From the NCBI GenBank assembly GCA_023300375.1, contig JALZWO010000020.1, positions 1 through 64,000 on the forward strand: DNA of 64,000 nt, given 5' to 3'. Shown here one piece after another: positions 1 through 64,000 of this stretch. Position 1 is the first letter of the stretch; each line of letters begins with the position of its first letter. The position numbers were made by a program, and so were the translations under genes. The notes beneath the pieces were generated by a model, which saw nothing but the letters and a program-made list of their open reading frames with translations, ran no database searches and was not told the origin of the DNA. Source of the DNA: Granulosicoccus sp. GTDB taxonomy: Bacteria; Pseudomonadota; Gammaproteobacteria; Granulosicoccales; Granulosicoccaceae.

Positions 1-1163
1 ATGATGCCTGCTGATGTCATGGTCTCAAAGGCTAACTCAACGCCTGCCTTAACCATGGCAACCATCAGAATACCGTTGTCAAAATACTCTTGTTCGGAAA
101 TTTCCATGTCGCCAGCAGGAGTTTTCTCGAATGCAGTCTCTGCGGTCTCAGCACGCCAGCCTAATAGGTTTTTATCGTCGGCAGCCCAATCAGTCATCAT
201 TGTTTGTGAAAAATGACCTGTCATGATGTCATCCTGATGCTTTTGATACAGCGTACGCATGATGTCTTTCAACTGCTCAGCAAGATCAAATGCACGAATT
301 TTTGCAGGGTTGGACAAGCGATCCATCATGTTTGTCACACCACCATACTTAAGCGCTTCAGTGACCGTCTCCCAACCGTACTGAATGAGTTTTGAGGCAT
401 ACGCCTTGTCAACACCTTCTTGCACCATTTTGTCAAAGCAAAGCAAAGAACCTGTTTGCAACATACCGCAAAGGATAGTTTGCTCACCCATAAGGTCAGA
501 TTTGACCTCTGCAATGAAAGATGACATTAGAACGCCAGCCTTATGACCGCCCGTACCCACAGCGTATGCTTTTGCTAATGCAAGACCATGATCCTGCGGA
601 TCGTTGTCTTCATGCACAGCAATAAGAGTAGGTACACCAAAACCACGAACATATTCCGCACGAACTTCAGACCCAGGACACTTGGGCGCAACCATAATGA
701 CAGTGATATCTTCACGAACTTTCACGCCTTCTTCAACAATGTTGAAACCATGCGAATAAGACAAGCAAGCGCCTTGCTTCATTAAAGGTATGACCGCGTT
801 CACCACCGAGGTGTGCTGCTTGTCGGGAGTCAGGTTTAAGACCACATCGGCAGTAGGAATAAGCTCTTCATAGGTGCCAACGGTAAACCCGTTTTCAGTG
901 GCGTTTTTCCACGACTGACGCTTTTCACTAATGGCCTGCTCACGCAATGTGTAAGAAACATCTAATCCACTGTCGCGCAGGTTGAGCCCTTGATTCAAGC
1001 CCTGGGCGCCACAACCGATGACCACCATTTTCTTTCCCTTGAGCGCATCAACCCCTTCCTCGAACTCATTGAGATGCATGAAACGGCATTTACCCAGCTG
1101 CTCTAGCTGTTCGCGCAGAGGCAGTGAATTGAAATAATTATTCGAGCTGGCGTTATTTGACAT
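1..1163 (-). CDS. ilvC: Ketol-acid reductoisomerase, class II (3' part cut by window edge)
   Basis: Second enzyme of valine/isoleucine synthesis: converts 2-acetolactate or 2-aceto-2-hydroxybutyrate to the dihydroxy acid using NADPH. Translating the minus strand from the ATG at 1163 gives about 387 residues that follow E. coli IlvC closely: the LGKCRFM start region, the NADPH-binding [26 protein letters not shown], the metal-binding [13 protein letters not shown], and [14 protein letters not shown] at the edge. E. coli IlvC is 491 residues, so about 100 C-terminal residues, including the second pair of catalytic glutamates, lie outside the window. The length and second knotted-domain sequence mark the long (class II) form. 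It is divergent from ilvY with 119 bp between, the classic arrangement for IlvY-activated ilvC. Confidence 0.97.
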
Positions 1164-1282
1164 CGGGAATTCTACGTTTTGAGGTTGGTCACACGATAGC
1201 TTAATCAGCTCGTACAGTAAATTGAAATATTTGAGACAATGTGTCTCGTATTTTGCAACACCACTGACTGCGTCTCGATTTT
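1164..1282. promoter_or_regulatory. ilvC-ilvY divergent regulatory region
   Basis: The 119-bp gap between the divergent genes must hold both promoters. It contains a perfect 6-bp inverted repeat at 1233-1247 (GAGACA-ATG-TGTCTC) followed by TTTTGCAA at 1251-1258. In enteric bacteria IlvY binds tandem operators between ilvY and ilvC and activates ilvC when acetolactate or acetohydroxybutyrate is present. The palindrome is a reasonable candidate operator, but it is not the enteric consensus, so the assignment is inference. Confidence 0.55.
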
Positions 1283-2161
1283 ATGAATCCGAAAACACTG
1301 AATCAATTTCTGGCGCTCGCCGATGCGTTGCATTTTGGCCGTGCAGCGCTGAACAGCGATACCAGTGTGTCGAGCCTTTCGCGCAACATCCAACAGCTAG
1401 AAAGTGATTTGGGTGTGGTGCTCTTCCAACGTGATAATCGCTCGGTTGCCTTAACCAATCAGGGGCAAGTATTTGAATTTTATGCTCGCGATGCGCTCAT
1501 GCGGCTCAACAACTTGAGAAGAGAGCTCGGTGATACAAACAGCCCGCTTAAAGGTGAACTAAGTATTTACTGCTCGGTCACAGCAAGTCATAGCATTTTA
1601 TTCAAACTACTTGACCGTTTTAGACCGGCGTATCCGCAGGTCGACATCAAACTTATAACCGGCGACCCAGAGGACGCGATTGATCGAATTGTTGCAGGCA
1701 AAGAAGATGTGGCCATTGCGGCGCACCCGAATTCGCTCCCCCGAGGTATTGCATTTCGCCCTTTGGTTGTATCCCCATTAGTGTTTATTGCTCCACTTAA
1801 AAGAGACGAGCGAAAAATACCCTCTTTAGATGCAGATGGTTCTATTGAGTGGGAATCGGTACCGATGATTTTATCGGCTCGAGGCCTTGCGAGGAGTCGG
1901 ATTGACGCTTGGTTCAGACTACAAAAGATAATTCCTAAAGTTTATGCGCAAGTGGCAGGTAATGAAGCGATAGTTAGCATGGTAAGTCTTGGCTTAGGAA
2001 TGGGAGTTGTGCCACAGATCGTGCTGGAAAACAGCTCACTTTCAGCGAATGTCGTTGTGATCAATGTTCAACCACATTTAAAGTCATATGAGGTTGGTCT
2101 GTTTACTCGCAATCGCAACTTGGAAAACCCGATTGTGAAAGCATTTTGGAGCACCGAATAG
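1283..2161 (+). CDS. ilvY: LysR-family activator of ilvC
   Basis: A 292-residue LysR-type regulator. The N-terminal winged helix-turn-helix (about residues 5-62) carries the IlvY-like FLALADALHFGRAA and LSRNIQQLESDLG, and the effector domain matches E. coli IlvY in IYCSVTASHS, IKLITGDPEDAI and the EAIVSMVSLGLGMGVVPQIVLENS stretch (about residues 229-251). IlvY senses acetohydroxy acids and drives ilvC. Divergent position next to ilvC supports the name. Start chosen at the ATG whose product begins at the HTH, as in homologues. No operon partner downstream. Confidence 0.93.
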   Translation: MNPKTLNQFLALADALHFGRAALNSDTSVSSLSRNIQQLESDLGVVLFQRDNRSVALTNQGQVFEFYARDALMRLNNLRRELGDTNSPLKGELSIYCSVTASHSILFKLLDRFRPAYPQVDIKLITGDPEDAIDRIVAGKEDVAIAAHPNSLPRGIAFRPLVVSPLVFIAPLKRDERKIPSLDADGSIEWESVPMILSARGLARSRIDAWFRLQKIIPKVYAQVAGNEAIVSMVSLGLGMGVVPQIVLENSSLSANVVVINVQPHLKSYEVGLFTRNRNLENPIVKAFWSTE

Positions 2162-2368
2162 TGGCTATGTTAAATATGACAGAGCGTTAATAAGGGCCTT
2201 TTACCCTGCAATGGAAATGACAAATGGTTCACACTAACTCGATTACGGGTATTTTTTCTTGATTTACGAGAAAACAAAGCTAGAGTCTTTTTAGGCAGTG
2301 TTCGCGTAGTGCTAACTCTTTATTACCCGAATGAGGAGAACACCGAGCAAACACTGAAACCTTGAAAA

Positions 2369-4348
2369 ATGGTAGAGAAAAAATTGAACGCTTCATCAAG
2401 ATTTGCGATTGCAGCAGTGGCTCTTTTAGTACTGGGTGGTTGCGGTGTTGCAGACGATGCAGCTCCGCAAGTGCTCGACGGCGCAACAAACGCAGACACA
2501 AATAATTCTGACAACAGTGCTGAGGTTCCTGCCGGTAACGATGATGCTGGCAACGACACAAACCCCGACATTACACCGCCAGCTAGTGGCCCCTCAGTTG
2601 CCGACGATAGTGCCGCTCCGAACGACAGTGAAGCTGGCAATTCTGACGACGATAACGACATCGTCCTTAACGTCAATGGTGACATTGGCGTCACTATCGA
2701 CCCACCTATCTATCGGGCAGAAAGTGTGTTCGTTCCTCACCCCACCGACATCGGGGACTTCAACGCCTTCTATTCGCAAGATGGATACGACGTTGACAAT
2801 GTTATTAGGCTCGACTTGCGCATAGACAACACTATACAAGGCGTTTGTACCATTGACGATCAGTCAGGTTGTACGCTCGATGATGTGCTGGCTGATACCA
2901 ATGGTAATGATGATTTCAAAGTTGAAATAGACATACACGCCTCAGGTGCTGGCTTACCCGATGATGGTTTAGCGACCAATGCCACACTGCGTCAACGAGG
3001 AAACACGGCTCGCAACGGAGCACAAAAATCTTTCCGACTCAAACTCGACAGCAAGGAAGTTCTGTGGCGTGGTGAGCGAAGACTTCAGCTTAATAAAAAT
3101 CCGTTCGAATCCACGCGTATAAAAAACAAACTCGCGTTTGATCTATTCCAATCGGTGCCGCATTTCCCCTCGTTACGCTCGCAGTTTGTAAACTTGTGGC
3201 TAGACAACGGACAAGGCCCTGAAGACTTCGGCTTGTTTACTCACACCGAATTTGTCGGCAAAGAATACGTCAACAATCGTAGTTTGGGCGAAGACGACAA
3301 CCTGTACAAAATTGAATTCTTCCGCTTCTCACAAGGTGACCTAAACAGCGTTCAGGTTGACGAAAATGGTGAGCCGCTTGATGAAGATACCTTTGAATCA
3401 CGATTAGAAATCGAAAACGGTAAAGACCATCGCATGGTGGTGAAAATGCTCGAAGCAATGGTTGATCCAGATCGCGATCTCGAATCTGTCATCGAGCAAC
3501 ACTTCAATCGAAATAACATTTTGACGTGGTTGGCAACCAATCTGATCTTGCATCAAACCGACGCCATCACTCACAATTTTTATCTATATAACCCCGCAGG
3601 AACAGAGCGCTTCTTTATTCTGCCTTGGGATTACGATGGCACATTTGAGCCAGAACCTGAACTGACCAATTCGATCGACAACGCGGAACTTTCAAAACGC
3701 AAATTCTATGGTTATGCCAGAGGACAAAACAGCGAATTTGTAGATCGTTTTTACCGGCTGCCAGGAACTCATGACTTACTTGTTCGGGCAGTGGACGAGT
3801 TGCGAACAAACTACTACAGCGACGCGCAAATTCTGCAGCGTGCCTCTGTGCTCAACACGTTAGTAGAGCCGTATCTAACCAGTCTGCCAGATAGTGCAAA
3901 TGTACGCTTTGAATCCACGAGTCCAGAGCGCTTCGTATCGGTCGTTAATGACCTTTACACCGACATCACCCAAAATTACAGTGTGCCGATGGAGCCTGTA
4001 ATTCTGGAAAACCCTGAGATAGATGCCAGTGGAATACTTCGGCTTGAATGGGAACCGGCGTTCGATGTCACAAGACAAAACACGCTAACCTACGACCTTA
4101 TTATCTCTAGTTCGCCTCTGTTTGAACCTTCACTTACTGTATTCAGTGACTCAGGCATCCCTGATGTGAATGATGGTTTTGTCAATTATTCGATAAACAC
4201 TGCGATACTACCCTCGGGCAGAGTGTTCGTACGAGTCATCGCTCGAGCCAACAGCAATCCAGACGTATTTTGGCAAACTAACAAAAACACCTTTCGCCTT
4301 GACGACGGTACCGATCTGTTCGGCATGATGAAACTGGATCTGCCGTGA
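2369..4348 (+). CDS. CotH-kinase-family lipoprotein
   Basis: A 659-residue exported protein. Residues 1-25 form a lipoprotein signal with the lipobox VLGGC (lipidated Cys25). Residues about 27-105 are a low-complexity Asp/Asn/Ala/Pro linker. About residues 130-500 match the CotH family: an extended beta start, LRQRGNTARNGAQKSFRLKL, NKNPFESTRIKNKLAFDLF, GLFTHTEFVGKEYV, LYKIEFF and the metal-binding-type WDYDGTFE. The last 120 residues look like a fibronectin-III-type beta domain. CotH of Bacillus spores is an atypical secreted protein kinase; bacterial lipoprotein homologues are mostly uncharacterised. Single gene, flanked by gaps of about 200 bp on both sides. Family call firm, activity and substrate unknown. 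Confidence 0.85.
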   Translation: MVEKKLNASSRFAIAAVALLVLGGCGVADDAAPQVLDGATNADTNNSDNSAEVPAGNDDAGNDTNPDITPPASGPSVADDSAAPNDSEAGNSDDDNDIVLNVNGDIGVTIDPPIYRAESVFVPHPTDIGDFNAFYSQDGYDVDNVIRLDLRIDNTIQGVCTIDDQSGCTLDDVLADTNGNDDFKVEIDIHASGAGLPDDGLATNATLRQRGNTARNGAQKSFRLKLDSKEVLWRGERRLQLNKNPFESTRIKNKLAFDLFQSVPHFPSLRSQFVNLWLDNGQGPEDFGLFTHTEFVGKEYVNNRSLGEDDNLYKIEFFRFSQGDLNSVQVDENGEPLDEDTFESRLEIENGKDHRMVVKMLEAMVDPDRDLESVIEQHFNRNNILTWLATNLILHQTDAITHNFYLYNPAGTERFFILPWDYDGTFEPEPELTNSIDNAELSKRKFYGYARGQNSEFVDRFYRLPGTHDLLVRAVDELRTNYYSDAQILQRASVLNTLVEPYLTSLPDSANVRFESTSPERFVSVVNDLYTDITQNYSVPMEPVILENPEIDASGILRLEWEPAFDVTRQNTLTYDLIISSSPLFEPSLTVFSDSGIPDVNDGFVNYSINTAILPSGRVFVRVIARANSNPDVFWQTNKNTFRLDDGTDLFGMMKLDLP

Positions 4349-4488
4349 GTAGAGCCGGTCCATTGGCGACCCTAAAATTCCTTTGACAAGAGAATCGCCA
4401 CATCTGCCGTCTCGATGATGGCAGTGGCCTGTTCGGCCTAATGAGAGCTTGACACCTGCCTTAGCCACTGTCGCCTCGGGACAGCCAA

Positions 4489-4517
4489 GCGCCGCAATAC
4501 CTATTGGCGCGTTTTTT
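4489..4517 (+). terminator. Hairpin plus T-run between CotH gene and flavoprotein gene
   Basis: GCGCC (4489-4493) pairs with GGCGC (4506-4510) and is followed by six T residues (4512-4517). It lies 140 bp after the CotH stop codon. The right arm overlaps the -35 box of the next promoter, so termination and initiation share sequence. Confidence 0.6.
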
Positions 4518-4532
4518 GTGCGTAACTATAAT
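4504..4532 (+). promoter_or_regulatory. Sigma-70 promoter for the dimethylglycine-dehydrogenase-like gene
   Basis: TTGGCG at 4504-4509, a 17-bp spacer, then a consensus TATAAT at 4527-4532. Transcription would begin near 4539-4540, giving a leader of about 26 nt before the ATG at 4566. The -35 lies in the right arm of the terminator hairpin 4489-4517. Confidence 0.7.
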
Positions 4533-4565
4533 GTGGTGTTTTCAGCATTTTAAGGCAGACGTTTT

Positions 4566-7133
4566 ATGGCCAGTTTCCCAGCAAAAGCTAAAGTCGTCAT
4601 TATTGGTCAAGGTGGAATCACGGGCGCATCAGTTGCCCACCACCTGATTGAACGAGGTTGGGACAATATTGTTGGCATTGATAAGTCAGCGATTCCTACA
4701 GACATTGGCTCAACGGCGCACGCATCCGATTTTTGCTACGCCACTGCGCACGACCAGATGACCTGCCAAACCACGATGTATAGCATCGACTTCTTTGAAA
4801 AAATGGGTCGCTACGCCAAGGTTGGAGGATTAGAGGTCGCTCGCAAAGGCGATGACGATCGCATGGCAGAATTACAACGTAAGGTCGCATCTGGCAAGGC
4901 ATTTGGCACCAACGCGAGAATGATTAGCGCCGCTGAGGCAAAAGAGAAAATGCCCCTGCTTGAAGAGGATGTTATTCAAGGTGCACTCTGGGATCCAGAC
5001 GCCGGCCTCGTTGTTCCACGATCTCAGGTAGTGACTGGCGAGATCGTAGAGGCCGCAGTAGAGACAGGCAAACTGCAATCCTTCGCCAACACCTCAGCGA
5101 CGGAGCTAAAAATTGAGAATGGTCGCATTGTCGGCGTGGAAACTACCCGGGGTTATATCGAAGCCGATTACGTCGTTGTTTGCGCGGGCCTTTGGGGCCG
5201 CTTGATCGCTCAGATGGCAGGCGAAGATCTTCCTGTTATGCCAGTAGACCACCCGCTGCTTTGGTTCGGGCCTTATAAAGAGTTCGAAGGAACCGGCAAA
5301 GACATCGGTTATCCCTTGTTACGCGATCAAGGCAATTCAGCTTATCTGCGAGACACGGGAGACCCGACGACATCCGAAGGAGGAATGATTGAATGGGGTT
5401 ATTATGAGGAATCTGAACCTCGTATGTGCCACCCACGCGATATTCTAGAAAAGGAAGACTGTCGCTTATCACCCTCGCAACGTGATCTAGACATGGAGCA
5501 CATCATGGCGCCTCTAGAGCGGGCGATGGAACTTACGCCTATTCTTGGCGAGCTAGGCTACGACGAAAAACGCTCATTTAATGGCTTGCTGCAAGTCACG
5601 GCCGATGGCGGCCCATCAGTGGGTGAATCGGCCAAAGTCAGAGGCTTGTGGTATGCAGTATCCGTGTGGGTGAAAGATGGCCCAGGCACTGGCAAACTCA
5701 TTGCCGACTGGATGACTGATGGAGTGACTGAGTTTGATCATTTTGGCGTAGACGTAACGCGCTACTACCCATTCCAACAAGATGAGCAATACATTCACGA
5801 CCGCTGCTACGAATCTGCGTTCAAAATCTATAACCCGGCAGTTCATTCCCGTGAGCCATACACCAAAGGTCGAGGACTGCACCGAAGCCCTTTTTATGAG
5901 CGTGAAGTCGCGCTTGGTGCTCATTTCATGGAAGCAGCTGGTTGGGAGCGAGCACATGGCTACGCCAGTAACAATCACCTACTGGAAAAATTCAAAGACC
6001 AGATTCCCGAACGATTAAACGAATGGGACTCCAGGCACTTCTGGCCGGTATCAAACGCTGAGCATCTGCAGATCTCTGAAGATGTGGGCATGGTGAACTT
6101 GTCGCACTTTGCGATCTACGATGTTCGTGGTGTGGATGCAGAAGCGCTTATGGAGTTCACTTGCGTAGCAAAAGTGGGTAGCGATACAGCTATTGGCAAA
6201 GGTGTCTACACCCACTTTCTTGACCACACTGGCGGTGTTCGCGCGGATCTAACTGTTATTCGCATGGCAACCGATCACTTTCGGATTATTGATGGTGGCG
6301 CGTCTGGCAACAGGGACTTTGTGTGGATACAACGAATAAGCGCGGACAAGGGACTCACTAATGTAGTTATTGAGGATCGCACAACAGACTATGCATGCCT
6401 GGGCATCTGGGGTCCAAATGCACGTACCACACTGGCAAAGGCCGTTGATGACCCAAGCGCATTAAGCCTTGAAAATTTCCCGTTTGCCGCTGTCCGAACA
6501 CTAACGATTGATGGCGTTTCAATTGCCGCGTTTCGGATCTCATATGTTGGCGAACAAGGTTGGGAGCTGCACTTTAAGTATGACGATGGTCTGAAAGTTT
6601 GGGATGCACTGGCAGCGTTGGGCGTCACACCTATCGGCATAGAAACTTATGCAAACAGCAGACGCCTGGAGAAAAGCCTTCGATTGCAAAACTCGGATCT
6701 ACTCACCGAGTACAACTTGCTTGAAGCTGATCTTGCCAGACCCAAAGTCAAAGCTGCTGACTTTATGGGCAAACAAGCATACCTTGAGCAACGTGCACGA
6801 GAGCATCAACCCGCTATGCTCTGCACGTTAACAATGACTCGCATTACAGATTCAACAGGAATAGATCGATACCCAGTTGGAATTTGCCCAGTTATGGACA
6901 AAGATTCATGCCAAACACTTATTGACTCAAGTGGCAGACGTTCTTACACCACCAGCATTGTCTATGGTCCAAGTGTTGGCAAAAACATAGCGCTTGCCTA
7001 CCTACCTTACGAATACTGCACATCAGGTACAGAGCTACTTATCGAGTATTTTAGTGAGCAATATCCTGTTGTGGTCGAATCTATTGGCTACAAGCCTTTG
7101 TATGATCCGGAGAACATAAAGCCAAGAAGTTAA
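4566..7133 (+). CDS. Dimethylglycine/sarcosine dehydrogenase-like flavoprotein (DAO-GcvT fusion)
   Basis: An 855-residue two-part enzyme. The N-terminal half (about 8-440) is a DAO-type FAD oxidoreductase with the dinucleotide motif GQGGITG (14-20). GSTAHAS (48-54) aligns with the region where mammalian dimethylglycine dehydrogenase carries its covalently flavinylated histidine, so His52 is the candidate. The C-terminal half (about 445-850) is a GcvT-like folate-binding domain (VNLSHFAIYDVRG, YVGEQGWELHF, AYLPYEYC). Such fusions oxidatively demethylate dimethylglycine, sarcosine or related N-methyl compounds and pass the one-carbon unit to tetrahydrofolate. It is a single gene behind its own promoter. 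The exact substrate cannot be read from sequence; glycine betaine made by the carnitine operon at 35-40 kb could feed it after one demethylation. Length matches the family. Confidence 0.85.
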   Translation: MASFPAKAKVVIIGQGGITGASVAHHLIERGWDNIVGIDKSAIPTDIGSTAHASDFCYATAHDQMTCQTTMYSIDFFEKMGRYAKVGGLEVARKGDDDRMAELQRKVASGKAFGTNARMISAAEAKEKMPLLEEDVIQGALWDPDAGLVVPRSQVVTGEIVEAAVETGKLQSFANTSATELKIENGRIVGVETTRGYIEADYVVVCAGLWGRLIAQMAGEDLPVMPVDHPLLWFGPYKEFEGTGKDIGYPLLRDQGNSAYLRDTGDPTTSEGGMIEWGYYEESEPRMCHPRDILEKEDCRLSPSQRDLDMEHIMAPLERAMELTPILGELGYDEKRSFNGLLQVTADGGPSVGESAKVRGLWYAVSVWVKDGPGTGKLIADWMTDGVTEFDHFGVDVTRYYPFQQDEQYIHDRCYESAFKIYNPAVHSREPYTKGRGLHRSPFYEREVALGAHFMEAAGWERAHGYASNNHLLEKFKDQIPERLNEWDSRHFWPVSNAEHLQISEDVGMVNLSHFAIYDVRGVDAEALMEFTCVAKVGSDTAIGKGVYTHFLDHTGGVRADLTVIRMATDHFRIIDGGASGNRDFVWIQRISADKGLTNVVIEDRTTDYACLGIWGPNARTTLAKAVDDPSALSLENFPFAAVRTLTIDGVSIAAFRISYVGEQGWELHFKYDDGLKVWDALAALGVTPIGIETYANSRRLEKSLRLQNSDLLTEYNLLEADLARPKVKAADFMGKQAYLEQRAREHQPAMLCTLTMTRITDSTGIDRYPVGICPVMDKDSCQTLIDSSGRRSYTTSIVYGPSVGKNIALAYLPYEYCTSGTELLIEYFSEQYPVVVESIGYKPLYDPENIKPRS

Positions 7134-7516
7134 ACCCCTTGGCCCGCATCCGACCCAAGGCTTAACACGCTAATTAGATAAGTAACAAAGGCGCAAGGAT
7201 GCGCTCACAGCACTACCAGTTGACAAACAATGATATCCCTAAAGAAAACCTAAGTCTCAAAATGAGCGCTGCACTCAATCCGTGCGGAAAATTACCCTAC
7301 AATCTATAGTTGTTAGGTGCTATTTTAAATCTACATGCAGTAAAGACCTAAGCGGCTGCATTGATTTGTGGAAATTTTCAAATACCCAGCTAAATTCAGT
7401 TGGCAGCTTTTGCAAAACATTTCAATTATTGGAAACATAGGTCAGTAAAGCTGTGCTGATCAAGAGTTATTCACAATAAAGCTTCGCAGACTTAGCTCAA
7501 ATGGAATGTAACTAGC
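7134..7516. other. Intergenic region without a recognisable gene
   Basis: 383 bp between the flavoprotein gene and the PycTM-like gene. Just after the stop codon CCTTGG (7137-7142) pairs with CCAAGG (7155-7160) around a 12-nt loop, but no T-run follows, so it is at best a weak terminator. The rest is AT-leaning, has no open frame I can support, and must contain the promoter of the 7517-10793 unit. No tRNA or riboswitch fold was recognised. Confidence 0.5.
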
Positions 7517-8353
7517 ATGACTGGTAAAAAGACGGACAAAAGGATTACACAGATGGTAACTCCACGCGCGGATAAAAACACCAAGGATGGACAGCCAACT
7601 CTGCGTGTGTTGAATGCTCCTGCAGCAGATAATAGAACTATCCTGCCTGTAAAGCTTGATTCCGACACAAGCACCGACGTTCCAAAGCAGGAAACCACAA
7701 AAAACACTGGCAAAAAACCTGCTAAGACAAACGCAAAGAGCAGAGTTAAACAAAAACCCAAGGTCTCCGAAAACGTTTTTGACCTGAACAAGGGTAGTCG
7801 AGGAATTGACACCTTACTGCGCAACGCCTATCGCTCCCAGCTAGACATGCTGGCATTAGCAGCGACCAAAGCGAACATCATGATTTCGCTAAACGGTCTG
7901 TTGATGTCCATGTTGATCATTTCCGGGACACACCTGGTGTCCATCAATGGCATGTACATAATTCCGATTATCGTGTTCCTCATTACCTGCGCCACTGCCA
8001 CTACATTCGCCGTGTTTGCGGCCAGACCAGAAATCAGCCGTAGTAAGTTCAGCATGAACGATTTCATGCGTGACGAGGCACGCCTCTTAGTATTCGAAGA
8101 ATTCTCTGATCTACGCGAATCCGAATACATAGAAGCCATGACCACTATGCTGACGAATCCACAACGTGTGTATCGCAGCATGATCGCTCACATTCACGAG
8201 CTAGGTGTCACCGCCGACAAAAAATACCGTTTTTTATACTACTCGTACACCTCCTTCATGGCGGGTACGATCGCCACTGTTCTTTCACTAGTGACATTAG
8301 TGGTACTGAACTGGTACGGCGCATTCTTGTTGACTCCTGCCGCTGCCAGCTGA
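7517..8353 (+). CDS. PycTM (DUF5706)-like membrane protein
   Basis: A 278-residue protein. Residues 1-90 are Lys/Thr-rich and probably disordered. From about residue 97 it matches the Pycsar-effector transmembrane family: AYRSQLDMLALAATKANIMI, two adjacent hydrophobic helices (about 127-175), FAARPEI, a middle segment RLLVFEEFSDL...YIEAMTTML, LYYSYTSFMAG and a last membrane helix (about 243-270). In Pycsar defence, PycTM proteins respond to cyclic pyrimidine nucleotides made by a neighbouring cyclase and damage the membrane. No cyclase or HD-domain partner is adjacent, so a defence role is not supported. It opens a probable operon with the DUF3616 and outer-membrane genes (44-bp and 38-bp gaps). 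Family call fairly sure, function unknown. Confidence 0.72.
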   Translation: MTGKKTDKRITQMVTPRADKNTKDGQPTLRVLNAPAADNRTILPVKLDSDTSTDVPKQETTKNTGKKPAKTNAKSRVKQKPKVSENVFDLNKGSRGIDTLLRNAYRSQLDMLALAATKANIMISLNGLLMSMLIISGTHLVSINGMYIIPIIVFLITCATATTFAVFAARPEISRSKFSMNDFMRDEARLLVFEEFSDLRESEYIEAMTTMLTNPQRVYRSMIAHIHELGVTADKKYRFLYYSYTSFMAGTIATVLSLVTLVVLNWYGAFLLTPAAAS

Positions 8354-8397
8354 ACGCCAAGATCAATTAACGCTTGTCTTGAAATCTGAGTCGTCTC

Positions 8398-9453
8398 ATG
8401 CAGCGGAGCCTCACAAAGCAGCAGGCCACATTAGCGCGCACTACCGTGCATACTTTAGTTTGCACGGTAGTGGCGAGTTTGCAGGTTCTAGCGCTGCTTA
8501 GCACAAGCGCTGATGCGAATAACTTGGAGCATCCGCAAAAAATTGGTGAACCTGTTGCCTCCGGTGCATTCACCTCTCTGCACGAGCCCTCTGGAGTTAC
8601 CGCCCTCGACGATGGGACCTTGCTGGTGATAGAAGATGAGTCTGGCGCGCCATTGAGAAGAATCAGCATCGACAATGCGTCGTTTGATAACTTTCAACTC
8701 TCAGAATACTCTCAGGCCACCGCAAGCAGCTTTATAAAGCGTCGCCTCATCGGCCCACTTGATGACCTTGAAGGAATCGCTAAGCTCTCTTCTCAGCGTT
8801 TTTTTGTTATCGGTTCGCATGAGAACGCTAGTCGTGGTCGACAACCACTGCGCGAAAAACTACTGCTACTCACACGAGATGGGAGTGATATCACTCATGC
8901 CATCATGCGCCAAGATCTTTACGAGCAGCTAGACCAGCATCTACCTGAATTGACCGCTAAGACTAAAGGTAGCAAAAGAAATGATTCCAGCAGACTCAAC
9001 ATTGAAGGCTTAGCATTTGACAGGAAACGTCATCGCCTGCTGATAGGCCTGCGATCACCTACTATTGATAAAGGTGCCATCATTGTCTCACTGAATAATC
9101 CAGTGGAATACCTCGAAGGAAAGGCACCCAATTTTGACAATGGGCTGTTCGCGATTGATCTTGACAGACAAGGGGTCAGAGCCATGGCTTACGATGACCA
9201 CTCTGATCAGATTCTTTTGGTGGGCAAGCGTGAGTCTGGAAAAAAGAAACACTTTTCTTTATGGACGCTCGATGCACAATCACTACAGCATCCAGTTCGC
9301 TATCGCAGCAAAGCCAACAAGTTGTTTGACAACGTGGAAGGCCTAACGCCAATCAACAATGGCATACTGTTCGTTCGAGACGAAGGAGACACCTCCAGTA
9401 AAAGCACTAACCACTGGTTTATCCTTACGCGTACACAGTTGGGGTTGGAATAG
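8398..9453 (+). CDS. DUF3616-family secreted protein
   Basis: A 351-residue protein with a long signal peptide (hydrophobic core about 17-36, likely cleavage near SADA, residue 40). The mature part reads as a beta-propeller-like DUF3616 domain: EPSGVTALDDGTLLVIED, DDLEGIAKL, FFVIGSHENASRGR, LNIEGLAFD, LLIGLRSPT and NVEGLTPINNGILFVRDEGD. DUF3616 proteins have no established function; repeated EG(L/I)A blocks are typical of them. Predicted periplasmic. Middle gene of the 7517-10793 unit, so probably acts with the membrane protein before it and the outer-membrane barrel after it. Confidence 0.8.
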   Translation: MQRSLTKQQATLARTTVHTLVCTVVASLQVLALLSTSADANNLEHPQKIGEPVASGAFTSLHEPSGVTALDDGTLLVIEDESGAPLRRISIDNASFDNFQLSEYSQATASSFIKRRLIGPLDDLEGIAKLSSQRFFVIGSHENASRGRQPLREKLLLLTRDGSDITHAIMRQDLYEQLDQHLPELTAKTKGSKRNDSSRLNIEGLAFDRKRHRLLIGLRSPTIDKGAIIVSLNNPVEYLEGKAPNFDNGLFAIDLDRQGVRAMAYDDHSDQILLVGKRESGKKKHFSLWTLDAQSLQHPVRYRSKANKLFDNVEGLTPINNGILFVRDEGDTSSKSTNHWFILTRTQLGLE

Positions 9454-9491
9454 GCCTAGCCTGAATCATAATTCATTTCACGATCTACACC

Positions 9492-10793
9492 ATGCCACTG
9501 AAAATCCCCTATATGGTCAGCCGAAGTTTACGTCTAAGAAAAGAGTTGCATTTGCACCCTTGGCTAACAGCAAGTGTATTGCTGCTACTCAATACATCAA
9601 CTGCCAATGGACAATCACTGGGCATCTCTGCACCTGAATTCGGCGCATCTCTTGAACTGAATCTGCAACGCGCTGAAGCACAAGACGCTGACTTTATCAA
9701 CGACCGTGATACCGCTCTGGCAGAGATCGAACTCACTCTTGATGTGAAGCAGCCGTTCGGAGATTTGGCCGAGCTGGTCGGAAGACTTCAACTGAGTAGC
9801 CGGAGTTTTACCCGAGACGAACGAAATAATAGTGATGAAAGATTTGCCTATGATCTAGAGCGATTATTTCTGGAAGTGAATCCTCACGACAACTTGCGAT
9901 TTCGCTTGGGAAGACAGGCCTTTGATGACCCCATGGAATTCATCTGGGATGAAGAACTTGATGGCATTCGGCTCTCCTTCGACATTGGCGATATTGAACT
10001 TGAGCTGTCACAAACACGCGAAGACGGGTTTGAGGCCAGCACTCTGGACCGAGTTGATGAAATAGATAACACCTATGCCGCTGTAACGATCAGCCCAAAT
10101 AAAAATACTTCCTGGACTCCGTACGTGATCTACAGAACAGGTGATGAGTTGGGTAATTCTCCTCAGATCGACAACACATGGATTGGCCTGCAAGCTATTG
10201 TTCAGCCCAAAAATTCGTCTTGGAGATACTGGTTACACGCTACCGCAATGGACGGCACCGAAACAGAGGCTGGTACCGAGATAAACCTTGAAGGACGAGC
10301 ATACCAGCTAGGGATAAACTGGACAGCAAATAGAGCCTGGAAACCGACCCTCACTTTTGCATTTTCTCATGCCACCGGTGGCGAGCGTGATGAGCGCTTT
10401 CGGCAAACCGGATTGCATGGCAACGATTTTGCCCTCAATGACAAATCAACCTTTCGATATTTTGGCGAAGTACTCGATCCCGAACTCACCAACATACGCA
10501 TTCTCACCGTGGGCATAGGTGCTGAAATCACGAAAAAATGGACTGCCGACGTCGCAGTGCATAGTTATCAGCAGGTAGAACTGGAAGACAATCTTCGTGG
10601 TAGTGACATTGACTTTGAGCCACTAGGTCTCAACGATGACCTAGGTATCGGTGCTGATCTGATTGTCAACTATGAGTATGGCAAACAGCTCAATTTATTG
10701 ATGACAGCTGGCAGATTCGTTCCAGGTGACGCGTTCAGCGAAGGGCGAGACGATGCATGGATAGCCCGATTAGAAGTGGAATTTAAATTCTAA
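9492..10793 (+). CDS. Alginate-export-type outer-membrane beta-barrel protein
   Basis: A 433-residue protein with an N-terminal signal peptide (hydrophobic core about 25-37, cleavage near residue 40) and the alternating beta-strand composition of an outer-membrane barrel ending in phenylalanine. Strands and loops such as DLERLFLEVNPHDNLRFRLG, RQAFDDPMEFIWDEELDGIR and YAAVTISPNKNTSWTPYVIY match the alginate-export (AlgE-like) porin family. AlgE exports alginate in Pseudomonas, but no alginate genes are nearby, so the substrate is open. Last gene of a three-gene unit, followed by the terminator-like repeat at 10827-10894. ATG 9513 is an alternative start seven residues in. Confidence 0.78.
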   Translation: MPLKIPYMVSRSLRLRKELHLHPWLTASVLLLLNTSTANGQSLGISAPEFGASLELNLQRAEAQDADFINDRDTALAEIELTLDVKQPFGDLAELVGRLQLSSRSFTRDERNNSDERFAYDLERLFLEVNPHDNLRFRLGRQAFDDPMEFIWDEELDGIRLSFDIGDIELELSQTREDGFEASTLDRVDEIDNTYAAVTISPNKNTSWTPYVIYRTGDELGNSPQIDNTWIGLQAIVQPKNSSWRYWLHATAMDGTETEAGTEINLEGRAYQLGINWTANRAWKPTLTFAFSHATGGERDERFRQTGLHGNDFALNDKSTFRYFGEVLDPELTNIRILTVGIGAEITKKWTADVAVHSYQQVELEDNLRGSDIDFEPLGLNDDLGIGADLIVNYEYGKQLNLLMTAGRFVPGDAFSEGRDDAWIARLEVEFKF

Positions 10794-10826
10794 TTTAAAG
10801 AATTATCGGTGTTGATCCAAGTATTC

Positions 10827-10894
10827 AAAAAGATCGAACAAACCGATGAAAGAGATGTCTAAATTCGTTCTCACCTGATTGTTCGATTTTTTTT
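10827..10894 (+). terminator. Long-loop inverted repeat with T8 tail after the porin gene
   Basis: AAAAAGATCGAACAA (10827-10841) is the inverted complement of TTGTTCGATTTTTTT (10879-10893) with one mismatch, and the right arm runs into eight T residues. The loop is 37 nt, longer than usual. Position right after the three-gene unit supports a terminator, possibly bidirectional. Confidence 0.5.
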
Positions 10895-10927
10895 CTCTCT
10901 AATTTTGCCCATGTAGCTATCATATGT

Positions 10928-10953
10928 GAACTACGTCTCGTGCGGCGTAGTTC
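10928..10953. promoter_or_regulatory. 8-bp inverted repeat in the mrpA leader
   Basis: GAACTACG (10928-10935) and CGTAGTTC (10946-10953) are perfect inverted repeats around a 10-nt spacer, 40 nt upstream of the chosen mrpA ATG and with no T-run. It may be an operator or a leader hairpin controlling the mrp operon. Function inferred from position only. Confidence 0.4.
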
Positions 10954-10993
10954 GTGCATTTCCTCTCTGGCTGCCTCAATTGCTCTAATAAAC

Positions 10994-13312
10994 ATGTCCG
11001 CTAAATCCACTCCCGCCACAGCCCCCAACGGTGGCGATACGAGCGCGCCCAGTGTTCCGAGGCCTGCCTTAATGGCCTTTGCCTTTGCACTGATAACTGC
11101 TGGCGTCTTTCTCTATGGGTACAGCTCGCTGATCCCTCTAGTTGCCTCTGGATCTCCATGGGTGTTTCATGCTGAATGGGTCCCGAGACTAGGTATAGAT
11201 CTGGCATTTCGGGTAGATGGACTTACTCTGATGTTTGGTCTGCTGATCAGTGGAATTGGTGTCTTAGTAGTGACCTACTCGTACGGCTACTTCAAGCATC
11301 ACAACAGTCATGCACGTCTACAGTGGCTATTGCTGGCATTCATGCTTGCCATGCTTGGGTTGGTTTCAGCTGACAACGTAATACTGCTATTTGTGTTCTG
11401 GGAGTTGACCACCATCACCTCGTTTTTGTTGGTTGGATTTGACTACGAAAACAAAAAGGCACGGGGTGCAGCTCTGCAAGCCCTTCTAGTGACGGGCGGC
11501 GGTGGCTTAGCACTGCTTGTCGGTCTGATCATGCTGGCCGATGTGTCTGGCACGTACCTGCTGTCAGAGATGATCGAACAAAGCGCGGTGCTAACTCAAC
11601 ATGAGCAATACCCAATCATCCTAGCGCTTATCCTTTTAGGTGCATTTACCAAATCAGCACAGTTTCCCTTTCACTTCTGGCTTCCCAACGCAATGGCAGC
11701 GCCTTCCCCGGTGAGCGCTTATCTGCACTCAGCCACAATGGTAAAGGCTGGCATCTATTTAATGATGCGACTGCAACCTTCTCTCGGAGGAACTGATCTG
11801 TGGTTCTATACCTTGAGCATTGCTGGAGGTATCACAGCCGTCTGGTCATCTATGATGGCTCTGCGGCAAAGCGACATGAAGCTAATGTTAGCGTGGACAA
11901 CCGTGATGGCGCTTGGCACATTAACCCTATTTCTATCGTCAGATCTTAGGATAGCCGCGGTTGCAGCAGTCACCTTTTTGTTGGTTCACGCATTCTATAA
12001 GTGCGCTTTATTTCTTGCTGTTGGCAACATCGATAAAGGTACGGGAACCAGAGACTTCCACCAACTCGGGTCCCTAGTTAAACACATGCCAGTAACCGCG
12101 ATTGTGGCATCACTGGCGGCATTATCCATGGCAGGTTTACCGCCTTTCTTGGGTTTTATTGGTAAAGAGCTCAAGTACGAGGCGGCACTGTCTCTGGCTG
12201 GCCAACCATGGCTTATTGTGGGTGCAGCTGTAGCCGCTAATGCCATGATGGTTGCCATTGCAGTAACCTTCGTGTTTCGTGTATTTCTCGGTGGAAAATC
12301 CACCATCGACCGCACACCCGTCGAGGTTTCTGTGTTGATGTGGGGAGGACCTGCGCTTCTCGCTATCGCTGGATTAGTGACGGGTGTGTTCCCATCATTT
12401 ATATCGAGTTACGTCATTGAACCAGCAGTGGTTGGCATATTAGCCTCTCCTACTGAGGTTAGCTTATATCTATGGCATGGAGTCAATGCGCCTCTAGTGC
12501 TAAGCATCATAACAGTGGTTCTGGGCGTCATCATGTGCTTGAAACTGGATAGAGTTTCTACAGGCATAAACAAGCTGGTTGAGAAGCTGCCAACCACCGG
12601 TGATGTGGCTTATGAGTGGTGTATAACTCATACCAAACTGGTCGCGAGCCGTGTTACTGATCAATTACAAACTGGCTCTTTAAGCCACTACCTCACTATT
12701 ATATTCAGTGTTTTCCTCGTGGCAGCTTCGACCACTATGGTGTTTCAGTCAGTCCAATTAGACCTGTCTAACGTGACTCGGATTAGTCCTCTGCTCGCTA
12801 TAATTGTTGCCTTAATGATAGGTGCATCATTAGTCGTAGCAGTCAGCGGTTCTCGACTGTTGTCAATTTGTGGTCTTGGCATTGTTGGCAGTGGTATCGC
12901 CGTGATTTTTCTCATATTTGGCGCTATTGACGTGGCAATAACCCAGCTTATGGTTGAGACTCTCTTTGTTGTGCTTATTGCTACAGTCCTGGTAAAGCTT
13001 CCTCGCTTTCCAGGCGAACAACACCCGGGCACTGCAGGTAGCTTTCGAGATGCTGCTATCGCTATTGGTGCAGGTATTGTGATGATGATACTTACGCTTG
13101 GCGTATCACTGGCACCACTGGATATGGGCGTTACTCAGTTTTTTGAGCAAAACAGCTTGGCAAAAGCTTATGGTCGCAACATAGTCAATGTCATCCTCGT
13201 TGACTTTAGAGCACTCGATACATTGGGTGAAGTTGCTGTTGTCGCAACCGCCGCCATGGCTGTTATTGCGCTACTGAAAGTTCGTGCTCACCCACAAGGT
13301 CCTACATCATGA
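10994..13312 (+). CDS. mrpA: Na+/H+ antiporter subunit A
   Basis: A 772-residue polytopic membrane protein, homologous to NADH dehydrogenase subunit NuoL, and the largest Mrp subunit. Visible hallmarks: the conserved membrane glutamate in [20 protein letters not shown], the proton-channel lysine segment [23 protein letters not shown] with [23 protein letters not shown], and the C-terminal DUF4040-type region [20 protein letters not shown]. The frame is open from GTG 10940; I chose ATG 10994 because the upstream 18 residues are not membrane-like and the inverted repeat 10928-10953 overlaps GTG 10940, though neither site has a good ribosome-binding sequence. The stop overlaps the mrpB ATG by 4 nt. 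The complex exchanges cytoplasmic Na+ for protons, giving salt and alkali tolerance. Confidence 0.93.
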
Positions 13313-13728
13313 ACTCGTTAATACTCAGCACAATCAGTCGTCTGTTGGTTGGACTTATGCTGCTGTTCTCCCTGTACCTACTCTGGCGTGGACATAACGA
13401 ACCAGGAGGCGGGTTCATTGGTGGGCTCGTGGCCGCAGCAGGAATCATCGTTTACGGGCTAGCAGAAGGCCCAGCTCTGATGCGCAGCTTGATCAGAGTA
13501 GATCCGCGCACCCTCGTTCTCATCGGGTTGTTGCTCGCTATGGTGTCTGGCATTTTACCGCTACTCCAGAACAATGCCTTCCTGACCGGCATGTGGGTTT
13601 TTATTGGCGCTACAGAAACTGATAAAGGGCTCGCTCTAGGCACTCCATTGCTATTCGATATTGGGGTTTATCTGGTTGTTGTTGGCGGCGTATCCGGCAT
13701 GGTGATCGCCATGGAGGAGGAGCTTTAA
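13309..13728 (+). CDS. mrpB: Na+/H+ antiporter subunit B
   Basis: A 139-residue protein with four predicted membrane helices. The glycine-rich [19 protein letters not shown] (residues 27-45) is the MnhB/MrpB signature. It follows mrpA with a 4-nt ATGA overlap and abuts mrpC, which starts at the next nucleotide after its stop. Translational coupling is likely. Subunit of the Mrp complex that bridges the A and D channel subunits. Confidence 0.95.
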
Positions 13729-14091
13729 ATGGAAATCTTACTGAGTATCCTGGTTGGTGTGCTGATGTCCACGGGCGTGTGGCTAATGTTAAGTCGCAAT
13801 CTGGTTAAGTTTCTTTTCGGGCTTGTACTGATTAGTAACGTAGCCAACCTTGTCATCTTTACAGTAGGTGGGTTGACTCCCGGAGCACCTGCGCTCATTG
13901 TCGATGGAGGCGCAGCACAGTACGCCAATTCACTACCACAAGCGCTGGTATTAACAGCGATAGTTATTGGATTCGGACTAGTTTCTTTTACGCTTATCCT
14001 TGCACTTAAAGCATTCCAGGCCATAGGCACTGTAGACGTGGATGCAATGAATCTGGCGGAGCAACAATCCAATGCTGAGGAGACGTTGTGA
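13729..14091 (+). CDS. mrpC: Na+/H+ antiporter subunit C (NuoK-like)
   Basis: A 120-residue protein with three membrane helices, the NuoK-like subunit of Mrp. NLVKFLFGLVLISNVANL and the following GALP-type segment DGGAAQYANSLPQALVLTA (with IVIGFGLVSF) are typical of MnhC/MrpC. Starts immediately after the mrpB stop with a GGAGGAG ribosome-binding site inside mrpB; its stop overlaps mrpD by 4 nt. Confidence 0.95.
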   Translation: MEILLSILVGVLMSTGVWLMLSRNLVKFLFGLVLISNVANLVIFTVGGLTPGAPALIVDGGAAQYANSLPQALVLTAIVIGFGLVSFTLILALKAFQAIGTVDVDAMNLAEQQSNAEETL

Positions 14092-15611
14092 ACGGATTAC
14101 TCATTTGCTGCGTACTTCTACCAATGATCACTGCCGTGATCAGTTTCATCTGGCCAGGCTCTGCTCGTGCGCGTGGCATGGTCAGCGTGACAGGCTCTAT
14201 TTTGCTGCTGCTGGTAAGTTCAGTTCAGCTATATTACGTCGCAGTACACGGTCCAATATCTAATCAAATGGGTGGCTGGCAAGCACCCATGGGCATTACG
14301 CTAATCGCTGATATGCTCAGTGCGCTACTTTTGGTGGTCGCCGCTATCGTCGCTACCTGTATCAGTGTCTACTCTGTGTCAGATATCTCAGATGAACGTG
14401 TTGAAGGTGGTTACTACACGTTCCTTAATATGCTTACAGCAGGGGTTGCGGGTGCATTTTTAACAGGCGACCTGTTCAACCTTTACGTATGGTTTGAGGT
14501 CATGCTGATCTCTTCGTTTGCCCTGTTAGTGTTGGGTGGCAACAAGGTACAACTCGATGGAGCTGTTAAATACGTTGCTATAAATCTCATCTCCACTGTG
14601 TTATTGCTTACAGCGATTGGCCTTCTTTACGGGCTCACTGGAACATTGAATATGGCCGATTTGTCGCAACAGGTTCCACTAGTGGAAAACCAGTCGCTCG
14701 TAGCCGTGGTTGCGGTCCTCTTTCTGATAGCTTTCGGCATTAAAGCTGCCGTGTTTCCATTGTACTTTTGGTTACCTGCGTCTTATCACACGCTACCCAT
14801 CAGTGTCAGTGCGTTATTCGCAGCATTGATGACCAAGATCGGTATCTATGCGCTGATGCGAACCTTCACGTTGGTCTTTCCAGGCGAACATGCTGCCATC
14901 AGTAACACACTATTGATTATGGGCCTGCTCACCATGATTCTCGGTGTATTCGGGGCAATGACGCACAGCGATATTCGCAGAATTCTAGCGTTTCATGTCA
15001 TCGGCTCCATCGGCTTCATGTTATTGGGACTCGGACTAGGCTCACCGTTGGCCATGGGTGCAGCCATTTTCTATATGGTGCATGGCATTCTGATCAAAGC
15101 ACTGCTTTTTATGATTGCTGGCATTGTTGGCAAACTGGGTGGAACGTATGAATTATCAGAACTGGGTGGCTTGTATAAAGAACGTCCCGGATTTTCGATT
15201 ATCTTTTTGCTCGCAGCTCTTGCTCTAATCGGTATTCCTCCCCTATCAGGATTTTGGGCAAAACTTCTGATCATCAATGCGAGCTTATCTCAAGAGTCTT
15301 ATATCGTTATCGCATTTGTTTTGATTGCCAGCTTACTCACCTTCATACCACTCATACGCATCTGGTCTGAGGCATTCTGGAAAGCACGCCCGGAAACACC
15401 CAAAGCCCATGTAAAAACGGCAAGCGAGCCAGATGCATACGCCTGGACACCTGTATTGGCATTGTCTGCACTGATGCTCCTATTTGGTTTTTTACCCAGT
15501 ACGGTCATCAATTTATCTGACACTGCGGCAAATAGTTTGCTGGAACCTAGTGCCTATCTGTCGGCTGTACTGCCTGGCGATGAGGTGGCTGCCACGGAGA
15601 ATGCACAATGA
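14088..15611 (+). CDS. mrpD: Na+/H+ antiporter subunit D (NuoM/N-like)
   Basis: A 507-residue polytopic subunit homologous to NuoM/NuoN. Key segments: LFNLYVWFEVMLISSFALLV with the conserved glutamate, the lysine-bearing FGIKAAVFPLYFWLPASYHT, LMTKIGIYALMR, and the late HGILIKALLFMIAGIVG. Together with MrpA it forms the proton/sodium pathways. Starts at a GTG overlapping mrpC (GTGA) and overlaps mrpE by 4 nt. Length normal for the family. Confidence 0.95.
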   Translation: MNGLLICCVLLPMITAVISFIWPGSARARGMVSVTGSILLLLVSSVQLYYVAVHGPISNQMGGWQAPMGITLIADMLSALLLVVAAIVATCISVYSVSDISDERVEGGYYTFLNMLTAGVAGAFLTGDLFNLYVWFEVMLISSFALLVLGGNKVQLDGAVKYVAINLISTVLLLTAIGLLYGLTGTLNMADLSQQVPLVENQSLVAVVAVLFLIAFGIKAAVFPLYFWLPASYHTLPISVSALFAALMTKIGIYALMRTFTLVFPGEHAAISNTLLIMGLLTMILGVFGAMTHSDIRRILAFHVIGSIGFMLLGLGLGSPLAMGAAIFYMVHGILIKALLFMIAGIVGKLGGTYELSELGGLYKERPGFSIIFLLAALALIGIPPLSGFWAKLLIINASLSQESYIVIAFVLIASLLTFIPLIRIWSEAFWKARPETPKAHVKTASEPDAYAWTPVLALSALMLLFGFLPSTVINLSDTAANSLLEPSAYLSAVLPGDEVAATENAQ

Positions 15612-16081
15612 CACCATTTGCCACGAACTTGGTTCTTGCCTTTGTCTGGGCCATATTGAACGGTGGAATCGGCCTTCCCAGCCTGATAACCGGATTTATT
15701 CTGGGCTATGGCGTGATCTTCATTTTACAGCCCCTATATAAAGACAGCCGCTACTGCAGCATGCTATTCGATGGCGTCAAACTCATACTGTTCTTTATTT
15801 GGGAATTGATAGTTTCCAGCTTAAGCGTAACTTGGGATGTACTTACCCCTGTTCAAAAAAGCAAGCCAGCACTCATAGCTGTACCGCTAAGTGCCAAAAC
15901 TGATGCGGAAGTCACCGTGTTAGCCAATCTGGTTTCTCTTACGCCGGGATCTTTGTCTGTCGACATTACCGAAGATCGCTCACATTTATTGGTACACGCC
16001 ATGTTTGTAGATGACCCAGAAGCATTCAAAATGGAAATCAAAAACGGAATGGAAAAGCGAGTCTTGGAGGCGATGCGATGA
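15608..16081 (+). CDS. mrpE: Na+/H+ antiporter subunit E
   Basis: A 157-residue protein: two N-terminal membrane helices, then a soluble domain with the MrpE pattern LANLVSLTPGSLSVDI followed by LLVHAMFVDDPE. MrpE is needed for assembly and function of the complex. Both ends overlap neighbours by 4 nt (ATGA), as through the whole operon. Confidence 0.94.
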   Translation: MTPFATNLVLAFVWAILNGGIGLPSLITGFILGYGVIFILQPLYKDSRYCSMLFDGVKLILFFIWELIVSSLSVTWDVLTPVQKSKPALIAVPLSAKTDAEVTVLANLVSLTPGSLSVDITEDRSHLLVHAMFVDDPEAFKMEIKNGMEKRVLEAMR

Positions 16082-16440
16082 TGCCTTCTCTCGATGCGTC
16101 AATCGATGGCGCACTTGCACTGACTCTCTTTGGCATGGTGGCGGGTTGTTTTCGAATGCTGAAGGGCCCCACAGTGGCGGATCGAATTGTGGCGCTGGAT
16201 TTTATCACTGTGCTTCTGGTAGCCATAACGTCCTTACTGGCGTTGAGTCTTGATAATGCAGCTTACCTAGATCTAGGTCTTGCTCTAGCATTGGTTGGAT
16301 TCCTCGCCACTGTGGCTTTTGCACGTTACCTTGAGACTAACGAGCAGTTACCGCTCGATCAATCATTAGACGTATCGACACAAAAAAGTCGTACCACAGA
16401 CGCCGCGAAGGCGGTGGATAACGGAGACTCCAGCTCGTGA
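16078..16440 (+). CDS. mrpF: Na+/H+ antiporter subunit F
   Basis: A 120-residue protein with three membrane helices. KGPTVADRIVALDFI (about residues 29-43) is the MrpF/PhaF signature. The last 30 residues form a hydrophilic tail (Asp/Ser/Thr-rich) beyond the usual family end near 90 residues. Overlaps mrpE and mrpG by 4 nt each; the mrpG start is a GTG. Confidence 0.94.
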   Translation: MMPSLDASIDGALALTLFGMVAGCFRMLKGPTVADRIVALDFITVLLVAITSLLALSLDNAAYLDLGLALALVGFLATVAFARYLETNEQLPLDQSLDVSTQKSRTTDAAKAVDNGDSSS

Positions 16441-16784
16441 ATGATTCTATCGTAAGCATATTCATTCTGTCGGGCGGTTTCTTTGCTGCTATTGCGGGGC
16501 TTGGACTAGTAAGACTACCCGATGTTCTGATTCGCATGCACGCCTCCACCAAGGCGGGTACTTTGGGCGTCGGGCTCATCGTGTTAGGGGTATCCATTCA
16601 CTTTGCTACATCGTTAGTCATCGCAAAGGCTATTCTCATTATCTCGTTCATGTTGCTAACAGCACCTGTTGCAGCCCACCTGATAGGACGCGCTGCCTAT
16701 CGTCGGGGTACGCCACTATGGGACCGCACGCTCATGGACGATGCTGCGATGAAAAACAACAGCACAAAAAAACCACAACGCTGA
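16437..16784 (+). CDS. mrpG: Na+/H+ antiporter subunit G
   Basis: A 115-residue protein with three membrane helices; LGLVRLPDVLIRMHASTKAG (about 21-40) is the MnhG/MrpG signature. Starts at a GTG overlapping mrpF by 4 nt. It ends the seven-gene mrpABCDEFG operon, the group 1 gene order. The sulfurtransferase gene converges on it with only 4 nt between stop codons, so no separate terminator is visible. Confidence 0.94.
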   Translation: MNDSIVSIFILSGGFFAAIAGLGLVRLPDVLIRMHASTKAGTLGVGLIVLGVSIHFATSLVIAKAILIISFMLLTAPVAAHLIGRAAYRRGTPLWDRTLMDDAAMKNNSTKKPQR

Positions 16785-16788
16785 AGCA

Positions 16789-17688
16789 CTAACGAGTCTG
16801 TCTTGTTGATGCACCTACAGCAACGGGTGCATCAGGCAAACTGCCCCACTCCGTCCATGAGCCATCGTATAGGGACACTGCAGCGGGATAATCTATATAA
16901 GTAAGTGCAAGAATGATCACAGCGGCAGTAACACCCGAACCACAAGTGGTGATAACTTCCTGATGAGGCTGAAGGCCAACGCCATCAAATATCGCAGCCA
17001 GACCAGCCTTACTTTTCAAACCGCCTGTGGCGTCAAGTAAGGAAGAGAATGGAATGTTAACGCTGTTAGGAATGTGCCCACTGGCAAGACCAGGGCGAAC
17101 TTCAGGCTCTTCAGCCGTAAATCGGCTAGCAGAACGAGCATCGATGATGAGCGCGTCACCTTGCAAGCTGGCTTGTTTCACAGCATCAGCATCAATCACA
17201 GCTGTAGCCCGCGCTGACTGAGTCGTTTGTGGAGCGAACTTGCATGCTTCGTTGTCAGAGAGGGCATCGGTCAAAGCTTGAACTCGCCCGGCCGCGCGAG
17301 TCCATGCAGGTAGACCTCCATCGAGTACAGCCACATTGCTGGCTCCGTGGTGGCGAAACATCCACCAGACTCTCGCAGCAGAAAATAATCCGATGGAGTC
17401 GTAAACAACAATCGTATCAGTCGCACCAATGCCCATAGCACCTACGGCTGAAGCAAAAACATCAAATTCAGGCAGCATGTGCGGTAAGCTGCTCGGTGTT
17501 GAATGTTCATCGATATCGAAGAACACAGATCCTGGAATATGCACTTGGGCAAATTCATCACGAGCATTTCTGCCGGTGGCAGGCAAATGCCATGACGCAT
17601 CCACCGTACGAACAGCTGGATCGTCAAGATGCTCCAACAACCACTGCGCCGAGACCACTGGCGGTATCGAATTTTCAGATGCAAGCAT
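16789..17688 (-). CDS. sseA: 3-mercaptopyruvate sulfurtransferase (two-rhodanese-domain)
   Basis: A 299-residue enzyme with tandem rhodanese domains (about 10-135 and 155-285). The second domain carries the active-site loop TTCGSGVTA, the CGSGVTA form typical of mercaptopyruvate sulfurtransferases rather than thiosulfate-specific rhodaneses. The first domain has no catalytic cysteine, as expected. It moves sulfur from 3-mercaptopyruvate to a thiol acceptor. The frame extends to a GTG at 17739; I prefer ATG 17688 because homologues begin close to the first rhodanese domain. Convergent with mrpG, divergent from the HerA-like gene. Confidence 0.88.
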   Translation of the reverse strand: MLASENSIPPVVSAQWLLEHLDDPAVRTVDASWHLPATGRNARDEFAQVHIPGSVFFDIDEHSTPSSLPHMLPEFDVFASAVGAMGIGATDTIVVYDSIGLFSAARVWWMFRHHGASNVAVLDGGLPAWTRAAGRVQALTDALSDNEACKFAPQTTQSARATAVIDADAVKQASLQGDALIIDARSASRFTAEEPEVRPGLASGHIPNSVNIPFSSLLDATGGLKSKAGLAAIFDGVGLQPHQEVITTCGSGVTAAVIILALTYIDYPAAVSLYDGSWTEWGSLPDAPVAVGASTRQTR

Positions 17689-17826
17689 AGAATTAGACCC
17701 ATAAAATCGAGGTAATATCACAGCATAACAGTAGTTCACAGTGCCAGATCAGCAAGTGTGCTTAGGTGCTTCTATAGTTATTTTGCTTTATCCTAGTATT
17801 AACCCGAAACGAGCCAGATACCTAAC

Positions 17827-20226
17827 ATGACAACGGAAACTCCTAACAAGCATTTTTATCTGGGTCGCAGCAAATCTGATGAGAATCCAGTTTTTCTCAA
17901 TTCACAAGATTTGACGACACACGGCGTCATTGTTGGCATGACGGGCTCAGGCAAAACTGGCCTAGGTATCGTCATGTTGGAAGAGGCATTGCAACAAGGT
18001 ATACCCACGTTAATCATTGATCCTAAAGGTGACATGGGCAACCTGATGTTGGGCTTTCCCAATCTATTGCCAACTGACTTCATGCCATGGATGAATGATG
18101 AGCCAGATCCTGAGAAGAAAATAGAAGCTGCTGTTAAAATCGCCGGCAATTGGAAGCAAGGTTTGCAGAATGCTGGAATTGAACCCACACGTATTCAGGC
18201 ATTGCAGGACAATGTAGAGTTCTCTCTTTACACACCAGGCTCTAACGCTGGCTTACCTATTAACGTCATCGGGTCGATGAACGCACCGGTCGCCGACACT
18301 GACCCTGAAATACTTCAAGATGAAATCGAGGGGATCGTCTCGTCATTGCTAACCCTAGTGGGGATCAAAAGCGATCCTCTGAGTGGGCGCGAGCACATAT
18401 TGCTCGCTAACTTGATTAACTGGAAATGGCAGAAACAAGAAGACATGGATCTGGCCACACTTATAGGCTTGATTCAGCAGCCCCCAATGCGCAAATTAGG
18501 CGTTATTGATCTAGACACTTTTTTCCCCATCGCTGATCGGGTCAAGCTTGCTCTAAAGATCAATGGCTTGGCTGCCTCACCTGCTTTTGCAAGCTGGAAC
18601 CAAGGACAAGCACTGGATATTCAATCGATGCTGTATTCGCCTTCAGGGAAAACCCAAGCGGCGATAGTCTCACTCTCGCACCTAGATGAAACAGAGCGCC
18701 AGTTTGTAGTAACGCTCATTTTGTCAAAAATGGTGACATGGATGCGAGCGCAACAAGGTACCAGCAATTTACGGGCATTGATCTACATCGATGAGGTATT
18801 CGGCTATGTACCACCTGTTAGCATGCCACCTTCAAAAAAACCCATACTCACCATTTTGAAACAGGCCCGTGCTTTCGGCGTTGGACTTGTCTTATCTACC
18901 CAAAATCCTGTAGATATCGATTACAAAGCCATATCCAACGCTGGCACGTGGCTAATTGGTAGGCTACAAACCGACAAAGACAAACAGCGCCTTCTCGATG
19001 GCATGAACGACTCTGACGGCAACGTTGACATAAAGGCAATTAGTGCAAGCCTGTCAGCTTTGGGAAAACGAGAGTTTGTCTTACACTCAACGCGTGCAGA
19101 CAAACCACGACACTTCGCTACTCGCTGGGCGATGTCGTACCTTGCAGGGCCGCTAACGCGTGCTCAGATTGAAACTCTCGTAAGCGATGAACAACGAGCA
19201 GCTGCGCAAAGCAAGCCATCAGCCGACCCTGATACAGGCGATGATGCTTCGGTAACCCTGGGAGCAAACGAGACGCTATTACGCCCACGTTCAGCCGACG
19301 GTATTCAAGTGCGCTATCTTGACCCGGCGGCCAACTTTCTTGAGACCATTGGTGCTCAAAGCTCTGGCACCCGATTACAGGCAGCTTTGGCGGTTCGCGT
19401 TAATTTATTGTTTGATGACACCAAAGCAGATTTACGTCATGAGGCCACATGGGAGGCAATCATTAGCCCCTTGAATGGCCCAGTAGATGCCGATAAAGCT
19501 ATTCGTGTGGACTATGATGAGCGCGATTTACTCAACGACGCCCCTGCTAACGCCGTTTATATGCTGCCGTCATCTGATACAAAAATTGCCAACAAAACCT
19601 ACTTTCGCGCGGCACAAACAGACATCAAGAACGAGTTATACCGTGAGGAGCATATCGAGTTAAATCACAATAAAGCCTTAAAGCTCTACTCTCGTATCGG
19701 TGAAAGCCGTGACGAATTCGAACGGCGCTGCGCCCAATTTGCCGACGATCAAGCTGATCTTGATGCTGACAAAATTCGTGGCATGCTCACCAAGAAAATT
19801 GATAGGATTAATGTTGCTATTCAAAAGTCCGAAGATAAAGTGCGAGAAATTCAGTTTGATGCAGCCATTCGACGCAAGGAACAAAGAAGTAACCAGGTCA
19901 TGGATATTGCTGGTGGTCTGTTAGGTAGTTTGCTAGGAGGTCGTCGTAGTACTCGTTCGATGATAACCACCGGATTGCGACGCAACCAGAGCAAAGGACG
20001 CATGGTTGCAAAAGCTGAGGAGCGACTAAAAACAGCAGAAAATCGTTATGAGGAACTTATTGAAGACCGTCAGGCTTTGGAGGAGACCTTAGGTGAAGAT
20101 CTGTTTGAGATACAACAAGAGTGGGAAGACAAATCAAGTGATATCAGTTCCTTAACTGTAGGGCTTGAAAAAACCGATATCTCTATCGACGATATCATCC
20201 TGCTCTGGATTCCAGTAAACGTATAA
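17827..20226 (+). CDS. HerA-like/DUF853-type P-loop ATPase
   Basis: A 799-residue ATPase. Walker A is GMTGSGKT (37-44), followed by LIIDPKGDMGNLM, and Walker B is LIYIDEVFG (about 316-324) with the HerA/FtsK-type VLSTQNPVDIDYKAISN sensor segment downstream. The first 460 residues are the hexameric HerA-type motor; the rest is a helical region including a long charged coiled coil (about 630-770) interrupted by a glycine-rich stretch AGGLLGSLLGG. HerA-family motors pump or unwind DNA, but members of this size class are uncharacterised and no nuclease (NurA) gene is adjacent. Two nucleotides separate it from the downstream histidine-kinase gene, so they are probably co-expressed. Confidence 0.83.
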   Translation: MTTETPNKHFYLGRSKSDENPVFLNSQDLTTHGVIVGMTGSGKTGLGIVMLEEALQQGIPTLIIDPKGDMGNLMLGFPNLLPTDFMPWMNDEPDPEKKIEAAVKIAGNWKQGLQNAGIEPTRIQALQDNVEFSLYTPGSNAGLPINVIGSMNAPVADTDPEILQDEIEGIVSSLLTLVGIKSDPLSGREHILLANLINWKWQKQEDMDLATLIGLIQQPPMRKLGVIDLDTFFPIADRVKLALKINGLAASPAFASWNQGQALDIQSMLYSPSGKTQAAIVSLSHLDETERQFVVTLILSKMVTWMRAQQGTSNLRALIYIDEVFGYVPPVSMPPSKKPILTILKQARAFGVGLVLSTQNPVDIDYKAISNAGTWLIGRLQTDKDKQRLLDGMNDSDGNVDIKAISASLSALGKREFVLHSTRADKPRHFATRWAMSYLAGPLTRAQIETLVSDEQRAAAQSKPSADPDTGDDASVTLGANETLLRPRSADGIQVRYLDPAANFLETIGAQSSGTRLQAALAVRVNLLFDDTKADLRHEATWEAIISPLNGPVDADKAIRVDYDERDLLNDAPANAVYMLPSSDTKIANKTYFRAAQTDIKNELYREEHIELNHNKALKLYSRIGESRDEFERRCAQFADDQADLDADKIRGMLTKKIDRINVAIQKSEDKVREIQFDAAIRRKEQRSNQVMDIAGGLLGSLLGGRRSTRSMITTGLRRNQSKGRMVAKAEERLKTAENRYEELIEDRQALEETLGEDLFEIQQEWEDKSSDISSLTVGLEKTDISIDDIILLWIPVNV

Positions 20227-20228
20227 GT

Positions 20229-22133
20229 GTGGCGGATTTTATTTCATATGCTCTAGACATACTTGCGCTAACAGGCGGCGGCCGCGGACCTGTCACGAAC
20301 AACGTGACTCCGCATCTGTTGGGAGCTATATTCTGGGGTGTCTTTGGCCTCTACCTGGCACTGTGCTACAAAATGTTCAAGCCTAATGCAGACGGGCTGC
20401 TGATGGTTAGTATTATCATTCAGTTTTTTGCAGAATCCAGTGCTTTTGCCAGTGTATCCCTGCAAGCATTCAGTAGTTCTCCCTTAAATACATCCACCTC
20501 TGTCTTTTGGCAATCCATTCAGAGCCTACTAAGCGACACTGGGCGTATTCTTCTCTGTGCAGCATTCCTGCATTTTGTCATCAGGCAAGCACTGCTGACA
20601 AAACGTGTTATCAAACTATGCTTTGGTTTTCTCGCACTAGTTTTAGCATCTGAAATACCACTCATACTTAATACGTTTTCCAGCATTGAAGCTGGGGTGC
20701 AGGATATCTACAGACCTTATCTGCTCACAGCGTCAGAGCTCCTTGTCACAATGATACTGGTTTATTGCATAGTTCGGATAGCCACAAGCAAACGTCAAAT
20801 ACGTTGGCCAGTGATGATAGCTTTGGCTTTTTTGCTTATAGAAAGCCTCGTCATTTGTCTTCTCTACATGTCTGATGGCGCGCTGTACTCCTCACTCTCA
20901 CCCATCGCTGGTAATTTACGATTGTGGGCAATTCCAATTATTTCCTATGCGGCACTTCAAGTGCGCCATGTTGAACAAGTGCGGCGACATCACGGTGTTC
21001 AAGCTAATCAGCGTCTTGAAGCGCTCGGCAAATTGTCATCAGGCATTGCTCATGATTTCAACAATCATCTACAGATCATTTTGGGCTACAACGAAATGGC
21101 CAAGGGTCTCAGTGATCAATCAAGCAAACAACAAGAGCCCCTAAACAGAATTGAAGAGGCGGCATTAAAGGCTGGCGAACTCATTGATCAATTACTGGCT
21201 TTTCGCAGAGGTCAACCAGTCGAATTGAAAGCTGTGCACCTCAATGAGATTATCACTCAATTGAACCCAATGGTATCGCGCCTTTTGGCACCAAATACAA
21301 AACTGATTTATAATCTGGATACGAATATCCGCCCGATTTATGCTGATCAAACCATGTTGGAGCAGGTGATCATTAATCTGGTGGATAACGCAAAGGATGC
21401 AATTAACGGATGCGGAAGCATCACAATATGTACGCGCTCGTTGTCATCAGAAGATAGACACGGAAACACAGGCGAACCGGGTTATGAGCGTACACAGCTG
21501 ATAGTATCTGACGATGGCACGGGTATGGACGAAAGCACCATCACCCGCATCTTCGAACCATTTTTTACCACTAAGGCAATTGGTGAAGGCACAGGCCTGG
21601 GCTTGTCCACGGTGCACAGCATTGTGACGAATCATCGAGGCTCGGTTTACGTCAAAAGTAAACCTAACCGGTATACCCGCATCTATGCTGAATTTCCAGT
21701 TAGCGAACTTGCTACACACGTCGAAAGCCACGACTCTCAAAGCACGATTGAGCAGAATAAAAAAACTCTGCCATCTAATTTGACAATACTGCTCGCCGAG
21801 GACGAGCCAGTATTACGCAATTTAGCTCGAATATTACTCGAAGTAAATGGTCATCATGTTGTGATCGCTCTTGACGGCCAACACGCAGTTGACATCATAC
21901 GCACGGATCAAAGCTCTGTAGATCTGTGTATTTTTGATGTAATGATGCCAGTATTAACCGGCTATGAAGCCTATGAGCAGATACACCAAACTCATCCAAA
22001 CACCCCCGTGTTGTTTATAAGCGGTGATGTCAGTCGCACATCCAAAGCTCAAACTCATCTTGCACACCTGCAAAAGCCTTTTTCGAGTACTCAGCTTCAC
22101 GAAAAAATTAGATCAGTATTGGAAAACAGTTAA
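20229..22133 (+). CDS. Seven-TM hybrid sensor histidine kinase with receiver domain
   Basis: A 634-residue membrane kinase starting at GTG 20229, 2 nt after the previous stop. Seven hydrophobic segments fill residues about 30-245. The kinase core follows: H-box LSSGIAHDFNNHLQIILGY, N-box INLVDNAKDAI, G1 DDGTGMD and G2 EGTGLGLSTVHSI. The C-terminal receiver (about 515-630) has the acidic pair AEDEP, phospho-acceptor CIFDVMMP and the LQKPF lysine. The AHDFNN H-box resembles NtrB/FixL-like kinases. Lacking an output domain, it must act through another regulator or phosphotransfer protein not identified here. Coupling to the HerA-like gene suggests a joint role; signal unknown. Confidence 0.88.
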   Translation: MADFISYALDILALTGGGRGPVTNNVTPHLLGAIFWGVFGLYLALCYKMFKPNADGLLMVSIIIQFFAESSAFASVSLQAFSSSPLNTSTSVFWQSIQSLLSDTGRILLCAAFLHFVIRQALLTKRVIKLCFGFLALVLASEIPLILNTFSSIEAGVQDIYRPYLLTASELLVTMILVYCIVRIATSKRQIRWPVMIALAFLLIESLVICLLYMSDGALYSSLSPIAGNLRLWAIPIISYAALQVRHVEQVRRHHGVQANQRLEALGKLSSGIAHDFNNHLQIILGYNEMAKGLSDQSSKQQEPLNRIEEAALKAGELIDQLLAFRRGQPVELKAVHLNEIITQLNPMVSRLLAPNTKLIYNLDTNIRPIYADQTMLEQVIINLVDNAKDAINGCGSITICTRSLSSEDRHGNTGEPGYERTQLIVSDDGTGMDESTITRIFEPFFTTKAIGEGTGLGLSTVHSIVTNHRGSVYVKSKPNRYTRIYAEFPVSELATHVESHDSQSTIEQNKKTLPSNLTILLAEDEPVLRNLARILLEVNGHHVVIALDGQHAVDIIRTDQSSVDLCIFDVMMPVLTGYEAYEQIHQTHPNTPVLFISGDVSRTSKAQTHLAHLQKPFSSTQLHEKIRSVLENS

Positions 22134-22220
22134 CAGATTGGAAAAACGTAAAACACGCGAAAAATCCAGTGTATTGAAGGCCTCGATTTTAAGTGCCGCG
22201 TGAATAGACCTTTCTTGGAT

Positions 22221-23384
22221 TTATCTTTTAGGCGTGCTTGCGCAATAAACAGCAAAACGTGGATTCTGTGCTTTGAGCTCTAGATTTTTGAAATATCGTT
22301 TCAATGTATCTTGATAAGGCAAGTTCTTGTTTGCCACAATCCACAATTGACCTTCACGCCTTAAACAACGGGATGCAGCCTTGATGAAGGCTCGAGTTGT
22401 ATCTCCTGTCAGTGCATGCTGAGTATGAAACGGCGGATTACAAACGATTAAATCAATCGATAAAGAATCAATAGTTTCTAGGCCATCAGCAACCTGAAAC
22501 CTTGCATTATGCACGGCTGTTTCATTGTTGAACATGTTGGCGTAATTCTCACGAGCCGATGCAACTGCTTGGTAAGACTCATCAACAAAGGTCACCGTTG
22601 CCTTTGGCTGAGAACGCTGCACACATAAACCCAAAACACCGTTGCCACACGCCAGATCAACAACATCTGAGCTTTGCGGCAGCAGGTTCATGTTTTCAAT
22701 AAATAGTCTGGAACCAAGATCAACACGATCCCGACAAAATACATTCGCATGATTGACTAATGACAAATCCAGATCCTGATCAACATAACGATCAGGGTAA
22801 TTCGATATATGGCTTGGCCTATCACCTGCCAAGCTCTGATCAATAGTGCAGAACAGCAATCGCGCTTTTTTTACAGCCAGTGATGTTTGCACGGTTCCTA
22901 TGTGCTTTTCGAACAATGAAAACGCCTTGTTGCTCAAGTATTTCAACATACAGGCAGCCACAACCACACTGTTCTGATGCAACAGAGGACGTATTTGCGC
23001 GAGCTGATCGTCAAGTAAAGCTAATGTCTTGGGCACTTTGATTAGCACAATGTCCAAAGGCGCTTCGGGTGAATTCGTTGATTCAAGCTCAACGGGCGAA
23101 CGTGGCAAATTATTAGCTTTCCAATTTCGTTGTAGAGCGGTATGCGCCAGAAACGAATCTGACCAACTTATCGGCTCAAGGCTGTGCAGAGCACAGCTTA
23201 ATGCGCCATGAGCATCGTTACAAATAAGTAGTCGTCTGGTGGGTGTCGATTCGAGTTCAAGAGTCTCTTGAACATGCTTTATCAGCAATTCATCGGCGGC
23301 ATCCCATGCGCGCAGTGAGCGATCAGACGTAGCCGGATAGCGGCGAAGTTTAAAATGTCCCAAAGGGGTACGGAGTTCATTCAT
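22221..23384 (-). CDS. rlmG: 23S rRNA (guanine(1835)-N2)-methyltransferase
   Basis: A 387-residue SAM-dependent methyltransferase. It follows E. coli RlmG: YPATSDRSLRAWDAADELL at the start, VLIKVPKTLALLDDQL, KKARLLFCT, the SAM loop VVDLACGNGVLGL, and the N6/N2-methylase motif VCNPPFHTQHALTGD (NPPF) near the C-terminus. It methylates G1835 of 23S rRNA. I start at ATG 23384 (MNELRTP) since the upstream 16 residues in the open frame are absent from the family. Stands alone, convergent with the histidine kinase. Confidence 0.9.
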   Translation of the reverse strand: MNELRTPLGHFKLRRYPATSDRSLRAWDAADELLIKHVQETLELESTPTRRLLICNDAHGALSCALHSLEPISWSDSFLAHTALQRNWKANNLPRSPVELESTNSPEAPLDIVLIKVPKTLALLDDQLAQIRPLLHQNSVVVAACMLKYLSNKAFSLFEKHIGTVQTSLAVKKARLLFCTIDQSLAGDRPSHISNYPDRYVDQDLDLSLVNHANVFCRDRVDLGSRLFIENMNLLPQSSDVVDLACGNGVLGLCVQRSQPKATVTFVDESYQAVASARENYANMFNNETAVHNARFQVADGLETIDSLSIDLIVCNPPFHTQHALTGDTTRAFIKAASRCLRREGQLWIVANKNLPYQDTLKRYFKNLELKAQNPRFAVYCASTPKR

Positions 23385-23600
23385 GTAACAATTTGTAGCA
23401 AATACATCGATCGATTGAGTACCGACAGTCAAAAACCAGACTTATGTCGTACTTTAAGTAAAACCATTATGGATACATTAGAGCAAACGCACGTTATACT
23501 AGCGACGCGCTGGCAACAGTCTCATGAACAGCGTAATTACAAACTTTAGCTCTTGCGTCAGTTTAGTGCTAGAGGCCACCACTATGGAGTTTATTACACT

Positions 23601-24788
23601 ATGAAAAAATTGCTTGTAAGTTCAGCTGTAGCCTTGAGTCTTGGCGCGGCGGCAGGTGCTGCCTCAGCGGAAGACATCAAAGTCGGCGTATTCCTCGGCC
23701 TAACTGGTCCACTAGAATCTCTGGTTGCCAATATGGCACCGGGTGCAGAAGCCGCGATCGCTGAAGTCAGCGAATCAGGCAAATTTATGGACGGCTCCAC
23801 TGTCACAGCTGTCCGTGCTGATACAACATGTGTTGATGCGGCAGCGGCTACGTCGGCCATTGAACGTCTCATTACTTCTGACAAAGTCGCAGGCGTTGTC
23901 GGCGGCGATTGCTCGGGTGTAACAACAGCTGCACTAACAAACGTTGCTATGCCAAACGGCATGGTCATGATTTCACCGTCAGCCACCTCGCCTGCGCTGT
24001 CTACCATTGAAGATAATGGCCTGTTTTTCCGTACAGCGCCTTCTGACGCACGTCAGGGTGTAGTCATGAGCAATATCATCATGGAGCGCGGTTTCAAAGA
24101 AGTTGCACTGTCTTACACCAACAATGACTACGGCAAAGGTTTGGCTGATGCTTTCCAGAGCGCGTTTGAAGAAGCTGGTGGCACAGTCACTATTTCCAGC
24201 TCACACGAAGATAACAAAGCTGACTACTCAGCTGAAGTTGGCGCCTTGGCATCTGCTGGTGGAGAAATCCTAGTGGTAGCTGGCTACCTCGACAGTGGCG
24301 GCAAGGGCATCATCCAGGGCGCTATCGATACAGGCGCATTTGATACTTTCGTACTACCAGACGGCATGGTTGGTGATTCACTGCCCGTTGCTATCGGGCC
24401 AGACCTCAACGGTTCTTTCGGCCAGGCCCCGGGCACTGACAGCGAAGGCGCTGGAATGTTCGTAGAGCTTGCTGAAGGATTCGATGCAACGTCACCGTTT
24501 GCGGCTGAGAGCTACGACGCAGCAGCACTTCTTCTGTTGGCTATGCAAGCAGCAGGTTCAACTGACCCACAGATGTACAAAGACAGCGTAATGGATGTAG
24601 CGAATGCGCCTGGCGAACCCATCCTTCCTGGTCAACTGGGCAAAGCGCTTGAAGTCCTAGCAGCTGGCGGAGAAATTGACTACGTCGGTGCATCCAATGT
24701 AGAACTTATCGGTGGTGGCGAAAGCGCTGGTAACTACCGTGAAATTGAAATTCAGGACGAAGCCCTTCAAACTGTCGGTTACCGTTAG
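23601..24788 (+). CDS. Branched-chain-type ABC transporter substrate-binding protein
   Basis: A 395-residue periplasmic binding protein. Signal peptide MKKLLVSSAVALSLGAAAGA, cleaved after ASA (residue 23). The mature protein is a type I periplasmic-binding fold of the LivJ/leucine-binding class (IKVGVFLGLTGPLE; GVVGGDCSGVTTAAL; FRTAPSDARQG). A disulfide pair seems possible between the cysteines around residues 74 and 98. Frame opens at 23553, but ATG 23601 gives the proper signal peptide. First gene of the importer locus; a strong terminator follows, so it may be made in excess over the membrane parts. Ligand unknown: the family covers amino acids, amides and aromatics. Confidence 0.9.
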   Translation: MKKLLVSSAVALSLGAAAGAASAEDIKVGVFLGLTGPLESLVANMAPGAEAAIAEVSESGKFMDGSTVTAVRADTTCVDAAAATSAIERLITSDKVAGVVGGDCSGVTTAALTNVAMPNGMVMISPSATSPALSTIEDNGLFFRTAPSDARQGVVMSNIIMERGFKEVALSYTNNDYGKGLADAFQSAFEEAGGTVTISSSHEDNKADYSAEVGALASAGGEILVVAGYLDSGGKGIIQGAIDTGAFDTFVLPDGMVGDSLPVAIGPDLNGSFGQAPGTDSEGAGMFVELAEGFDATSPFAAESYDAAALLLLAMQAAGSTDPQMYKDSVMDVANAPGEPILPGQLGKALEVLAAGGEIDYVGASNVELIGGGESAGNYREIEIQDEALQTVGYR

Positions 24789-24817
24789 TTTCTGAAAGTA
24801 GTGATGTGATGTGAACG

Positions 24818-24846
24818 GGCGGCTTTCGGGCCGCCTTTTTATTTTG
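24818..24846 (+). terminator. Rho-independent terminator after the binding-protein gene
   Basis: GGCGGC (24818-24823) pairs with GCCGCC (24830-24835) around a 6-nt loop, followed by TTTTTATTTT. It sits 30 bp after the binding-protein stop and before livG, and probably works partially, setting a high ratio of binding protein to transporter. Confidence 0.9.
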
Positions 24847-24947
24847 GCAAGTATTATTAGTTGCCTAGAATTTTTAGCCAATATTGTTATCAAAAATATC
24901 AGACAAGGTTAGCAAGACGTAGCTATGCAAAGAGAGATCCACAACAG

Positions 24948-25724
24948 ATGATCAAAGTAGAAGGTCTAAGCAAGAAATTTGGTGGATTCACGGCAGTCAA
25001 CAATGCTTCGCTGGAAATCGCCGCAGGCTCAATCACGGGTCTAATAGGCCCCAATGGCGCTGGCAAGACAACCTTGTTCAACGTCATTGCTGGTGTGCAT
25101 AAATCCAGTGCAGGTAGCGTGCACTTGGCTGGCGAAGACATAACTGGGCTTGAACCGCACGAGCTGTTTCACAAAGGCATGCTAAGAACGTTTCAGGTGG
25201 CGCACGAGTTCTCAAGCTTGAGTGTTCGCGAGAATCTTATGATGGTGCCGGATGCCCAGCCTGGCGAGAGCTTACGTGATGTCTGGTTCGACTCTCGCAA
25301 AGTTAGACAGCACGAAAAACAGGTCATGGCCAAGGCAGACGAAGTCATCGAATTCCTTGAGATTTCTCATGTGGCAAACGAGTTGGCTGGTAATTTGTCT
25401 GGAGGTCAAAAAAAGCTTCTAGAACTAGGCCGAACCATGATGGTCGATGCAAAAATTGTCTTTCTCGACGAAGTTGGAGCTGGTGTCAACCGCACACTAC
25501 TCAACACCATAGGTGATGCAATTATCAGATTGAATCAGGAGCGCGGCTATACCTTCTGCGTCATCGAACACGATATGGACTTTATAGACAAACTCTGTGA
25601 CCCGGTGATAGTCATGGCCGAGGGCAGCGTTTTAGCACAAGGCACGTTGGCAGAGATAAAAGCCAATGAGCAAGTCATTGAAGCCTATTTGGGCACTGGC
25701 TTGAAAAACAGGAAGGCCTCATGA
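24948..25724 (+). CDS. livG: Branched-chain-type ABC transporter ATPase (LivG-like)
   Basis: A 258-residue ABC ATPase. Walker A GPNGAGKT (about 37-44), signature LSGGQKK, Walker B IVFLDE, and the H-loop CVIEHDMDF. After the catalytic glutamate the sequence reads VGAGVN instead of the common PxAGLN. Start is ATG 24948; the open frame goes back to 24861 but those residues are not family-like. Overlaps livF by 4 nt. Energises import together with LivF. Confidence 0.9.
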   Translation: MIKVEGLSKKFGGFTAVNNASLEIAAGSITGLIGPNGAGKTTLFNVIAGVHKSSAGSVHLAGEDITGLEPHELFHKGMLRTFQVAHEFSSLSVRENLMMVPDAQPGESLRDVWFDSRKVRQHEKQVMAKADEVIEFLEISHVANELAGNLSGGQKKLLELGRTMMVDAKIVFLDEVGAGVNRTLLNTIGDAIIRLNQERGYTFCVIEHDMDFIDKLCDPVIVMAEGSVLAQGTLAEIKANEQVIEAYLGTGLKNRKAS

Positions 25725-26425
25725 GTTATCTATCTGCAAAAGGTATGACCGGCGGCTACGGCAGTGTAGACATTCTCCATGACTGCACTATTTCTGTCGA
25801 AAAAGGCGAAATTGCTGTCATCGTGGGGCCAAACGGCGCTGGAAAATCAACAGCCATGAAAGCGGTGTTTGGTATGCTTGCCATTCACACAGGGAAAGTC
25901 ACTCTGGACGGCGAAGACATCACGGCGCTAACGCCACAGGCCAGAGTGGCCAAGGGCATGGCCTTTGTACCTCAAACCAATAATATTTTCCCTTCCATGT
26001 CTGTTGAGCAAAATCTGGAAATGGGGGCTTTTCTTCGTCGTGACGATATCAACGGCACCATGGAGCAGGTGTATGAGTTGTTCCCTATTCTGCGGCAAAA
26101 GCGCTTACAGAATGCCGGCGAACTCTCTGGCGGCCAACGACAACAAGTGGCTGTGGGTCGCGCACTGATGACCAAACCAAAACTGCTCATGCTTGACGAA
26201 CCTACCGCTGGTGTCTCACCCATCGTCATGGATGAGCTCTTCGATCTCATTATCGATATCGCCCGCACCGGTCTTTCCATTCTTATGGTTGAGCAAAATG
26301 CTCGTCAAGCCTTGAACATTGCCGATAAAGGCTATGTGCTTGTGCAAGGCGAAAACCGCTTCACCGATACAGGACAAGCATTGATGAACGACCCAGAAGT
26401 CCGTCGTAGTTTTCTCGGAGGTTGA
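25721..26425 (+). CDS. livF: Branched-chain-type ABC transporter ATPase (LivF-like)
   Basis: A 234-residue ABC ATPase with Walker A GPNGAGKST, signature LSGGQRQQ, Walker B LLMLDEPTAGVSP and switch histidine region MVEQNARQAL (Gln-Asn in place of His, as usual in LivF). Starts 4 nt before the livG stop and is 1 nt from livH. Second ATPase of the importer. Confidence 0.92.
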   Translation: MSYLSAKGMTGGYGSVDILHDCTISVEKGEIAVIVGPNGAGKSTAMKAVFGMLAIHTGKVTLDGEDITALTPQARVAKGMAFVPQTNNIFPSMSVEQNLEMGAFLRRDDINGTMEQVYELFPILRQKRLQNAGELSGGQRQQVAVGRALMTKPKLLMLDEPTAGVSPIVMDELFDLIIDIARTGLSILMVEQNARQALNIADKGYVLVQGENRFTDTGQALMNDPEVRRSFLGG

Positions 26426-26426
26426 T

Positions 26427-27440
26427 ATGGAAAACTGGCTAAACGCTTTTGCGCTGTTATCAAACTTTGTCATAGTGCCTGCTCTTGCCTACGGCAGTCA
26501 GCTTGCACTGGGGGCTCTTGGAGTCACGCTTGTATTTGGAATACTGCGTTTCTCCAACTTCGCTCATGGCGACACCATGGCTTTCGGCACTATGGTTGTT
26601 ATCTTGTTCACCTGGTGGTTTCAGTCCATGGGAATAAACTTGGGGCCGCTGCCAACCGCTTTGTTGGCATTGCCTTTCGGGATTTTGTTCTGTGCGCTTT
26701 TTGCGCTGCTCAGTGATCGACTGGTGTATCGCTTCTACCGAGCCAAACGCGCCGATCCGGTGATATATCTGATTGCCTCTGTGGGCGTCATGTTTGTCAC
26801 TAACGGCATTGTGCGATTTATCATCGGCCCAGATGACCAGAATTTTGCCGATGGAGAGCGCTTCATCATTCGCGCTCGGGATTTTAAAGAGATGACCGGG
26901 CTAGCAGAAGGCGTCTCCATAAAACTGAGTCAAGGCATCACTTTTTTCACCATGATTATCGTGGTAATCGCCCTGTTCTGGTTTCTCAATAAAACCCGAT
27001 CGGGCAAGTCAATGCGCGCCTATTCAGACAATGAAGACCTAGCGCTACTATCGGGTATTAACCCTGATCGCGTAGTTGCTATCACCTGGATTATTGCAGC
27101 GGCACTGGCTACCATCGCAGGCACGTTGTATGGGCTAGATAAATCGTTTAAACCTTTCACGTATTTTCAACTTTTACTACCTATTTTTGCTGCGGCCATT
27201 GTTGGTGGTCTGGGCAACCCATTAGGTGCCATCGCAGGCGGTTTCGTGATAGCGTTTTCGGAAATTACCGTCACCTACGCGTACAAGCGATTTATTGGTC
27301 ATTTAGTACCTGAAGACTGGGAGATTAACGGGCTTATCCAACTACTCTCTACAGACTATAAATTCGCAGTGAGTTTTATTATCTTGTTGCTGGTGTTGTT
27401 AATCAGACCGCATGGAATATTCAAGGGGACCGGGGTATGA
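26427..27440 (+). CDS. livH: Branched-chain-type ABC transporter permease (LivH-like)
   Basis: A 337-residue permease with about eight membrane helices. Typical segments: GALGVTLVFGILRFSNFAHGD near the start, DPVIYLIASVGVMFVTNGI and the late IFAAAIVGGLGNPLGAIAGG. It is longer than E. coli LivH (308), mostly through a mid-protein loop. Preceded by CGGAGG as ribosome-binding site at the end of livF; overlaps livM by 4 nt. Confidence 0.92.
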   Translation: MENWLNAFALLSNFVIVPALAYGSQLALGALGVTLVFGILRFSNFAHGDTMAFGTMVVILFTWWFQSMGINLGPLPTALLALPFGILFCALFALLSDRLVYRFYRAKRADPVIYLIASVGVMFVTNGIVRFIIGPDDQNFADGERFIIRARDFKEMTGLAEGVSIKLSQGITFFTMIIVVIALFWFLNKTRSGKSMRAYSDNEDLALLSGINPDRVVAITWIIAAALATIAGTLYGLDKSFKPFTYFQLLLPIFAAAIVGGLGNPLGAIAGGFVIAFSEITVTYAYKRFIGHLVPEDWEINGLIQLLSTDYKFAVSFIILLLVLLIRPHGIFKGTGV

Positions 27441-28753
27441 GAGGCGCACTACGTAACCTGACATACTTCCTGATCATGGCAGCATTGATTGTGCTGGTTG
27501 GTCAGATGCAAAGTTGGAATCTGGCACTGTCGATACTTAACCTGTGTATTATTTCGGCAATCATGGCGCTAGGCGTCAACATCCAATGGGGCTATGCAGG
27601 TTTGTTTAATGTAGGTGTCATGGGTTTCGCAGCCCTTGGCGGGGTTGCAGCCATGTTGATCTCGATGCCACCTGTCGTGGAAGCTTGGTCTGCTGGCGGC
27701 ACAGGTGTTGCCTTGGGTAGCCTAACCCTAATTGTGACTATCGCAGCAGCTGTGTTCACCTTCAGGTCGTTGGCACAAGGCAAGCTACGAATGCTTGCTC
27801 TCATCATCGTCATTGCTGTTGGCTACTCTGTAACGCGTAGTATTTTTGATCCAGCCACCGATGCAATAGAGCGCGTGAATCCTGCGGCTACCGGCTATCT
27901 CGGTGGATTGGGTTTGCCCGTCTTGCTGTCTTGGCCAATAGGCGGACTATTTGCCGGTGGTGCAGCCTGGATAGTTGGCAAAATTACATTAGGTTTGCGC
28001 ACAGATTACCTGGCAATTGCCACGCTGGGTATTTCAGAAATCATAGTAGCAGGACTCAAAAACGAAGACTGGCTGACGCGCGGAGTAAAAAACGTGGTTG
28101 CTATTCCTCGGCCTGTACCTTATGAAATCAACTTACAGCGCAGTGAATGGTTTATCAACTGGTGCGCCAAGCTGGGAGTTGAGCCCGTTACGTTCTCCAG
28201 CATTTTCGTCAAGCTGTGTTACGCAAGTCTTTTCACAGTGGTACTTCTTATTGTTTTATACCTCTCCGAAAAAGCGTTGCGCTCACCTTGGGGCCGTATG
28301 ATGCGCGCCATAAGAGACAACGAAGTCTCAGCCAGCGCGATGGGCAAAAACGTAAAAGCTCGGCACCTACAGGTATTTATTCTAGGTTCAATGGTTATTG
28401 GCGTTGCAGGAGCCATGCTAACGACACTCGATGGTCAGTTAACACCGGCCTCATACCAACCATTGCGCTTCACTTTTCTTATCTGGGTCATGGTTATCGT
28501 CGGAGGTTCAGGTAACAATTGGGGTGCAGTTCTTGGTGGTTTCGTCATTTGGTATTTCTGGATTCAAGCAGAACCCTTAGGCATCTGGTTAATGGAGCAG
28601 ATCACAACCAACATGGATGCCGGCAGTGCACTGCGTGCACACTTAATCGATTCAGCTCAACACATGCGTCTGATGACCATGGGGCTTATTTTGCTCCTGG
28701 CACTACGTTTCAGTCCACGAGGATTGATTCCAGAGCGCACAGGACACGGCTAG
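27437..28753 (+). CDS. livM: Branched-chain-type ABC transporter permease (LivM-like)
   Basis: A 438-residue permease. NIQWGYAGLFNVGVMGFAAL, RTDYLAIATLGISEI, WGRMMRAIRDNEVSASAMGK (the ATPase-coupling EAA-like loop) and FLIWVMVIVGGSGNNWGAVL are LivM hallmarks. Last gene of livGFHM, joined to livH by a 4-nt overlap. No clear terminator downstream. Confidence 0.92.
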   Translation: MRGALRNLTYFLIMAALIVLVGQMQSWNLALSILNLCIISAIMALGVNIQWGYAGLFNVGVMGFAALGGVAAMLISMPPVVEAWSAGGTGVALGSLTLIVTIAAAVFTFRSLAQGKLRMLALIIVIAVGYSVTRSIFDPATDAIERVNPAATGYLGGLGLPVLLSWPIGGLFAGGAAWIVGKITLGLRTDYLAIATLGISEIIVAGLKNEDWLTRGVKNVVAIPRPVPYEINLQRSEWFINWCAKLGVEPVTFSSIFVKLCYASLFTVVLLIVLYLSEKALRSPWGRMMRAIRDNEVSASAMGKNVKARHLQVFILGSMVIGVAGAMLTTLDGQLTPASYQPLRFTFLIWVMVIVGGSGNNWGAVLGGFVIWYFWIQAEPLGIWLMEQITTNMDAGSALRAHLIDSAQHMRLMTMGLILLLALRFSPRGLIPERTGHG

Positions 28754-28943
28754 TATTTTCAGTAAAAAACCAGTAGTTAAAGTCTAATACCACCAGTTCG
28801 GTCAAACCGCTCGTCTAACTAAGTACGGGCTCAGATTCCTATCCACGTTCGGTATCAACAGCAAAATGGCATCGTTTTTGCGTTGGTTACTCCACTACCT
28901 AGCAAACGGTCTGTTTAGCCGTTGGTGTTGCTGTAGAGAGAGA

Positions 28944-30011
28944 ATGGATATGGATCGACAAGACAAATATTGCTCTGGATTGCAAAGTAATACTGATTTC
29001 CGTGCAAAGGCCACACTGGGTGTCGCCAAAGCTGCGTTCTGCCTACTCTTACCTCTTACTGCTCTAAATTTTATTCAGGGCAATGTTCCTGTGGCTCTAG
29101 TATCTAGCTACATACTTGTATTATTAGCCTTGAATGTCTATCTCGTCGTGTATAACCAGCGCCATGAGAATTTCACTATTAGCGCTCTGGTTATTCCCGG
29201 CATGATACTCATGTCTATCGTGTTCCAGCACAACGCAATTGTAGCCAGCCTCTGGTGCTTCCCATCGATAATTGCTTGCTATTGCATGCTGTCGAGACGT
29301 CGGGCGGTTTATGTCAATTTTTTCATTCTCTTTATGGCGATACCGCAAGCTGCAAGCTATCTGAGCCCTGATTATTCAACACGAATAGCAGCCACTCTCA
29401 TAGCGGTAAGTCTGTTTTCATTTATTTTGGTGAGAACTATTGATCAACTGAACACGCGCCTCCAGCAACGCCTGCTACACGACCCTTTGACAGGCCTGTT
29501 GAACAGGCTAAGCATGAAAAATAGCCTGCAGGGGGCAATAACGATTTATGAGACTCATGCGCAAACAGCAACTCTGCTAGCAATCGATATTGATTATTTC
29601 AAATCTATTAATGATAGGTTCGGCCACGAAGCCGGCGATCAGGCTCTTATCCAATTAGCACTTATTTTTGAATACAATCTGCGTGGGACTGATAAATCGT
29701 TCCGAACCGGCGGCGAAGAATTTCTAATTCTTATGCCTGCAACACGCGAAAAAGAAGCGTACAAAATTGCCGAGCGTCTGCGCCGTGAAATTGAGCTTGC
29801 CGAGATCATCCCTGGCGAATCAATGACCATCAGTGTGGGTGTCGCGCAATTGTCCCAAGGCGAAGACTGGCAGCAATGGACCAGACGAGCAGACCAACAT
29901 CTGTATGAAGCAAAGCGACTGGGCAGAAATCGCGTGACATTAAGTGATAAAAAACACTCGAACGTGGTGGATATTCGCAAAAATGCTGAGCGTTCTGGGC
30001 TCGACTTTTAG
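28944..30011 (+). CDS. Membrane diguanylate cyclase (GGDEF)
   Basis: A 355-residue enzyme making cyclic di-GMP. The N-terminal half has about five or six hydrophobic segments (residues 20-165). The GGDEF domain begins at HDPLTGLLNRLSMK, includes the metal/substrate helix AIDIDYFKSINDRFGHEAGD and the active-site GGEEF, and has an intact inhibitory I-site RGTD exactly five residues before GGEEF. Product inhibition is therefore expected. Start taken at ATG 28944, preceded by a purine run AGAGAGAGA; the frame opens at 28866. No EAL domain. Alone between the importer and the AruI-like gene; signal unknown. Confidence 0.9.
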   Translation: MDMDRQDKYCSGLQSNTDFRAKATLGVAKAAFCLLLPLTALNFIQGNVPVALVSSYILVLLALNVYLVVYNQRHENFTISALVIPGMILMSIVFQHNAIVASLWCFPSIIACYCMLSRRRAVYVNFFILFMAIPQAASYLSPDYSTRIAATLIAVSLFSFILVRTIDQLNTRLQQRLLHDPLTGLLNRLSMKNSLQGAITIYETHAQTATLLAIDIDYFKSINDRFGHEAGDQALIQLALIFEYNLRGTDKSFRTGGEEFLILMPATREKEAYKIAERLRREIELAEIIPGESMTISVGVAQLSQGEDWQQWTRRADQHLYEAKRLGRNRVTLSDKKHSNVVDIRKNAERSGLDF

Positions 30012-30149
30012 CACTGTAGTCAGTTCGCTACACTGACGCATTAGAATATTCTGTCGTTTAAATTTCCAGTATCGTCAAATTTGGATCCCACCATTGCATT
30101 GCTGCGATATGATGGCAGCTTACAATCAAACACCCCACTGGTTTCGCAA

Positions 30150-31796
30150 ATGACGCCCTCCACTGCTAGTGCATTGATTCAATGCTTAGAACACTACGAT
30201 GTGTCTTGCGTCTTTGGTATTCCAGGAGTACACACACTAGAACTGTATCGTCATTTGGCGGCCAGCAATATCAAGCACATCACGCCTCGCCATGAACAAG
30301 GCGCTGGATTTATGGCTGACGGCTATGCCCGCGTAAGCAACAAACCCGGTGTTTGTTTCATAATTAGCGGGCCTGGAATGACCAACATGATTACGGCCAT
30401 GGCACAGGCTTGGTCAGAGTCTATTCCCATGCTCGTTATATCGTCGGTCAATTCTCATGGAAACATGGGATCGGGAAACGGATGGTTGCACGAACTCAGT
30501 AACCAACAAGCTTTGATTGATGGTGTTTGTGCTTTTAGCCATACTCTACATAATCCTAGCGAGTTGAAGCAAGTGCTTGCTCGTGCATTTGCTGTATTCA
30601 ACAGTGAGCGTCCTCGCCCAGTACATATTGAAATCCCTATTAATGTACTCAGTGCTGCGTACGTTACTCAAAAAGCATCTAAGCCTATAAACAGTGCGCT
30701 AGAGCAGATAGCCTGTACATCGGTTGCATCGCCTGTTTTGATAGAACAGGCTGCACAGCAACTTATTGATGGTTCACGCGTTGTCATCCTAGCCGGTGGT
30801 GGCGCTAGACATTCAGCACAGGCACTGCAAAGACTGGCTGAACAACTTGATGCTCCAGTTGTTATGACGGTCAATGCTCGCGGCGTTTTACCTACCTCGC
30901 ACTTACTTGCAGTGTCGGCTTCAGCCAGTTTGCCAGCGGTACGTGCGCTAGTGGCGCAAGCCGATGTGGTACTGGGCGTAGGTACTGAGATGGGGCCCAC
31001 CGATTACGATTTTAATGAAGACGGACAATTCGATATACCCGGAATATTCATTCGTATTGACATTGATGCGCAACAGATGCATCGAAGTCATCAACCTCAG
31101 TTAGCCCTTGTTGGTGATGCGAATGCTACGTGTTGCGAAATACTTGATTCTGTAGTGATGCTTGGAAATCGCGCCGGGGTAGATAGTAAACTTGGTCATC
31201 AACTAGCAGCAATAGCCAATGCTCAAACAATTGAATCACTCAGTTCTCGCGAAAAAAACTATATCCAAACTCTAGTTTGTATTCGCGAATCACTGAGTAA
31301 CGTAATTATAGTTGGAGATTCCACTCAGCTTATTTATGCAGGCAACAGCGCGTTCGGTATGAACACACCGGGTTCATGGTTTAACTCTGCCATGGGTTTT
31401 GGTACTTTAGGCTATGCCCTGCCCGCCGCTTTAGGTGCTGCACAAGCTGCGCACGGCAACCGACCGGTTGTTGCTATTTGCGGTGATGGTGGTTTGCAAT
31501 TTAGCTTGGCGGAACTAGCCAGTGCTATTGATGCAAAGCTAAATCTTATACTTATCGTTCATGAGAATGGTGGCTATCAAGAGATCAAAAATTTCATGGA
31601 AACAAAATCAATAGAACCTGTAGGTGTTGAACTTATGACACCTGATTTTTCAGCTATCGCTACTGCGTTCCAATGGGAGGTGCTGAGATTAAAATCTATG
31701 AAATCTTTTTCCAACACACTCCAAGAAGCGGCTAATAACAACACGCCCACAATGATACTTATTGAAGATGCACTCTTCGATGAAAAATCTAATTAA
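30150..31796 (+). CDS. ThDP-dependent decarboxylase, AruI-like
   Basis: A 548-residue acetolactate-synthase-superfamily enzyme. It resembles Pseudomonas AruI (5-guanidino-2-oxopentanoate decarboxylase of the arginine transaminase pathway) in FGIPGVHTLELYRHL, TPRHEQGAGFMADGYARVS (catalytic Glu), GPGMTNMITAMAQAWSESIP and RPRPVHIEIPINVL. The ThDP/Mg motif starts GDGGLQFSLAELASA and ends HENGGY. The C-terminus lacks any regulatory partner gene, arguing against acetolactate synthase. The arginine:pyruvate transaminase that should precede it is not in the window, so the substrate remains inferred. ATG 30150 chosen over TTG 30081 because the family starts there. Confidence 0.78.
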   Translation: MTPSTASALIQCLEHYDVSCVFGIPGVHTLELYRHLAASNIKHITPRHEQGAGFMADGYARVSNKPGVCFIISGPGMTNMITAMAQAWSESIPMLVISSVNSHGNMGSGNGWLHELSNQQALIDGVCAFSHTLHNPSELKQVLARAFAVFNSERPRPVHIEIPINVLSAAYVTQKASKPINSALEQIACTSVASPVLIEQAAQQLIDGSRVVILAGGGARHSAQALQRLAEQLDAPVVMTVNARGVLPTSHLLAVSASASLPAVRALVAQADVVLGVGTEMGPTDYDFNEDGQFDIPGIFIRIDIDAQQMHRSHQPQLALVGDANATCCEILDSVVMLGNRAGVDSKLGHQLAAIANAQTIESLSSREKNYIQTLVCIRESLSNVIIVGDSTQLIYAGNSAFGMNTPGSWFNSAMGFGTLGYALPAALGAAQAAHGNRPVVAICGDGGLQFSLAELASAIDAKLNLILIVHENGGYQEIKNFMETKSIEPVGVELMTPDFSAIATAFQWEVLRLKSMKSFSNTLQEAANNNTPTMILIEDALFDEKSN

Positions 31797-31798
31797 TA

Positions 31799-32641
31799 CT
31801 AGTACGTTGCATGATAGTGAGGTCCGAGCTGACACTTGCATGGTAGGTTGGGCTTCACCGCTAATTGACAGTAATCGCACAAGCCAGAACCTGTAGGTTG
31901 CAAGTCTTTGTCAAGCTCAACGCGGTTGTCAAAAACAAAACAATCGCCCTGCCAATGCGACTCATTTGTTTGCTGTAAATAGTTAACTACACCCCCTTCC
32001 AACTGATACACCTCTCGAAAACCTTCAGCCAGTAACCACGGCGCTGCTTTCTCACAGCGTATGCCGCCTGTACAGAATGTCACTACAGCGTCAGACTTAT
32101 CAAGCTCACCATTAGCGAGCGCTTTTTGAACAGCCTCCTTAAAATGTCGGAAGTGCTTGATATTGAGTTGTGTTGCAGTAGCAAAGGTACCAGACACAAT
32201 TTCATAGTCGTTACGTGTGTCGAGCAACACCACAGACTTGTCACTAGCGAGCCAGCTATCAAGCTCGTTTGGCGTTAGCGCTGGGGCCGATGGGCGTGCG
32301 CTTTGCAATCGATCTGATTCCTCCCCATCAAATGCAATGATCTCTGCCCGAACACGCACACGTAGGCGCTTATGCGGTATAGATGGCGATAGACTCTTTT
32401 TGAGCCAAAGGCCTTTAAATGGTTCATGCTGATCTAGACAACGTACAGCAGCAGCTGTTTGCGTACCGGTGCCAGCAATACTGACATTGATACCTTCCTC
32501 TGCCAGTATTACGGCCCCTTTAATACCTGTTGGCATAAGGGCATCACGCAGCGTAGATTGCAGCTGCTCAGGCTCGTTGAGCAACACAAATTTATAACCG
32601 GACAGATTTACGATGGGCTCTTTATCGTGACTATCTTTCAT
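31799..32641 (-). CDS. trhO: tRNA uridine(34) hydroxylase (rhodanese family)
   Basis: A 280-residue protein of the YceA/UPF0176 family, which makes the 5-hydroxyuridine at tRNA wobble position 34. An N-terminal acylphosphatase-like domain (ILAEEGINVSIAG) precedes a rhodanese domain (about 120-225) with active-site FCTGGIRCEKA, and a cysteine-rich C-terminal tail (CDYCQ...CKCQ). Length and motif order match the family. Convergent with the AruI-like gene, with 2 nt between the stops. Confidence 0.92.
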   Translation of the reverse strand: MKDSHDKEPIVNLSGYKFVLLNEPEQLQSTLRDALMPTGIKGAVILAEEGINVSIAGTGTQTAAAVRCLDQHEPFKGLWLKKSLSPSIPHKRLRVRVRAEIIAFDGEESDRLQSARPSAPALTPNELDSWLASDKSVVLLDTRNDYEIVSGTFATATQLNIKHFRHFKEAVQKALANGELDKSDAVVTFCTGGIRCEKAAPWLLAEGFREVYQLEGGVVNYLQQTNESHWQGDCFVFDNRVELDKDLQPTGSGLCDYCQLAVKPNLPCKCQLGPHYHATY

Positions 32642-32788
32642 TAGCAGTTATCAGAGTAAGCATCAGGATGAAATTGACCAATCTAAACAGTGGAATTTTA
32701 CTGTGAAACATTCTCGATGACGATACCACACGATTAAGAACTGCTAAAGTCGGGGTATCGACAAACCTCCCAAAACAAGGAATCTAGT

Positions 32789-33781
32789 ATGAACTTTCAG
32801 GCACTTCTAGTAGAGAAAAATGATGATGGAAAAACATCGGCCAGCATTCAACAGCTTGACGATTCTCGCTTACCTGAAGGCGATGTCACCATCAATGTAG
32901 AATACTCCACGTTAAATTACAAAGATGGATTGTGTGTTGGTCCGGGCGGCGGACTAGTCAGAAATTATCCACATATCCCAGGAATTGATCTTGCCGGCAC
33001 TGTCGCTGACTCTTCTAGCAAGGACTATAAGCCGGGTGATAAGGTCGTGCTCACGGGTTGGCGTGTTGGTGAAGCTTGGTGGGGTGGCTACTCGCAAAAG
33101 GCCCGAGTTAAAAGCGAATGGCTAGTGCCGCTGCCAGAAGGCATTACTACGCGACAAGCCATGGCTGTGGGCACAGCAGGCTTTACAGCTATGTTGGCTG
33201 TTATGGCGTTGCAAGATCATGGCTTGAAGCCTGACCAAGGGCCTGTACTCGTTACAGGCGGAGCCGGCGGTGTGGGTTCAGTTGCTATAGCCATCTTAAG
33301 CAATCTGGGCTTTGAAGTAGCCGCTGTAACCGGTCGTCCCGAAGCGGCCGATTACCTGCGTTCTCTGGGTGCCACTACCATCGTAGATCGCAGTGAGATC
33401 AACGAAACTGTTAAGCGCCCGTTGGAGGCTGAAAGCTGGTCTGGCTGCGTAGATGCTGTTGGTGGCGACATGCTAGCAAGGGTACTAGGACAAATGAAAT
33501 ACGGCGCCTCAGTGGCCGCTGTAGGGCTCGCTGGAGGCGCTCAACTACCAGCCACCGTTATCCCTTTCTTGCTAAGAGGCGTAAACCTTCTGGGTATCGA
33601 CTCAGTCATGCAACCCTTTGACAATCGCTTACGCGCTTGGCAAAAACTGACCCAAGCACTGCCGATGGAAAAACTGGAAGCCATGGTTACACCTGCCACC
33701 CTGAGTGATCTGCCAGAACTTGGCAAGCAGATCTTAAAGGGGCAAATTCGCGGACGTGTTGTGGTTGATGTTAACGCGTAG
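32789..33781 (+). CDS. acuI: Acrylyl-CoA reductase-type MDR oxidoreductase (YhdH/AcuI)
   Basis: A 330-residue zinc-free medium-chain dehydrogenase/reductase. Family marks: STLNYKDGLCV, PHIPGIDLAGTV, GWRVGEAWWGGYSQKARVK, the NADPH-binding VTGGAGGVGSVAIAIL and GSVAAVGLAGG. AcuI/YhdH reduces acryloyl-CoA to propionyl-CoA with NADPH, detoxifying acryloyl-CoA formed from DMSP or 3-hydroxypropionate. No DMSP lyase is visible here. AAACAAGGAA precedes the ATG. Monocistronic. Confidence 0.9.
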   Translation: MNFQALLVEKNDDGKTSASIQQLDDSRLPEGDVTINVEYSTLNYKDGLCVGPGGGLVRNYPHIPGIDLAGTVADSSSKDYKPGDKVVLTGWRVGEAWWGGYSQKARVKSEWLVPLPEGITTRQAMAVGTAGFTAMLAVMALQDHGLKPDQGPVLVTGGAGGVGSVAIAILSNLGFEVAAVTGRPEAADYLRSLGATTIVDRSEINETVKRPLEAESWSGCVDAVGGDMLARVLGQMKYGASVAAVGLAGGAQLPATVIPFLLRGVNLLGIDSVMQPFDNRLRAWQKLTQALPMEKLEAMVTPATLSDLPELGKQILKGQIRGRVVVDVNA

Positions 33782-33812
33782 TATCTTGAAAATGATTAGC
33801 GCTCTAACATTT

Positions 33813-35231
33813 TTATCCACGATAGCCAAATAGTCTGTCTTTGATAATATGTTGCGCTGTAGTGTCAGCCAACTGCGATTCCCAGCTGCCTCGACCATTA
33901 GGCAGTTGGGATAATATCTCTCGAGAGTAAATTTCTAGAAGCGATGTATCACTGCACTCGATACCCTGAATAAATTGATTCTCCAATAAATGCTGATACA
34001 GAAAACGCATATTCTCCTGCACTTTGATGTCTGTAAAATCGTGCAGGGCATTACTGCTACTGTTATCAAGTTCCGGATAAACAAACAGACGAGTGTTGTC
34101 GGGAAATAATTTACCAAAACCTTCCAGAATACCGCCCTCAACTCCTACGTACTTCTTTTCGTCAAAAATCTCTTTAATATTAACCATTCCCAGCACGATT
34201 CCAATCTGTCGTGCTGTGTACTGACGAAAATACGCCCTTAAGGAAAAGTAGCGAGTGTAGTCAGACACCATCACACTGTAGCCAAGTTCATTAAGCAACT
34301 CTACGCGGGTTACCAGATCCGCCTCTGGCACGAGTAGATCTTTACCATAGCTATCGTTCAGCGAGATCTCGGCAAGCACAATCGTATTGCTATCATCAAC
34401 ATTGTCTAATTGCTTGAACGCCTCAAAACCTTGCTGAATCATATCGCTATTCAGCTTCGTTACCGGTTTGAATGAGCCGCGTGTGGTCAGCACGTTTTTC
34501 TTGTAAAGCATCTCGGCAGGCACCGCTACCTGGCCGTCCGGAGTAAACATGATGGCGCGTGTTTTCCAGCTTCTGATCAAATACAGGTTTGTGGCACGAT
34601 TACCGATATCCTCAAAGTAAGGCCCTTTGAATTCTATGGAATCAATCTCGATGACACCACTCGACAGGCTGTCAGTTAGCGAATCGATTAACATGCGAGG
34701 ATTTTCATAGTAGTAATAAGCCCCATAAATGAGGTTTATTCCCAGAACACCTAAGGTGTCTTGCTGCTTTTCAGCGGTATCTTCAAGCATACGCACGTGC
34801 ACGATGATGTCTGACGGTTCAGCTTGCGGATACATCTGCACACGAATACCACACCACGCATGACACTCATTGGAGCGATTGAAACTCTTCGCAGAAACGG
34901 TTGCAGCATAAGAAAAATACCTTGAAGATCGTGGCCGTGTTGTACTCAGGCGCGACACCACTAACTCGAATTCTTTATCTAGCATGGCCTTGACTCGTGC
35001 CTTGCTGACGTACCTACCACCTTCTTGTGTGCCATAGATGGCATCAGAAAATTGCATATCGTAGGCGGAAATGGATTTAGCCACTGTGCCCGCCGCCGCA
35101 CCTGCCAAAAAGAACTGGCGCGCAACTTCCTGCCCTGCTCCAATTTCAGCAATGGTGCCGTACTTTTTTTCGTCCAAGTTCAGCCTCAACGCTTTAGTAA
35201 GAGTTGAACGACTACTGACGTTATTTTCCAT
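33813..35231 (-). CDS. Conserved protein of unknown function (about 470 residues)
   Basis: A 472-residue soluble protein of a widespread but uncharacterised family; I recall homologues annotated inconsistently (for example as TonB-dependent receptor, which its lack of signal peptide and barrel strands contradicts). Conserved blocks: LRLNLDEKKYGTIAEIGAGQ near the start, QFFLAGAAAGTVAKSISAYD, SDAIYG, GINLIYGAYYY, AMFTPDG-like IMFTPDGQV, GSFKPVT and KERLFGY-like KDRLFGYRG at the end. I use ATG 35231 (MENNVSS); the frame extends to 35336 but would overlap the caiD-like gene. It lies 67 bp downstream of that gene and may be the last gene of the carnitine operon. Confidence 0.8.
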   Translation of the reverse strand: MENNVSSRSTLTKALRLNLDEKKYGTIAEIGAGQEVARQFFLAGAAAGTVAKSISAYDMQFSDAIYGTQEGGRYVSKARVKAMLDKEFELVVSRLSTTRPRSSRYFSYAATVSAKSFNRSNECHAWCGIRVQMYPQAEPSDIIVHVRMLEDTAEKQQDTLGVLGINLIYGAYYYYENPRMLIDSLTDSLSSGVIEIDSIEFKGPYFEDIGNRATNLYLIRSWKTRAIMFTPDGQVAVPAEMLYKKNVLTTRGSFKPVTKLNSDMIQQGFEAFKQLDNVDDSNTIVLAEISLNDSYGKDLLVPEADLVTRVELLNELGYSVMVSDYTRYFSLRAYFRQYTARQIGIVLGMVNIKEIFDEKKYVGVEGGILEGFGKLFPDNTRLFVYPELDNSSSNALHDFTDIKVQENMRFLYQHLLENQFIQGIECSDTSLLEIYSREILSQLPNGRGSWESQLADTTAQHIIKDRLFGYRG

Positions 35232-35298
35232 GGGAGGACAATGTGTTTGAAAGTCGGAACAATAATAGCAGGCAATTAGAACGCCATTTGTGCCAAAA

Positions 35299-36096
35299 CT
35301 AACGCCCCTTCCACACAGGCTCGCGCTTTTCAGCAAACGCTTTAAAGCCTTCCAGGTTATCTTCTGATCCGTACAGTTTGTCGACGGTGGGCAGCTGGCG
35401 TTTGGTCACTCTGTTCAGTGCATCTGCAAACTTCGAATCTTCCGCATCGCGCACTATCTCTTTAATGGCGGCAAAGACCAACGGTGGACCATCCGTTAGG
35501 CGCTGGGCTAACTTACGCGCCTCGTTCATCAGCTCATCAGCGGCGTACACATGGTTAACGAAACCCCAGCGTGCTGCCTCCGCAGAATCAAGCCAACGCC
35601 CGGTAAGCAACATTTCCATGGCCACATGATAGGGAATTCGTTTGGGAAGCTTGATACTCGCAGCATCAGCCACGGTGCCAGAGTTGATTTCTGGCAATGC
35701 AAAGCTTGCATGCTCTGCTGCCAGAATAAGATCGCACGATAGCGCAATCTCTAACCCTCCACCACAACAAATGCCATTGATAGCAGCGATGACAGGTTTG
35801 TTGAGCCCCGGTAATTCTTGAAGGCCACCAAAGCCTCCGACGCCGTAGTCACCATCGACGGCATCACCATCGTTTGCAGATTTCAGATCCCATCCGGGGC
35901 AGAAAAATTTTGCTCCAGCCCCTGTAACAATCGCAACGCGTAATTCAGGGTCATCGCGAAAATCCTGAAACACCTCACCCATGATTCGGCTGGTAGCAAG
36001 ATCCACAGCATTGGCTTTTGGTCGGTCTAGTGTGACTTCTAAAACAGCGCCGTTAACGGTTGTTTTTATCGGGCTTGTTGCGTCTAGCTTAATCAT
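35299..36096 (-). CDS. Crotonobetainyl-CoA hydratase (CaiD-like, crotonase family)
   Basis: A 265-residue enoyl-CoA hydratase/isomerase. It follows E. coli CaiD unusually closely: LEVTLDRPKANAVDLATSR, RVAIVTGAGAKFFCPGWDLK, LNKPVIAAINGICCGGGLE (oxyanion hole), SFALPEI (catalytic-loop Glu) and the exact-type ending FAEKREPVWKGR. CaiD interconverts crotonobetainyl-CoA and carnitinyl-CoA. Here it lies 30 nt after the acyl-CoA dehydrogenase and downstream of carnitine dehydrogenase, so it probably hydrates crotonobetainyl-CoA in an oxidative gamma-butyrobetaine or carnitine route rather than anaerobic carnitine respiration. Confidence 0.82.
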   Translation of the reverse strand: MIKLDATSPIKTTVNGAVLEVTLDRPKANAVDLATSRIMGEVFQDFRDDPELRVAIVTGAGAKFFCPGWDLKSANDGDAVDGDYGVGGFGGLQELPGLNKPVIAAINGICCGGGLEIALSCDLILAAEHASFALPEINSGTVADAASIKLPKRIPYHVAMEMLLTGRWLDSAEAARWGFVNHVYAADELMNEARKLAQRLTDGPPLVFAAIKEIVRDAEDSKFADALNRVTKRQLPTVDKLYGSEDNLEGFKAFAEKREPVWKGR

Positions 36097-36126
36097 AAGA
36101 TTTCTATCAGATTCGGTTTGTAGATG

Positions 36127-37290
36127 CTAAGCGCCTTTGGCTCGTAGCAATGAACGCGAGATAATATGGCGTTGAATTTCAGAGGTACCTTCCCAGATTC
36201 TCTCGATCCGCGCATCACGCCATATACGCTCCAACGGCAGATCCTCCATCAAACCCATACCGCCGTGAATCTGTATGGCTTCGTCAGCAACCATGGCAAG
36301 CATTTCAGTGGCTTTGAGTTTAGCCATTGCCATATCTGCATCTGTTGCAGCACCTTGCTCATACTTCCAGCCAGCCTCAAGAATCATCAGTTCGCTGGCT
36401 TTCATCTCCATAGCCATATCGGCCAACTTGAAAGACACCCCTTGAAATTTACCAATGGGTTGTCCGAACTGGTGTCTGTTGGCCGCGTAGTCAACAGCAT
36501 ACTCAAAAGCGCGTTCAGCTCTGCCTAAGCAACTGGCACCCACTTGCAAACGCGTAGCACCCAGCCAGTCATTGGCTACATCAAAGCCTTTATGCACTTC
36601 ACCCAAGACTTGCTCGTTGTGAATACGACAGTTATCGAACTGCAGTACAGAATTGGTATAACCGCGATGCGACACATTTTTGTACCCATCAAGCACGCTG
36701 AAACCCTTTGTGCCTTTATCGACGAAAAATGCAGTTATTAACTTCTTCTTACCTCTGGGGGTGTCCTCTTCACCAGTAGCCATAAAACAGATAGCGAAGT
36801 CGGCTATGTCAGCGTGTGAAATAAAGTGTTTACTGCCATTGAGTACCCAATCATCACCATCAGCTACCGCAGTTGCCTGCATACCTCGAAGATCAGATCC
36901 GGCGCCTGGTTCTGTCATCGCCAAACAATCCCACTTTTCGCCAGCCACACAAGGTGCGAGGTATCTGGCTCTCTGCTCAGGTGTGCCTGCGCACAGTATA
37001 TTTGACGGACGTGCAACTGCCGTCCAATGCAGAGCATAGTTGGCGCGCCCCAGCTCTTTTTCGTACAACAGCCAGCTAGGGGTATCTAACCCTGCACCGC
37101 CAAATTCCTCGGGGATGTTCGCAGCGTACAAACCGGCATCGATAGCTTTTTTCTGTATCTCTCGAACCAGATCCATATCAAGCACGCCCGTGGCTTCTAT
37201 GGCTTTTTCGTGCGGATAGAGCTCGGCTTCCACGAAAGCTTTCGTGGTTTTGATGATCATTTCCTGCTCTTCAGTGAACGCAAAATTCAT
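36127..37290 (-). CDS. Acyl-CoA dehydrogenase (probable gamma-butyrobetainyl-CoA dehydrogenase)
   Basis: A 387-residue flavoprotein with the full acyl-CoA dehydrogenase fold. Motifs: LAMTEPGAGSDLRGMQ (substrate/FAD loop), NGSKHFISHADIADF, NRHQFGQPIGKFQGVSFKLA, IHGGMGLMEDLP and the C-terminal IWEGTSEIQRHI with the general-base Glu region. Specificity cannot be read directly. Its place between the CaiD-like hydratase and carnitine dehydrogenase suggests it oxidises gamma-butyrobetainyl-CoA to crotonobetainyl-CoA; this is inference. Its start overlaps the carnitine dehydrogenase stop by 4 nt. Confidence 0.85.
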   Translation of the reverse strand: MNFAFTEEQEMIIKTTKAFVEAELYPHEKAIEATGVLDMDLVREIQKKAIDAGLYAANIPEEFGGAGLDTPSWLLYEKELGRANYALHWTAVARPSNILCAGTPEQRARYLAPCVAGEKWDCLAMTEPGAGSDLRGMQATAVADGDDWVLNGSKHFISHADIADFAICFMATGEEDTPRGKKKLITAFFVDKGTKGFSVLDGYKNVSHRGYTNSVLQFDNCRIHNEQVLGEVHKGFDVANDWLGATRLQVGASCLGRAERAFEYAVDYAANRHQFGQPIGKFQGVSFKLADMAMEMKASELMILEAGWKYEQGAATDADMAMAKLKATEMLAMVADEAIQIHGGMGLMEDLPLERIWRDARIERIWEGTSEIQRHIISRSLLRAKGA

Positions 37291-38762
37291 AATGTTTGTC
37301 CCACTGATCTACCTGCCCCTTCGGGCAGCGACAACTCCTTGTGTTGCCTTGCGATATCCGCAAGCGCTGCAGCTACTTCTGCCTCAGGCAAACAAGCCGA
37401 TCTTGTTTCCAGTGAAACATGAAGCAACATGTGCTCTCCTGTGGCTAACAGACGGCCATCGTCGTGGTATAAATGATGGAAAAGATGCATCTTTTTGCCC
37501 TCTCCTTTTAGCACTTGCGTTGTTGTATAAATAGTCTCGTTTACACGCACTTCATCCAGATGGCGAATATGAGTTTCCACTGTGAAGAACGATTTTCCTT
37601 TGTCGATGTAGGCCGCGTTACAACCAATCATTCGCATAAATGAATCAGTCGCATCGCCAAAACACTGTAAGTAACGTGCTTCGTTCATGTGATTGTTGTA
37701 GTCGGTCCAATCAGGTGGAATACGTCGCCGAGAGGTCTGTATAGGTTGCGAGGTATCATTAGTTGCCTGCGTACTATCTTGACTAGCACCTTTATCAAAT
37801 AGTTTCTTTTCGTAGTCGGCTAGTACTAGGCCTGCACCCCATTCGTTAGCTTTGAGTGCCTGCTGGATTGCCACCAAATTATCGTCTCTTATTCGCTCGA
37901 GCTCTCTAATAGAATAGTGCCCACTCTGTGCATCCGATTGTCCAGCAATGAGATCAACCAACTCATCGTTATACTCTGGCACGTCCATCAGCTTGGTCCA
38001 TGGCCACGTTAAACATGGACCAAACTGAGCGAGAAAATGCCGCATACCAGCCTCACCACCGGCAATACGGTAGGTTTCGAAAACACCCATTTGCGCGTAA
38101 CGTAGTCCGAAGCCATAGCGGACAATATCGTCAAGCTCCTCGGTAGTCGTGATGCCATCTTTGATCAGCCAGAGTGATTCTCGCCAGATTGCCTCTAGTA
38201 ATCTGTCTGCTACAAAGGCCTCGATTTCTTTGCGCACATGAACGGGTTTCATCCCCATATCACGATAGAACGCCTGTGCTTTTTCGATGGTAGCTGGCAC
38301 CGTACCCTTGCCACCGACGACTTCAACCACAGGTAGCAAATACACCGGATTAAACGGGTGCGCTACGATCAAACGCTCAGGGTGCTTCATTTGAGCTTGT
38401 AGATCACTGGGCATGATGCCAGAAGTAGAAGAGGCAAAAATGGCGTCAACAGCGGCATAGCGTTCTGCTTCTGCATACACTGCCTGCTTTACCTCTAAAC
38501 GCTCGGGTACACTTTCAATGATGAGATCAGCACCGCTCACAGCTTCCTGTATTTGCTCACACCAACGCAACGTGCCTTTAACTGGACGCTGTGCCATGGT
38601 CAGTTTTGCATAAGCATGCTCAGCGTTATCCAGCACCGCCTGCACGCTGGTTTTTGCATTACCGGCAGGGTCGTATAGCTGCACATCAATGCCATTTTCT
38701 AACAAGCGCGCCACCCAGCCAGCGCCGATGACTCCACCACCTAGACAAGCAACTGTTTTCAT
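37287..38762 (-). CDS. L-carnitine dehydrogenase fused to betainyl-CoA thioesterase
   Basis: A 491-residue fusion. Residues 1-about 310 are a 3-hydroxyacyl-CoA-dehydrogenase-type L-carnitine dehydrogenase: NAD motif LGGGVIGAGW (about 6-15), ESVPERLEVK, VAHPFNPVYLLPVVEVVGG and EAFVADRLLEAIW. A linker follows, then a hot-dog thioesterase (about 345-470) with RIPPDWTDYNNHMNEARYL and MHLFHHLYHDDG. The dehydrogenase makes 3-dehydrocarnitine; the thioesterase would hydrolyse betainyl-CoA to glycine betaine after the cleavage enzyme has acted. Such CDH-TE fusions are known in some proteobacteria. Five nucleotides separate it from the upstream cleavage-enzyme gene. Confidence 0.88.
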   Translation of the reverse strand: MKTVACLGGGVIGAGWVARLLENGIDVQLYDPAGNAKTSVQAVLDNAEHAYAKLTMAQRPVKGTLRWCEQIQEAVSGADLIIESVPERLEVKQAVYAEAERYAAVDAIFASSTSGIMPSDLQAQMKHPERLIVAHPFNPVYLLPVVEVVGGKGTVPATIEKAQAFYRDMGMKPVHVRKEIEAFVADRLLEAIWRESLWLIKDGITTTEELDDIVRYGFGLRYAQMGVFETYRIAGGEAGMRHFLAQFGPCLTWPWTKLMDVPEYNDELVDLIAGQSDAQSGHYSIRELERIRDDNLVAIQQALKANEWGAGLVLADYEKKLFDKGASQDSTQATNDTSQPIQTSRRRIPPDWTDYNNHMNEARYLQCFGDATDSFMRMIGCNAAYIDKGKSFFTVETHIRHLDEVRVNETIYTTTQVLKGEGKKMHLFHHLYHDDGRLLATGEHMLLHVSLETRSACLPEAEVAAALADIARQHKELSLPEGAGRSVGQTL

Positions 38763-38767
38763 GGCTT

Positions 38768-39676
38768 TTACTCAAGATCTCGTTTTTGCAAATTAAGTTT
38801 TTTGCGTACCTGCTCAGGCCCAATAACATTGGCACCCAATGACTCAATAATGGTGACAGCACGCTCCACCAGCTGAGCATTGGTCGCAAGCTCGCCTCGG
38901 TTAATCATCAAATTATCTTCAAGGCCGACACGCACATTACCCCCAGCCAACACCGACGCTGCCACGTACGGCATCTGATGACGACCCAGAGCAAATGCTG
39001 ACCATGTCCATGCCTCCGGAATATTGTTAACCATCGCCATAAACGTATTCAGATCATCCGGCGCGCCCCAAGGCACACCCATACAACATTGCACCAGAGC
39101 ATCCTCATTGAGAATTCCGGTTTCTACCAAATTTTTCGCAAACCATAAGTGCCCCGTATCAAACGCCTCGATTTCAGGCTTCACTCCCGCCTCAGTCATC
39201 ATCTTGCCCATAGCTCTGAGCATCCCAGGTGTGTTGGTCATGACATAGTCACTCTCGGCAAAATTCATGGTGCCACAATCCAGAGTGCAGATTTCTGGAC
39301 GACAGGCCAGAACATGTGCAACACGCTCTGAGGCACCGGCCATATCAGTGCCCTCGATCAATGGCAAAGGCTGCTCGGTATTGCCAAACACCATATCCCC
39401 ACCAACGCCTGCTGTCAGGTTCAGCACAACGTCAACATCTGCCGCACGAATGCGCTCGGTGAGTTCACGATAAAGGGCAAGATCACGACGTGGTACGCCG
39501 GTTTCGGGATCGCGAACATGGCAGTGGACAATGGCAGCACCAGCTTTAGCCGCATCGATAGCACTGTTGGCAATTTGTTCGGGTGAACGCGGCACTAGGT
39601 GGCTTTTATCTTGAGTGGCACCAGCACCTGTAACGGCACAAGTTATGAACACATCCTTATTCATCGATAGCGGCAT
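38768..39676 (-). CDS. Dehydrocarnitine cleavage enzyme (BKACE/DUF849 family)
   Basis: A 302-residue beta-keto acid cleavage enzyme. Family marks: FITCAVTGAGATQDKSHLVP, KAGAAIVHCHVRDPETGVP (metal-binding His-x-His), LNLTAGVGGD, ICTLDCGTMNF, PEIEAFDTGHLWFAKNLV, VRVGLEDNLMINRGELA. In carnitine catabolism this type condenses 3-dehydrocarnitine with acetyl-CoA to give betainyl-CoA plus acetoacetate; the adjacent dehydrogenase-thioesterase fusion fits that role. I choose ATG 39676, 9 nt after a GGAGAG ribosome-binding site; the frame is open to 39751. First gene of the minus-strand operon. Confidence 0.87.
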   Translation of the reverse strand: MPLSMNKDVFITCAVTGAGATQDKSHLVPRSPEQIANSAIDAAKAGAAIVHCHVRDPETGVPRRDLALYRELTERIRAADVDVVLNLTAGVGGDMVFGNTEQPLPLIEGTDMAGASERVAHVLACRPEICTLDCGTMNFAESDYVMTNTPGMLRAMGKMMTEAGVKPEIEAFDTGHLWFAKNLVETGILNEDALVQCCMGVPWGAPDDLNTFMAMVNNIPEAWTWSAFALGRHQMPYVAASVLAGGNVRVGLEDNLMINRGELATNAQLVERAVTIIESLGANVIGPEQVRKKLNLQKRDLE

Positions 39677-39832
39677 TGATTTGTTCTCTCCGAAGGCATT
39701 GGGGCTTTGTAGTGTGGCGTCAGATGCTATAGAAAAAGCGTCCACAGCCACGAGGCCCGATGCGTATATGGTAGCTTACAGACAGCTTTCGATGAAAGAC
39801 CAACATTTCCAACTTGCGACGCTTTAAACGCC

Positions 39833-41017
39833 ATGGACACGCCTGTAGCCCCTGATTTCCGTTCAGCGAACTTTTTAAACCAGCACGTACACTCTATTCT
39901 GAATTTCTATGAGCCTAACGTTCGTGCGCCAGACGGAGGGTTTCACCAGTGCTTTCTAGATGACGGCTCAGTGTACGACAGCGGCACTAGGCATCTTGTC
40001 AGCTCTACACGTTTTGTCATCAACTATGCCAACGCATACCGCCATTACAACATCAAACATTATCGCGAATGGGCCAGTAGCGGGCTGGATTTTCTCTTGC
40101 GCAAACACAGACAGCCCGAGGGTCACTATGCGTGGCTAGTACAAGACGGCGTAGTCACAGACAACCGCGCCATGGCTTACGGACATGCTTTTGTCATGTT
40201 AGCTGCCACGAGTTGTCTGCAAGCAGGTATTGCGAAGGCTGAGCAACATATCGATGAAATTTGGCAATTCATGGAGTTGCATTTCTGGGAGCCTGACTTT
40301 TCAGCGTACGCCGACGAACTCGACAGCACTCTCGAATCACTTGACCCCTATCGAGGACAAAACGCAAACATGCATATGTGCGAGGCATTGATTGCAGCCT
40401 TCGAGGCTACGGGACAACAACGTTATCTGGACAGAGCATGCCTGTTGGCTCAACGTTTTACAATTGAGCTGGCAGGTGCACATGATGGCTTGATTTGGGA
40501 GCACTATGACGTTAACTGGAACAGCGATATGTTGTACAACATCGACAAACCAGATGACCTCTTCAAACCGTGGGGGTTTCAACCTGGACATCAGGTTGAA
40601 TGGAGCAAACTTCTACTTCAACTCAATCAACATGCTCCAGATAAAGCCTTGGCAAATAAAGCTGTTGAATTATTTGATGCAGCAATAGCAATAGGTTGGG
40701 ATAAACAGTACGGCGGTTTGGTCTATGGGGTTGCACCAGATAATACATTCGCCAGCACTGACAAATATTTTTGGGTTCACGCAGAAGCACAGGCCGCAGC
40801 CTGGCGTTTGTACAACGTTACACGTAGCACCACGTACGTGGACTACTACCAAAAAATATGGGAGTACAGTTGGTACAACCTAGTGGATCATGAACACGGC
40901 GCATGGTTCCGCGTAAAACAACGTGACGGTAGTAGCTACAACACGGTGAAATCCCCGCCAGGTAAGACGGATTACCACACCATGGGAGCCTGCTGGGATA
41001 CACTAACCCAACTCTAG
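39833..41017 (+). CDS. AGE-family epimerase/isomerase
   Basis: A 394-residue protein with the (alpha/alpha)6-barrel of the N-acylglucosamine 2-epimerase / mannose isomerase family. Conserved segments: GGFHQCFLDDGS, STRFVINYANAYRHY, AYGHAFVMLAAT, DPYRGQNANMHMCEALIAA, PWGFQPGHQVEWSKLLLQL and KYFWVHAEAQAAAWRLY, which carry the catalytic histidines. Members isomerise free or acylated sugars (mannose-fructose, ManNAc-GlcNAc, cellobiose). Sugar specificity cannot be decided. Divergent from the carnitine operon, 14 nt upstream of a receiver gene. Confidence 0.85.
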   Translation: MDTPVAPDFRSANFLNQHVHSILNFYEPNVRAPDGGFHQCFLDDGSVYDSGTRHLVSSTRFVINYANAYRHYNIKHYREWASSGLDFLLRKHRQPEGHYAWLVQDGVVTDNRAMAYGHAFVMLAATSCLQAGIAKAEQHIDEIWQFMELHFWEPDFSAYADELDSTLESLDPYRGQNANMHMCEALIAAFEATGQQRYLDRACLLAQRFTIELAGAHDGLIWEHYDVNWNSDMLYNIDKPDDLFKPWGFQPGHQVEWSKLLLQLNQHAPDKALANKAVELFDAAIAIGWDKQYGGLVYGVAPDNTFASTDKYFWVHAEAQAAAWRLYNVTRSTTYVDYYQKIWEYSWYNLVDHEHGAWFRVKQRDGSSYNTVKSPPGKTDYHTMGACWDTLTQL

Positions 41018-41031
41018 ACTCGGTTACTTCA

Positions 41032-41460
41032 ATGCCCAATTCATACACAGTCATGATAGTTGACGACAGCCCTGAAGATCGTTATCTGCTTAAGCGCCAA
41101 CTAAAGAAAACCAATCTCAAGCTTGTATTACTAGAAGTATCCAGTGGCAGTAAAGGTATTGAATTGCTAAAAACTCCTCAAGAGGAGTTAGCAATCTCCC
41201 ATCCTGGCATCTCAGGGCCAATTACTATCTTTCTCGATATCAATATGCCTTTAATGAACGGCTGGGAGTTCATCGAGGCACTGGATTTACACAAACTAGA
41301 TATAAAATTAAAACCTACAGTTGTACTAATGTACTCAACATCCGACGATGATGCTGACAAAGACAAAGCGTCACGATATGACGCTGTCGCGCACTACATT
41401 GTCAAAGGCGAATCTTCCCCAGATGTTCTACAGGATGCCATTTTGTCGTCGCATCGATAA
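41032..41460 (+). CDS. Single-domain response regulator
   Basis: A 142-residue receiver domain with no output domain. VDDSPEDRYLL gives the acidic pair, IFLDINMPLMNGWEF the phospho-acceptor Asp, YSTS the conserved Ser/Thr switch and YIVKGES the lysine. The spacing and the extra loop before the acceptor resemble Rcp1-type receivers that answer to hybrid or phytochrome-like kinases. It follows the epimerase gene by 14 nt, probably co-transcribed; its kinase is not evident. Confidence 0.88.
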   Translation: MPNSYTVMIVDDSPEDRYLLKRQLKKTNLKLVLLEVSSGSKGIELLKTPQEELAISHPGISGPITIFLDINMPLMNGWEFIEALDLHKLDIKLKPTVVLMYSTSDDDADKDKASRYDAVAHYIVKGESSPDVLQDAILSSHR

Positions 41461-41484
41461 ATGCGAAAAATAACTGAGAATAAT

Positions 41485-41498
41485 GAAGCTAAAGCTTC
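41485..41498. terminator. Short hairpin between convergent genes
   Basis: GAAGC (41485-41489) pairs with GCTTC (41494-41498) around TAAA, with GAGAA and TTCTC able to extend the stem across a bulge. It lies between the receiver gene and the convergent small gene, overlapping the stop codon of the latter. A possible two-way terminator; no long T-run. Confidence 0.35.
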
Positions 41499-41794
41499 TT
41501 CTCTTTAAGCACCCTAACACTAGTTTCAGAAAATCCAGTCAAAGCATTAATGAAATTCTGATGCCCGTTTAGGACGGTTTCAGATTCATATTCGACCAAT
41601 ACCTGTAGTTGATCGATCCTCGAGACGCTAATGATCTCCAGCTCATCACTACATTCGTAAACATCGTAATCATTCTCTGTCAGAAAATTTTCATCATGTT
41701 CGCTGCTACTCAGCAACGTGTGTATGCGTGCTGAAGTATGAGGATGTCGACAATTGATTTGCACGGTATAGCTGGTGGTTGCTGCAATAGGCAT
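41489..41794 (-). CDS. Small hypothetical protein
   Basis: A 101-residue acidic protein I do not recognise. It has no signal peptide or membrane helix; the pattern of alternating hydrophobic strands (YTVQINC, LEIISVSRIDQLQVLVEYE) suggests a small alpha/beta fold. It starts 4 nt after the Gfo/Idh/MocA stop codon, so co-translation is likely, which is the best argument that it is real. Confidence 0.6.
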   Translation of the reverse strand: MPIAATTSYTVQINCRHPHTSARIHTLLSSSEHDENFLTENDYDVYECSDELEIISVSRIDQLQVLVEYESETVLNGHQNFINALTGFSETSVRVLKEKKL

Positions 41795-41798
41795 TGAA

Positions 41799-42797
41799 TC
41801 ACGAAGCCTTCTTAAGTTTCACGGGCTTACCGCTTTTTCCAGATCGGTATATTGCATCTATAACCTTCTGATTTAGCATGGAATCTTCAAGGGAAAACAC
41901 CTGTTTTTTAGCGGAACCTACTCGCTTTGCAAACGCTTCAATTTCACAGCAGTACTGATCGAGTCCCGTATACCGATAAACCTGCGTCTCGCTGTGTGCT
42001 TGGTTATGAACTCTGACTTCATCGCCTTCATATAGGTTTGAGTTAAATGGTGCGCTGAGCTCAATAAACCCTTCATCACCATGAAACACCATGGTTTGAC
42101 GATTGCCCATTTGGGTTGACACGTACATGCGCATATCGAAGCCGTCAAATGTCAAATTTGCCATCGCAAACCTATCCGTTTTGAACTGAGGATCGAATTC
42201 AACACTTGCGCTCACCGATAAGGGTTCAAGTCCGGTGGCATATCGGGCAGCAACCACAGGATAAACACCAATATCAGGTAAGGCACCACCACCAAGCTCA
42301 GGTTGGTTTCGCATGTTGTTGGCATCGGTATTAAAGTAGGTAAACGATGCGTCTATCATGCGTAATTTGCCTATTGCGCCTTTGGACAACAATGCTTTAA
42401 CTTTTTTCCACTGAGGGTGATAGGTCACCATAAATGCTTCAGAGACCACCACACCAGCTTTATCCCGGGCCTTGATCAGGCGTTTGATGTCAGAAGCTTT
42501 TAATGCAATTGGTTTTTCACACAGGACGTGCTTGCCTGCCTGTGCCGCTTTCACTGCCCATTCAATATGATGAGAGGTTGGCAAAGGAATGTAGACAGCG
42601 TCTATGTCATCGCTGGCAAGCAACTCGTCGTAACTACCAAAAGCCAACGGAGCGTTATAGTTTTTGGCAAGGCGCTGAGCCATTTTGATATCGCGAGAGG
42701 CAATTGCCTCGATACGCGCATTGCTTGCCTTAAAAATAGCTGGAGCAACAAATTCGCGCGCTATTTTCGCTGTAGATAGAATACCGAATCTAATCAT
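41799..42797 (-). CDS. Gfo/Idh/MocA-family oxidoreductase
   Basis: A 332-residue NAD(P)-dependent sugar or cyclitol dehydrogenase. N-terminal Rossmann domain RFGILSTAKIAREFV, IASRDIKMAQRLA, VYIPLPTSHHIEWAVKAAQA, then the active-site lysine motif HVLCEKPIAL, and the C-terminal beta-sheet domain with GGGALPDIGVYPV. Substrate unknown; closest in style to glucose-fructose oxidoreductase / dihydrodiol dehydrogenase-like members. Followed 4 nt later by a small gene. Confidence 0.88.
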   Translation of the reverse strand: MIRFGILSTAKIAREFVAPAIFKASNARIEAIASRDIKMAQRLAKNYNAPLAFGSYDELLASDDIDAVYIPLPTSHHIEWAVKAAQAGKHVLCEKPIALKASDIKRLIKARDKAGVVVSEAFMVTYHPQWKKVKALLSKGAIGKLRMIDASFTYFNTDANNMRNQPELGGGALPDIGVYPVVAARYATGLEPLSVSASVEFDPQFKTDRFAMANLTFDGFDMRMYVSTQMGNRQTMVFHGDEGFIELSAPFNSNLYEGDEVRVHNQAHSETQVYRYTGLDQYCCEIEAFAKRVGSAKKQVFSLEDSMLNQKVIDAIYRSGKSGKPVKLKKAS

Positions 42798-42968
42798 AAT
42801 GACGATGTATTTTGGCGATTGGAACGCAGGTGGCTAATCAGGTTAGCATCGAATGTTTGTATTTTGACTATTTTTGTGCTCAAAAAGACTGAGTGTAATA
42901 GAGACCCTGTGCAAGAGTGGGTATGCCTATTTTTTGTACATCGTGTCTATCCCGCTTAATAATTGTGA

Positions 42969-44228
42969 TCAAGCAAAACGTCTAGCAGCATCAATTGTCA
43001 GCCCCAAACATACGCTACCGAACGCATCGCCCTGAGTATGTCGAGCTTGAGGCATCATTTGCTCAAACACAGAGCGTAAATAGGGCACCCCTGAGGAGCC
43101 CCCAGTATAAAACACGTTGACAACATCAGCAGGTGACAAGAGAGCCTCACTTAGGCCCTGTGCAACGCATGCTCGTAATTTTTCCACATCATTCTCAATG
43201 GCTAGCTGCATATCGGTTCGTGTAACAGCCACATCGATTAACATCTGTTCATCATTCAGCAATTGAATATCGGTTTCAGTATGTTCTGACAACTTGATCT
43301 TGCCAAGTTCAACCGCTCTTGCAAGCGAGTGCCCTAGCCTTTCATCAATAATGGTTTTCAGCGCTTGCACTGGACGCCTCTGCTGTGCATCTAGCAGCAT
43401 CTGCTGTACCTTCGCTTGAACCTGACGCTGGTAAAGAAGAGGAATTTTGTGCCAAGTGGCTAGATCGAAATAGAGTGAACCCGGCAGAGCTCTGGTGGTT
43501 CCCTGTACCAATGAGCCATAACCCAATGAAGGCATAACGCTATGCAAACTTAACAGACGATCAAAGTCTGTACCACCAATGTGAATACCCATAGTGGTCA
43601 ATATATCGTCTTTTCTGTCAGCCTTAGCATGTTGCTCAGGAGATAAACGCAGAACACTAAAATCTGCTGTACCGCCACCAATGTCGACAATGACCACCAG
43701 CTCCTCTTTAGCTAATGTGCTCTCATAATGCAGCGCTGCTGCAATGGGCTCGAGTTGAAACTCTATATGTTCAAAGCCTGCATTTCTTGCTATGACAGCG
43801 AGTTGCTCTTGGGCCTGTGCGTCACGCTTTTGATCATTGTCAACAAAATGCACCGGCCGACCCAACACAACGCTGTCTACCGGCTGATTAGTCTGCTGCG
43901 CAAGTTGTGTATTGAGGAAAATAAAATAATCTTCAATGATGTCAGAGAACGCTACACGGCGATTGCGAACTTGGGTTTTTTCCAGCATGAGCGAGGTGCC
44001 CAACACAGATTTCAAGGAACGCAGTAATCGCCCCTCCACTCCTTGTGTGTACTGGCTCACCGCTCGTTTGCCAAAGGCTGCCTCTACCCCCTCATCGGGA
44101 TAGAAAATTGCACTGGGCACAGCAGTACCTTCACCGTTAATATCCAGCAAATCGGGTTTGCCATTACAAAATATTCCTACACTTGAGTTTGAAGTGCCAA
44201 AGTCAATTCCGGCAATACGATTTAGCAC
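42969..44228 (-). CDS. Hsp70-family protein (YegD-like)
   Basis: A 419-residue actin/Hsp70-fold ATPase. Phosphate-1 AGIDFGTSNSSVGI, GRPVHFVDND, phosphate-2 VIVDIGGGTADFSVLR and the adenosine motif VFYTGGSSGVPYL are present. It consists essentially of the nucleotide-binding domain; the peptide-binding domain and C-terminal lid of DnaK are absent, as in E. coli YegD. No J-domain or GrpE gene is adjacent. Divergent from the YghU-like gene with 173 bp between. Confidence 0.85.
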   Translation of the reverse strand: MLNRIAGIDFGTSNSSVGIFCNGKPDLLDINGEGTAVPSAIFYPDEGVEAAFGKRAVSQYTQGVEGRLLRSLKSVLGTSLMLEKTQVRNRRVAFSDIIEDYFIFLNTQLAQQTNQPVDSVVLGRPVHFVDNDQKRDAQAQEQLAVIARNAGFEHIEFQLEPIAAALHYESTLAKEELVVIVDIGGGTADFSVLRLSPEQHAKADRKDDILTTMGIHIGGTDFDRLLSLHSVMPSLGYGSLVQGTTRALPGSLYFDLATWHKIPLLYQRQVQAKVQQMLLDAQQRRPVQALKTIIDERLGHSLARAVELGKIKLSEHTETDIQLLNDEQMLIDVAVTRTDMQLAIENDVEKLRACVAQGLSEALLSPADVVNVFYTGGSSGVPYLRSVFEQMMPQARHTQGDAFGSVCLGLTIDAARRFA

Positions 44229-44401
44229 AAGCTGATTTTTCCTGAGTGAAGGCTGATATTTACATAACAGAAGGGTTGCTCATCCACAGCCCCAAGACGC
44301 GCGAAGATCCTCGAACGTTAGACCTGACCTTAACGTTGCATATTGTTTATAGTAGAAAGTGTACCTACTATTCAATTTCATTCAATGGACAACGTAAACT
44401 G

Positions 44402-45277
44402 ATGAGTACTGATCAAGAATATACTCCACCCGACGTGTGGAAATGGGAAAGTGAAAGCGGTGGCACGTGGGCGAGTATCAACCGGCCTATCGCAGGCTCC
44501 ACTCATGAAAAGGCACTTGCTGTTGGCAAGCATGATCTCCAACTCTACTCATTAGCAACACCCAATGGAGTAAAAGTGACTGTCATGCTTGAAGAGCTGC
44601 TGGCTAAAGGCATTGACGCCGCAGAATACGATGCTTACCCGATTAACATCGGCGAAGGAGACCAATTCGGAAGCGACTTTGTAGCAATAAACCCTAACAG
44701 TAAAATTCCGGCATTGCTCGATCACAGCACCACCCCACCTACACGCTTATTTGAGTCTGGGTCTATACTTTTATACCTAGCTGAAAAATATGATGCCTTT
44801 CTGCCTAAAGAACCAGCAGCCAGAACTGAATGTATGAACTGGCTTTTCTGGCAGATGGGTAGTGCTCCCTATCTCGGTGGAGGCTTTGGACACTTCTATG
44901 TCTACGCACCTGTCAAAATTGAATACTGTATTGACCGCTTCACAATGGAAACCAAGCGCCAACTTGATGTACTCGAACAACAGCTGTCGAAAAACACGTA
45001 CATTTGTGGCGACGACTACACCATCGCAGATATTGCTATCTGGCCGTGGTACGGTCAAGTCATCTTGGGTAATGTGTACGATGCTGTCGAGTTCCTTGAT
45101 GCAACTTCCTACAAGCATCTGAACCGCTGGGCCAATGCAATCGCCAAGCGAGAGCCTGTGAAACGCGGCTGTATGGTTAACCGAACATTTGGTGAGCCTT
45201 CGTCGCAACTTCGTGAACGACACAGTGCTGCCGACTTCGATACCCAAACACAAGATAAAATTGGGGATGTTAGCTGA
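44402..45277 (+). CDS. yghU: Glutathione S-transferase / disulfide-bond reductase (YghU-like)
   Basis: A 291-residue Nu-class glutathione transferase. The N-terminal extension PPDVWKWESESGGTWASINR and AGSTHEKALAVGKHDLQLYS, the TPNGVKVTVMLEELL helix, FVAINPNSKIPALLD and the LFESGSILLYLAEKY glutathione-binding loop match YghU. E. coli YghU binds two glutathiones and reduces organic disulfides and hydroperoxides. ATG 44402 gives the family start; the frame extends to 44246 without similarity. Confidence 0.9.
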   Translation: MSTDQEYTPPDVWKWESESGGTWASINRPIAGSTHEKALAVGKHDLQLYSLATPNGVKVTVMLEELLAKGIDAAEYDAYPINIGEGDQFGSDFVAINPNSKIPALLDHSTTPPTRLFESGSILLYLAEKYDAFLPKEPAARTECMNWLFWQMGSAPYLGGGFGHFYVYAPVKIEYCIDRFTMETKRQLDVLEQQLSKNTYICGDDYTIADIAIWPWYGQVILGNVYDAVEFLDATSYKHLNRWANAIAKREPVKRGCMVNRTFGEPSSQLRERHSAADFDTQTQDKIGDVS

Positions 45278-45308
45278 ACCTTGGTCATGGTTTTATGAGC
45301 TAAAACAG

Positions 45309-45339
45309 CATTAGCGCACTTTTTCCGAGTGCGCTAATG
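45309..45339. terminator. Perfect 12-bp inverted repeat after yghU
   Basis: CATTAGCGCACT (45309-45320) pairs perfectly with AGTGCGCTAATG (45328-45339) around a 7-nt loop. It lies 32 bp after the yghU stop. No T-run follows on the plus strand, so it may act as an mRNA 3'-end stabiliser or Rho-assisted terminator. Confidence 0.55.
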
Positions 45340-45464
45340 TGAAGTACTTCAGCTCTTGTGATAGTGCGAACCATGTCATACCCAAAGTGATAAGTTGATC
45401 ACTCACCCGAAGCTTTTCACTACGTATCATGCTCGCATTGTTAATCAAAACCGGGGGAACATCG

Positions 45465-46931
45465 GTGATCAAGCAGCGACTAGTAAGTATTGGTGTAAGC
45501 ATGGCAATCAGCGCGATAGGCGTATCAAGCGCCCTAGCCGATAGCTCAAATGATCCCTTCACAGAAAGCAATGGGCGTTTGGTAGTTGAGATAGAGTCAG
45601 AAGCAGCTGGTGGTGATTGGTCTGCAGAAAGCTCTATCTTCGGCTTCAGCGGCGATAGCTACAGAGTTTGGCGTGGCCAGAACAACTTTAAAGAATCTGA
45701 AGCGGTTCGAGGCAATGCAGTCACCTATCACTTCACGATTACCACACCAGGTAATTATGAATTTCGCTGGAGATCTCGAAACACGATAGGCCTCGATCCA
45801 ACCGAACATAATGATGGTTGGATACGATTCTCCGAAGGCGCGAGAAATATTAATGGAGAGCACTTTTTAGACGGTTGGACTAAAGCCTTTATGGGTCAAG
45901 TCGCACAATGGTCTTGGGATGCTCGTACTGTGGATGGACAAAGCCGAAAAATCAGGCAATTTTTTGCGGCAGGTGACTACACAATCGATATTTCAGGGCG
46001 CTCAAATGGTCATGCGGTAGACCGCTTTGCATTATTTCAATACGATAATTTTGATTTTAACGTAGCAGACTTTGATGCCACGCCAGAGTCGCCAAAGCGA
46101 TCAGAGACAGCCGTTACAGGTCACGCACAAAATGCGGGTAGCTGTTTTGCCAATGTTCTATCTATCCCAGCTAGCCAAAGCGTTCACGTCAGTAATGACT
46201 CTGTAGTGAATCAAGGTAATAGTCTTCTGGTAAACGACTTGAGAACTCTGTTGAAATTCAACTACCCAGACGATGTAACCGGTTCAGCCAGCCTAACACT
46301 TGCCAGCCAGCAGTCAGACGTTAATTTGTCTGTCTACCTGGGCAGTCACGATAACTGGGATAGCAATACAGCAGCCTCTGACATGCCAGTTGCACAAACA
46401 CACTTGGCGGACCTAACGGCCAACAATGCTGAAAATCAATTCTTTGACCTATCTATTGACGCTTCGGTGCTAAATAGTGGCACAAGAACTCTGCTGCTCA
46501 CTAGCCCATCGGCGAGCGATAATACTTTGCACGGTGCAGGTACTCGATTAGAACCAAGGCTTAATATCAACGTAACTACAGACTATTGCAACAGCTACAA
46601 CTTGCAACGCACAGGTACAGGCGATCCGTCAACCAACGTCGATGAGGCAGAGGTAGATGAGACACCTGCAGAAAATCCAGATGAATCTATGCCTGCGACT
46701 GGTTCAGAGACTGGAACTGACACCAACACTGGTACTAGTACTGAAACTGAAAATCCATCTGGCGAAAACACAGATACAAGTTCTCAGCAGATCGACGAAA
46801 CATCTGACACAAGCAGAACTAGCGAAGAGATTAAGGTGAGCAGTAGTGGCGGATCAATTTCCTTAATCAGTCTTCTGTTATTGGGTGTTGCAGGTTTTGG
46901 ATTTAGAACTCGTGAGAAGCAGTTGCGCTAA
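45465..46931 (+). CDS. Secreted protein with C-terminal GlyGly-CTERM-like sorting tail
   Basis: A 488-residue exported protein of unknown function. I start it at GTG 45465, six nucleotides after GGGGGA, which gives a clean signal peptide cleaved after ALA; ATG 45429 would add 12 residues. The N-terminal domain (to about 185) looks like a beta-sandwich with YEFRWRSRNTIG and GWIRF, reminiscent of carbohydrate-binding modules. A second beta domain follows (about 220-370), then a Thr/Glu/Asp/Ser linker, and finally SSGGSISLISLLLLGVAG plus an Arg/Lys end. That glycine-hydrophobic-basic tail fits GlyGly-CTERM proteins processed by rhombosortase; no rhombosortase gene is in view. Confidence 0.7.
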   Translation: MIKQRLVSIGVSMAISAIGVSSALADSSNDPFTESNGRLVVEIESEAAGGDWSAESSIFGFSGDSYRVWRGQNNFKESEAVRGNAVTYHFTITTPGNYEFRWRSRNTIGLDPTEHNDGWIRFSEGARNINGEHFLDGWTKAFMGQVAQWSWDARTVDGQSRKIRQFFAAGDYTIDISGRSNGHAVDRFALFQYDNFDFNVADFDATPESPKRSETAVTGHAQNAGSCFANVLSIPASQSVHVSNDSVVNQGNSLLVNDLRTLLKFNYPDDVTGSASLTLASQQSDVNLSVYLGSHDNWDSNTAASDMPVAQTHLADLTANNAENQFFDLSIDASVLNSGTRTLLLTSPSASDNTLHGAGTRLEPRLNINVTTDYCNSYNLQRTGTGDPSTNVDEAEVDETPAENPDESMPATGSETGTDTNTGTSTETENPSGENTDTSSQQIDETSDTSRTSEEIKVSSSGGSISLISLLLLGVAGFGFRTREKQLR

Positions 46932-47054
46932 ATAGCGTCTGTTTGAACCTATAGTTCAGTCATTGATAACACGACTTCTCCGGCGACAAGGTTTAACACC
47001 TGTCGCCGGTGAGTTTTTTGTAACAGCTCGATACAGCCAAACGTTGTTCTATAT
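46932..47054. other. Gap after the secreted-protein gene
   Basis: A short non-coding gap that contains the terminator 46980-47019 and leads into the decayed stretch 47055-48440. I see no gene in it. Confidence 0.6.
46980..47019 (+). terminator. Strong rho-independent terminator
   Basis: CCGGCGACA (46980-46988) pairs with TGTCGCCGG (47001-47009); GGT/ACC extends the stem past one bulged A. Six T residues follow at 47014-47019. Ends the transcript of the secreted-protein gene. Confidence 0.92.
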
Positions 47055-47930
47055 TTACGCATCTGGCACATCTATCGATAAGCTATCCAGCAACTTGTCA
47101 TAGTGGGCATAAATTGAAGCACCATCCATCTGATTAAAAAATGCTGAACACGTTAAAAAGAAAGCAGGTACCGTGAATCTTGTACCCACGGCGGTGTATA
47201 GCGAGCGGGTTGACACATACCTATAGCCTTTAATTTGTAAAGCACTGGAATATCTTCAATATCCAGCTTTCCACAAAATAGTAATTTGAGGCAATCGGCA
47301 CGGCCATGGACGACGATAGCCTTTAAGAAATTGTGTACTCGCACGAACCCCTCAAGGTACACACCGTCTTTAGTAAATGCACCGCCACCTTCAAGCACTG
47401 CACCTTTAAACACTCTACGGCTATTTTCAAACGACTGTAATTCATCGCCCGTGCGTTCTAGAAAATACTGTTAAACCTCTATAAAGTTAGCGCCTTCGAT
47501 AGCCATCTGAATCGCGATAATGCGATCGCTTAGTCTCCGCAAACGATTTAGTTCAATTGACCCGGTAATGAATTCGGAAAACACAGCCAAGCCCTCTTGA
47601 GTTTTGGTTGTGTCGGGATGGCCAGCAGCTAGAATTTTCAGATCTGCTTGTGCCAATCCGTTAGTTTGAGGTAGCAACATGAATATGCACCTCATGATGA
47701 ATTAACTGGCGAGCATCGAGGTCTGTAAAATTGGCTGTTCTGCGTATTCTAATGAGCCGTGGGCTCGCCAACGCGTTGGCTGATAGCTCATCCACAGTCT
47801 CTACCTTCGGCGCATCGGCTGCAAACATATCTTTTACCGCGGCATCCATCTGTTGAGCGATGTCTGAAGCCAGATAGCACATCGGTGGTGGATCGCCGAC
47901 AACGAAGTTTTCAAAATCAGTTCTTTAAGA
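47055..47930 (-). pseudogene. Broken DUF1704 (QEGLA-motif) gene, C-terminal part only
   Basis: Minus-strand translation in stitched frames gives about 290 residues of the DUF1704 family (flavohemoglobin-expression-modulating QEGLA motif / tyrosine-carboxypeptidase-like metalloprotease). Recognisable pieces: CYLASDIAQQMDAAVKDMF, LIRIRRTANFTDLDARQLIH with HHEVHIH (metal-ligand type), then after a frameshift near 47676 GLAQADLKILAAGHPDTTKT plus QEGLAVFSEFITGSIELN, an in-frame TAA at 47471-47473, VYLEGFVRVHNFLKAIVVHG, and after a slip in a T-run near 47155 an end at 47055. The N-terminal half seen in intact homologues is missing. At least three lesions, so non-functional. Confidence 0.8.
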
Positions 47931-47950
47931 AGCTCAGATCTAATCATGGC

Positions 47951-48440
47951 TCAGTACCCGTTCCAGAATGAAGCATCGGTGAGTGAGCCACCGGTTTATC
48001 ACACATAAATGTATGCTTCAGAATTTTGTTAAATTCGTCTACATCACTCTCTTGATGAAAGTGGTAAGCGGGGATGTTGAGCTGCGCCAAGAGCGCTTTA
48101 GTATGAATAGCCATATCTACTTAACAAGCTACGGCTCACCAAGCTCACCACGATAACTGATGATCATGGGTAACGGCATACGGTAGAACTGAGTTAGCGT
48201 GACCAATGTGTTGATGGTGACACCAATAGCTGTGTTTTGCATAATGATGGCCGGGCGCTTGCCCCCCCATATAGGCACCAGCGCACAGCCCTATTCCCTC
48301 GTCTTCCTTATTGGAGGGAATATGATAAACGGCAGGCTCTTGCCTCAATGCGTTCGATAACCCCTGCAAGCTGCTTGCATGGCACCGTGGTAACAAATTC
48401 GACGTTGTTTTTAACAAGAACGGCGACGATTTTTCATCGA
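47951..48440 (-). pseudogene. Broken phosphonopyruvate/sulfopyruvate decarboxylase alpha-like gene
   Basis: Stitching three minus-strand frames gives a protein of the thiamin-dependent Ppd/ComD type: VLVKNNVEFVTTVPCKQLAG, then EPAVYHIPSNKEDEGIGLCA with GAYMGG, then (after one extra base in the C7 tract at 48262-48268) KRPAIIMQNTAIGVTINTLV and RMPLPMIISYRGELGEP, a TAG near 48126, then AQLNIPAYHFHQESDVDEFN and finally, in yet another frame, TDASFWNGY with a stop at 47951. Two frameshifts, one stop and a third frameshift make it a pseudogene. An ATG at 47947 directly after it starts a short frame (MIRSELLKELI) that may be the remnant of the beta-subunit gene, fused by deletion to the DUF1704 remnant. 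Confidence 0.75.
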
Positions 48441-48664
48441 CCGTCACTGAGAACCACTCCCGAGGAAAAATAAGTTGAGCCGGTGTTCTGCTTTAAATGG
48501 AATCCGGATACAAACATATTTTTACAGGCCAACGGCTTCAGTCGTGCCTAAAACGACATTGAGTTGGAAGACACTCCTGTGCAAAACGTGGAAATGATAC
48601 AAATGGTTTTACACAGCGTGTTTACAAACAGCTAAGGCTTTACTTCCGCTTGGCCTGAAGCGTC
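48441..48664. other. Gap between the pseudogene and phaB
   Basis: 224 bp with only short broken frames on the minus strand and no recognisable protein. Likely also eroded sequence plus the 3' end of the phaB transcript. Confidence 0.4.
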
Positions 48665-49390
48665 TTAGTACATGTGTTGACCACCGTTCACTGAAATGGT
48701 TGAACCGGTGATAAAGCCAGCTTCTTCAGCAACTAGGAAAACGACTGTACGCGCGATGTCATCTGCAGTACCCAAACGTCCTACAGGAATACCCTTGATG
48801 ATCTTCTCAAGTACGTTCTCGGGCACAGCACGCACCATATCGGTATCGACGTAGCCAGGAGCGATAGCATTGACAGTGATGTTCTTGGCAGCACCTTCTT
48901 GGGCAAGAGCTTTGGTGAATCCGTGGATACCAGATTTCGCAGCTGCATAATTCACTTGACCATATTGACCCGCCTGACCGTTGATAGAGCCCACGTTTAC
49001 GATACGGCCAAAAGATGCCTCACGCATGTTGTCAATCACCACTCGGCACATGTTGAAGCACGAACCTAGGTTGGTGTCGACTACCGCTTGCCAAGATGCT
49101 TGGTCCATGCGGTGCAGGGTACCGTCACGCGTGATGCCTGCATTGTTTACGAGGATATTGATAGGCCCCCCTAAATCAGTCTCAACCTTCTTAACACCTG
49201 CTTCGCAAGCCTCAAAATTTGAAACGTCAAATTTGTAGACAGGAATACCACTGCTTTCAGCAAAAGCATTAGCTCGCTCATCGTTGCCGCCGTAGTTCGC
49301 AGCTACCTTGTAACCTTGTGCTTTCAGCGCTAAGGAAATAGCAGCACCAATTCCTCGCGTACCACCTGTAACTATTGCAACCTTAGACAT
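48665..49390 (-). CDS. phaB: Acetoacetyl-CoA reductase
   Basis: A 241-residue short-chain dehydrogenase. NADPH motif VTGGTRGIGAAI, ILVNNAGITRDGTLHRM, GRIVNVGSINGQAGQYGQVN (catalytic Ser), the YAAAKSG active-site Tyr/Lys, and VNAIAPGYVDTDMV. The GQYGQVNY segment and ending GGQHMY are typical of PhaB. It reduces acetoacetyl-CoA to (R)-3-hydroxybutyryl-CoA, the PHB monomer. AAGGAG ribosome-binding site. Lies 59 bp downstream of phaA in the same direction. Confidence 0.93.
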   Translation of the reverse strand: MSKVAIVTGGTRGIGAAISLALKAQGYKVAANYGGNDERANAFAESSGIPVYKFDVSNFEACEAGVKKVETDLGGPINILVNNAGITRDGTLHRMDQASWQAVVDTNLGSCFNMCRVVIDNMREASFGRIVNVGSINGQAGQYGQVNYAAAKSGIHGFTKALAQEGAAKNITVNAIAPGYVDTDMVRAVPENVLEKIIKGIPVGRLGTADDIARTVVFLVAEEAGFITGSTISVNGGQHMY

Positions 49391-49449
49391 GCCCTGTTCT
49401 CCTTTGAATTGTTTCTATTGTTAGATTCTAATGATCTTTCAGCGTAGGT

Positions 49450-50625
49450 TTAGTCGCGCTCAACACACATAGCGATACCCATACCACCACCAATGCAAAG
49501 CGTGGTGAGGCCTTTCTTAGCATCTGTGCGCTTCATTTCATGCAGCAAGGTGATCAAAACGCGAGCACCTGAAGCACCAATAGGATGACCAAGTGCAATA
49601 GCACCGCCATTGACATTAACTTTCGACGAGTCCCAACCCATGTCCTTATTAACAGCGCAAGCTTGTGCAGCAAACGCTTCATTCGCTTCAATTAAATCCA
49701 GATCAGAAACAGCCCAACCAGCTTTTTTCAATGCCGCATGACTGGCAGGAATCGGACCGGAACCCATGATCTCCGGATCAACACCTGCAGTGGCCCAACT
49801 AGCGATACGTGCAAGCACGGGCGCACCACGCTTCTTTGCCTCGTCAGCCGACATCATGACCAAAGCGGCCGCGCCGTCATTCAAACCAGACGCGTTGCCT
49901 GCAGTCACTGAACCTTCTTTTGAAAACGCCGGGCGAAGCTTGGCTAGACCATCGGCAGTAGTGCCAGCCTTGATGTATTCATCAGCATCAACCACAGTGT
50001 CTCCACGACGAGACTTGATAGTCACCGGCGTAATTTCATCGGTAAACTTTCCTGCTTTTTGCGCAGCTTCAGCTTTTTGCTGAGAAGCCGCTGCAAACGC
50101 GTCTTGCTGCTCTCTATCAATTTCCCATTTGGCAGCCACGTTCTCAGCTGTTGTACCCATGTGATAGCCATGAAACGCGTCCCATAAACCATCTTTAATC
50201 ATTGTGTCGATGAACTCAGCGTTACCCATTTTGTAGCCATTTCGCAAGTGTGCACAATGTGCAGACAAGCTCATGCTCTCCTGACCACCAGCCACTACCA
50301 CGCTACTGTCCCCAGCCAATATCGCTTGATAGCCCATCGCCACTGCTCGTAAACCAGAACCACAAACCTGATTAATCGTTAGCGCGGTGCGTGAAGCAGG
50401 GATACCTGCGTGCATGGCTGCTTGCCGTGCTGTATTTTGCCCACATCCTGCGGTGAGCACGTGGCCAAAGATGACCTCACTGACATCATCAGGTGAGATG
50501 GAACCTCGAGCCAGTGCCTCCTTAATTGCTACAGTGCCAAGATCGACTGCAGAAACAGACGATAGAGCGCCATTAAACGAGCCAATGGGCGTACGTGCAG
50601 CGGACGTGATAACAATATCGGTCAT
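49450..50625 (-). CDS. phaA: Acetyl-CoA C-acetyltransferase (beta-ketothiolase)
   Basis: A 391-residue thiolase. Nucleophile Cys88 in [10 protein letters not shown], His in [10 protein letters not shown] and the second catalytic cysteine Cys377 in [10 protein letters not shown]. It condenses two acetyl-CoA to acetoacetyl-CoA, the first PHB step. Directly followed by phaB and preceded 83 bp upstream by the lpd gene, so pyruvate dehydrogenase and PHB precursor synthesis may be co-transcribed. AAGGA ribosome-binding site. Confidence 0.94.
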
Positions 50626-50708
50626 GAGTTGATATTCCTTGTGTTCTTTTAAAAGAATCTAAGAGCCTACTCAAAGCTCTTAGATACGCAAAGCCCGAAA
50701 AATGTAAA

Positions 50709-52754
50709 TCAGTGCTTTTTCTTAGGCGGAATGAGGTCTGTTATCGTGCCCTCAAACATTTCAGCCGCGAAGTTAATGGTTTCAGATAGCGTTGGATGCG
50801 GGTGAATAGTATGTCCCAGATCAGTCGCGTCAGAACCCATTTCGATAGCCAGAGCAGCTTCTGCAATGAGATCGCCTGCGTGTGGCCCAACAATGCCCGC
50901 ACCCAGTAAACGATCAGTGTCCAAATCAAACAATAATTTGGTAACACCCTCAGAACGCCCCATGCTGAGTGAACGACCACTGGCCGCCCATGGAAATACG
51001 CCTTTACCTACTTTAATGCCTTGAGCTTTCGCCTCGTTTTCGGTTAGACCTACCCACGCGACTTCTGGGTCAGTATAGGCAACAGACGGAATTACTCTGG
51101 CATCGAAAAAGCGCTTCATACCAGCACACACTTCGGCCGCCACTTTGCCTTCATGGACGGCTTTATGAGCCAGCATAGGTTGGCCAACAACATCTCCAAT
51201 GGCGAAGATATGCGCAACGTTAGTTCGCTGCTGATTATCCACATGAATAAAACCACGCTCATCAACGTTAACACCACAGTTGGATAAACCAAGATTGGAA
51301 CCATTAGGCCTACGCCCCACTGATACCAGAACTTTATCGAATACATCGCTGTGTTCGCCATCAGGGCCTTCAAACGTGACCTTCATGCCCTCATCAGTGG
51401 CCGAAACAGCCGTGACTTTGGTTTTGAGAAAAATATTTTCGTAGCGACCCTTGATTCGAGTGTGCAAAGGCTTAACGATATCTTTGTCGGCGCCCGGAAT
51501 GATCTGATCCATCAACTCGACTATAGATACTTTCGCCCCTAGAGCTTCATACACAGTAGCCATTTCAAGACCAATAATTCCTCCACCTAGTACCAGCATT
51601 CGCTTTGGAAAATCTTCCAGTTCCAGTGCGCTCGTGGAATCAAGTACTCGTTTATCGTCATGTGGGATGAACGGCAGTGTCACAGGTTCAGAACCCGCAG
51701 CAATAATGCACTGGTCGAAGCTGATTAGCTTCTCACCGTTCTCTGTCATGACTTTGAGTGTGTTTGGTCCAGCGAATTGCCCAGTGCCGTGTACCACTTC
51801 AACCGAGCGTGCTTTGGCCAAACCTTTTAGTCCATCCGTCAGCTTGGATACCACGCCGTCTTTCCAGCTGCGTAATTTGTCCAGATCTATCTCAGGACGA
51901 ACAAAGCTGAAACCATGATCACCCATGTGCTCATATTCAGTGATGACCTTGGCACTATGCAGCAAGGCTTTTGAGGGGATACAACCGACATTCAAACAAA
52001 CCCCGCCTAATGTGGAGTATTTTTCAACCAGCACAGCTTTCAAACCCAGATCTGCTGCTCTGAATGCCGCGGTGTAACCACCAGGACCCGAGCCAAGCAC
52101 CAACACTTCAGCGTGTATATCGCCCGTCTTAGGTGCGCTTGGCCGAGAGCTTGTCGCTGCCACGTCAACACTGGCCGCAGGAGTTGCTGCAGTTGCAGAG
52201 GTGGCCGATGCGGCTGCCGCCTTACCAGTAGACAAAGTCAGAATCAACGACCCCATGGATACGTTGTCACCTTCCTTGACCTTGATATCAACAACAGTAC
52301 CTTCAGCTGGTGAAGGCACTTCTAAGGTCGCTTTATCACTTTCCAATTCAATGAGAGGATCTTCTAGGGACACTTTGTCGCCGGGAGAGACCAATACCGA
52401 CACTACAGGCACATTGTTAAATTCACCGATGTCAGGAACTAGCACTGCTAACTCTTGCGATCCAGACGCGGCGCTTTGAGTCATCGCCGCACCTGAACTA
52501 GCCGGTTTAGCTTGAGGAGCTTCGTTAGCAGAGTCGATAGCAACAATAACGCTGCCTTCACCGACTTCATCGCCTTCTTTCACATCAATGCGTGTAATGG
52601 TTCCTGACACTGGAGAAGGTACTTCCATTGTCGCTTTGTCACTTTCCAGCTCAATCAGCGGATCTTCCGCCTCTACCACATCACCCACAGCCACTAGTAC
52701 ACTGACTACTGGTACTTTGTCGAAGTCACCAATATCGGGAACCTTGATTTCCAT
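50709..52754 (-). CDS. lpdA: Dihydrolipoyl dehydrogenase (PDH E3) with two N-terminal lipoyl domains
   Basis: A 681-residue E3 component. Two tandem lipoyl domains (about 1-74 and 101-175) each carry ELESDKAT, with lipoyl-lysines Lys40 and Lys141, joined by Ala/Pro/Ser linkers. The flavoprotein part starts near 213: FAD motif GSGPGGYTAAFRA, redox-active disulfide Cys253/Cys258 in GGVCLNVGCIPSK, NAD-binding GGGIIGLEMATVY, FAIGDVVGQPMLAHKA and the C-terminal HIHPHPTLSE base (here HTIHPHPTLSE). E3 reoxidises dihydrolipoamide. Many proteobacterial PDH E3 proteins have one lipoyl domain or none, so two are noteworthy. Strong GAGGAGA ribosome-binding site, 16 nt after aceF. Confidence 0.95.
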   Translation of the reverse strand: MEIKVPDIGDFDKVPVVSVLVAVGDVVEAEDPLIELESDKATMEVPSPVSGTITRIDVKEGDEVGEGSVIVAIDSANEAPQAKPASSGAAMTQSAASGSQELAVLVPDIGEFNNVPVVSVLVSPGDKVSLEDPLIELESDKATLEVPSPAEGTVVDIKVKEGDNVSMGSLILTLSTGKAAAASATSATAATPAASVDVAATSSRPSAPKTGDIHAEVLVLGSGPGGYTAAFRAADLGLKAVLVEKYSTLGGVCLNVGCIPSKALLHSAKVITEYEHMGDHGFSFVRPEIDLDKLRSWKDGVVSKLTDGLKGLAKARSVEVVHGTGQFAGPNTLKVMTENGEKLISFDQCIIAAGSEPVTLPFIPHDDKRVLDSTSALELEDFPKRMLVLGGGIIGLEMATVYEALGAKVSIVELMDQIIPGADKDIVKPLHTRIKGRYENIFLKTKVTAVSATDEGMKVTFEGPDGEHSDVFDKVLVSVGRRPNGSNLGLSNCGVNVDERGFIHVDNQQRTNVAHIFAIGDVVGQPMLAHKAVHEGKVAAEVCAGMKRFFDARVIPSVAYTDPEVAWVGLTENEAKAQGIKVGKGVFPWAASGRSLSMGRSEGVTKLLFDLDTDRLLGAGIVGPHAGDLIAEAALAIEMGSDATDLGHTIHPHPTLSETINFAAEMFEGTITDLIPPKKKH

Positions 52755-52770
52755 TTTTGTCTCCTCTCTA

Positions 52771-54060
52771 TTAATGCATTAGCCGGCGAACATCGCCAAG
52801 CAGATGTTTTAAAGTGGAGGCGAAACGCGCAGCCAAAGCACCGTCAATAGCGCGATGATCGTAACTCAATGACAAAGGCTGCATGTTGCGTGGAACAAAC
52901 TGCTCGCCGTCCCATACAGGCTCCATCTTGGAGCGAGTGAGACCAAGAATGGCCACTTCAGGAGCATTAACAATAGGCGTAAAACTGGTACCACCGATAC
53001 CGCCTAGCGAAGAAATAGTGAAGGTCGCACCTTGCATATCTTTAGACTTAAGGTTGCCTTCGCGAGCTTGCAACGACAGATCGGCTAATTCTTTGGAAAT
53101 TTCGACCAAACCTTTTCTGTCCGCATCCTTGATCACTGGAACCATTAAGCCATTCGGTGTATCGGCTGCAAAACCGATGTTGTAGTACGACTTCTTGATG
53201 AGTTTGTCGCCATCAGGATGCAATGAGCTGTTGAACTCCCAGTGCGTTTTCAACGCTGACACACTCGCTTTGATAACAAAAGAGAGCAATGTGACTCGAT
53301 AGCCTTCTGCCTTGGCTTGCGTGTCCATCTCTTTGCGATATTTGTCGAGATCAGTAATGTCAGCAGCTTCGTTATGCGTGACATGGGGAATGTTCAACCA
53401 ACTACGATGCAAGGCTGGCCCTGACAGCTTCTTGATGCGAGACATCTCGACATCCTCGACCACACCAAACTTGGAGAAATCGACGGCTGGAATCGGCGGA
53501 ATACCCATGCCACCACCCGATAGGCCAGCAGCCCCTGCAGGCGCTGAACCAGACTCTTTAAACCAAGCAGTAATATCTTCACGCAAGATACGACCTGCTC
53601 GACCATTACCTTTGATTTGTCCTAGATCAGCACCTAGCTGGCGCGCAAAAGCGCGAACCGATGGAGAGGCATGCGCCTTGGCAAATCCTGCCTCATCAAT
53701 CGCTGCCCCGTTGGAGGTACGCGCTGATAGAGGAGCTACCGCTGGCTGAGCAGGGGCTGTTTCAGCTTTAGCGGGTGCAGGTGCACTCGCGGGAGCACTT
53801 GCAGGTGCAGAAACTTCCGCCACTGCAGAGTCAAGGATAAGTATCAGGCTTCCCTGTGAGACAACATCACCCTCAGCCACCTTGATTTCTTTCACCACAC
53901 CGCCCGAAGGACTGGGCACCTCCAAGGTGGCCTTGTCACTTTCCAGCTCCATGAGTGGATCTTCTTCATTCACCGTATCACCTACCGCCACCAGAATACT
54001 GATGACAGGCACGTCGCTGAAATCGCCAATATCAGGTACCTTTACCTCAAGCGCTGACAT
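52771..54060 (-). CDS. aceF: Pyruvate dehydrogenase E2 (dihydrolipoamide acetyltransferase)
   Basis: A 429-residue E2. One lipoyl domain (about 3-78, lipoyl Lys43 in ELESDKAT), an Ala/Pro linker, a peripheral-subunit-binding domain (ASPSVRAFARQLGADLGQIK, about 131-150), and the catalytic domain ending in SYDHRAIDGALAARF, whose HxxxD motif is the acetyltransferase active site. E. coli AceF has three lipoyl domains; here one is on E2 and two on E3. AGGAGA ribosome-binding site; 68 nt downstream of aceE. Confidence 0.95.
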   Translation of the reverse strand: MSALEVKVPDIGDFSDVPVISILVAVGDTVNEEDPLMELESDKATLEVPSPSGGVVKEIKVAEGDVVSQGSLILILDSAVAEVSAPASAPASAPAPAKAETAPAQPAVAPLSARTSNGAAIDEAGFAKAHASPSVRAFARQLGADLGQIKGNGRAGRILREDITAWFKESGSAPAGAAGLSGGGMGIPPIPAVDFSKFGVVEDVEMSRIKKLSGPALHRSWLNIPHVTHNEAADITDLDKYRKEMDTQAKAEGYRVTLLSFVIKASVSALKTHWEFNSSLHPDGDKLIKKSYYNIGFAADTPNGLMVPVIKDADRKGLVEISKELADLSLQAREGNLKSKDMQGATFTISSLGGIGGTSFTPIVNAPEVAILGLTRSKMEPVWDGEQFVPRNMQPLSLSYDHRAIDGALAARFASTLKHLLGDVRRLMH

Positions 54061-54128
54061 GTTTTTCTCCTGCTTGCTTACTTTGCATTTGTTGTGTTTT
54101 TAGGGTGATTTTCATGACGACACGCTAT

Positions 54129-56786
54129 TCAGGAAATTCTTGGATTGGGTTTACTGCCATCCACGTTAAACAACTTTAACGCTTTTTCAAGATCTGCTTT
54201 ATTCACTGTGCCTTCACGGTAAAGCGATACCATCGCAGCAGCTGCAATATGCTCAGCATCTACCTCAAAGAAGCGACGCAGGTTTACACGGCTATCTGAT
54301 CGCCCGTAACCGTCAGTACCCAACACTGTGAAAGACTGAGGTACAAACTCACGGATCTGCTCCGCATAATTTTTCATATAATCGGTAGCCGCTATAACAG
54401 GGCCCTTAGCATCACCAAGAACTTGCGTCACGTAAGGCACTTTTTGCTCACCCAGCGGATTCAATCGGTTCCAGCGAAGAGCATCCTGTCCGTCTCTGGC
54501 CAGCTCGTTTAACGAGGTAGCAGAGTACACATCCGAACTGACGCCAAAGTGCTCTTCCAACAACCCAGCTGCTTTTATCACTTGCACCAAAATAGTACCT
54601 GAACCCATCAGATTAACGTGCTTGGTTACAGGGCTAGCAGACTTCTCCAGACAATACAAGCCGCGTACAATACCTTCTGCAGAGCCTTCAGGCATACTAG
54701 GATGAAGATAATTTTCATTCATCAGCGTGATGTAGAAAAACACATCTTCCTGATCAACAAACATGCGCTGTAAACCGTTGTGCACGATGACTGCGACTTC
54801 ATGGCTGAATGTAGGGTCGTAGCTAATGCAGTTAGGCACTGTACTGGCCAGAATGTGCGAATGACCATCTTCATGTTGCAGACCTTCACCATTCAGGGTG
54901 GTGCGCCCTGCTGTGCCACCAAGCATGAAGCCGCGTGCTCGTGAATCACCCGCAGCCCAAGCAAGATCACCCACTCGTTGAAAGCCGAACATAGAGTAGT
55001 AGATGAAGAAAGGAATCATGGGTACGCCATGCACGCTGTATGACGTGGCCGCAGCAATCCAATCAGCCATACCACCTGCTTCATTGATGCCTTCTTGCAG
55101 TATTTGCCCGCTGATACTTTCCTTGTAGTACATCATTTGCTCGGAATCTTCAGGCGTGTAATTCTGCCCTTTGGGGTTATAAATTCCCACTGATCGAAAC
55201 AATCCTTCCATACCGAAGGTACGACTTTCGTCTGGAACAATAGGTACAACCTGCTTACCGATTTTCTTGTCTCGAAGCAAGGTTGTTAGCACTCGCACGA
55301 AGGCCATGGTGGTTGAGATCTCACGCTCGCCACTGGACTTCAACTGTGCATCAAACGTGGACAGCTCAGGAATTTCCAGCTTGGGTGTATCGCGCCACTG
55401 ACGCTTTGGGAACTCACCACCCAATGCTGCACGGCATTTGGCCCAGTAGGCTTTCTGCTCATTGTCTAAGGTGACAAAGGGTGCATTTGGCAAGTCTGAG
55501 TCACTGACCGGAATCTTGAATCGATCACGAAAAGCGCGCAACTGATCTTCGGCCATCTTCTTTTGCTGGTGTGTGATGTTCTGACCTTCGCCAGCGTTAC
55601 CCATACCGTAGCCTTTAACCGTTTTAATTAGAAGGCAAGTGGGCTGGCCGACCGTATCACTAGCCTTTTTAAAGGCGCTGTAGACCTTTTCCGGATCGTG
55701 ACCGCCCCGCTTGAGATTCCAGATTTCATCGTCAGTCCAGTCTTTGACCAGTTCAGCGGTCTCTGGGTATTTACCGAAGAAAGTCTCTCGAACATAGGCG
55801 CCATCTCGAGACTTGATCGTTTGATAGTCTCCGTCTACGGTTTCTTCCATGAGTTGACGTAACTTACCGCTAGTGTCTTGCTCGAGAAGTTCGTCCCAGC
55901 CTCTTCCCCAAAGCAGCTTGATAACGTTCCAGCCACTGCCACGAAACTCACCTTCTAACTCTTGAACAATCTTGCCGTTACCTCTTACGGGGCCATCAAG
56001 ACGCTGTAGATTGCAGTTGACGACGAATATGAGATTGTCCAGACCCTCTCTTGCGGCCAAACTGATAGCGCCCAATGATTCCGGCTCATCCATCTCACCG
56101 TCACCGAGAAAACACCACACTTTGCGATCTGCCATATCGATATGACCGCGATTGTGCATGTACTTCATGAAGCGCGCCTGATAGATCGCACACAGAGGAC
56201 CTAGGCCCATAGAAACAGTAGGGAACTGCCAGTAGTCAGGCATTAGCCAAGGGTGTGGATAGGAAGATAAGCCTTTGCCGTCGACTTCTGAGCGGAAGTT
56301 AAGCAACTGCTCTTCGCTAATACGGCCTTCCATGAAACTACGCGCATAAATTCCAGGAATAACGTGGCCCTGAAAGAAGACCAAGTCTCCACCATGCTCG
56401 TCGGACTGCGAACGCCAAAAGTGATTGAAGCCAATATCGTACATGACCGCAGATGAGGCAAAGGAGGCAATATGACCTCCGTACTCTGAGCTGACCTTGT
56501 TGCGCCGCACAACTGTTGCCATCGCATTCCAGCGATTGATAGTGCGAATACGCCATTCCATATTAAGGTCGCCGGGGTAAGGCGCTTGTTGATCTAGTGG
56601 AATAGAATTTAGGTAATAGGTCGTTGATGAAAATGGCAGATTAGCGCCGCCTGAACGAGCTTCTTGCACTGCACTATCCAGTAGAAAATGAGCGCGCTCT
56701 CCCCCATCTTTCTCTACTACATCCGCAATGGCATCTTTCCATTCGGAGGTTTCGACCGGATCAATGTCGTTGACTTCTTCGTTCAT
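54129..56786 (-). CDS. aceE: Pyruvate dehydrogenase E1, homodimeric type
   Basis: An 885-residue ThDP enzyme decarboxylating pyruvate and acetylating the lipoyl groups. Family marks: HGGDLVFFQGHVIPGIYARS, the ThDP motif from GDGEMDEPESLGAIS to VVNCNLQRLDGPVRG, KTVKGYGMG, RTFGMEGLFR and GTDGYGRSDSR. I start at ATG 56786 (MNEEVND); the open frame extends 13 residues further. First gene of aceE-aceF-lpdA-phaA-phaB on the minus strand. No PdhR gene is adjacent. Confidence 0.95.
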   Translation of the reverse strand: MNEEVNDIDPVETSEWKDAIADVVEKDGGERAHFLLDSAVQEARSGGANLPFSSTTYYLNSIPLDQQAPYPGDLNMEWRIRTINRWNAMATVVRRNKVSSEYGGHIASFASSAVMYDIGFNHFWRSQSDEHGGDLVFFQGHVIPGIYARSFMEGRISEEQLLNFRSEVDGKGLSSYPHPWLMPDYWQFPTVSMGLGPLCAIYQARFMKYMHNRGHIDMADRKVWCFLGDGEMDEPESLGAISLAAREGLDNLIFVVNCNLQRLDGPVRGNGKIVQELEGEFRGSGWNVIKLLWGRGWDELLEQDTSGKLRQLMEETVDGDYQTIKSRDGAYVRETFFGKYPETAELVKDWTDDEIWNLKRGGHDPEKVYSAFKKASDTVGQPTCLLIKTVKGYGMGNAGEGQNITHQQKKMAEDQLRAFRDRFKIPVSDSDLPNAPFVTLDNEQKAYWAKCRAALGGEFPKRQWRDTPKLEIPELSTFDAQLKSSGEREISTTMAFVRVLTTLLRDKKIGKQVVPIVPDESRTFGMEGLFRSVGIYNPKGQNYTPEDSEQMMYYKESISGQILQEGINEAGGMADWIAAATSYSVHGVPMIPFFIYYSMFGFQRVGDLAWAAGDSRARGFMLGGTAGRTTLNGEGLQHEDGHSHILASTVPNCISYDPTFSHEVAVIVHNGLQRMFVDQEDVFFYITLMNENYLHPSMPEGSAEGIVRGLYCLEKSASPVTKHVNLMGSGTILVQVIKAAGLLEEHFGVSSDVYSATSLNELARDGQDALRWNRLNPLGEQKVPYVTQVLGDAKGPVIAATDYMKNYAEQIREFVPQSFTVLGTDGYGRSDSRVNLRRFFEVDAEHIAAAAMVSLYREGTVNKADLEKALKLFNVDGSKPNPRIS

Positions 56787-57571
56787 GGTTTTGGCTCTGT
56801 TGGATCTGTAAGAAATGGCGCGCACAGTGGCTGCGAATTGAGTTCGTGTGAGGGCGCATTCATTAAAATGTAACCGCAGGGAGGCTGGGAGGCAGGCAGC
56901 AGACAGAGCTTTGCCGACCGAAAGAGTGAGGATACGAGAGGTTTAACGAGAGACACAGCCTTCAGGCATTCGGCTATCAGGCGTCGAGCGCCAGCTACGC
57001 AAAATCGCACTTGACTGGATAACCGGTTCACCACATGAGGCGGTCGAGGGCACAAGAAACTCGCGCAGGATGCAGATAAAATTCGGAACAAATTCATCGC
57101 TAGGTACAGCGCCGTTGGGCCAGGAGCAAGCTCCATGGATACTACCTTGATCAAGTTCATCGCCACCTAATTCGTTGAAGAGCAATTTGAGGGTACCGCA
57201 GCGGCTCGGTAGGTGGTTAATATATAGGCAGAGGCGACGAATGTCGACACTGTTGCATTCGACAGGTGTTTGGATGGCAATTCACTATGGGTAAAAAAGA
57301 GACCGACAAACTGGATGCGCCGAGGATAGACCGAGGACGTGATCTGAGATTGGGAGGTGATATTCAGAGTGTTTTTAGTTGACGGCTGAAAGCGAGATGT
57401 GTCACATAGAGGTACACCGACCCGTAGCGTGTGGATTAGTTCACGCCTAAATCACTTTTGCTGGTTACGAGGTGTCGACTATCTTTAAAACGTTACTTGC
57501 CAAGCATCGGGCGCCATTGGCGCTGAGATTAAACCCAGCCACCTCTAGAACTCTTCTGAGTCGGCAAGGGG
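56787..57571. other. Intergenic region upstream of aceE
   Basis: 785 bp between aceE and the esterase gene, presumably holding the aceE promoter on the minus strand. Two overlapping minus-strand frames (57185-56943 and 57166-56783) and a 31-codon plus-strand frame at 57287 exist, but none has family resemblance, a good ribosome-binding site or a convincing start. I see no RNA gene. Confidence 0.45.
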
Positions 57572-58636
57572 CTAAGCAGCTCGTGATTGCTCCCCGGACG
57601 AATCATCTTCAGGCGACTCAGATTGACTAGCGGAGGATTGCTTAAAGAACATCCAGATCAGCTCACTCACATTTGGCGCATCAGGCACACTGTAGTCTCC
57701 CGGCAACCCTCCAGGCCAGCCGTGAGGTACATTGCTCAATAGGAAGTGCCCTACTTGCAATGCGCCTTCTGCACTGTATTGCTCAAAACGCCAAGATGGC
57801 GTGGGCATAGAGTCGCCGAATAAAGAGTCAGGTTCTTCCTCGCAGCCCGACGCCACTAGCCAGCTATCGCGTAGGTTGGAGCCTAATTTAGGACCAACGG
57901 TTTTGTCAGCCTTAGACTGTATGACGAGCAAAGGCGGTGCTGGGGCCACAAGCTCCCTCTTTAGTAACCTAACCAAAGTGCCAACGGTCTTTCTTACCAC
58001 AGGGAGTTGCCGGACGAATTTAACCGACCTCGAACTCTCTCCATAGGGTACGCCAGCGATGCTCGCACCACTGGTCCAGAAGTCGCTGTAGGACGCAAGC
58101 GAAACCACACTCATAGCCGCACCCGATGACAAGCCGCAAATGTGCCTTCTTGTCTCGTCTACCGCATACAATTCGCTGACATCTTCGGCAATACGGTGTA
58201 AATCTGACACTTCTCCTCGCCCACGTTGACGTTGACGGGTCAACCACCAACCCCAACAGTTACTGTTTCTCATTCCAGAGTACGTGGTGACGAAAGGATA
58301 AACCACGATGGCGCCTTCACGATCGGCAATGGCATCGAACCCAGATATGTCTTGGATCGAGAGATGGTCTTGTTTGCAGCCGTGCAACAGCATGATCAGC
58401 GGGTATTGACGATTCTCTGAATAGCCCTTAGGCAGATACACCCTGTACTGCCTCAGCCTCGACACGCGACCGTCCTGCTTGAGAATTTCGTGATCCACAA
58501 CCTGCCCGCCTGTCGCCTTCACGTGTTGGCGAACAAGCACAGCTTCTAAGTCGTTCTGTCTAATCATCTGATGGGCCAGCTTCCATACAACCAGGCGAGT
58601 TCGTCGAGTATATTGCAACGCAAAATATACTTCCAT
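57572..58636 (-). CDS. PHB-depolymerase-family esterase
   Basis: A 354-residue alpha/beta hydrolase of the LpqC / poly(3-hydroxybutyrate) depolymerase type. YRVYLPKGYSENRQYPLIML leads to the oxyanion motif LLHGCKQD, and the nucleophile elbow is CGLSSGAAMS (GxSxG). Asp (QSKADKTVG) and His (NVPHGWPGG) complete a triad. There is no signal peptide, so an intracellular role (PHB mobilisation) is more likely than extracellular polymer digestion. A TTGC-AAC-GCAA inverted repeat (58613-58623) sits within the first codons of this frame, so the true start could be ATG 58564 (MIRQNDL). Placed between the PDH and phasin blocks. Confidence 0.78.
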   Translation of the reverse strand: MEVYFALQYTRRTRLVVWKLAHQMIRQNDLEAVLVRQHVKATGGQVVDHEILKQDGRVSRLRQYRVYLPKGYSENRQYPLIMLLHGCKQDHLSIQDISGFDAIADREGAIVVYPFVTTYSGMRNSNCWGWWLTRQRQRGRGEVSDLHRIAEDVSELYAVDETRRHICGLSSGAAMSVVSLASYSDFWTSGASIAGVPYGESSRSVKFVRQLPVVRKTVGTLVRLLKRELVAPAPPLLVIQSKADKTVGPKLGSNLRDSWLVASGCEEEPDSLFGDSMPTPSWRFEQYSAEGALQVGHFLLSNVPHGWPGGLPGDYSVPDAPNVSELIWMFFKQSSASQSESPEDDSSGEQSRAA

Positions 58637-59210
58637 TTAAATGTTGTGAACAAGTATGAATGCTCCATAAACTAATACCGAATAAGTTCAACAACTTGCA
58701 CAACAATAGTAAATTTAAGCTGCATTGGCATAATTAGACAGACAATGCACTGTGCAATTCGTTGTCTACGAATTATCAGCCATTCAATGTAACGTAAAAC
58801 AAAATGTAGCGGTCAAGATACAGAGCGACAACAAAACTGACGATGCCGTTAATTTCCTCAATCTAGAAGCACGTACCTCGGAAGTAGAATCCTTCACGCC
58901 CACGCCCGCAGTGGATGAACCGCTGCACTTGGTAAGACATAGCGGCAAAATCAAGCGACAACTTAGAGACGCGTCCCTTAATGACGGTTATGTCTCGGAT
59001 AAATAAAGAACGCGTGAATATAGGAGGCAAAAGCAGAATGAACTTGAATTGGCCCACTATTATTGCACCGCACTGCAATATTTTTCAGAAAATAACAGCA
59101 TATTTTTTTTAAAACCAAATTAATTAAAAATAAATTCAAATTATTTATCTATATAAATCAATATTTTAAATAAATACCATTCAACTTCCACCATTTTTTG
59201 CCGTTGTATA
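58637..59210. other. Divergent control region between esterase and phasin genes
   Basis: Carries TGCA-type repeats: a perfect palindrome TGCAC-T-GTGCA (58746-58756) and TTGCACCGCACTGCAA (59063-59078), similar to the elements over the phasin promoter. From 59095 to 59180 it is extremely AT-rich, a plausible UP-element or bent-DNA stretch. An 84-codon frame (58752-59006, GTG start on the palindrome) has no family resemblance and I do not call it a gene. Confidence 0.55.
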
Positions 59211-59250
59211 TTGCATTGCAACAAAAGCATCTCTATAATGCACTGCAACA
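59211..59250 (+). promoter_or_regulatory. phaP promoter with two PhaR-type operator repeats
   Basis: TTGCAT (59211-59216), a 17-bp spacer and TATAAT (59234-59239) form a near-consensus promoter. TTGCATTGCAACA (59211-59223) covers the -35 and ATGCACTGCAACA (59238-59250) covers the end of the -10 and the start site; the two are direct repeats 27 bp apart. In Ralstonia and other PHB producers PhaR represses phasin genes by binding two such sites and is released by growing PHB granules. phaR itself lies 950 bp downstream. Confidence 0.75.
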
Positions 59251-59296
59251 AGATGAATTAAACCTTTTACTTTTAACTTTAAATTGGAGCACGACA

Positions 59297-59650
59297 ATGC
59301 AAAACTTTACAGACAACATGAACGAGCAATTCAAAACTTTCTCTGACCTACAAGCAAAGAGCCTCGAGCCAATGCGTATCTTCGCAAGCTTGACTACTGA
59401 TGCTGCTGAGCAATTCGCTCGTCACAGCCACGCGGTAGCGGGCGATGTACTTGATTTCGCTGCTAAATCAGCAAACCTGCCTCTAGCTGGCGACAACATA
59501 CAAGATGTTGCTTCTGCTCAAGTAGCTGAAGTATCTACATTCACAGAGTTGATGAACACACGCGCCAGTGAGTATTCTGAATTGGCTCAATCTTTCGCTA
59601 CTCAAGCCAAAGAAGCAGCTGAATCAGCAACTTCTTCTCTCAACAAGTAG
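59297..59650 (+). CDS. phaP: Phasin (PHB granule-associated protein)
   Basis: A 117-residue, almost wholly helical amphipathic protein of the phasin_2 type: DLQAKSLEPMRIFASLTTDA, EQFARHSHAVAGDVLDFAAK and a heptad-rich end. Phasins coat PHB granules and set their number and size. ATG 59297 is preceded by TTGGAGC; the longer frame from 59198 reads through the operators and is not coding. First gene after the repressible promoter. Confidence 0.88.
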   Translation: MQNFTDNMNEQFKTFSDLQAKSLEPMRIFASLTTDAAEQFARHSHAVAGDVLDFAAKSANLPLAGDNIQDVASAQVAEVSTFTELMNTRASEYSELAQSFATQAKEAAESATSSLNK

Positions 59651-59689
59651 TGCGTACAGCTTTACAGCCTTGATAACTACGGAGCTACC

Positions 59690-60079
59690 ATGAATACAGA
59701 ATTTAACGAACAGTTTGCAGAGATGCAAAAAAAGACCCTTGAAGGCCTAGAGCCAATGCAGAACATCGGTAACGTCGCTGCTCAGGCATTTGAGCGGATC
59801 GCTCGTAAAAACTACGACCTGATGGGTGATTTAGTTGACTATGCGGTCACGCAGGCGAAAATGCCTGAAGGCGAGCTGGACGCTCAAAAGGTCTATGACC
59901 AACGTGTCGCTGAGACAAAAGCATTCGCCGACAAAGTGAACGCTCGCGCTGCCGAGTATGTAGAGTTGGCTGGTGAGTTAGGTGAGATGGTTTCTGCCAA
60001 CGGTGCTGCTGCTCCGGCGAAAGCTGCACCTGCTGCGAAGAAAACGGCTGCCAAGAAGAAAGCCGCGAAAGCCAAGTAG
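59690..60079 (+). CDS. Phasin with lysine/alanine-rich histone-like tail
   Basis: A 129-residue second phasin, similar to the first (KTLEGLEPMQNIGNVAAQAF, NYDLMGDLVDYAVTQAKMPE, AETKAFADKVNARAAEYVEL). The last 25 residues are Ala/Lys-rich, with AAKKTAAKKKAAKAK, as in histone-H1-like PhaF of pseudomonads, which ties granules to the nucleoid. That role is inferred. Good CGGAGC site; 39 nt after the first phasin, with a terminator following. Confidence 0.87.
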   Translation: MNTEFNEQFAEMQKKTLEGLEPMQNIGNVAAQAFERIARKNYDLMGDLVDYAVTQAKMPEGELDAQKVYDQRVAETKAFADKVNARAAEYVELAGELGEMVSANGAAAPAKAAPAAKKTAAKKKAAKAK

Positions 60080-60113
60080 TTAGTAGTCATTGCAGTAGTG
60101 CAATAAGTCTAAT

Positions 60114-60149
60114 CGCCTGCCCCAGCCTAATGGTTTGGGTGGGCGTTTT
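60114..60149 (+). terminator. Terminator after the phasin pair
   Basis: CGCCTGCCC (60114-60122) pairs with GGGTGGGCG (60137-60145), with two G-T wobbles, then TTTT. Separates phasin transcripts from phaR-phaC. Confidence 0.75.
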
Positions 60150-60202
60150 CCTATGGTTGTTGACGAATGCGTGGTAGTCCATCATTGTGTAGCGAGTCGT
60201 CG

Positions 60203-60682
60203 ATGCACAACACGAGCGTATTTGTGAGCCAAAATAGATTAATTAAAAAGTACGCGAACCGGCGTCTTTATGACACAGTTGCCAGTAAACACGTAACCCT
60301 TAGCGATGTTCGCAAGCTGGTTGTCGAAGGCTTCGAGATTCAAATTATCGAAGATACGTCAGGCGACGATATTACAAGACCGCTTCTTCTACAAATCATT
60401 GCTGAACAAGAAGGCAATGGCGGCACTCCTATCCTAACCGAGGTTCTGCTGTCTCAGTTGATCCGGTTTTACGGCAACCCGATGCAAAGTATGATGTCAG
60501 AGTACCTGCAAAAAAGCGTCAGTACATTTGTGCAACAACAAAGCACCATTCAGGAGCAAATGCAACACATGTTGTCCCATACACCGGCTGACACCATGAG
60601 CGATCTGATGCAGCAAAACTTGAAAACCTGGGACACTCTATTTAAAGGTAGTACCAGTAGAAATAATGACGACAAGAAATAG
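60203..60682 (+). CDS. phaR: Polyhydroxyalkanoate synthesis repressor
   Basis: A 159-residue PhaR. The DNA-binding N-terminus LIKKYANRRLYDTVASKHVT and LSDVRKLVVEGFEIQIIEDT is diagnostic, and the following ITRPLLLQIIAEQEGNGGTP is the PHB accumulation regulatory domain. PhaR binds TGCA-rich operators and PHB itself, de-repressing phasin synthesis as polymer accumulates. The frame extends to GTG 60167; I use ATG 60203, closer to the family start. phaC follows after 57 nt. Confidence 0.93.
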   Translation: MHNTSVFVSQNRLIKKYANRRLYDTVASKHVTLSDVRKLVVEGFEIQIIEDTSGDDITRPLLLQIIAEQEGNGGTPILTEVLLSQLIRFYGNPMQSMMSEYLQKSVSTFVQQQSTIQEQMQHMLSHTPADTMSDLMQQNLKTWDTLFKGSTSRNNDDKK

Positions 60683-60739
60683 CTGATTTGGGCAGAACAG
60701 ATCTACCCACCGAACAACAAGCTACAACAAATCGCGAGA

Positions 60740-62527
60740 ATGGCTGTGAGTGATCAAGAAAAGATCGTAAAAGAACACATGGAAGACATGACCAAAACGT
60801 TTACGGACGTTTGGCAGAAAAATGCAGCCATGATGACTGAACTGTTTAATCAGTCTCATCAGATTCTTACTAAAGACATCGATCCGATGAATATTGGCCC
60901 CGCGTTCAGCAAAGCCTCAAAATATTTCTCGAACGATCCGATGAAAATGATGGAGGCGAATTACGAGCTATGGAAAGAGCACGTTGCACTCATGCAGGAG
61001 GCCAGCATGGATATGATGAACAAGAGCCCCTTACCAGAAGCCTCGCAACCCTACGATCGCCGCTTTAAGCATGAAGATTGGGCCAACAACCCCATGTTTG
61101 ATTACATTAAGAAATCTTACTTGATCACAAGTAAGTGGATGGTGAACACCATGACATCTGTAGACGGCTTGAGCGAAAGCGATAAAAACAAGATTGTCTT
61201 TTACTCACAGCTATTGGCAGATGCGTTTTCTCCTTCAAATTTCTTTATGACTAACCCTGAAGCTATTCGGACCATGGTTGAAACCAATGGGGAGAGCGTG
61301 GTTAAAGGCATGGAAAACCTACAACGCGATCTTGACCCACAGACAAGTCAACTTAGCATCATGATGACGGACCCCGATGCTTTTGAGCTTGGCAAAAACA
61401 TCGCCACTACACCCGGTAAAATCGTCTATCAGAACGCTCTACTCCAGCTCATACAATACGAGCCGACCACAGCAAAGGTACATGAGCGTCCACTCGTTAT
61501 TGCGCCGCCATGGATAAACAAGTACTACATCCTAGACCTACAACCTAAAAATTCTTTCATAGCTTGGGCGGTTGCGCAGGGCTACACTGTTTTTGTAATC
61601 TCGTGGGTAAATCCGGATTCAGAACTCGGTGGCAAGACGTTTGAAGACTACATGCAAGAGGGCATACTCGAAGTGCTTGACGCTGTTGAACAAGCTACCG
61701 GTGTTAAAGACGTATCCATGATTGGATACTGCATTGGTGGAACCTTGCTCAGTGCTACGCTTGCCTACATGGCTGAAATAGGCGATAAACGTATAAAAGC
61801 TGCAACTTTCTTTGCCTCACAAGCTGATTTTTCCGAGGCAGGCGATTTAAAATTATTCGCCGATGAGGTTCAAGTAGATAACCTTGAAAGCGCAATGGAG
61901 GAGAAAGGCTACTTAGAGGGTAAGTCAATGGCCAGCACATTCAACATGCTGCGTTCCAATGATCTGATCTGGTCCTTCTATGTCGATAATTACCTGCTGG
62001 GCAAGGATCCATTAAAATTCGACCTACTTTACTGGAACGCTGATTCCACACGTATGCCGCGCGAAACCCATTTGTTTTACTTACGCGAAATGTACATCAA
62101 TAACAATCTGTCCAAGCCTGGCGGCATTTCCCTCAAAGGCATTCCTATTGATTTGTCAAAGATCACCATTCCAATCTATCTGCAAGCTGCTAAAGAAGAC
62201 CACATAGCCCCTTACCCATCTGTGTTCAAATCCACGGGATTTTATAGCGGCCCTGTTCGTTTCATGTTGGCAGGTTCTGGTCACATTGCCGGCGTCATCA
62301 ACCATCCTGCAGCTGAAAAATATAACCACTGGATAAACGATGATCAACCTAAAGACCTAGATCAGTGGTTGGAAGGTGCAGTAGAGCATAAAGGCTCTTG
62401 GTGGGTTGACTGGGACAAATGGTTGTCGAAGCACTCTGGCGAAAAAGTGGCCAAGCGCATACCAGGCGCAGGCAAACTGAAAGTGCTAGAAGACGCACCG
62501 GGAAGTTACGTGTCCGTCAAAAGCTGA
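60740..62527 (+). CDS. phaC: Class I polyhydroxyalkanoate synthase
   Basis: A 595-residue PHA synthase. The lipase-like box is GYCIGG with nucleophile Cys331; Asp487 (KEDHIAPYPS) and His515 (GSGHIAGVINHPA) complete the triad with the same Asp-His spacing as Ralstonia PhaC (Cys319/Asp480/His508). PPWINKYYILDLQPKNSFI and WNADSTRMPRETHLFYLREM are class I hallmarks. It polymerises (R)-3-hydroxybutyryl-CoA on granules. No PhaE partner gene, consistent with class I. Confidence 0.95.
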   Translation: MAVSDQEKIVKEHMEDMTKTFTDVWQKNAAMMTELFNQSHQILTKDIDPMNIGPAFSKASKYFSNDPMKMMEANYELWKEHVALMQEASMDMMNKSPLPEASQPYDRRFKHEDWANNPMFDYIKKSYLITSKWMVNTMTSVDGLSESDKNKIVFYSQLLADAFSPSNFFMTNPEAIRTMVETNGESVVKGMENLQRDLDPQTSQLSIMMTDPDAFELGKNIATTPGKIVYQNALLQLIQYEPTTAKVHERPLVIAPPWINKYYILDLQPKNSFIAWAVAQGYTVFVISWVNPDSELGGKTFEDYMQEGILEVLDAVEQATGVKDVSMIGYCIGGTLLSATLAYMAEIGDKRIKAATFFASQADFSEAGDLKLFADEVQVDNLESAMEEKGYLEGKSMASTFNMLRSNDLIWSFYVDNYLLGKDPLKFDLLYWNADSTRMPRETHLFYLREMYINNNLSKPGGISLKGIPIDLSKITIPIYLQAAKEDHIAPYPSVFKSTGFYSGPVRFMLAGSGHIAGVINHPAAEKYNHWINDDQPKDLDQWLEGAVEHKGSWWVDWDKWLSKHSGEKVAKRIPGAGKLKVLEDAPGSYVSVKS

Positions 62528-62588
62528 ATTAGTTTATAAAACGGGGTAGAAGGCCTAATTCAGTCACCATACTGGCTTTAGCACAGCG

Positions 62589-62621
62589 CCCGAAAAGAAC
62601 ATCTAGCACTATTTTTTCGGG
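62589..62621. terminator. Inverted repeat between convergent phaC and the repeat protein
   Basis: CCCGAAAA (62589-62596) pairs with TTTTCGGG (62614-62621) around a 17-nt loop. The T-run is inside the stem, not after it, so this is only a candidate two-way terminator. Confidence 0.4.
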
Positions 62622-62639
62622 TGGTTGCTGGGCCCAGTT

Positions 62640-64000
62640 CTATTGCCGAGACTCTGTGACCAGAGTCTCCAAAGATTCGTCATCACCGTTTAGAGAATCC
62701 TCCATATGGCCCAGTATGGGCAGTGGGTCGACAAATCGCCAAGCAGGCAAAGAACTCAGCATGCTTGTCATAATAGCGCCGCCTCTGAGCAAGTAGAGGA
62801 TATAGCCAACTGAGAGGCCTGAGCTCAACGTTATAGATGACACAACAATACCCTTTGATGCCGCGATGTCAGATTCAAATATTTCACGCTGCTTTTCAAA
62901 ATTTTCCTGATAGGATGAAAACGCATTAGGATCAAGCTGGCTCGTTATAGTGAACAAATCAGTAAGGCTTGTTGACTCATCGAACACATCACGTTGCATG
63001 ATACGGATATCAGATCCATCTGCACGACTCTCGCTTTGTGCTGATAGAAATTCTGATATTGCGTTGGTGCGCGAGATACCCACTGTAACGGGATCATCAT
63101 CACCATCTATAAAAATGCCCAACAGAGCGTCACTGGTCCCAGCCGTTCTAGGCTCTGTGCTTTCTTCCGGCTCTGTATCGGTAGAAATTTCTAATTCCGA
63201 TTCTCTTTCTGCACTTGGAACCTCCGGCGCGAATTCGATGATTTCAATATCAGGCAATTCCTCTTCCAAAGGACTGCCAAAACCAATTTCAGGCTCTGGC
63301 AAAAAACTCACTGTAAATTCCAGTTGCAATACTCCACCGTTACCATCATCAGCACTGAGTTTCAAACGCGCACTCACCTCATCACGAGGTAGATCTCCGG
63401 TACGCAATTCGCCTGCGACCTGATCGAAGACTAGCCACGATGGCAGTACATCACCATTGGCTAGAGTGAGCGCGTAAGTCAGCTCATCACCATCAGGATC
63501 AATATACGCATTGAACATGGAGGTGAGCACATTGCCTTCTTCGATTTGCTGATCCGGTACAGCGATGGTTTGCACTGGAATCTCATTAACGTTGAGAACG
63601 GTGATATCTACTTCACGAGTAACTCTTAATCCGAATTCATCTTGTACCGACACCGTTAATGAAACCTGCGGTTCTATCTCAAAATTTAGATCTTTACCAG
63701 CTCTTAAGCGCAGTTCATCCCCAACCACTTCAAATCTATCATCACTAACAATCACATCCAGTTTTGCACCCGCATCAGGATCACTCACTGTGACAGTGGC
63801 GACAACAACATCTGATGTGTTCTCTTGCACATCAACCAGATCAGTGATTTCTAATGTTGGCGGCTCGTTTACGTTAGCGACCGTAACCGTGATCTCTTGC
63901 GAAACCGGATCATTCACACCATCTGTTACAGACACCGTTAATAGCACCTGCGGCTCGGTGTCAAAGTCTAGTTCTTCTCCAGCTCTTAAGCGCAGATTAT
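62640..64000 (-). CDS. Large cadherin/Ig-like repeat protein, C-terminal part (cut by window edge)
   Basis: The minus-strand frame is open from the right edge to a stop at 62640 (about 453 residues visible). It contains tandem cadherin-like domains with linkers VNEPPTLEITD and VNEIPVQTIAVPDQ, DELRLRAGKDLNFEIEPQ and TVSVTDGVND, then a dystroglycan-type Ig domain (DPDGDELTYALTLANGDVLP). After an acidic linker come a membrane-like segment (SSITLSSGLSVGYILYLLRG) and SLPAWRFVDPLPIL, an ending I know from very large Ig-like surface proteins. Probably a giant adhesin anchored by its C-terminus. Start and full size unknown. Confidence 0.85.
   Translation of the reverse strand, partial: NLRLRAGEELDFDTEPQVLLTVSVTDGVNDPVSQEITVTVANVNEPPTLEITDLVDVQENTSDVVVATVTVSDPDAGAKLDVIVSDDRFEVVGDELRLRAGKDLNFEIEPQVSLTVSVQDEFGLRVTREVDITVLNVNEIPVQTIAVPDQQIEEGNVLTSMFNAYIDPDGDELTYALTLANGDVLPSWLVFDQVAGELRTGDLPRDEVSARLKLSADDGNGGVLQLEFTVSFLPEPEIGFGSPLEEELPDIEIIEFAPEVPSAERESELEISTDTEPEESTEPRTAGTSDALLGIFIDGDDDPVTVGISRTNAISEFLSAQSESRADGSDIRIMQRDVFDESTSLTDLFTITSQLDPNAFSSYQENFEKQREIFESDIAASKGIVVSSITLSSGLSVGYILYLLRGGAIMTSMLSSLPAWRFVDPLPILGHMEDSLNGDDESLETLVTESRQ
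63697..64000. repeat. Tandem cadherin-type repeat, 282-bp period
   Basis: The stretch CCAGCTCTTAAGCGCAG occurs at 63697 and again at 63979, 282 bp (94 codons) apart, both encoding the LRLRAG segment of successive cadherin-like units. The array continues beyond the right edge. Confidence 0.8.

Follow-up and report, generated by a model that had tools for sequence, protein, structure and literature searches.

Paired candidate PhaR operators on a phasin promoter in Granulosicoccus

Described PhaR systems and the Granulosicoccus gene cluster

In characterized systems, DNA-bound PhaR keeps RNA polymerase off the promoter until PHB titrates the repressor from its sites (PMC12849132, PMC12542648). 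A TGCRNYGCA core has been deduced for the Ralstonia protein (PMC12849132), and it agrees with the Sinorhizobium motif (PMC12542648). By sequence, the layout described here is close to those of Ralstonia phaP1 and Sinorhizobium meliloti phaP2. The phaP1 gene of Ralstonia eutropha (Cupriavidus necator) shares with the Granulosicoccus locus a sigma70-type promoter, the same core, and a pair of palindromes with a one-base center; in Ralstonia these are the experimentally supported BS1, on the -35 side, and BS2, at the start site (PMC12849132). BS1, however, is placed immediately ahead of the -35 (PMC12849132), whereas in Granulosicoccus the distal candidate operator, O1, sits directly on it. The third site differs as well: the prediction for Ralstonia puts it within the ORF (PMC12849132), and in Granulosicoccus it is about 145 bp upstream. 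The two organisms also belong to different classes, the Betaproteobacteria and the Gammaproteobacteria, respectively. We found no footprinted gammaproteobacterial PhaR case in the literature searched, though one may exist elsewhere.

In S. meliloti, the phaP1 and phaP2 promoters each carry two experimentally supported PhaR/AniA palindromes, with separations of 18 and 28 bp going by the coordinates given there, which flank the -35 and stand further upstream of the start than do O1 and the proximal operator, O2, in Granulosicoccus (PMC12542648). A further likeness is the presence of one site at the depolymerase gene and none at the synthesis genes (PMC12542648). The PhaR regulon of S. meliloti is broad (PMC12542648), whereas scans of the Granulosicoccus genome detected no such regulon. 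Herbaspirillum seropedicae PhbF, which represses phaP1, has a similar core, TG[N]TGC[N]3GCAA (PMC3206438).

The Granulosicoccus locus lies in a stretch of 64,000 nucleotides, hereafter the window, in which profile matches define a plus-strand cluster of two phasin genes, phaR, and a class I phaC, in that order (Table 1). The phaR gene is present in a single copy in the genome, about 1 kb downstream of the operator pair, and its start is likely the GTG at about 60221, the longest frame beginning at 60167. We found no solved structures resembling this PhaR by sequence. Among named relatives, Granulosicoccus metagenome genomes come closest. On the other strand, the nearest relative suggests that the PHB-depolymerase family esterase gene starts at 58567 and not at 58636. 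A profile search of the genome found no intracellular depolymerase PhaZ (TIGR01849); the esterase, which by eye has no obvious signal peptide, may be the working depolymerase. Also in the window, phaB and phaA come immediately after apparent pyruvate dehydrogenase genes (E1, E2, and lipoyl-E3; 48665-56825, minus strand), on the same strand as these and adjoining the phasin-phaR-phaC cluster, an arrangement that reads as a pyruvate-to-PHB gene array.

Between phasin 2 and phaR, a strong RNA hairpin (60084-60156, plus strand; -28.5 kcal/mol, z -3.8) suggests that most phasin transcripts stop short of phaR, in which case the amounts of phasin and of PhaR could be controlled independently. One element of the hairpin region, TTGCAGTAGTGCAA, is a TTGCA palindrome whose arms stand 4 bases apart, outside the PhaR core pattern.

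Table 1. Genes, predicted promoter, and candidate PhaR sites of the Granulosicoccus phasin locus (window coordinates)
Feature	Position	Strand	Description
PHB-depolymerase family esterase	57572..58567	-	Type 1 scl-PHA depolymerase catalytic domain
Candidate operator TGCAACGCA	58614..58622		Upstream of PHB-depolymerase-type esterase gene
O3, candidate overlapping double site TGCACCGCACTGCA	59064..59077		About 145 bp upstream of O1
Phasin promoter (predicted)	59211..59239	+	TTGCAT (-35, 3/6), 17-bp spacer, TATAAT (-10, 6/6)
O1, candidate distal operator TGCATTGCA	59212..59220		Covers -35; inside palindrome TTGCATTGCAA, 59211-59221
O2, candidate proximal operator TGCACTGCA	59239..59247		Covers predicted start (about 59246), overlaps -10
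Phasin 1	59297..59650	+	Phasin_2, 21.4 bits, below 24.9 cut-off
Phasin 2	59690..60079	+	Phasin_2, 24.6 bits, just under 24.9 cut-off
PhaR	60221..60682	+	TIGR01848 equivalog, 134 bits vs cut-off 109
Class I PHA synthase PhaC	60740..62527	+	TIGR01838, above cut-off

Candidate operator pair and its distinction from chance

Of the two repeats, TTGCATTGCAACA at 59211-59223 covers the -35 and ATGCACTGCAACA at 59238-59250 the start region; the interval between them is 27 bp, and both are exactly where the original prediction had placed them. That prediction called them direct repeats, and two matching copies do exist; the term nevertheless understates their symmetry because both elements are palindromes with a one-base center (TTGCA-T-TGCAA and TGCA-C-TGCA), better described as palindromic dimer sites. 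The left arm of O1 is the -35 hexamer TTGCAT (59211-59216), and O2 shares its first T with the end of the -10 TATAAT (59234-59239), such that the predicted operators overlap the -35, the -10, and the start of the phasin gene promoter, the start itself being a sequence prediction. The TTGCAT-17-TATAAT promoter is present as foreseen, but the label "near-perfect" overstated its quality: while the -10 is perfect, the -35 agrees with TTGACA at only three of six positions, and a generic consensus promoter scan did not list it.

Both candidate operators fit the TGCRNYGCA core exactly. Against the 17-bp Ralstonia consensus YTKNTGCRNYGCANMAR, for which 3 mismatches are tolerated (PMC12849132), O1 and O2 show 2 mismatches, counted by eye, and do not match it exactly; a genome scan with this consensus gave one match, outside the window, and congeners with PhaR showed no enrichment of it.

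In intergenic DNA rich in AT, short palindromes might resemble operators by chance, and the single motifs, taken one at a time, allow for this. Within the window, the 13-mer with up to 2 mismatches was seen 15 times against 13.1 expected from shuffles, so that one such motif means little, and exact TTGCANTGCAA occurs at 12 places in the genome, mostly inside coding frames, two of them being copies of one contig-end overlap. The site cluster, on the other hand, stands far above shuffles. The 729-bp intergenic region holds 5 YGCRNYGCR matches against 0.28 in shuffles, of which 0 of 20,000 reached 5; a TGCANTGCA pair no more than 60 bp apart arose in 1.5% of whole-window shuffles; and the spaced 27-bp pair occurs once in the 4.58-Mb genome. 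Together with the conservation of fixed spacing in nine genomes described below, which refutes it, this leaves chance likeness with a negligible probability. A control pattern of reversed letters differs in composition and was disregarded for single motifs.

No wider PhaR regulon is readable from single-motif genome scans with TTGCANTGCAA, TGCANTGCA, and the 17-bp consensus, and a site sought upstream of phaA or phaA-phaB was not found. Another TTGCATTGCAACA outside long reading frames lies at L008:1501-1511 and L009:1501-1511, where the ends of two contigs of the same genome overlap, next to a gene that by eye resembles a YceI-type protein.

Conservation in the genus and the class

Among 27 genomes sampled from the genus, 11 carry phaR, the same 11 carry phaC, and 16 lack both. 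The 27-bp pair is found at the phasin promoter in nine of the 11, the genome under study included, and at none of the phasin-type promoters of the other 16, which yielded only two pairs, of different sequence and neither with a TATA spacer. In an ungapped alignment of the nine genomes, the operators, TATA(A/C)T, and an ACAAGA after O2 are invariant or nearly so, while flanking and spacer DNA diverges; the promoter spacer is 17 bp in all nine, and the operator centers change (A/T, C/T) with symmetry retained. Judging from these sequences, selection acts on both the two-site layout and the 27 bp between the sites. The two most distant PhaR congeners have consensus sites near a phasin gene without the 27-bp pair. 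A CCG-like trinucleotide at 59202-59204, just upstream of O1, is likewise invariant (9/9).

We also ran a slightly stricter form of the pair pattern blind over 369 Gammaproteobacteria genomes. It returned two matches only, the studied window and a genome from another family (G355), where the pair (L120:1501-1537) precedes the gene of a Phasin_2 protein (47 bits, above cut-off) by about 50 bp. The layout there is TTGCAG-17-TATGCT, with the -10 overlapping the second palindrome as in Granulosicoccus. In this case the DNA pattern alone led independently to a phasin promoter. No PhaR gene was found within about 9 kb of the G355 phasin gene, whose promoter adjoins a DJ-1/PfpI gene.

The consensus match, the exact conservation in PhaR congeners, and the absence from phasin-type promoters of congeners without PhaR and PhaC together argue that O1 and O2 are, as originally proposed, PhaR-type operators paralleling those of Ralstonia phaP1. 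With a probability of roughly 90%, we consider them to be operators through which the PhaR encoded downstream represses the phasin genes until PHB forms. Two results count against this reading: the lack of the 27-bp pair in the two most distant PhaR congeners, and the lack of a PhaR gene within about 9 kb of the G355 phasin gene. The basis is sequence, spacing, conservation, and co-occurrence with phaR; binding, repression, and release by PHB are inferred from the characterized PhaR systems. Another regulator that recognizes TGCANTGCA could instead own the repeats, with PhaR acting elsewhere, given that the motif is short and simple and has 111 exact occurrences in the genome. We judge this very improbable: the core is the one published for PhaR, within the genus the pair goes along with phaR and phaC, and the blind scan retrieved a phasin promoter.

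Further candidate sites and a proposed mechanism

Beyond the pair, the original prediction had listed related elements at 58613, 58746, and 59063. The first and last fit the consensus and are conserved; 58746 (TGCACTGTGCA) was rejected as a PhaR site because its half-site spacing differs. The site at 58614 counts as upstream of the esterase gene if that gene starts at 58567, and its position is the same in the nearest relative. In six of six genomes, the 220 bp upstream of the esterase gene contain a consensus match (P about 3e-7 from shuffles, with the genomes treated as independent), which supports the earlier suggestion that the depolymerase gene belongs to the same regulon. PhbF also binds its own promoter (PMC3206438), whereas the 150 bp preceding phaR hold no YGCRNYGCR in any of the 11 phaR-bearing genomes, that of the Granulosicoccus under study included; in S. 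meliloti, too, autoregulation is weak.

O3 consists of two overlapping consensus fits, TGCACCGCA at 59064 and CGCACTGCA at 59069. Seven of the nine genomes have a consensus match about 139-184 bp upstream of O1, against 0.36 expected; the corresponding P of about 1e-9 assumes independent genomes, which they are not. PhaR on O1 and O2 might bind as a lac-like looped complex with 59064-59077, full repression needing all three sites. This model draws on the treatment of Herbaspirillum PhbF as a tetramer (PMC3206438) and on a three-site scheme of the lac type put forward for Ralstonia phaP1, as well as on the conservation of the upstream match. We hold it to be doubtful, since the distance varies from 139 to 184 bp, two genomes lack an exact site, and O3 could serve another transcript. 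Looping would extend the explanation by PhaR repression and does not contradict it.

On the repression reading, PhaR dimers would, without PHB, sit on O1, over the -35, and on O2, where the -10 ends and transcription is predicted to start, excluding RNA polymerase and keeping both phasin genes off. Once PHB granules form, PhaR would bind the polymer and leave the DNA, and phasin would be made in proportion to granule surface; surplus phasin would then displace PhaR, and repression would resume. A similar single operator may act on the divergent depolymerase-type gene. With operator centers 27 bp apart, about 2.6 helical turns, the pair of dimers would be on different faces of the helix. The geometry of the sites on the promoter fits steric exclusion better than activation. 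A dual role of PhaR is documented (PMC12849132), and the protein might activate here as at Ralstonia phaP3; yet the phaP3 sites are well upstream of the promoter, and sites on the -35 and start are a repressor arrangement, so that activation seems very improbable.

Overall, the Granulosicoccus circuit is of the known PhaR-phasin kind, ordinary but well supported, and no new system. More tentatively, and with the odds against it, it may be a gammaproteobacterial form of the switch that combines a rigid 27-bp pair sharing a -10 base, looping to the conserved O3, and the same repressor on the divergent depolymerase-type gene; if this looping, shared-repressor form were true, granule coating and breakdown would start together. 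For practical use, the 27-bp pair is specific enough for finding phasin promoters by DNA search alone, and its promoter could serve as a PHB-responsive part. For the biology of these bacteria, two candidate repressor sites on the switch of the gene for phasin, the coat of storage-plastic granules, would extend the PhaR-phasin switch, known chiefly from work on Alpha- and Betaproteobacteria, to an uncultured gammaproteobacterial group of the marine Granulosicoccus type.
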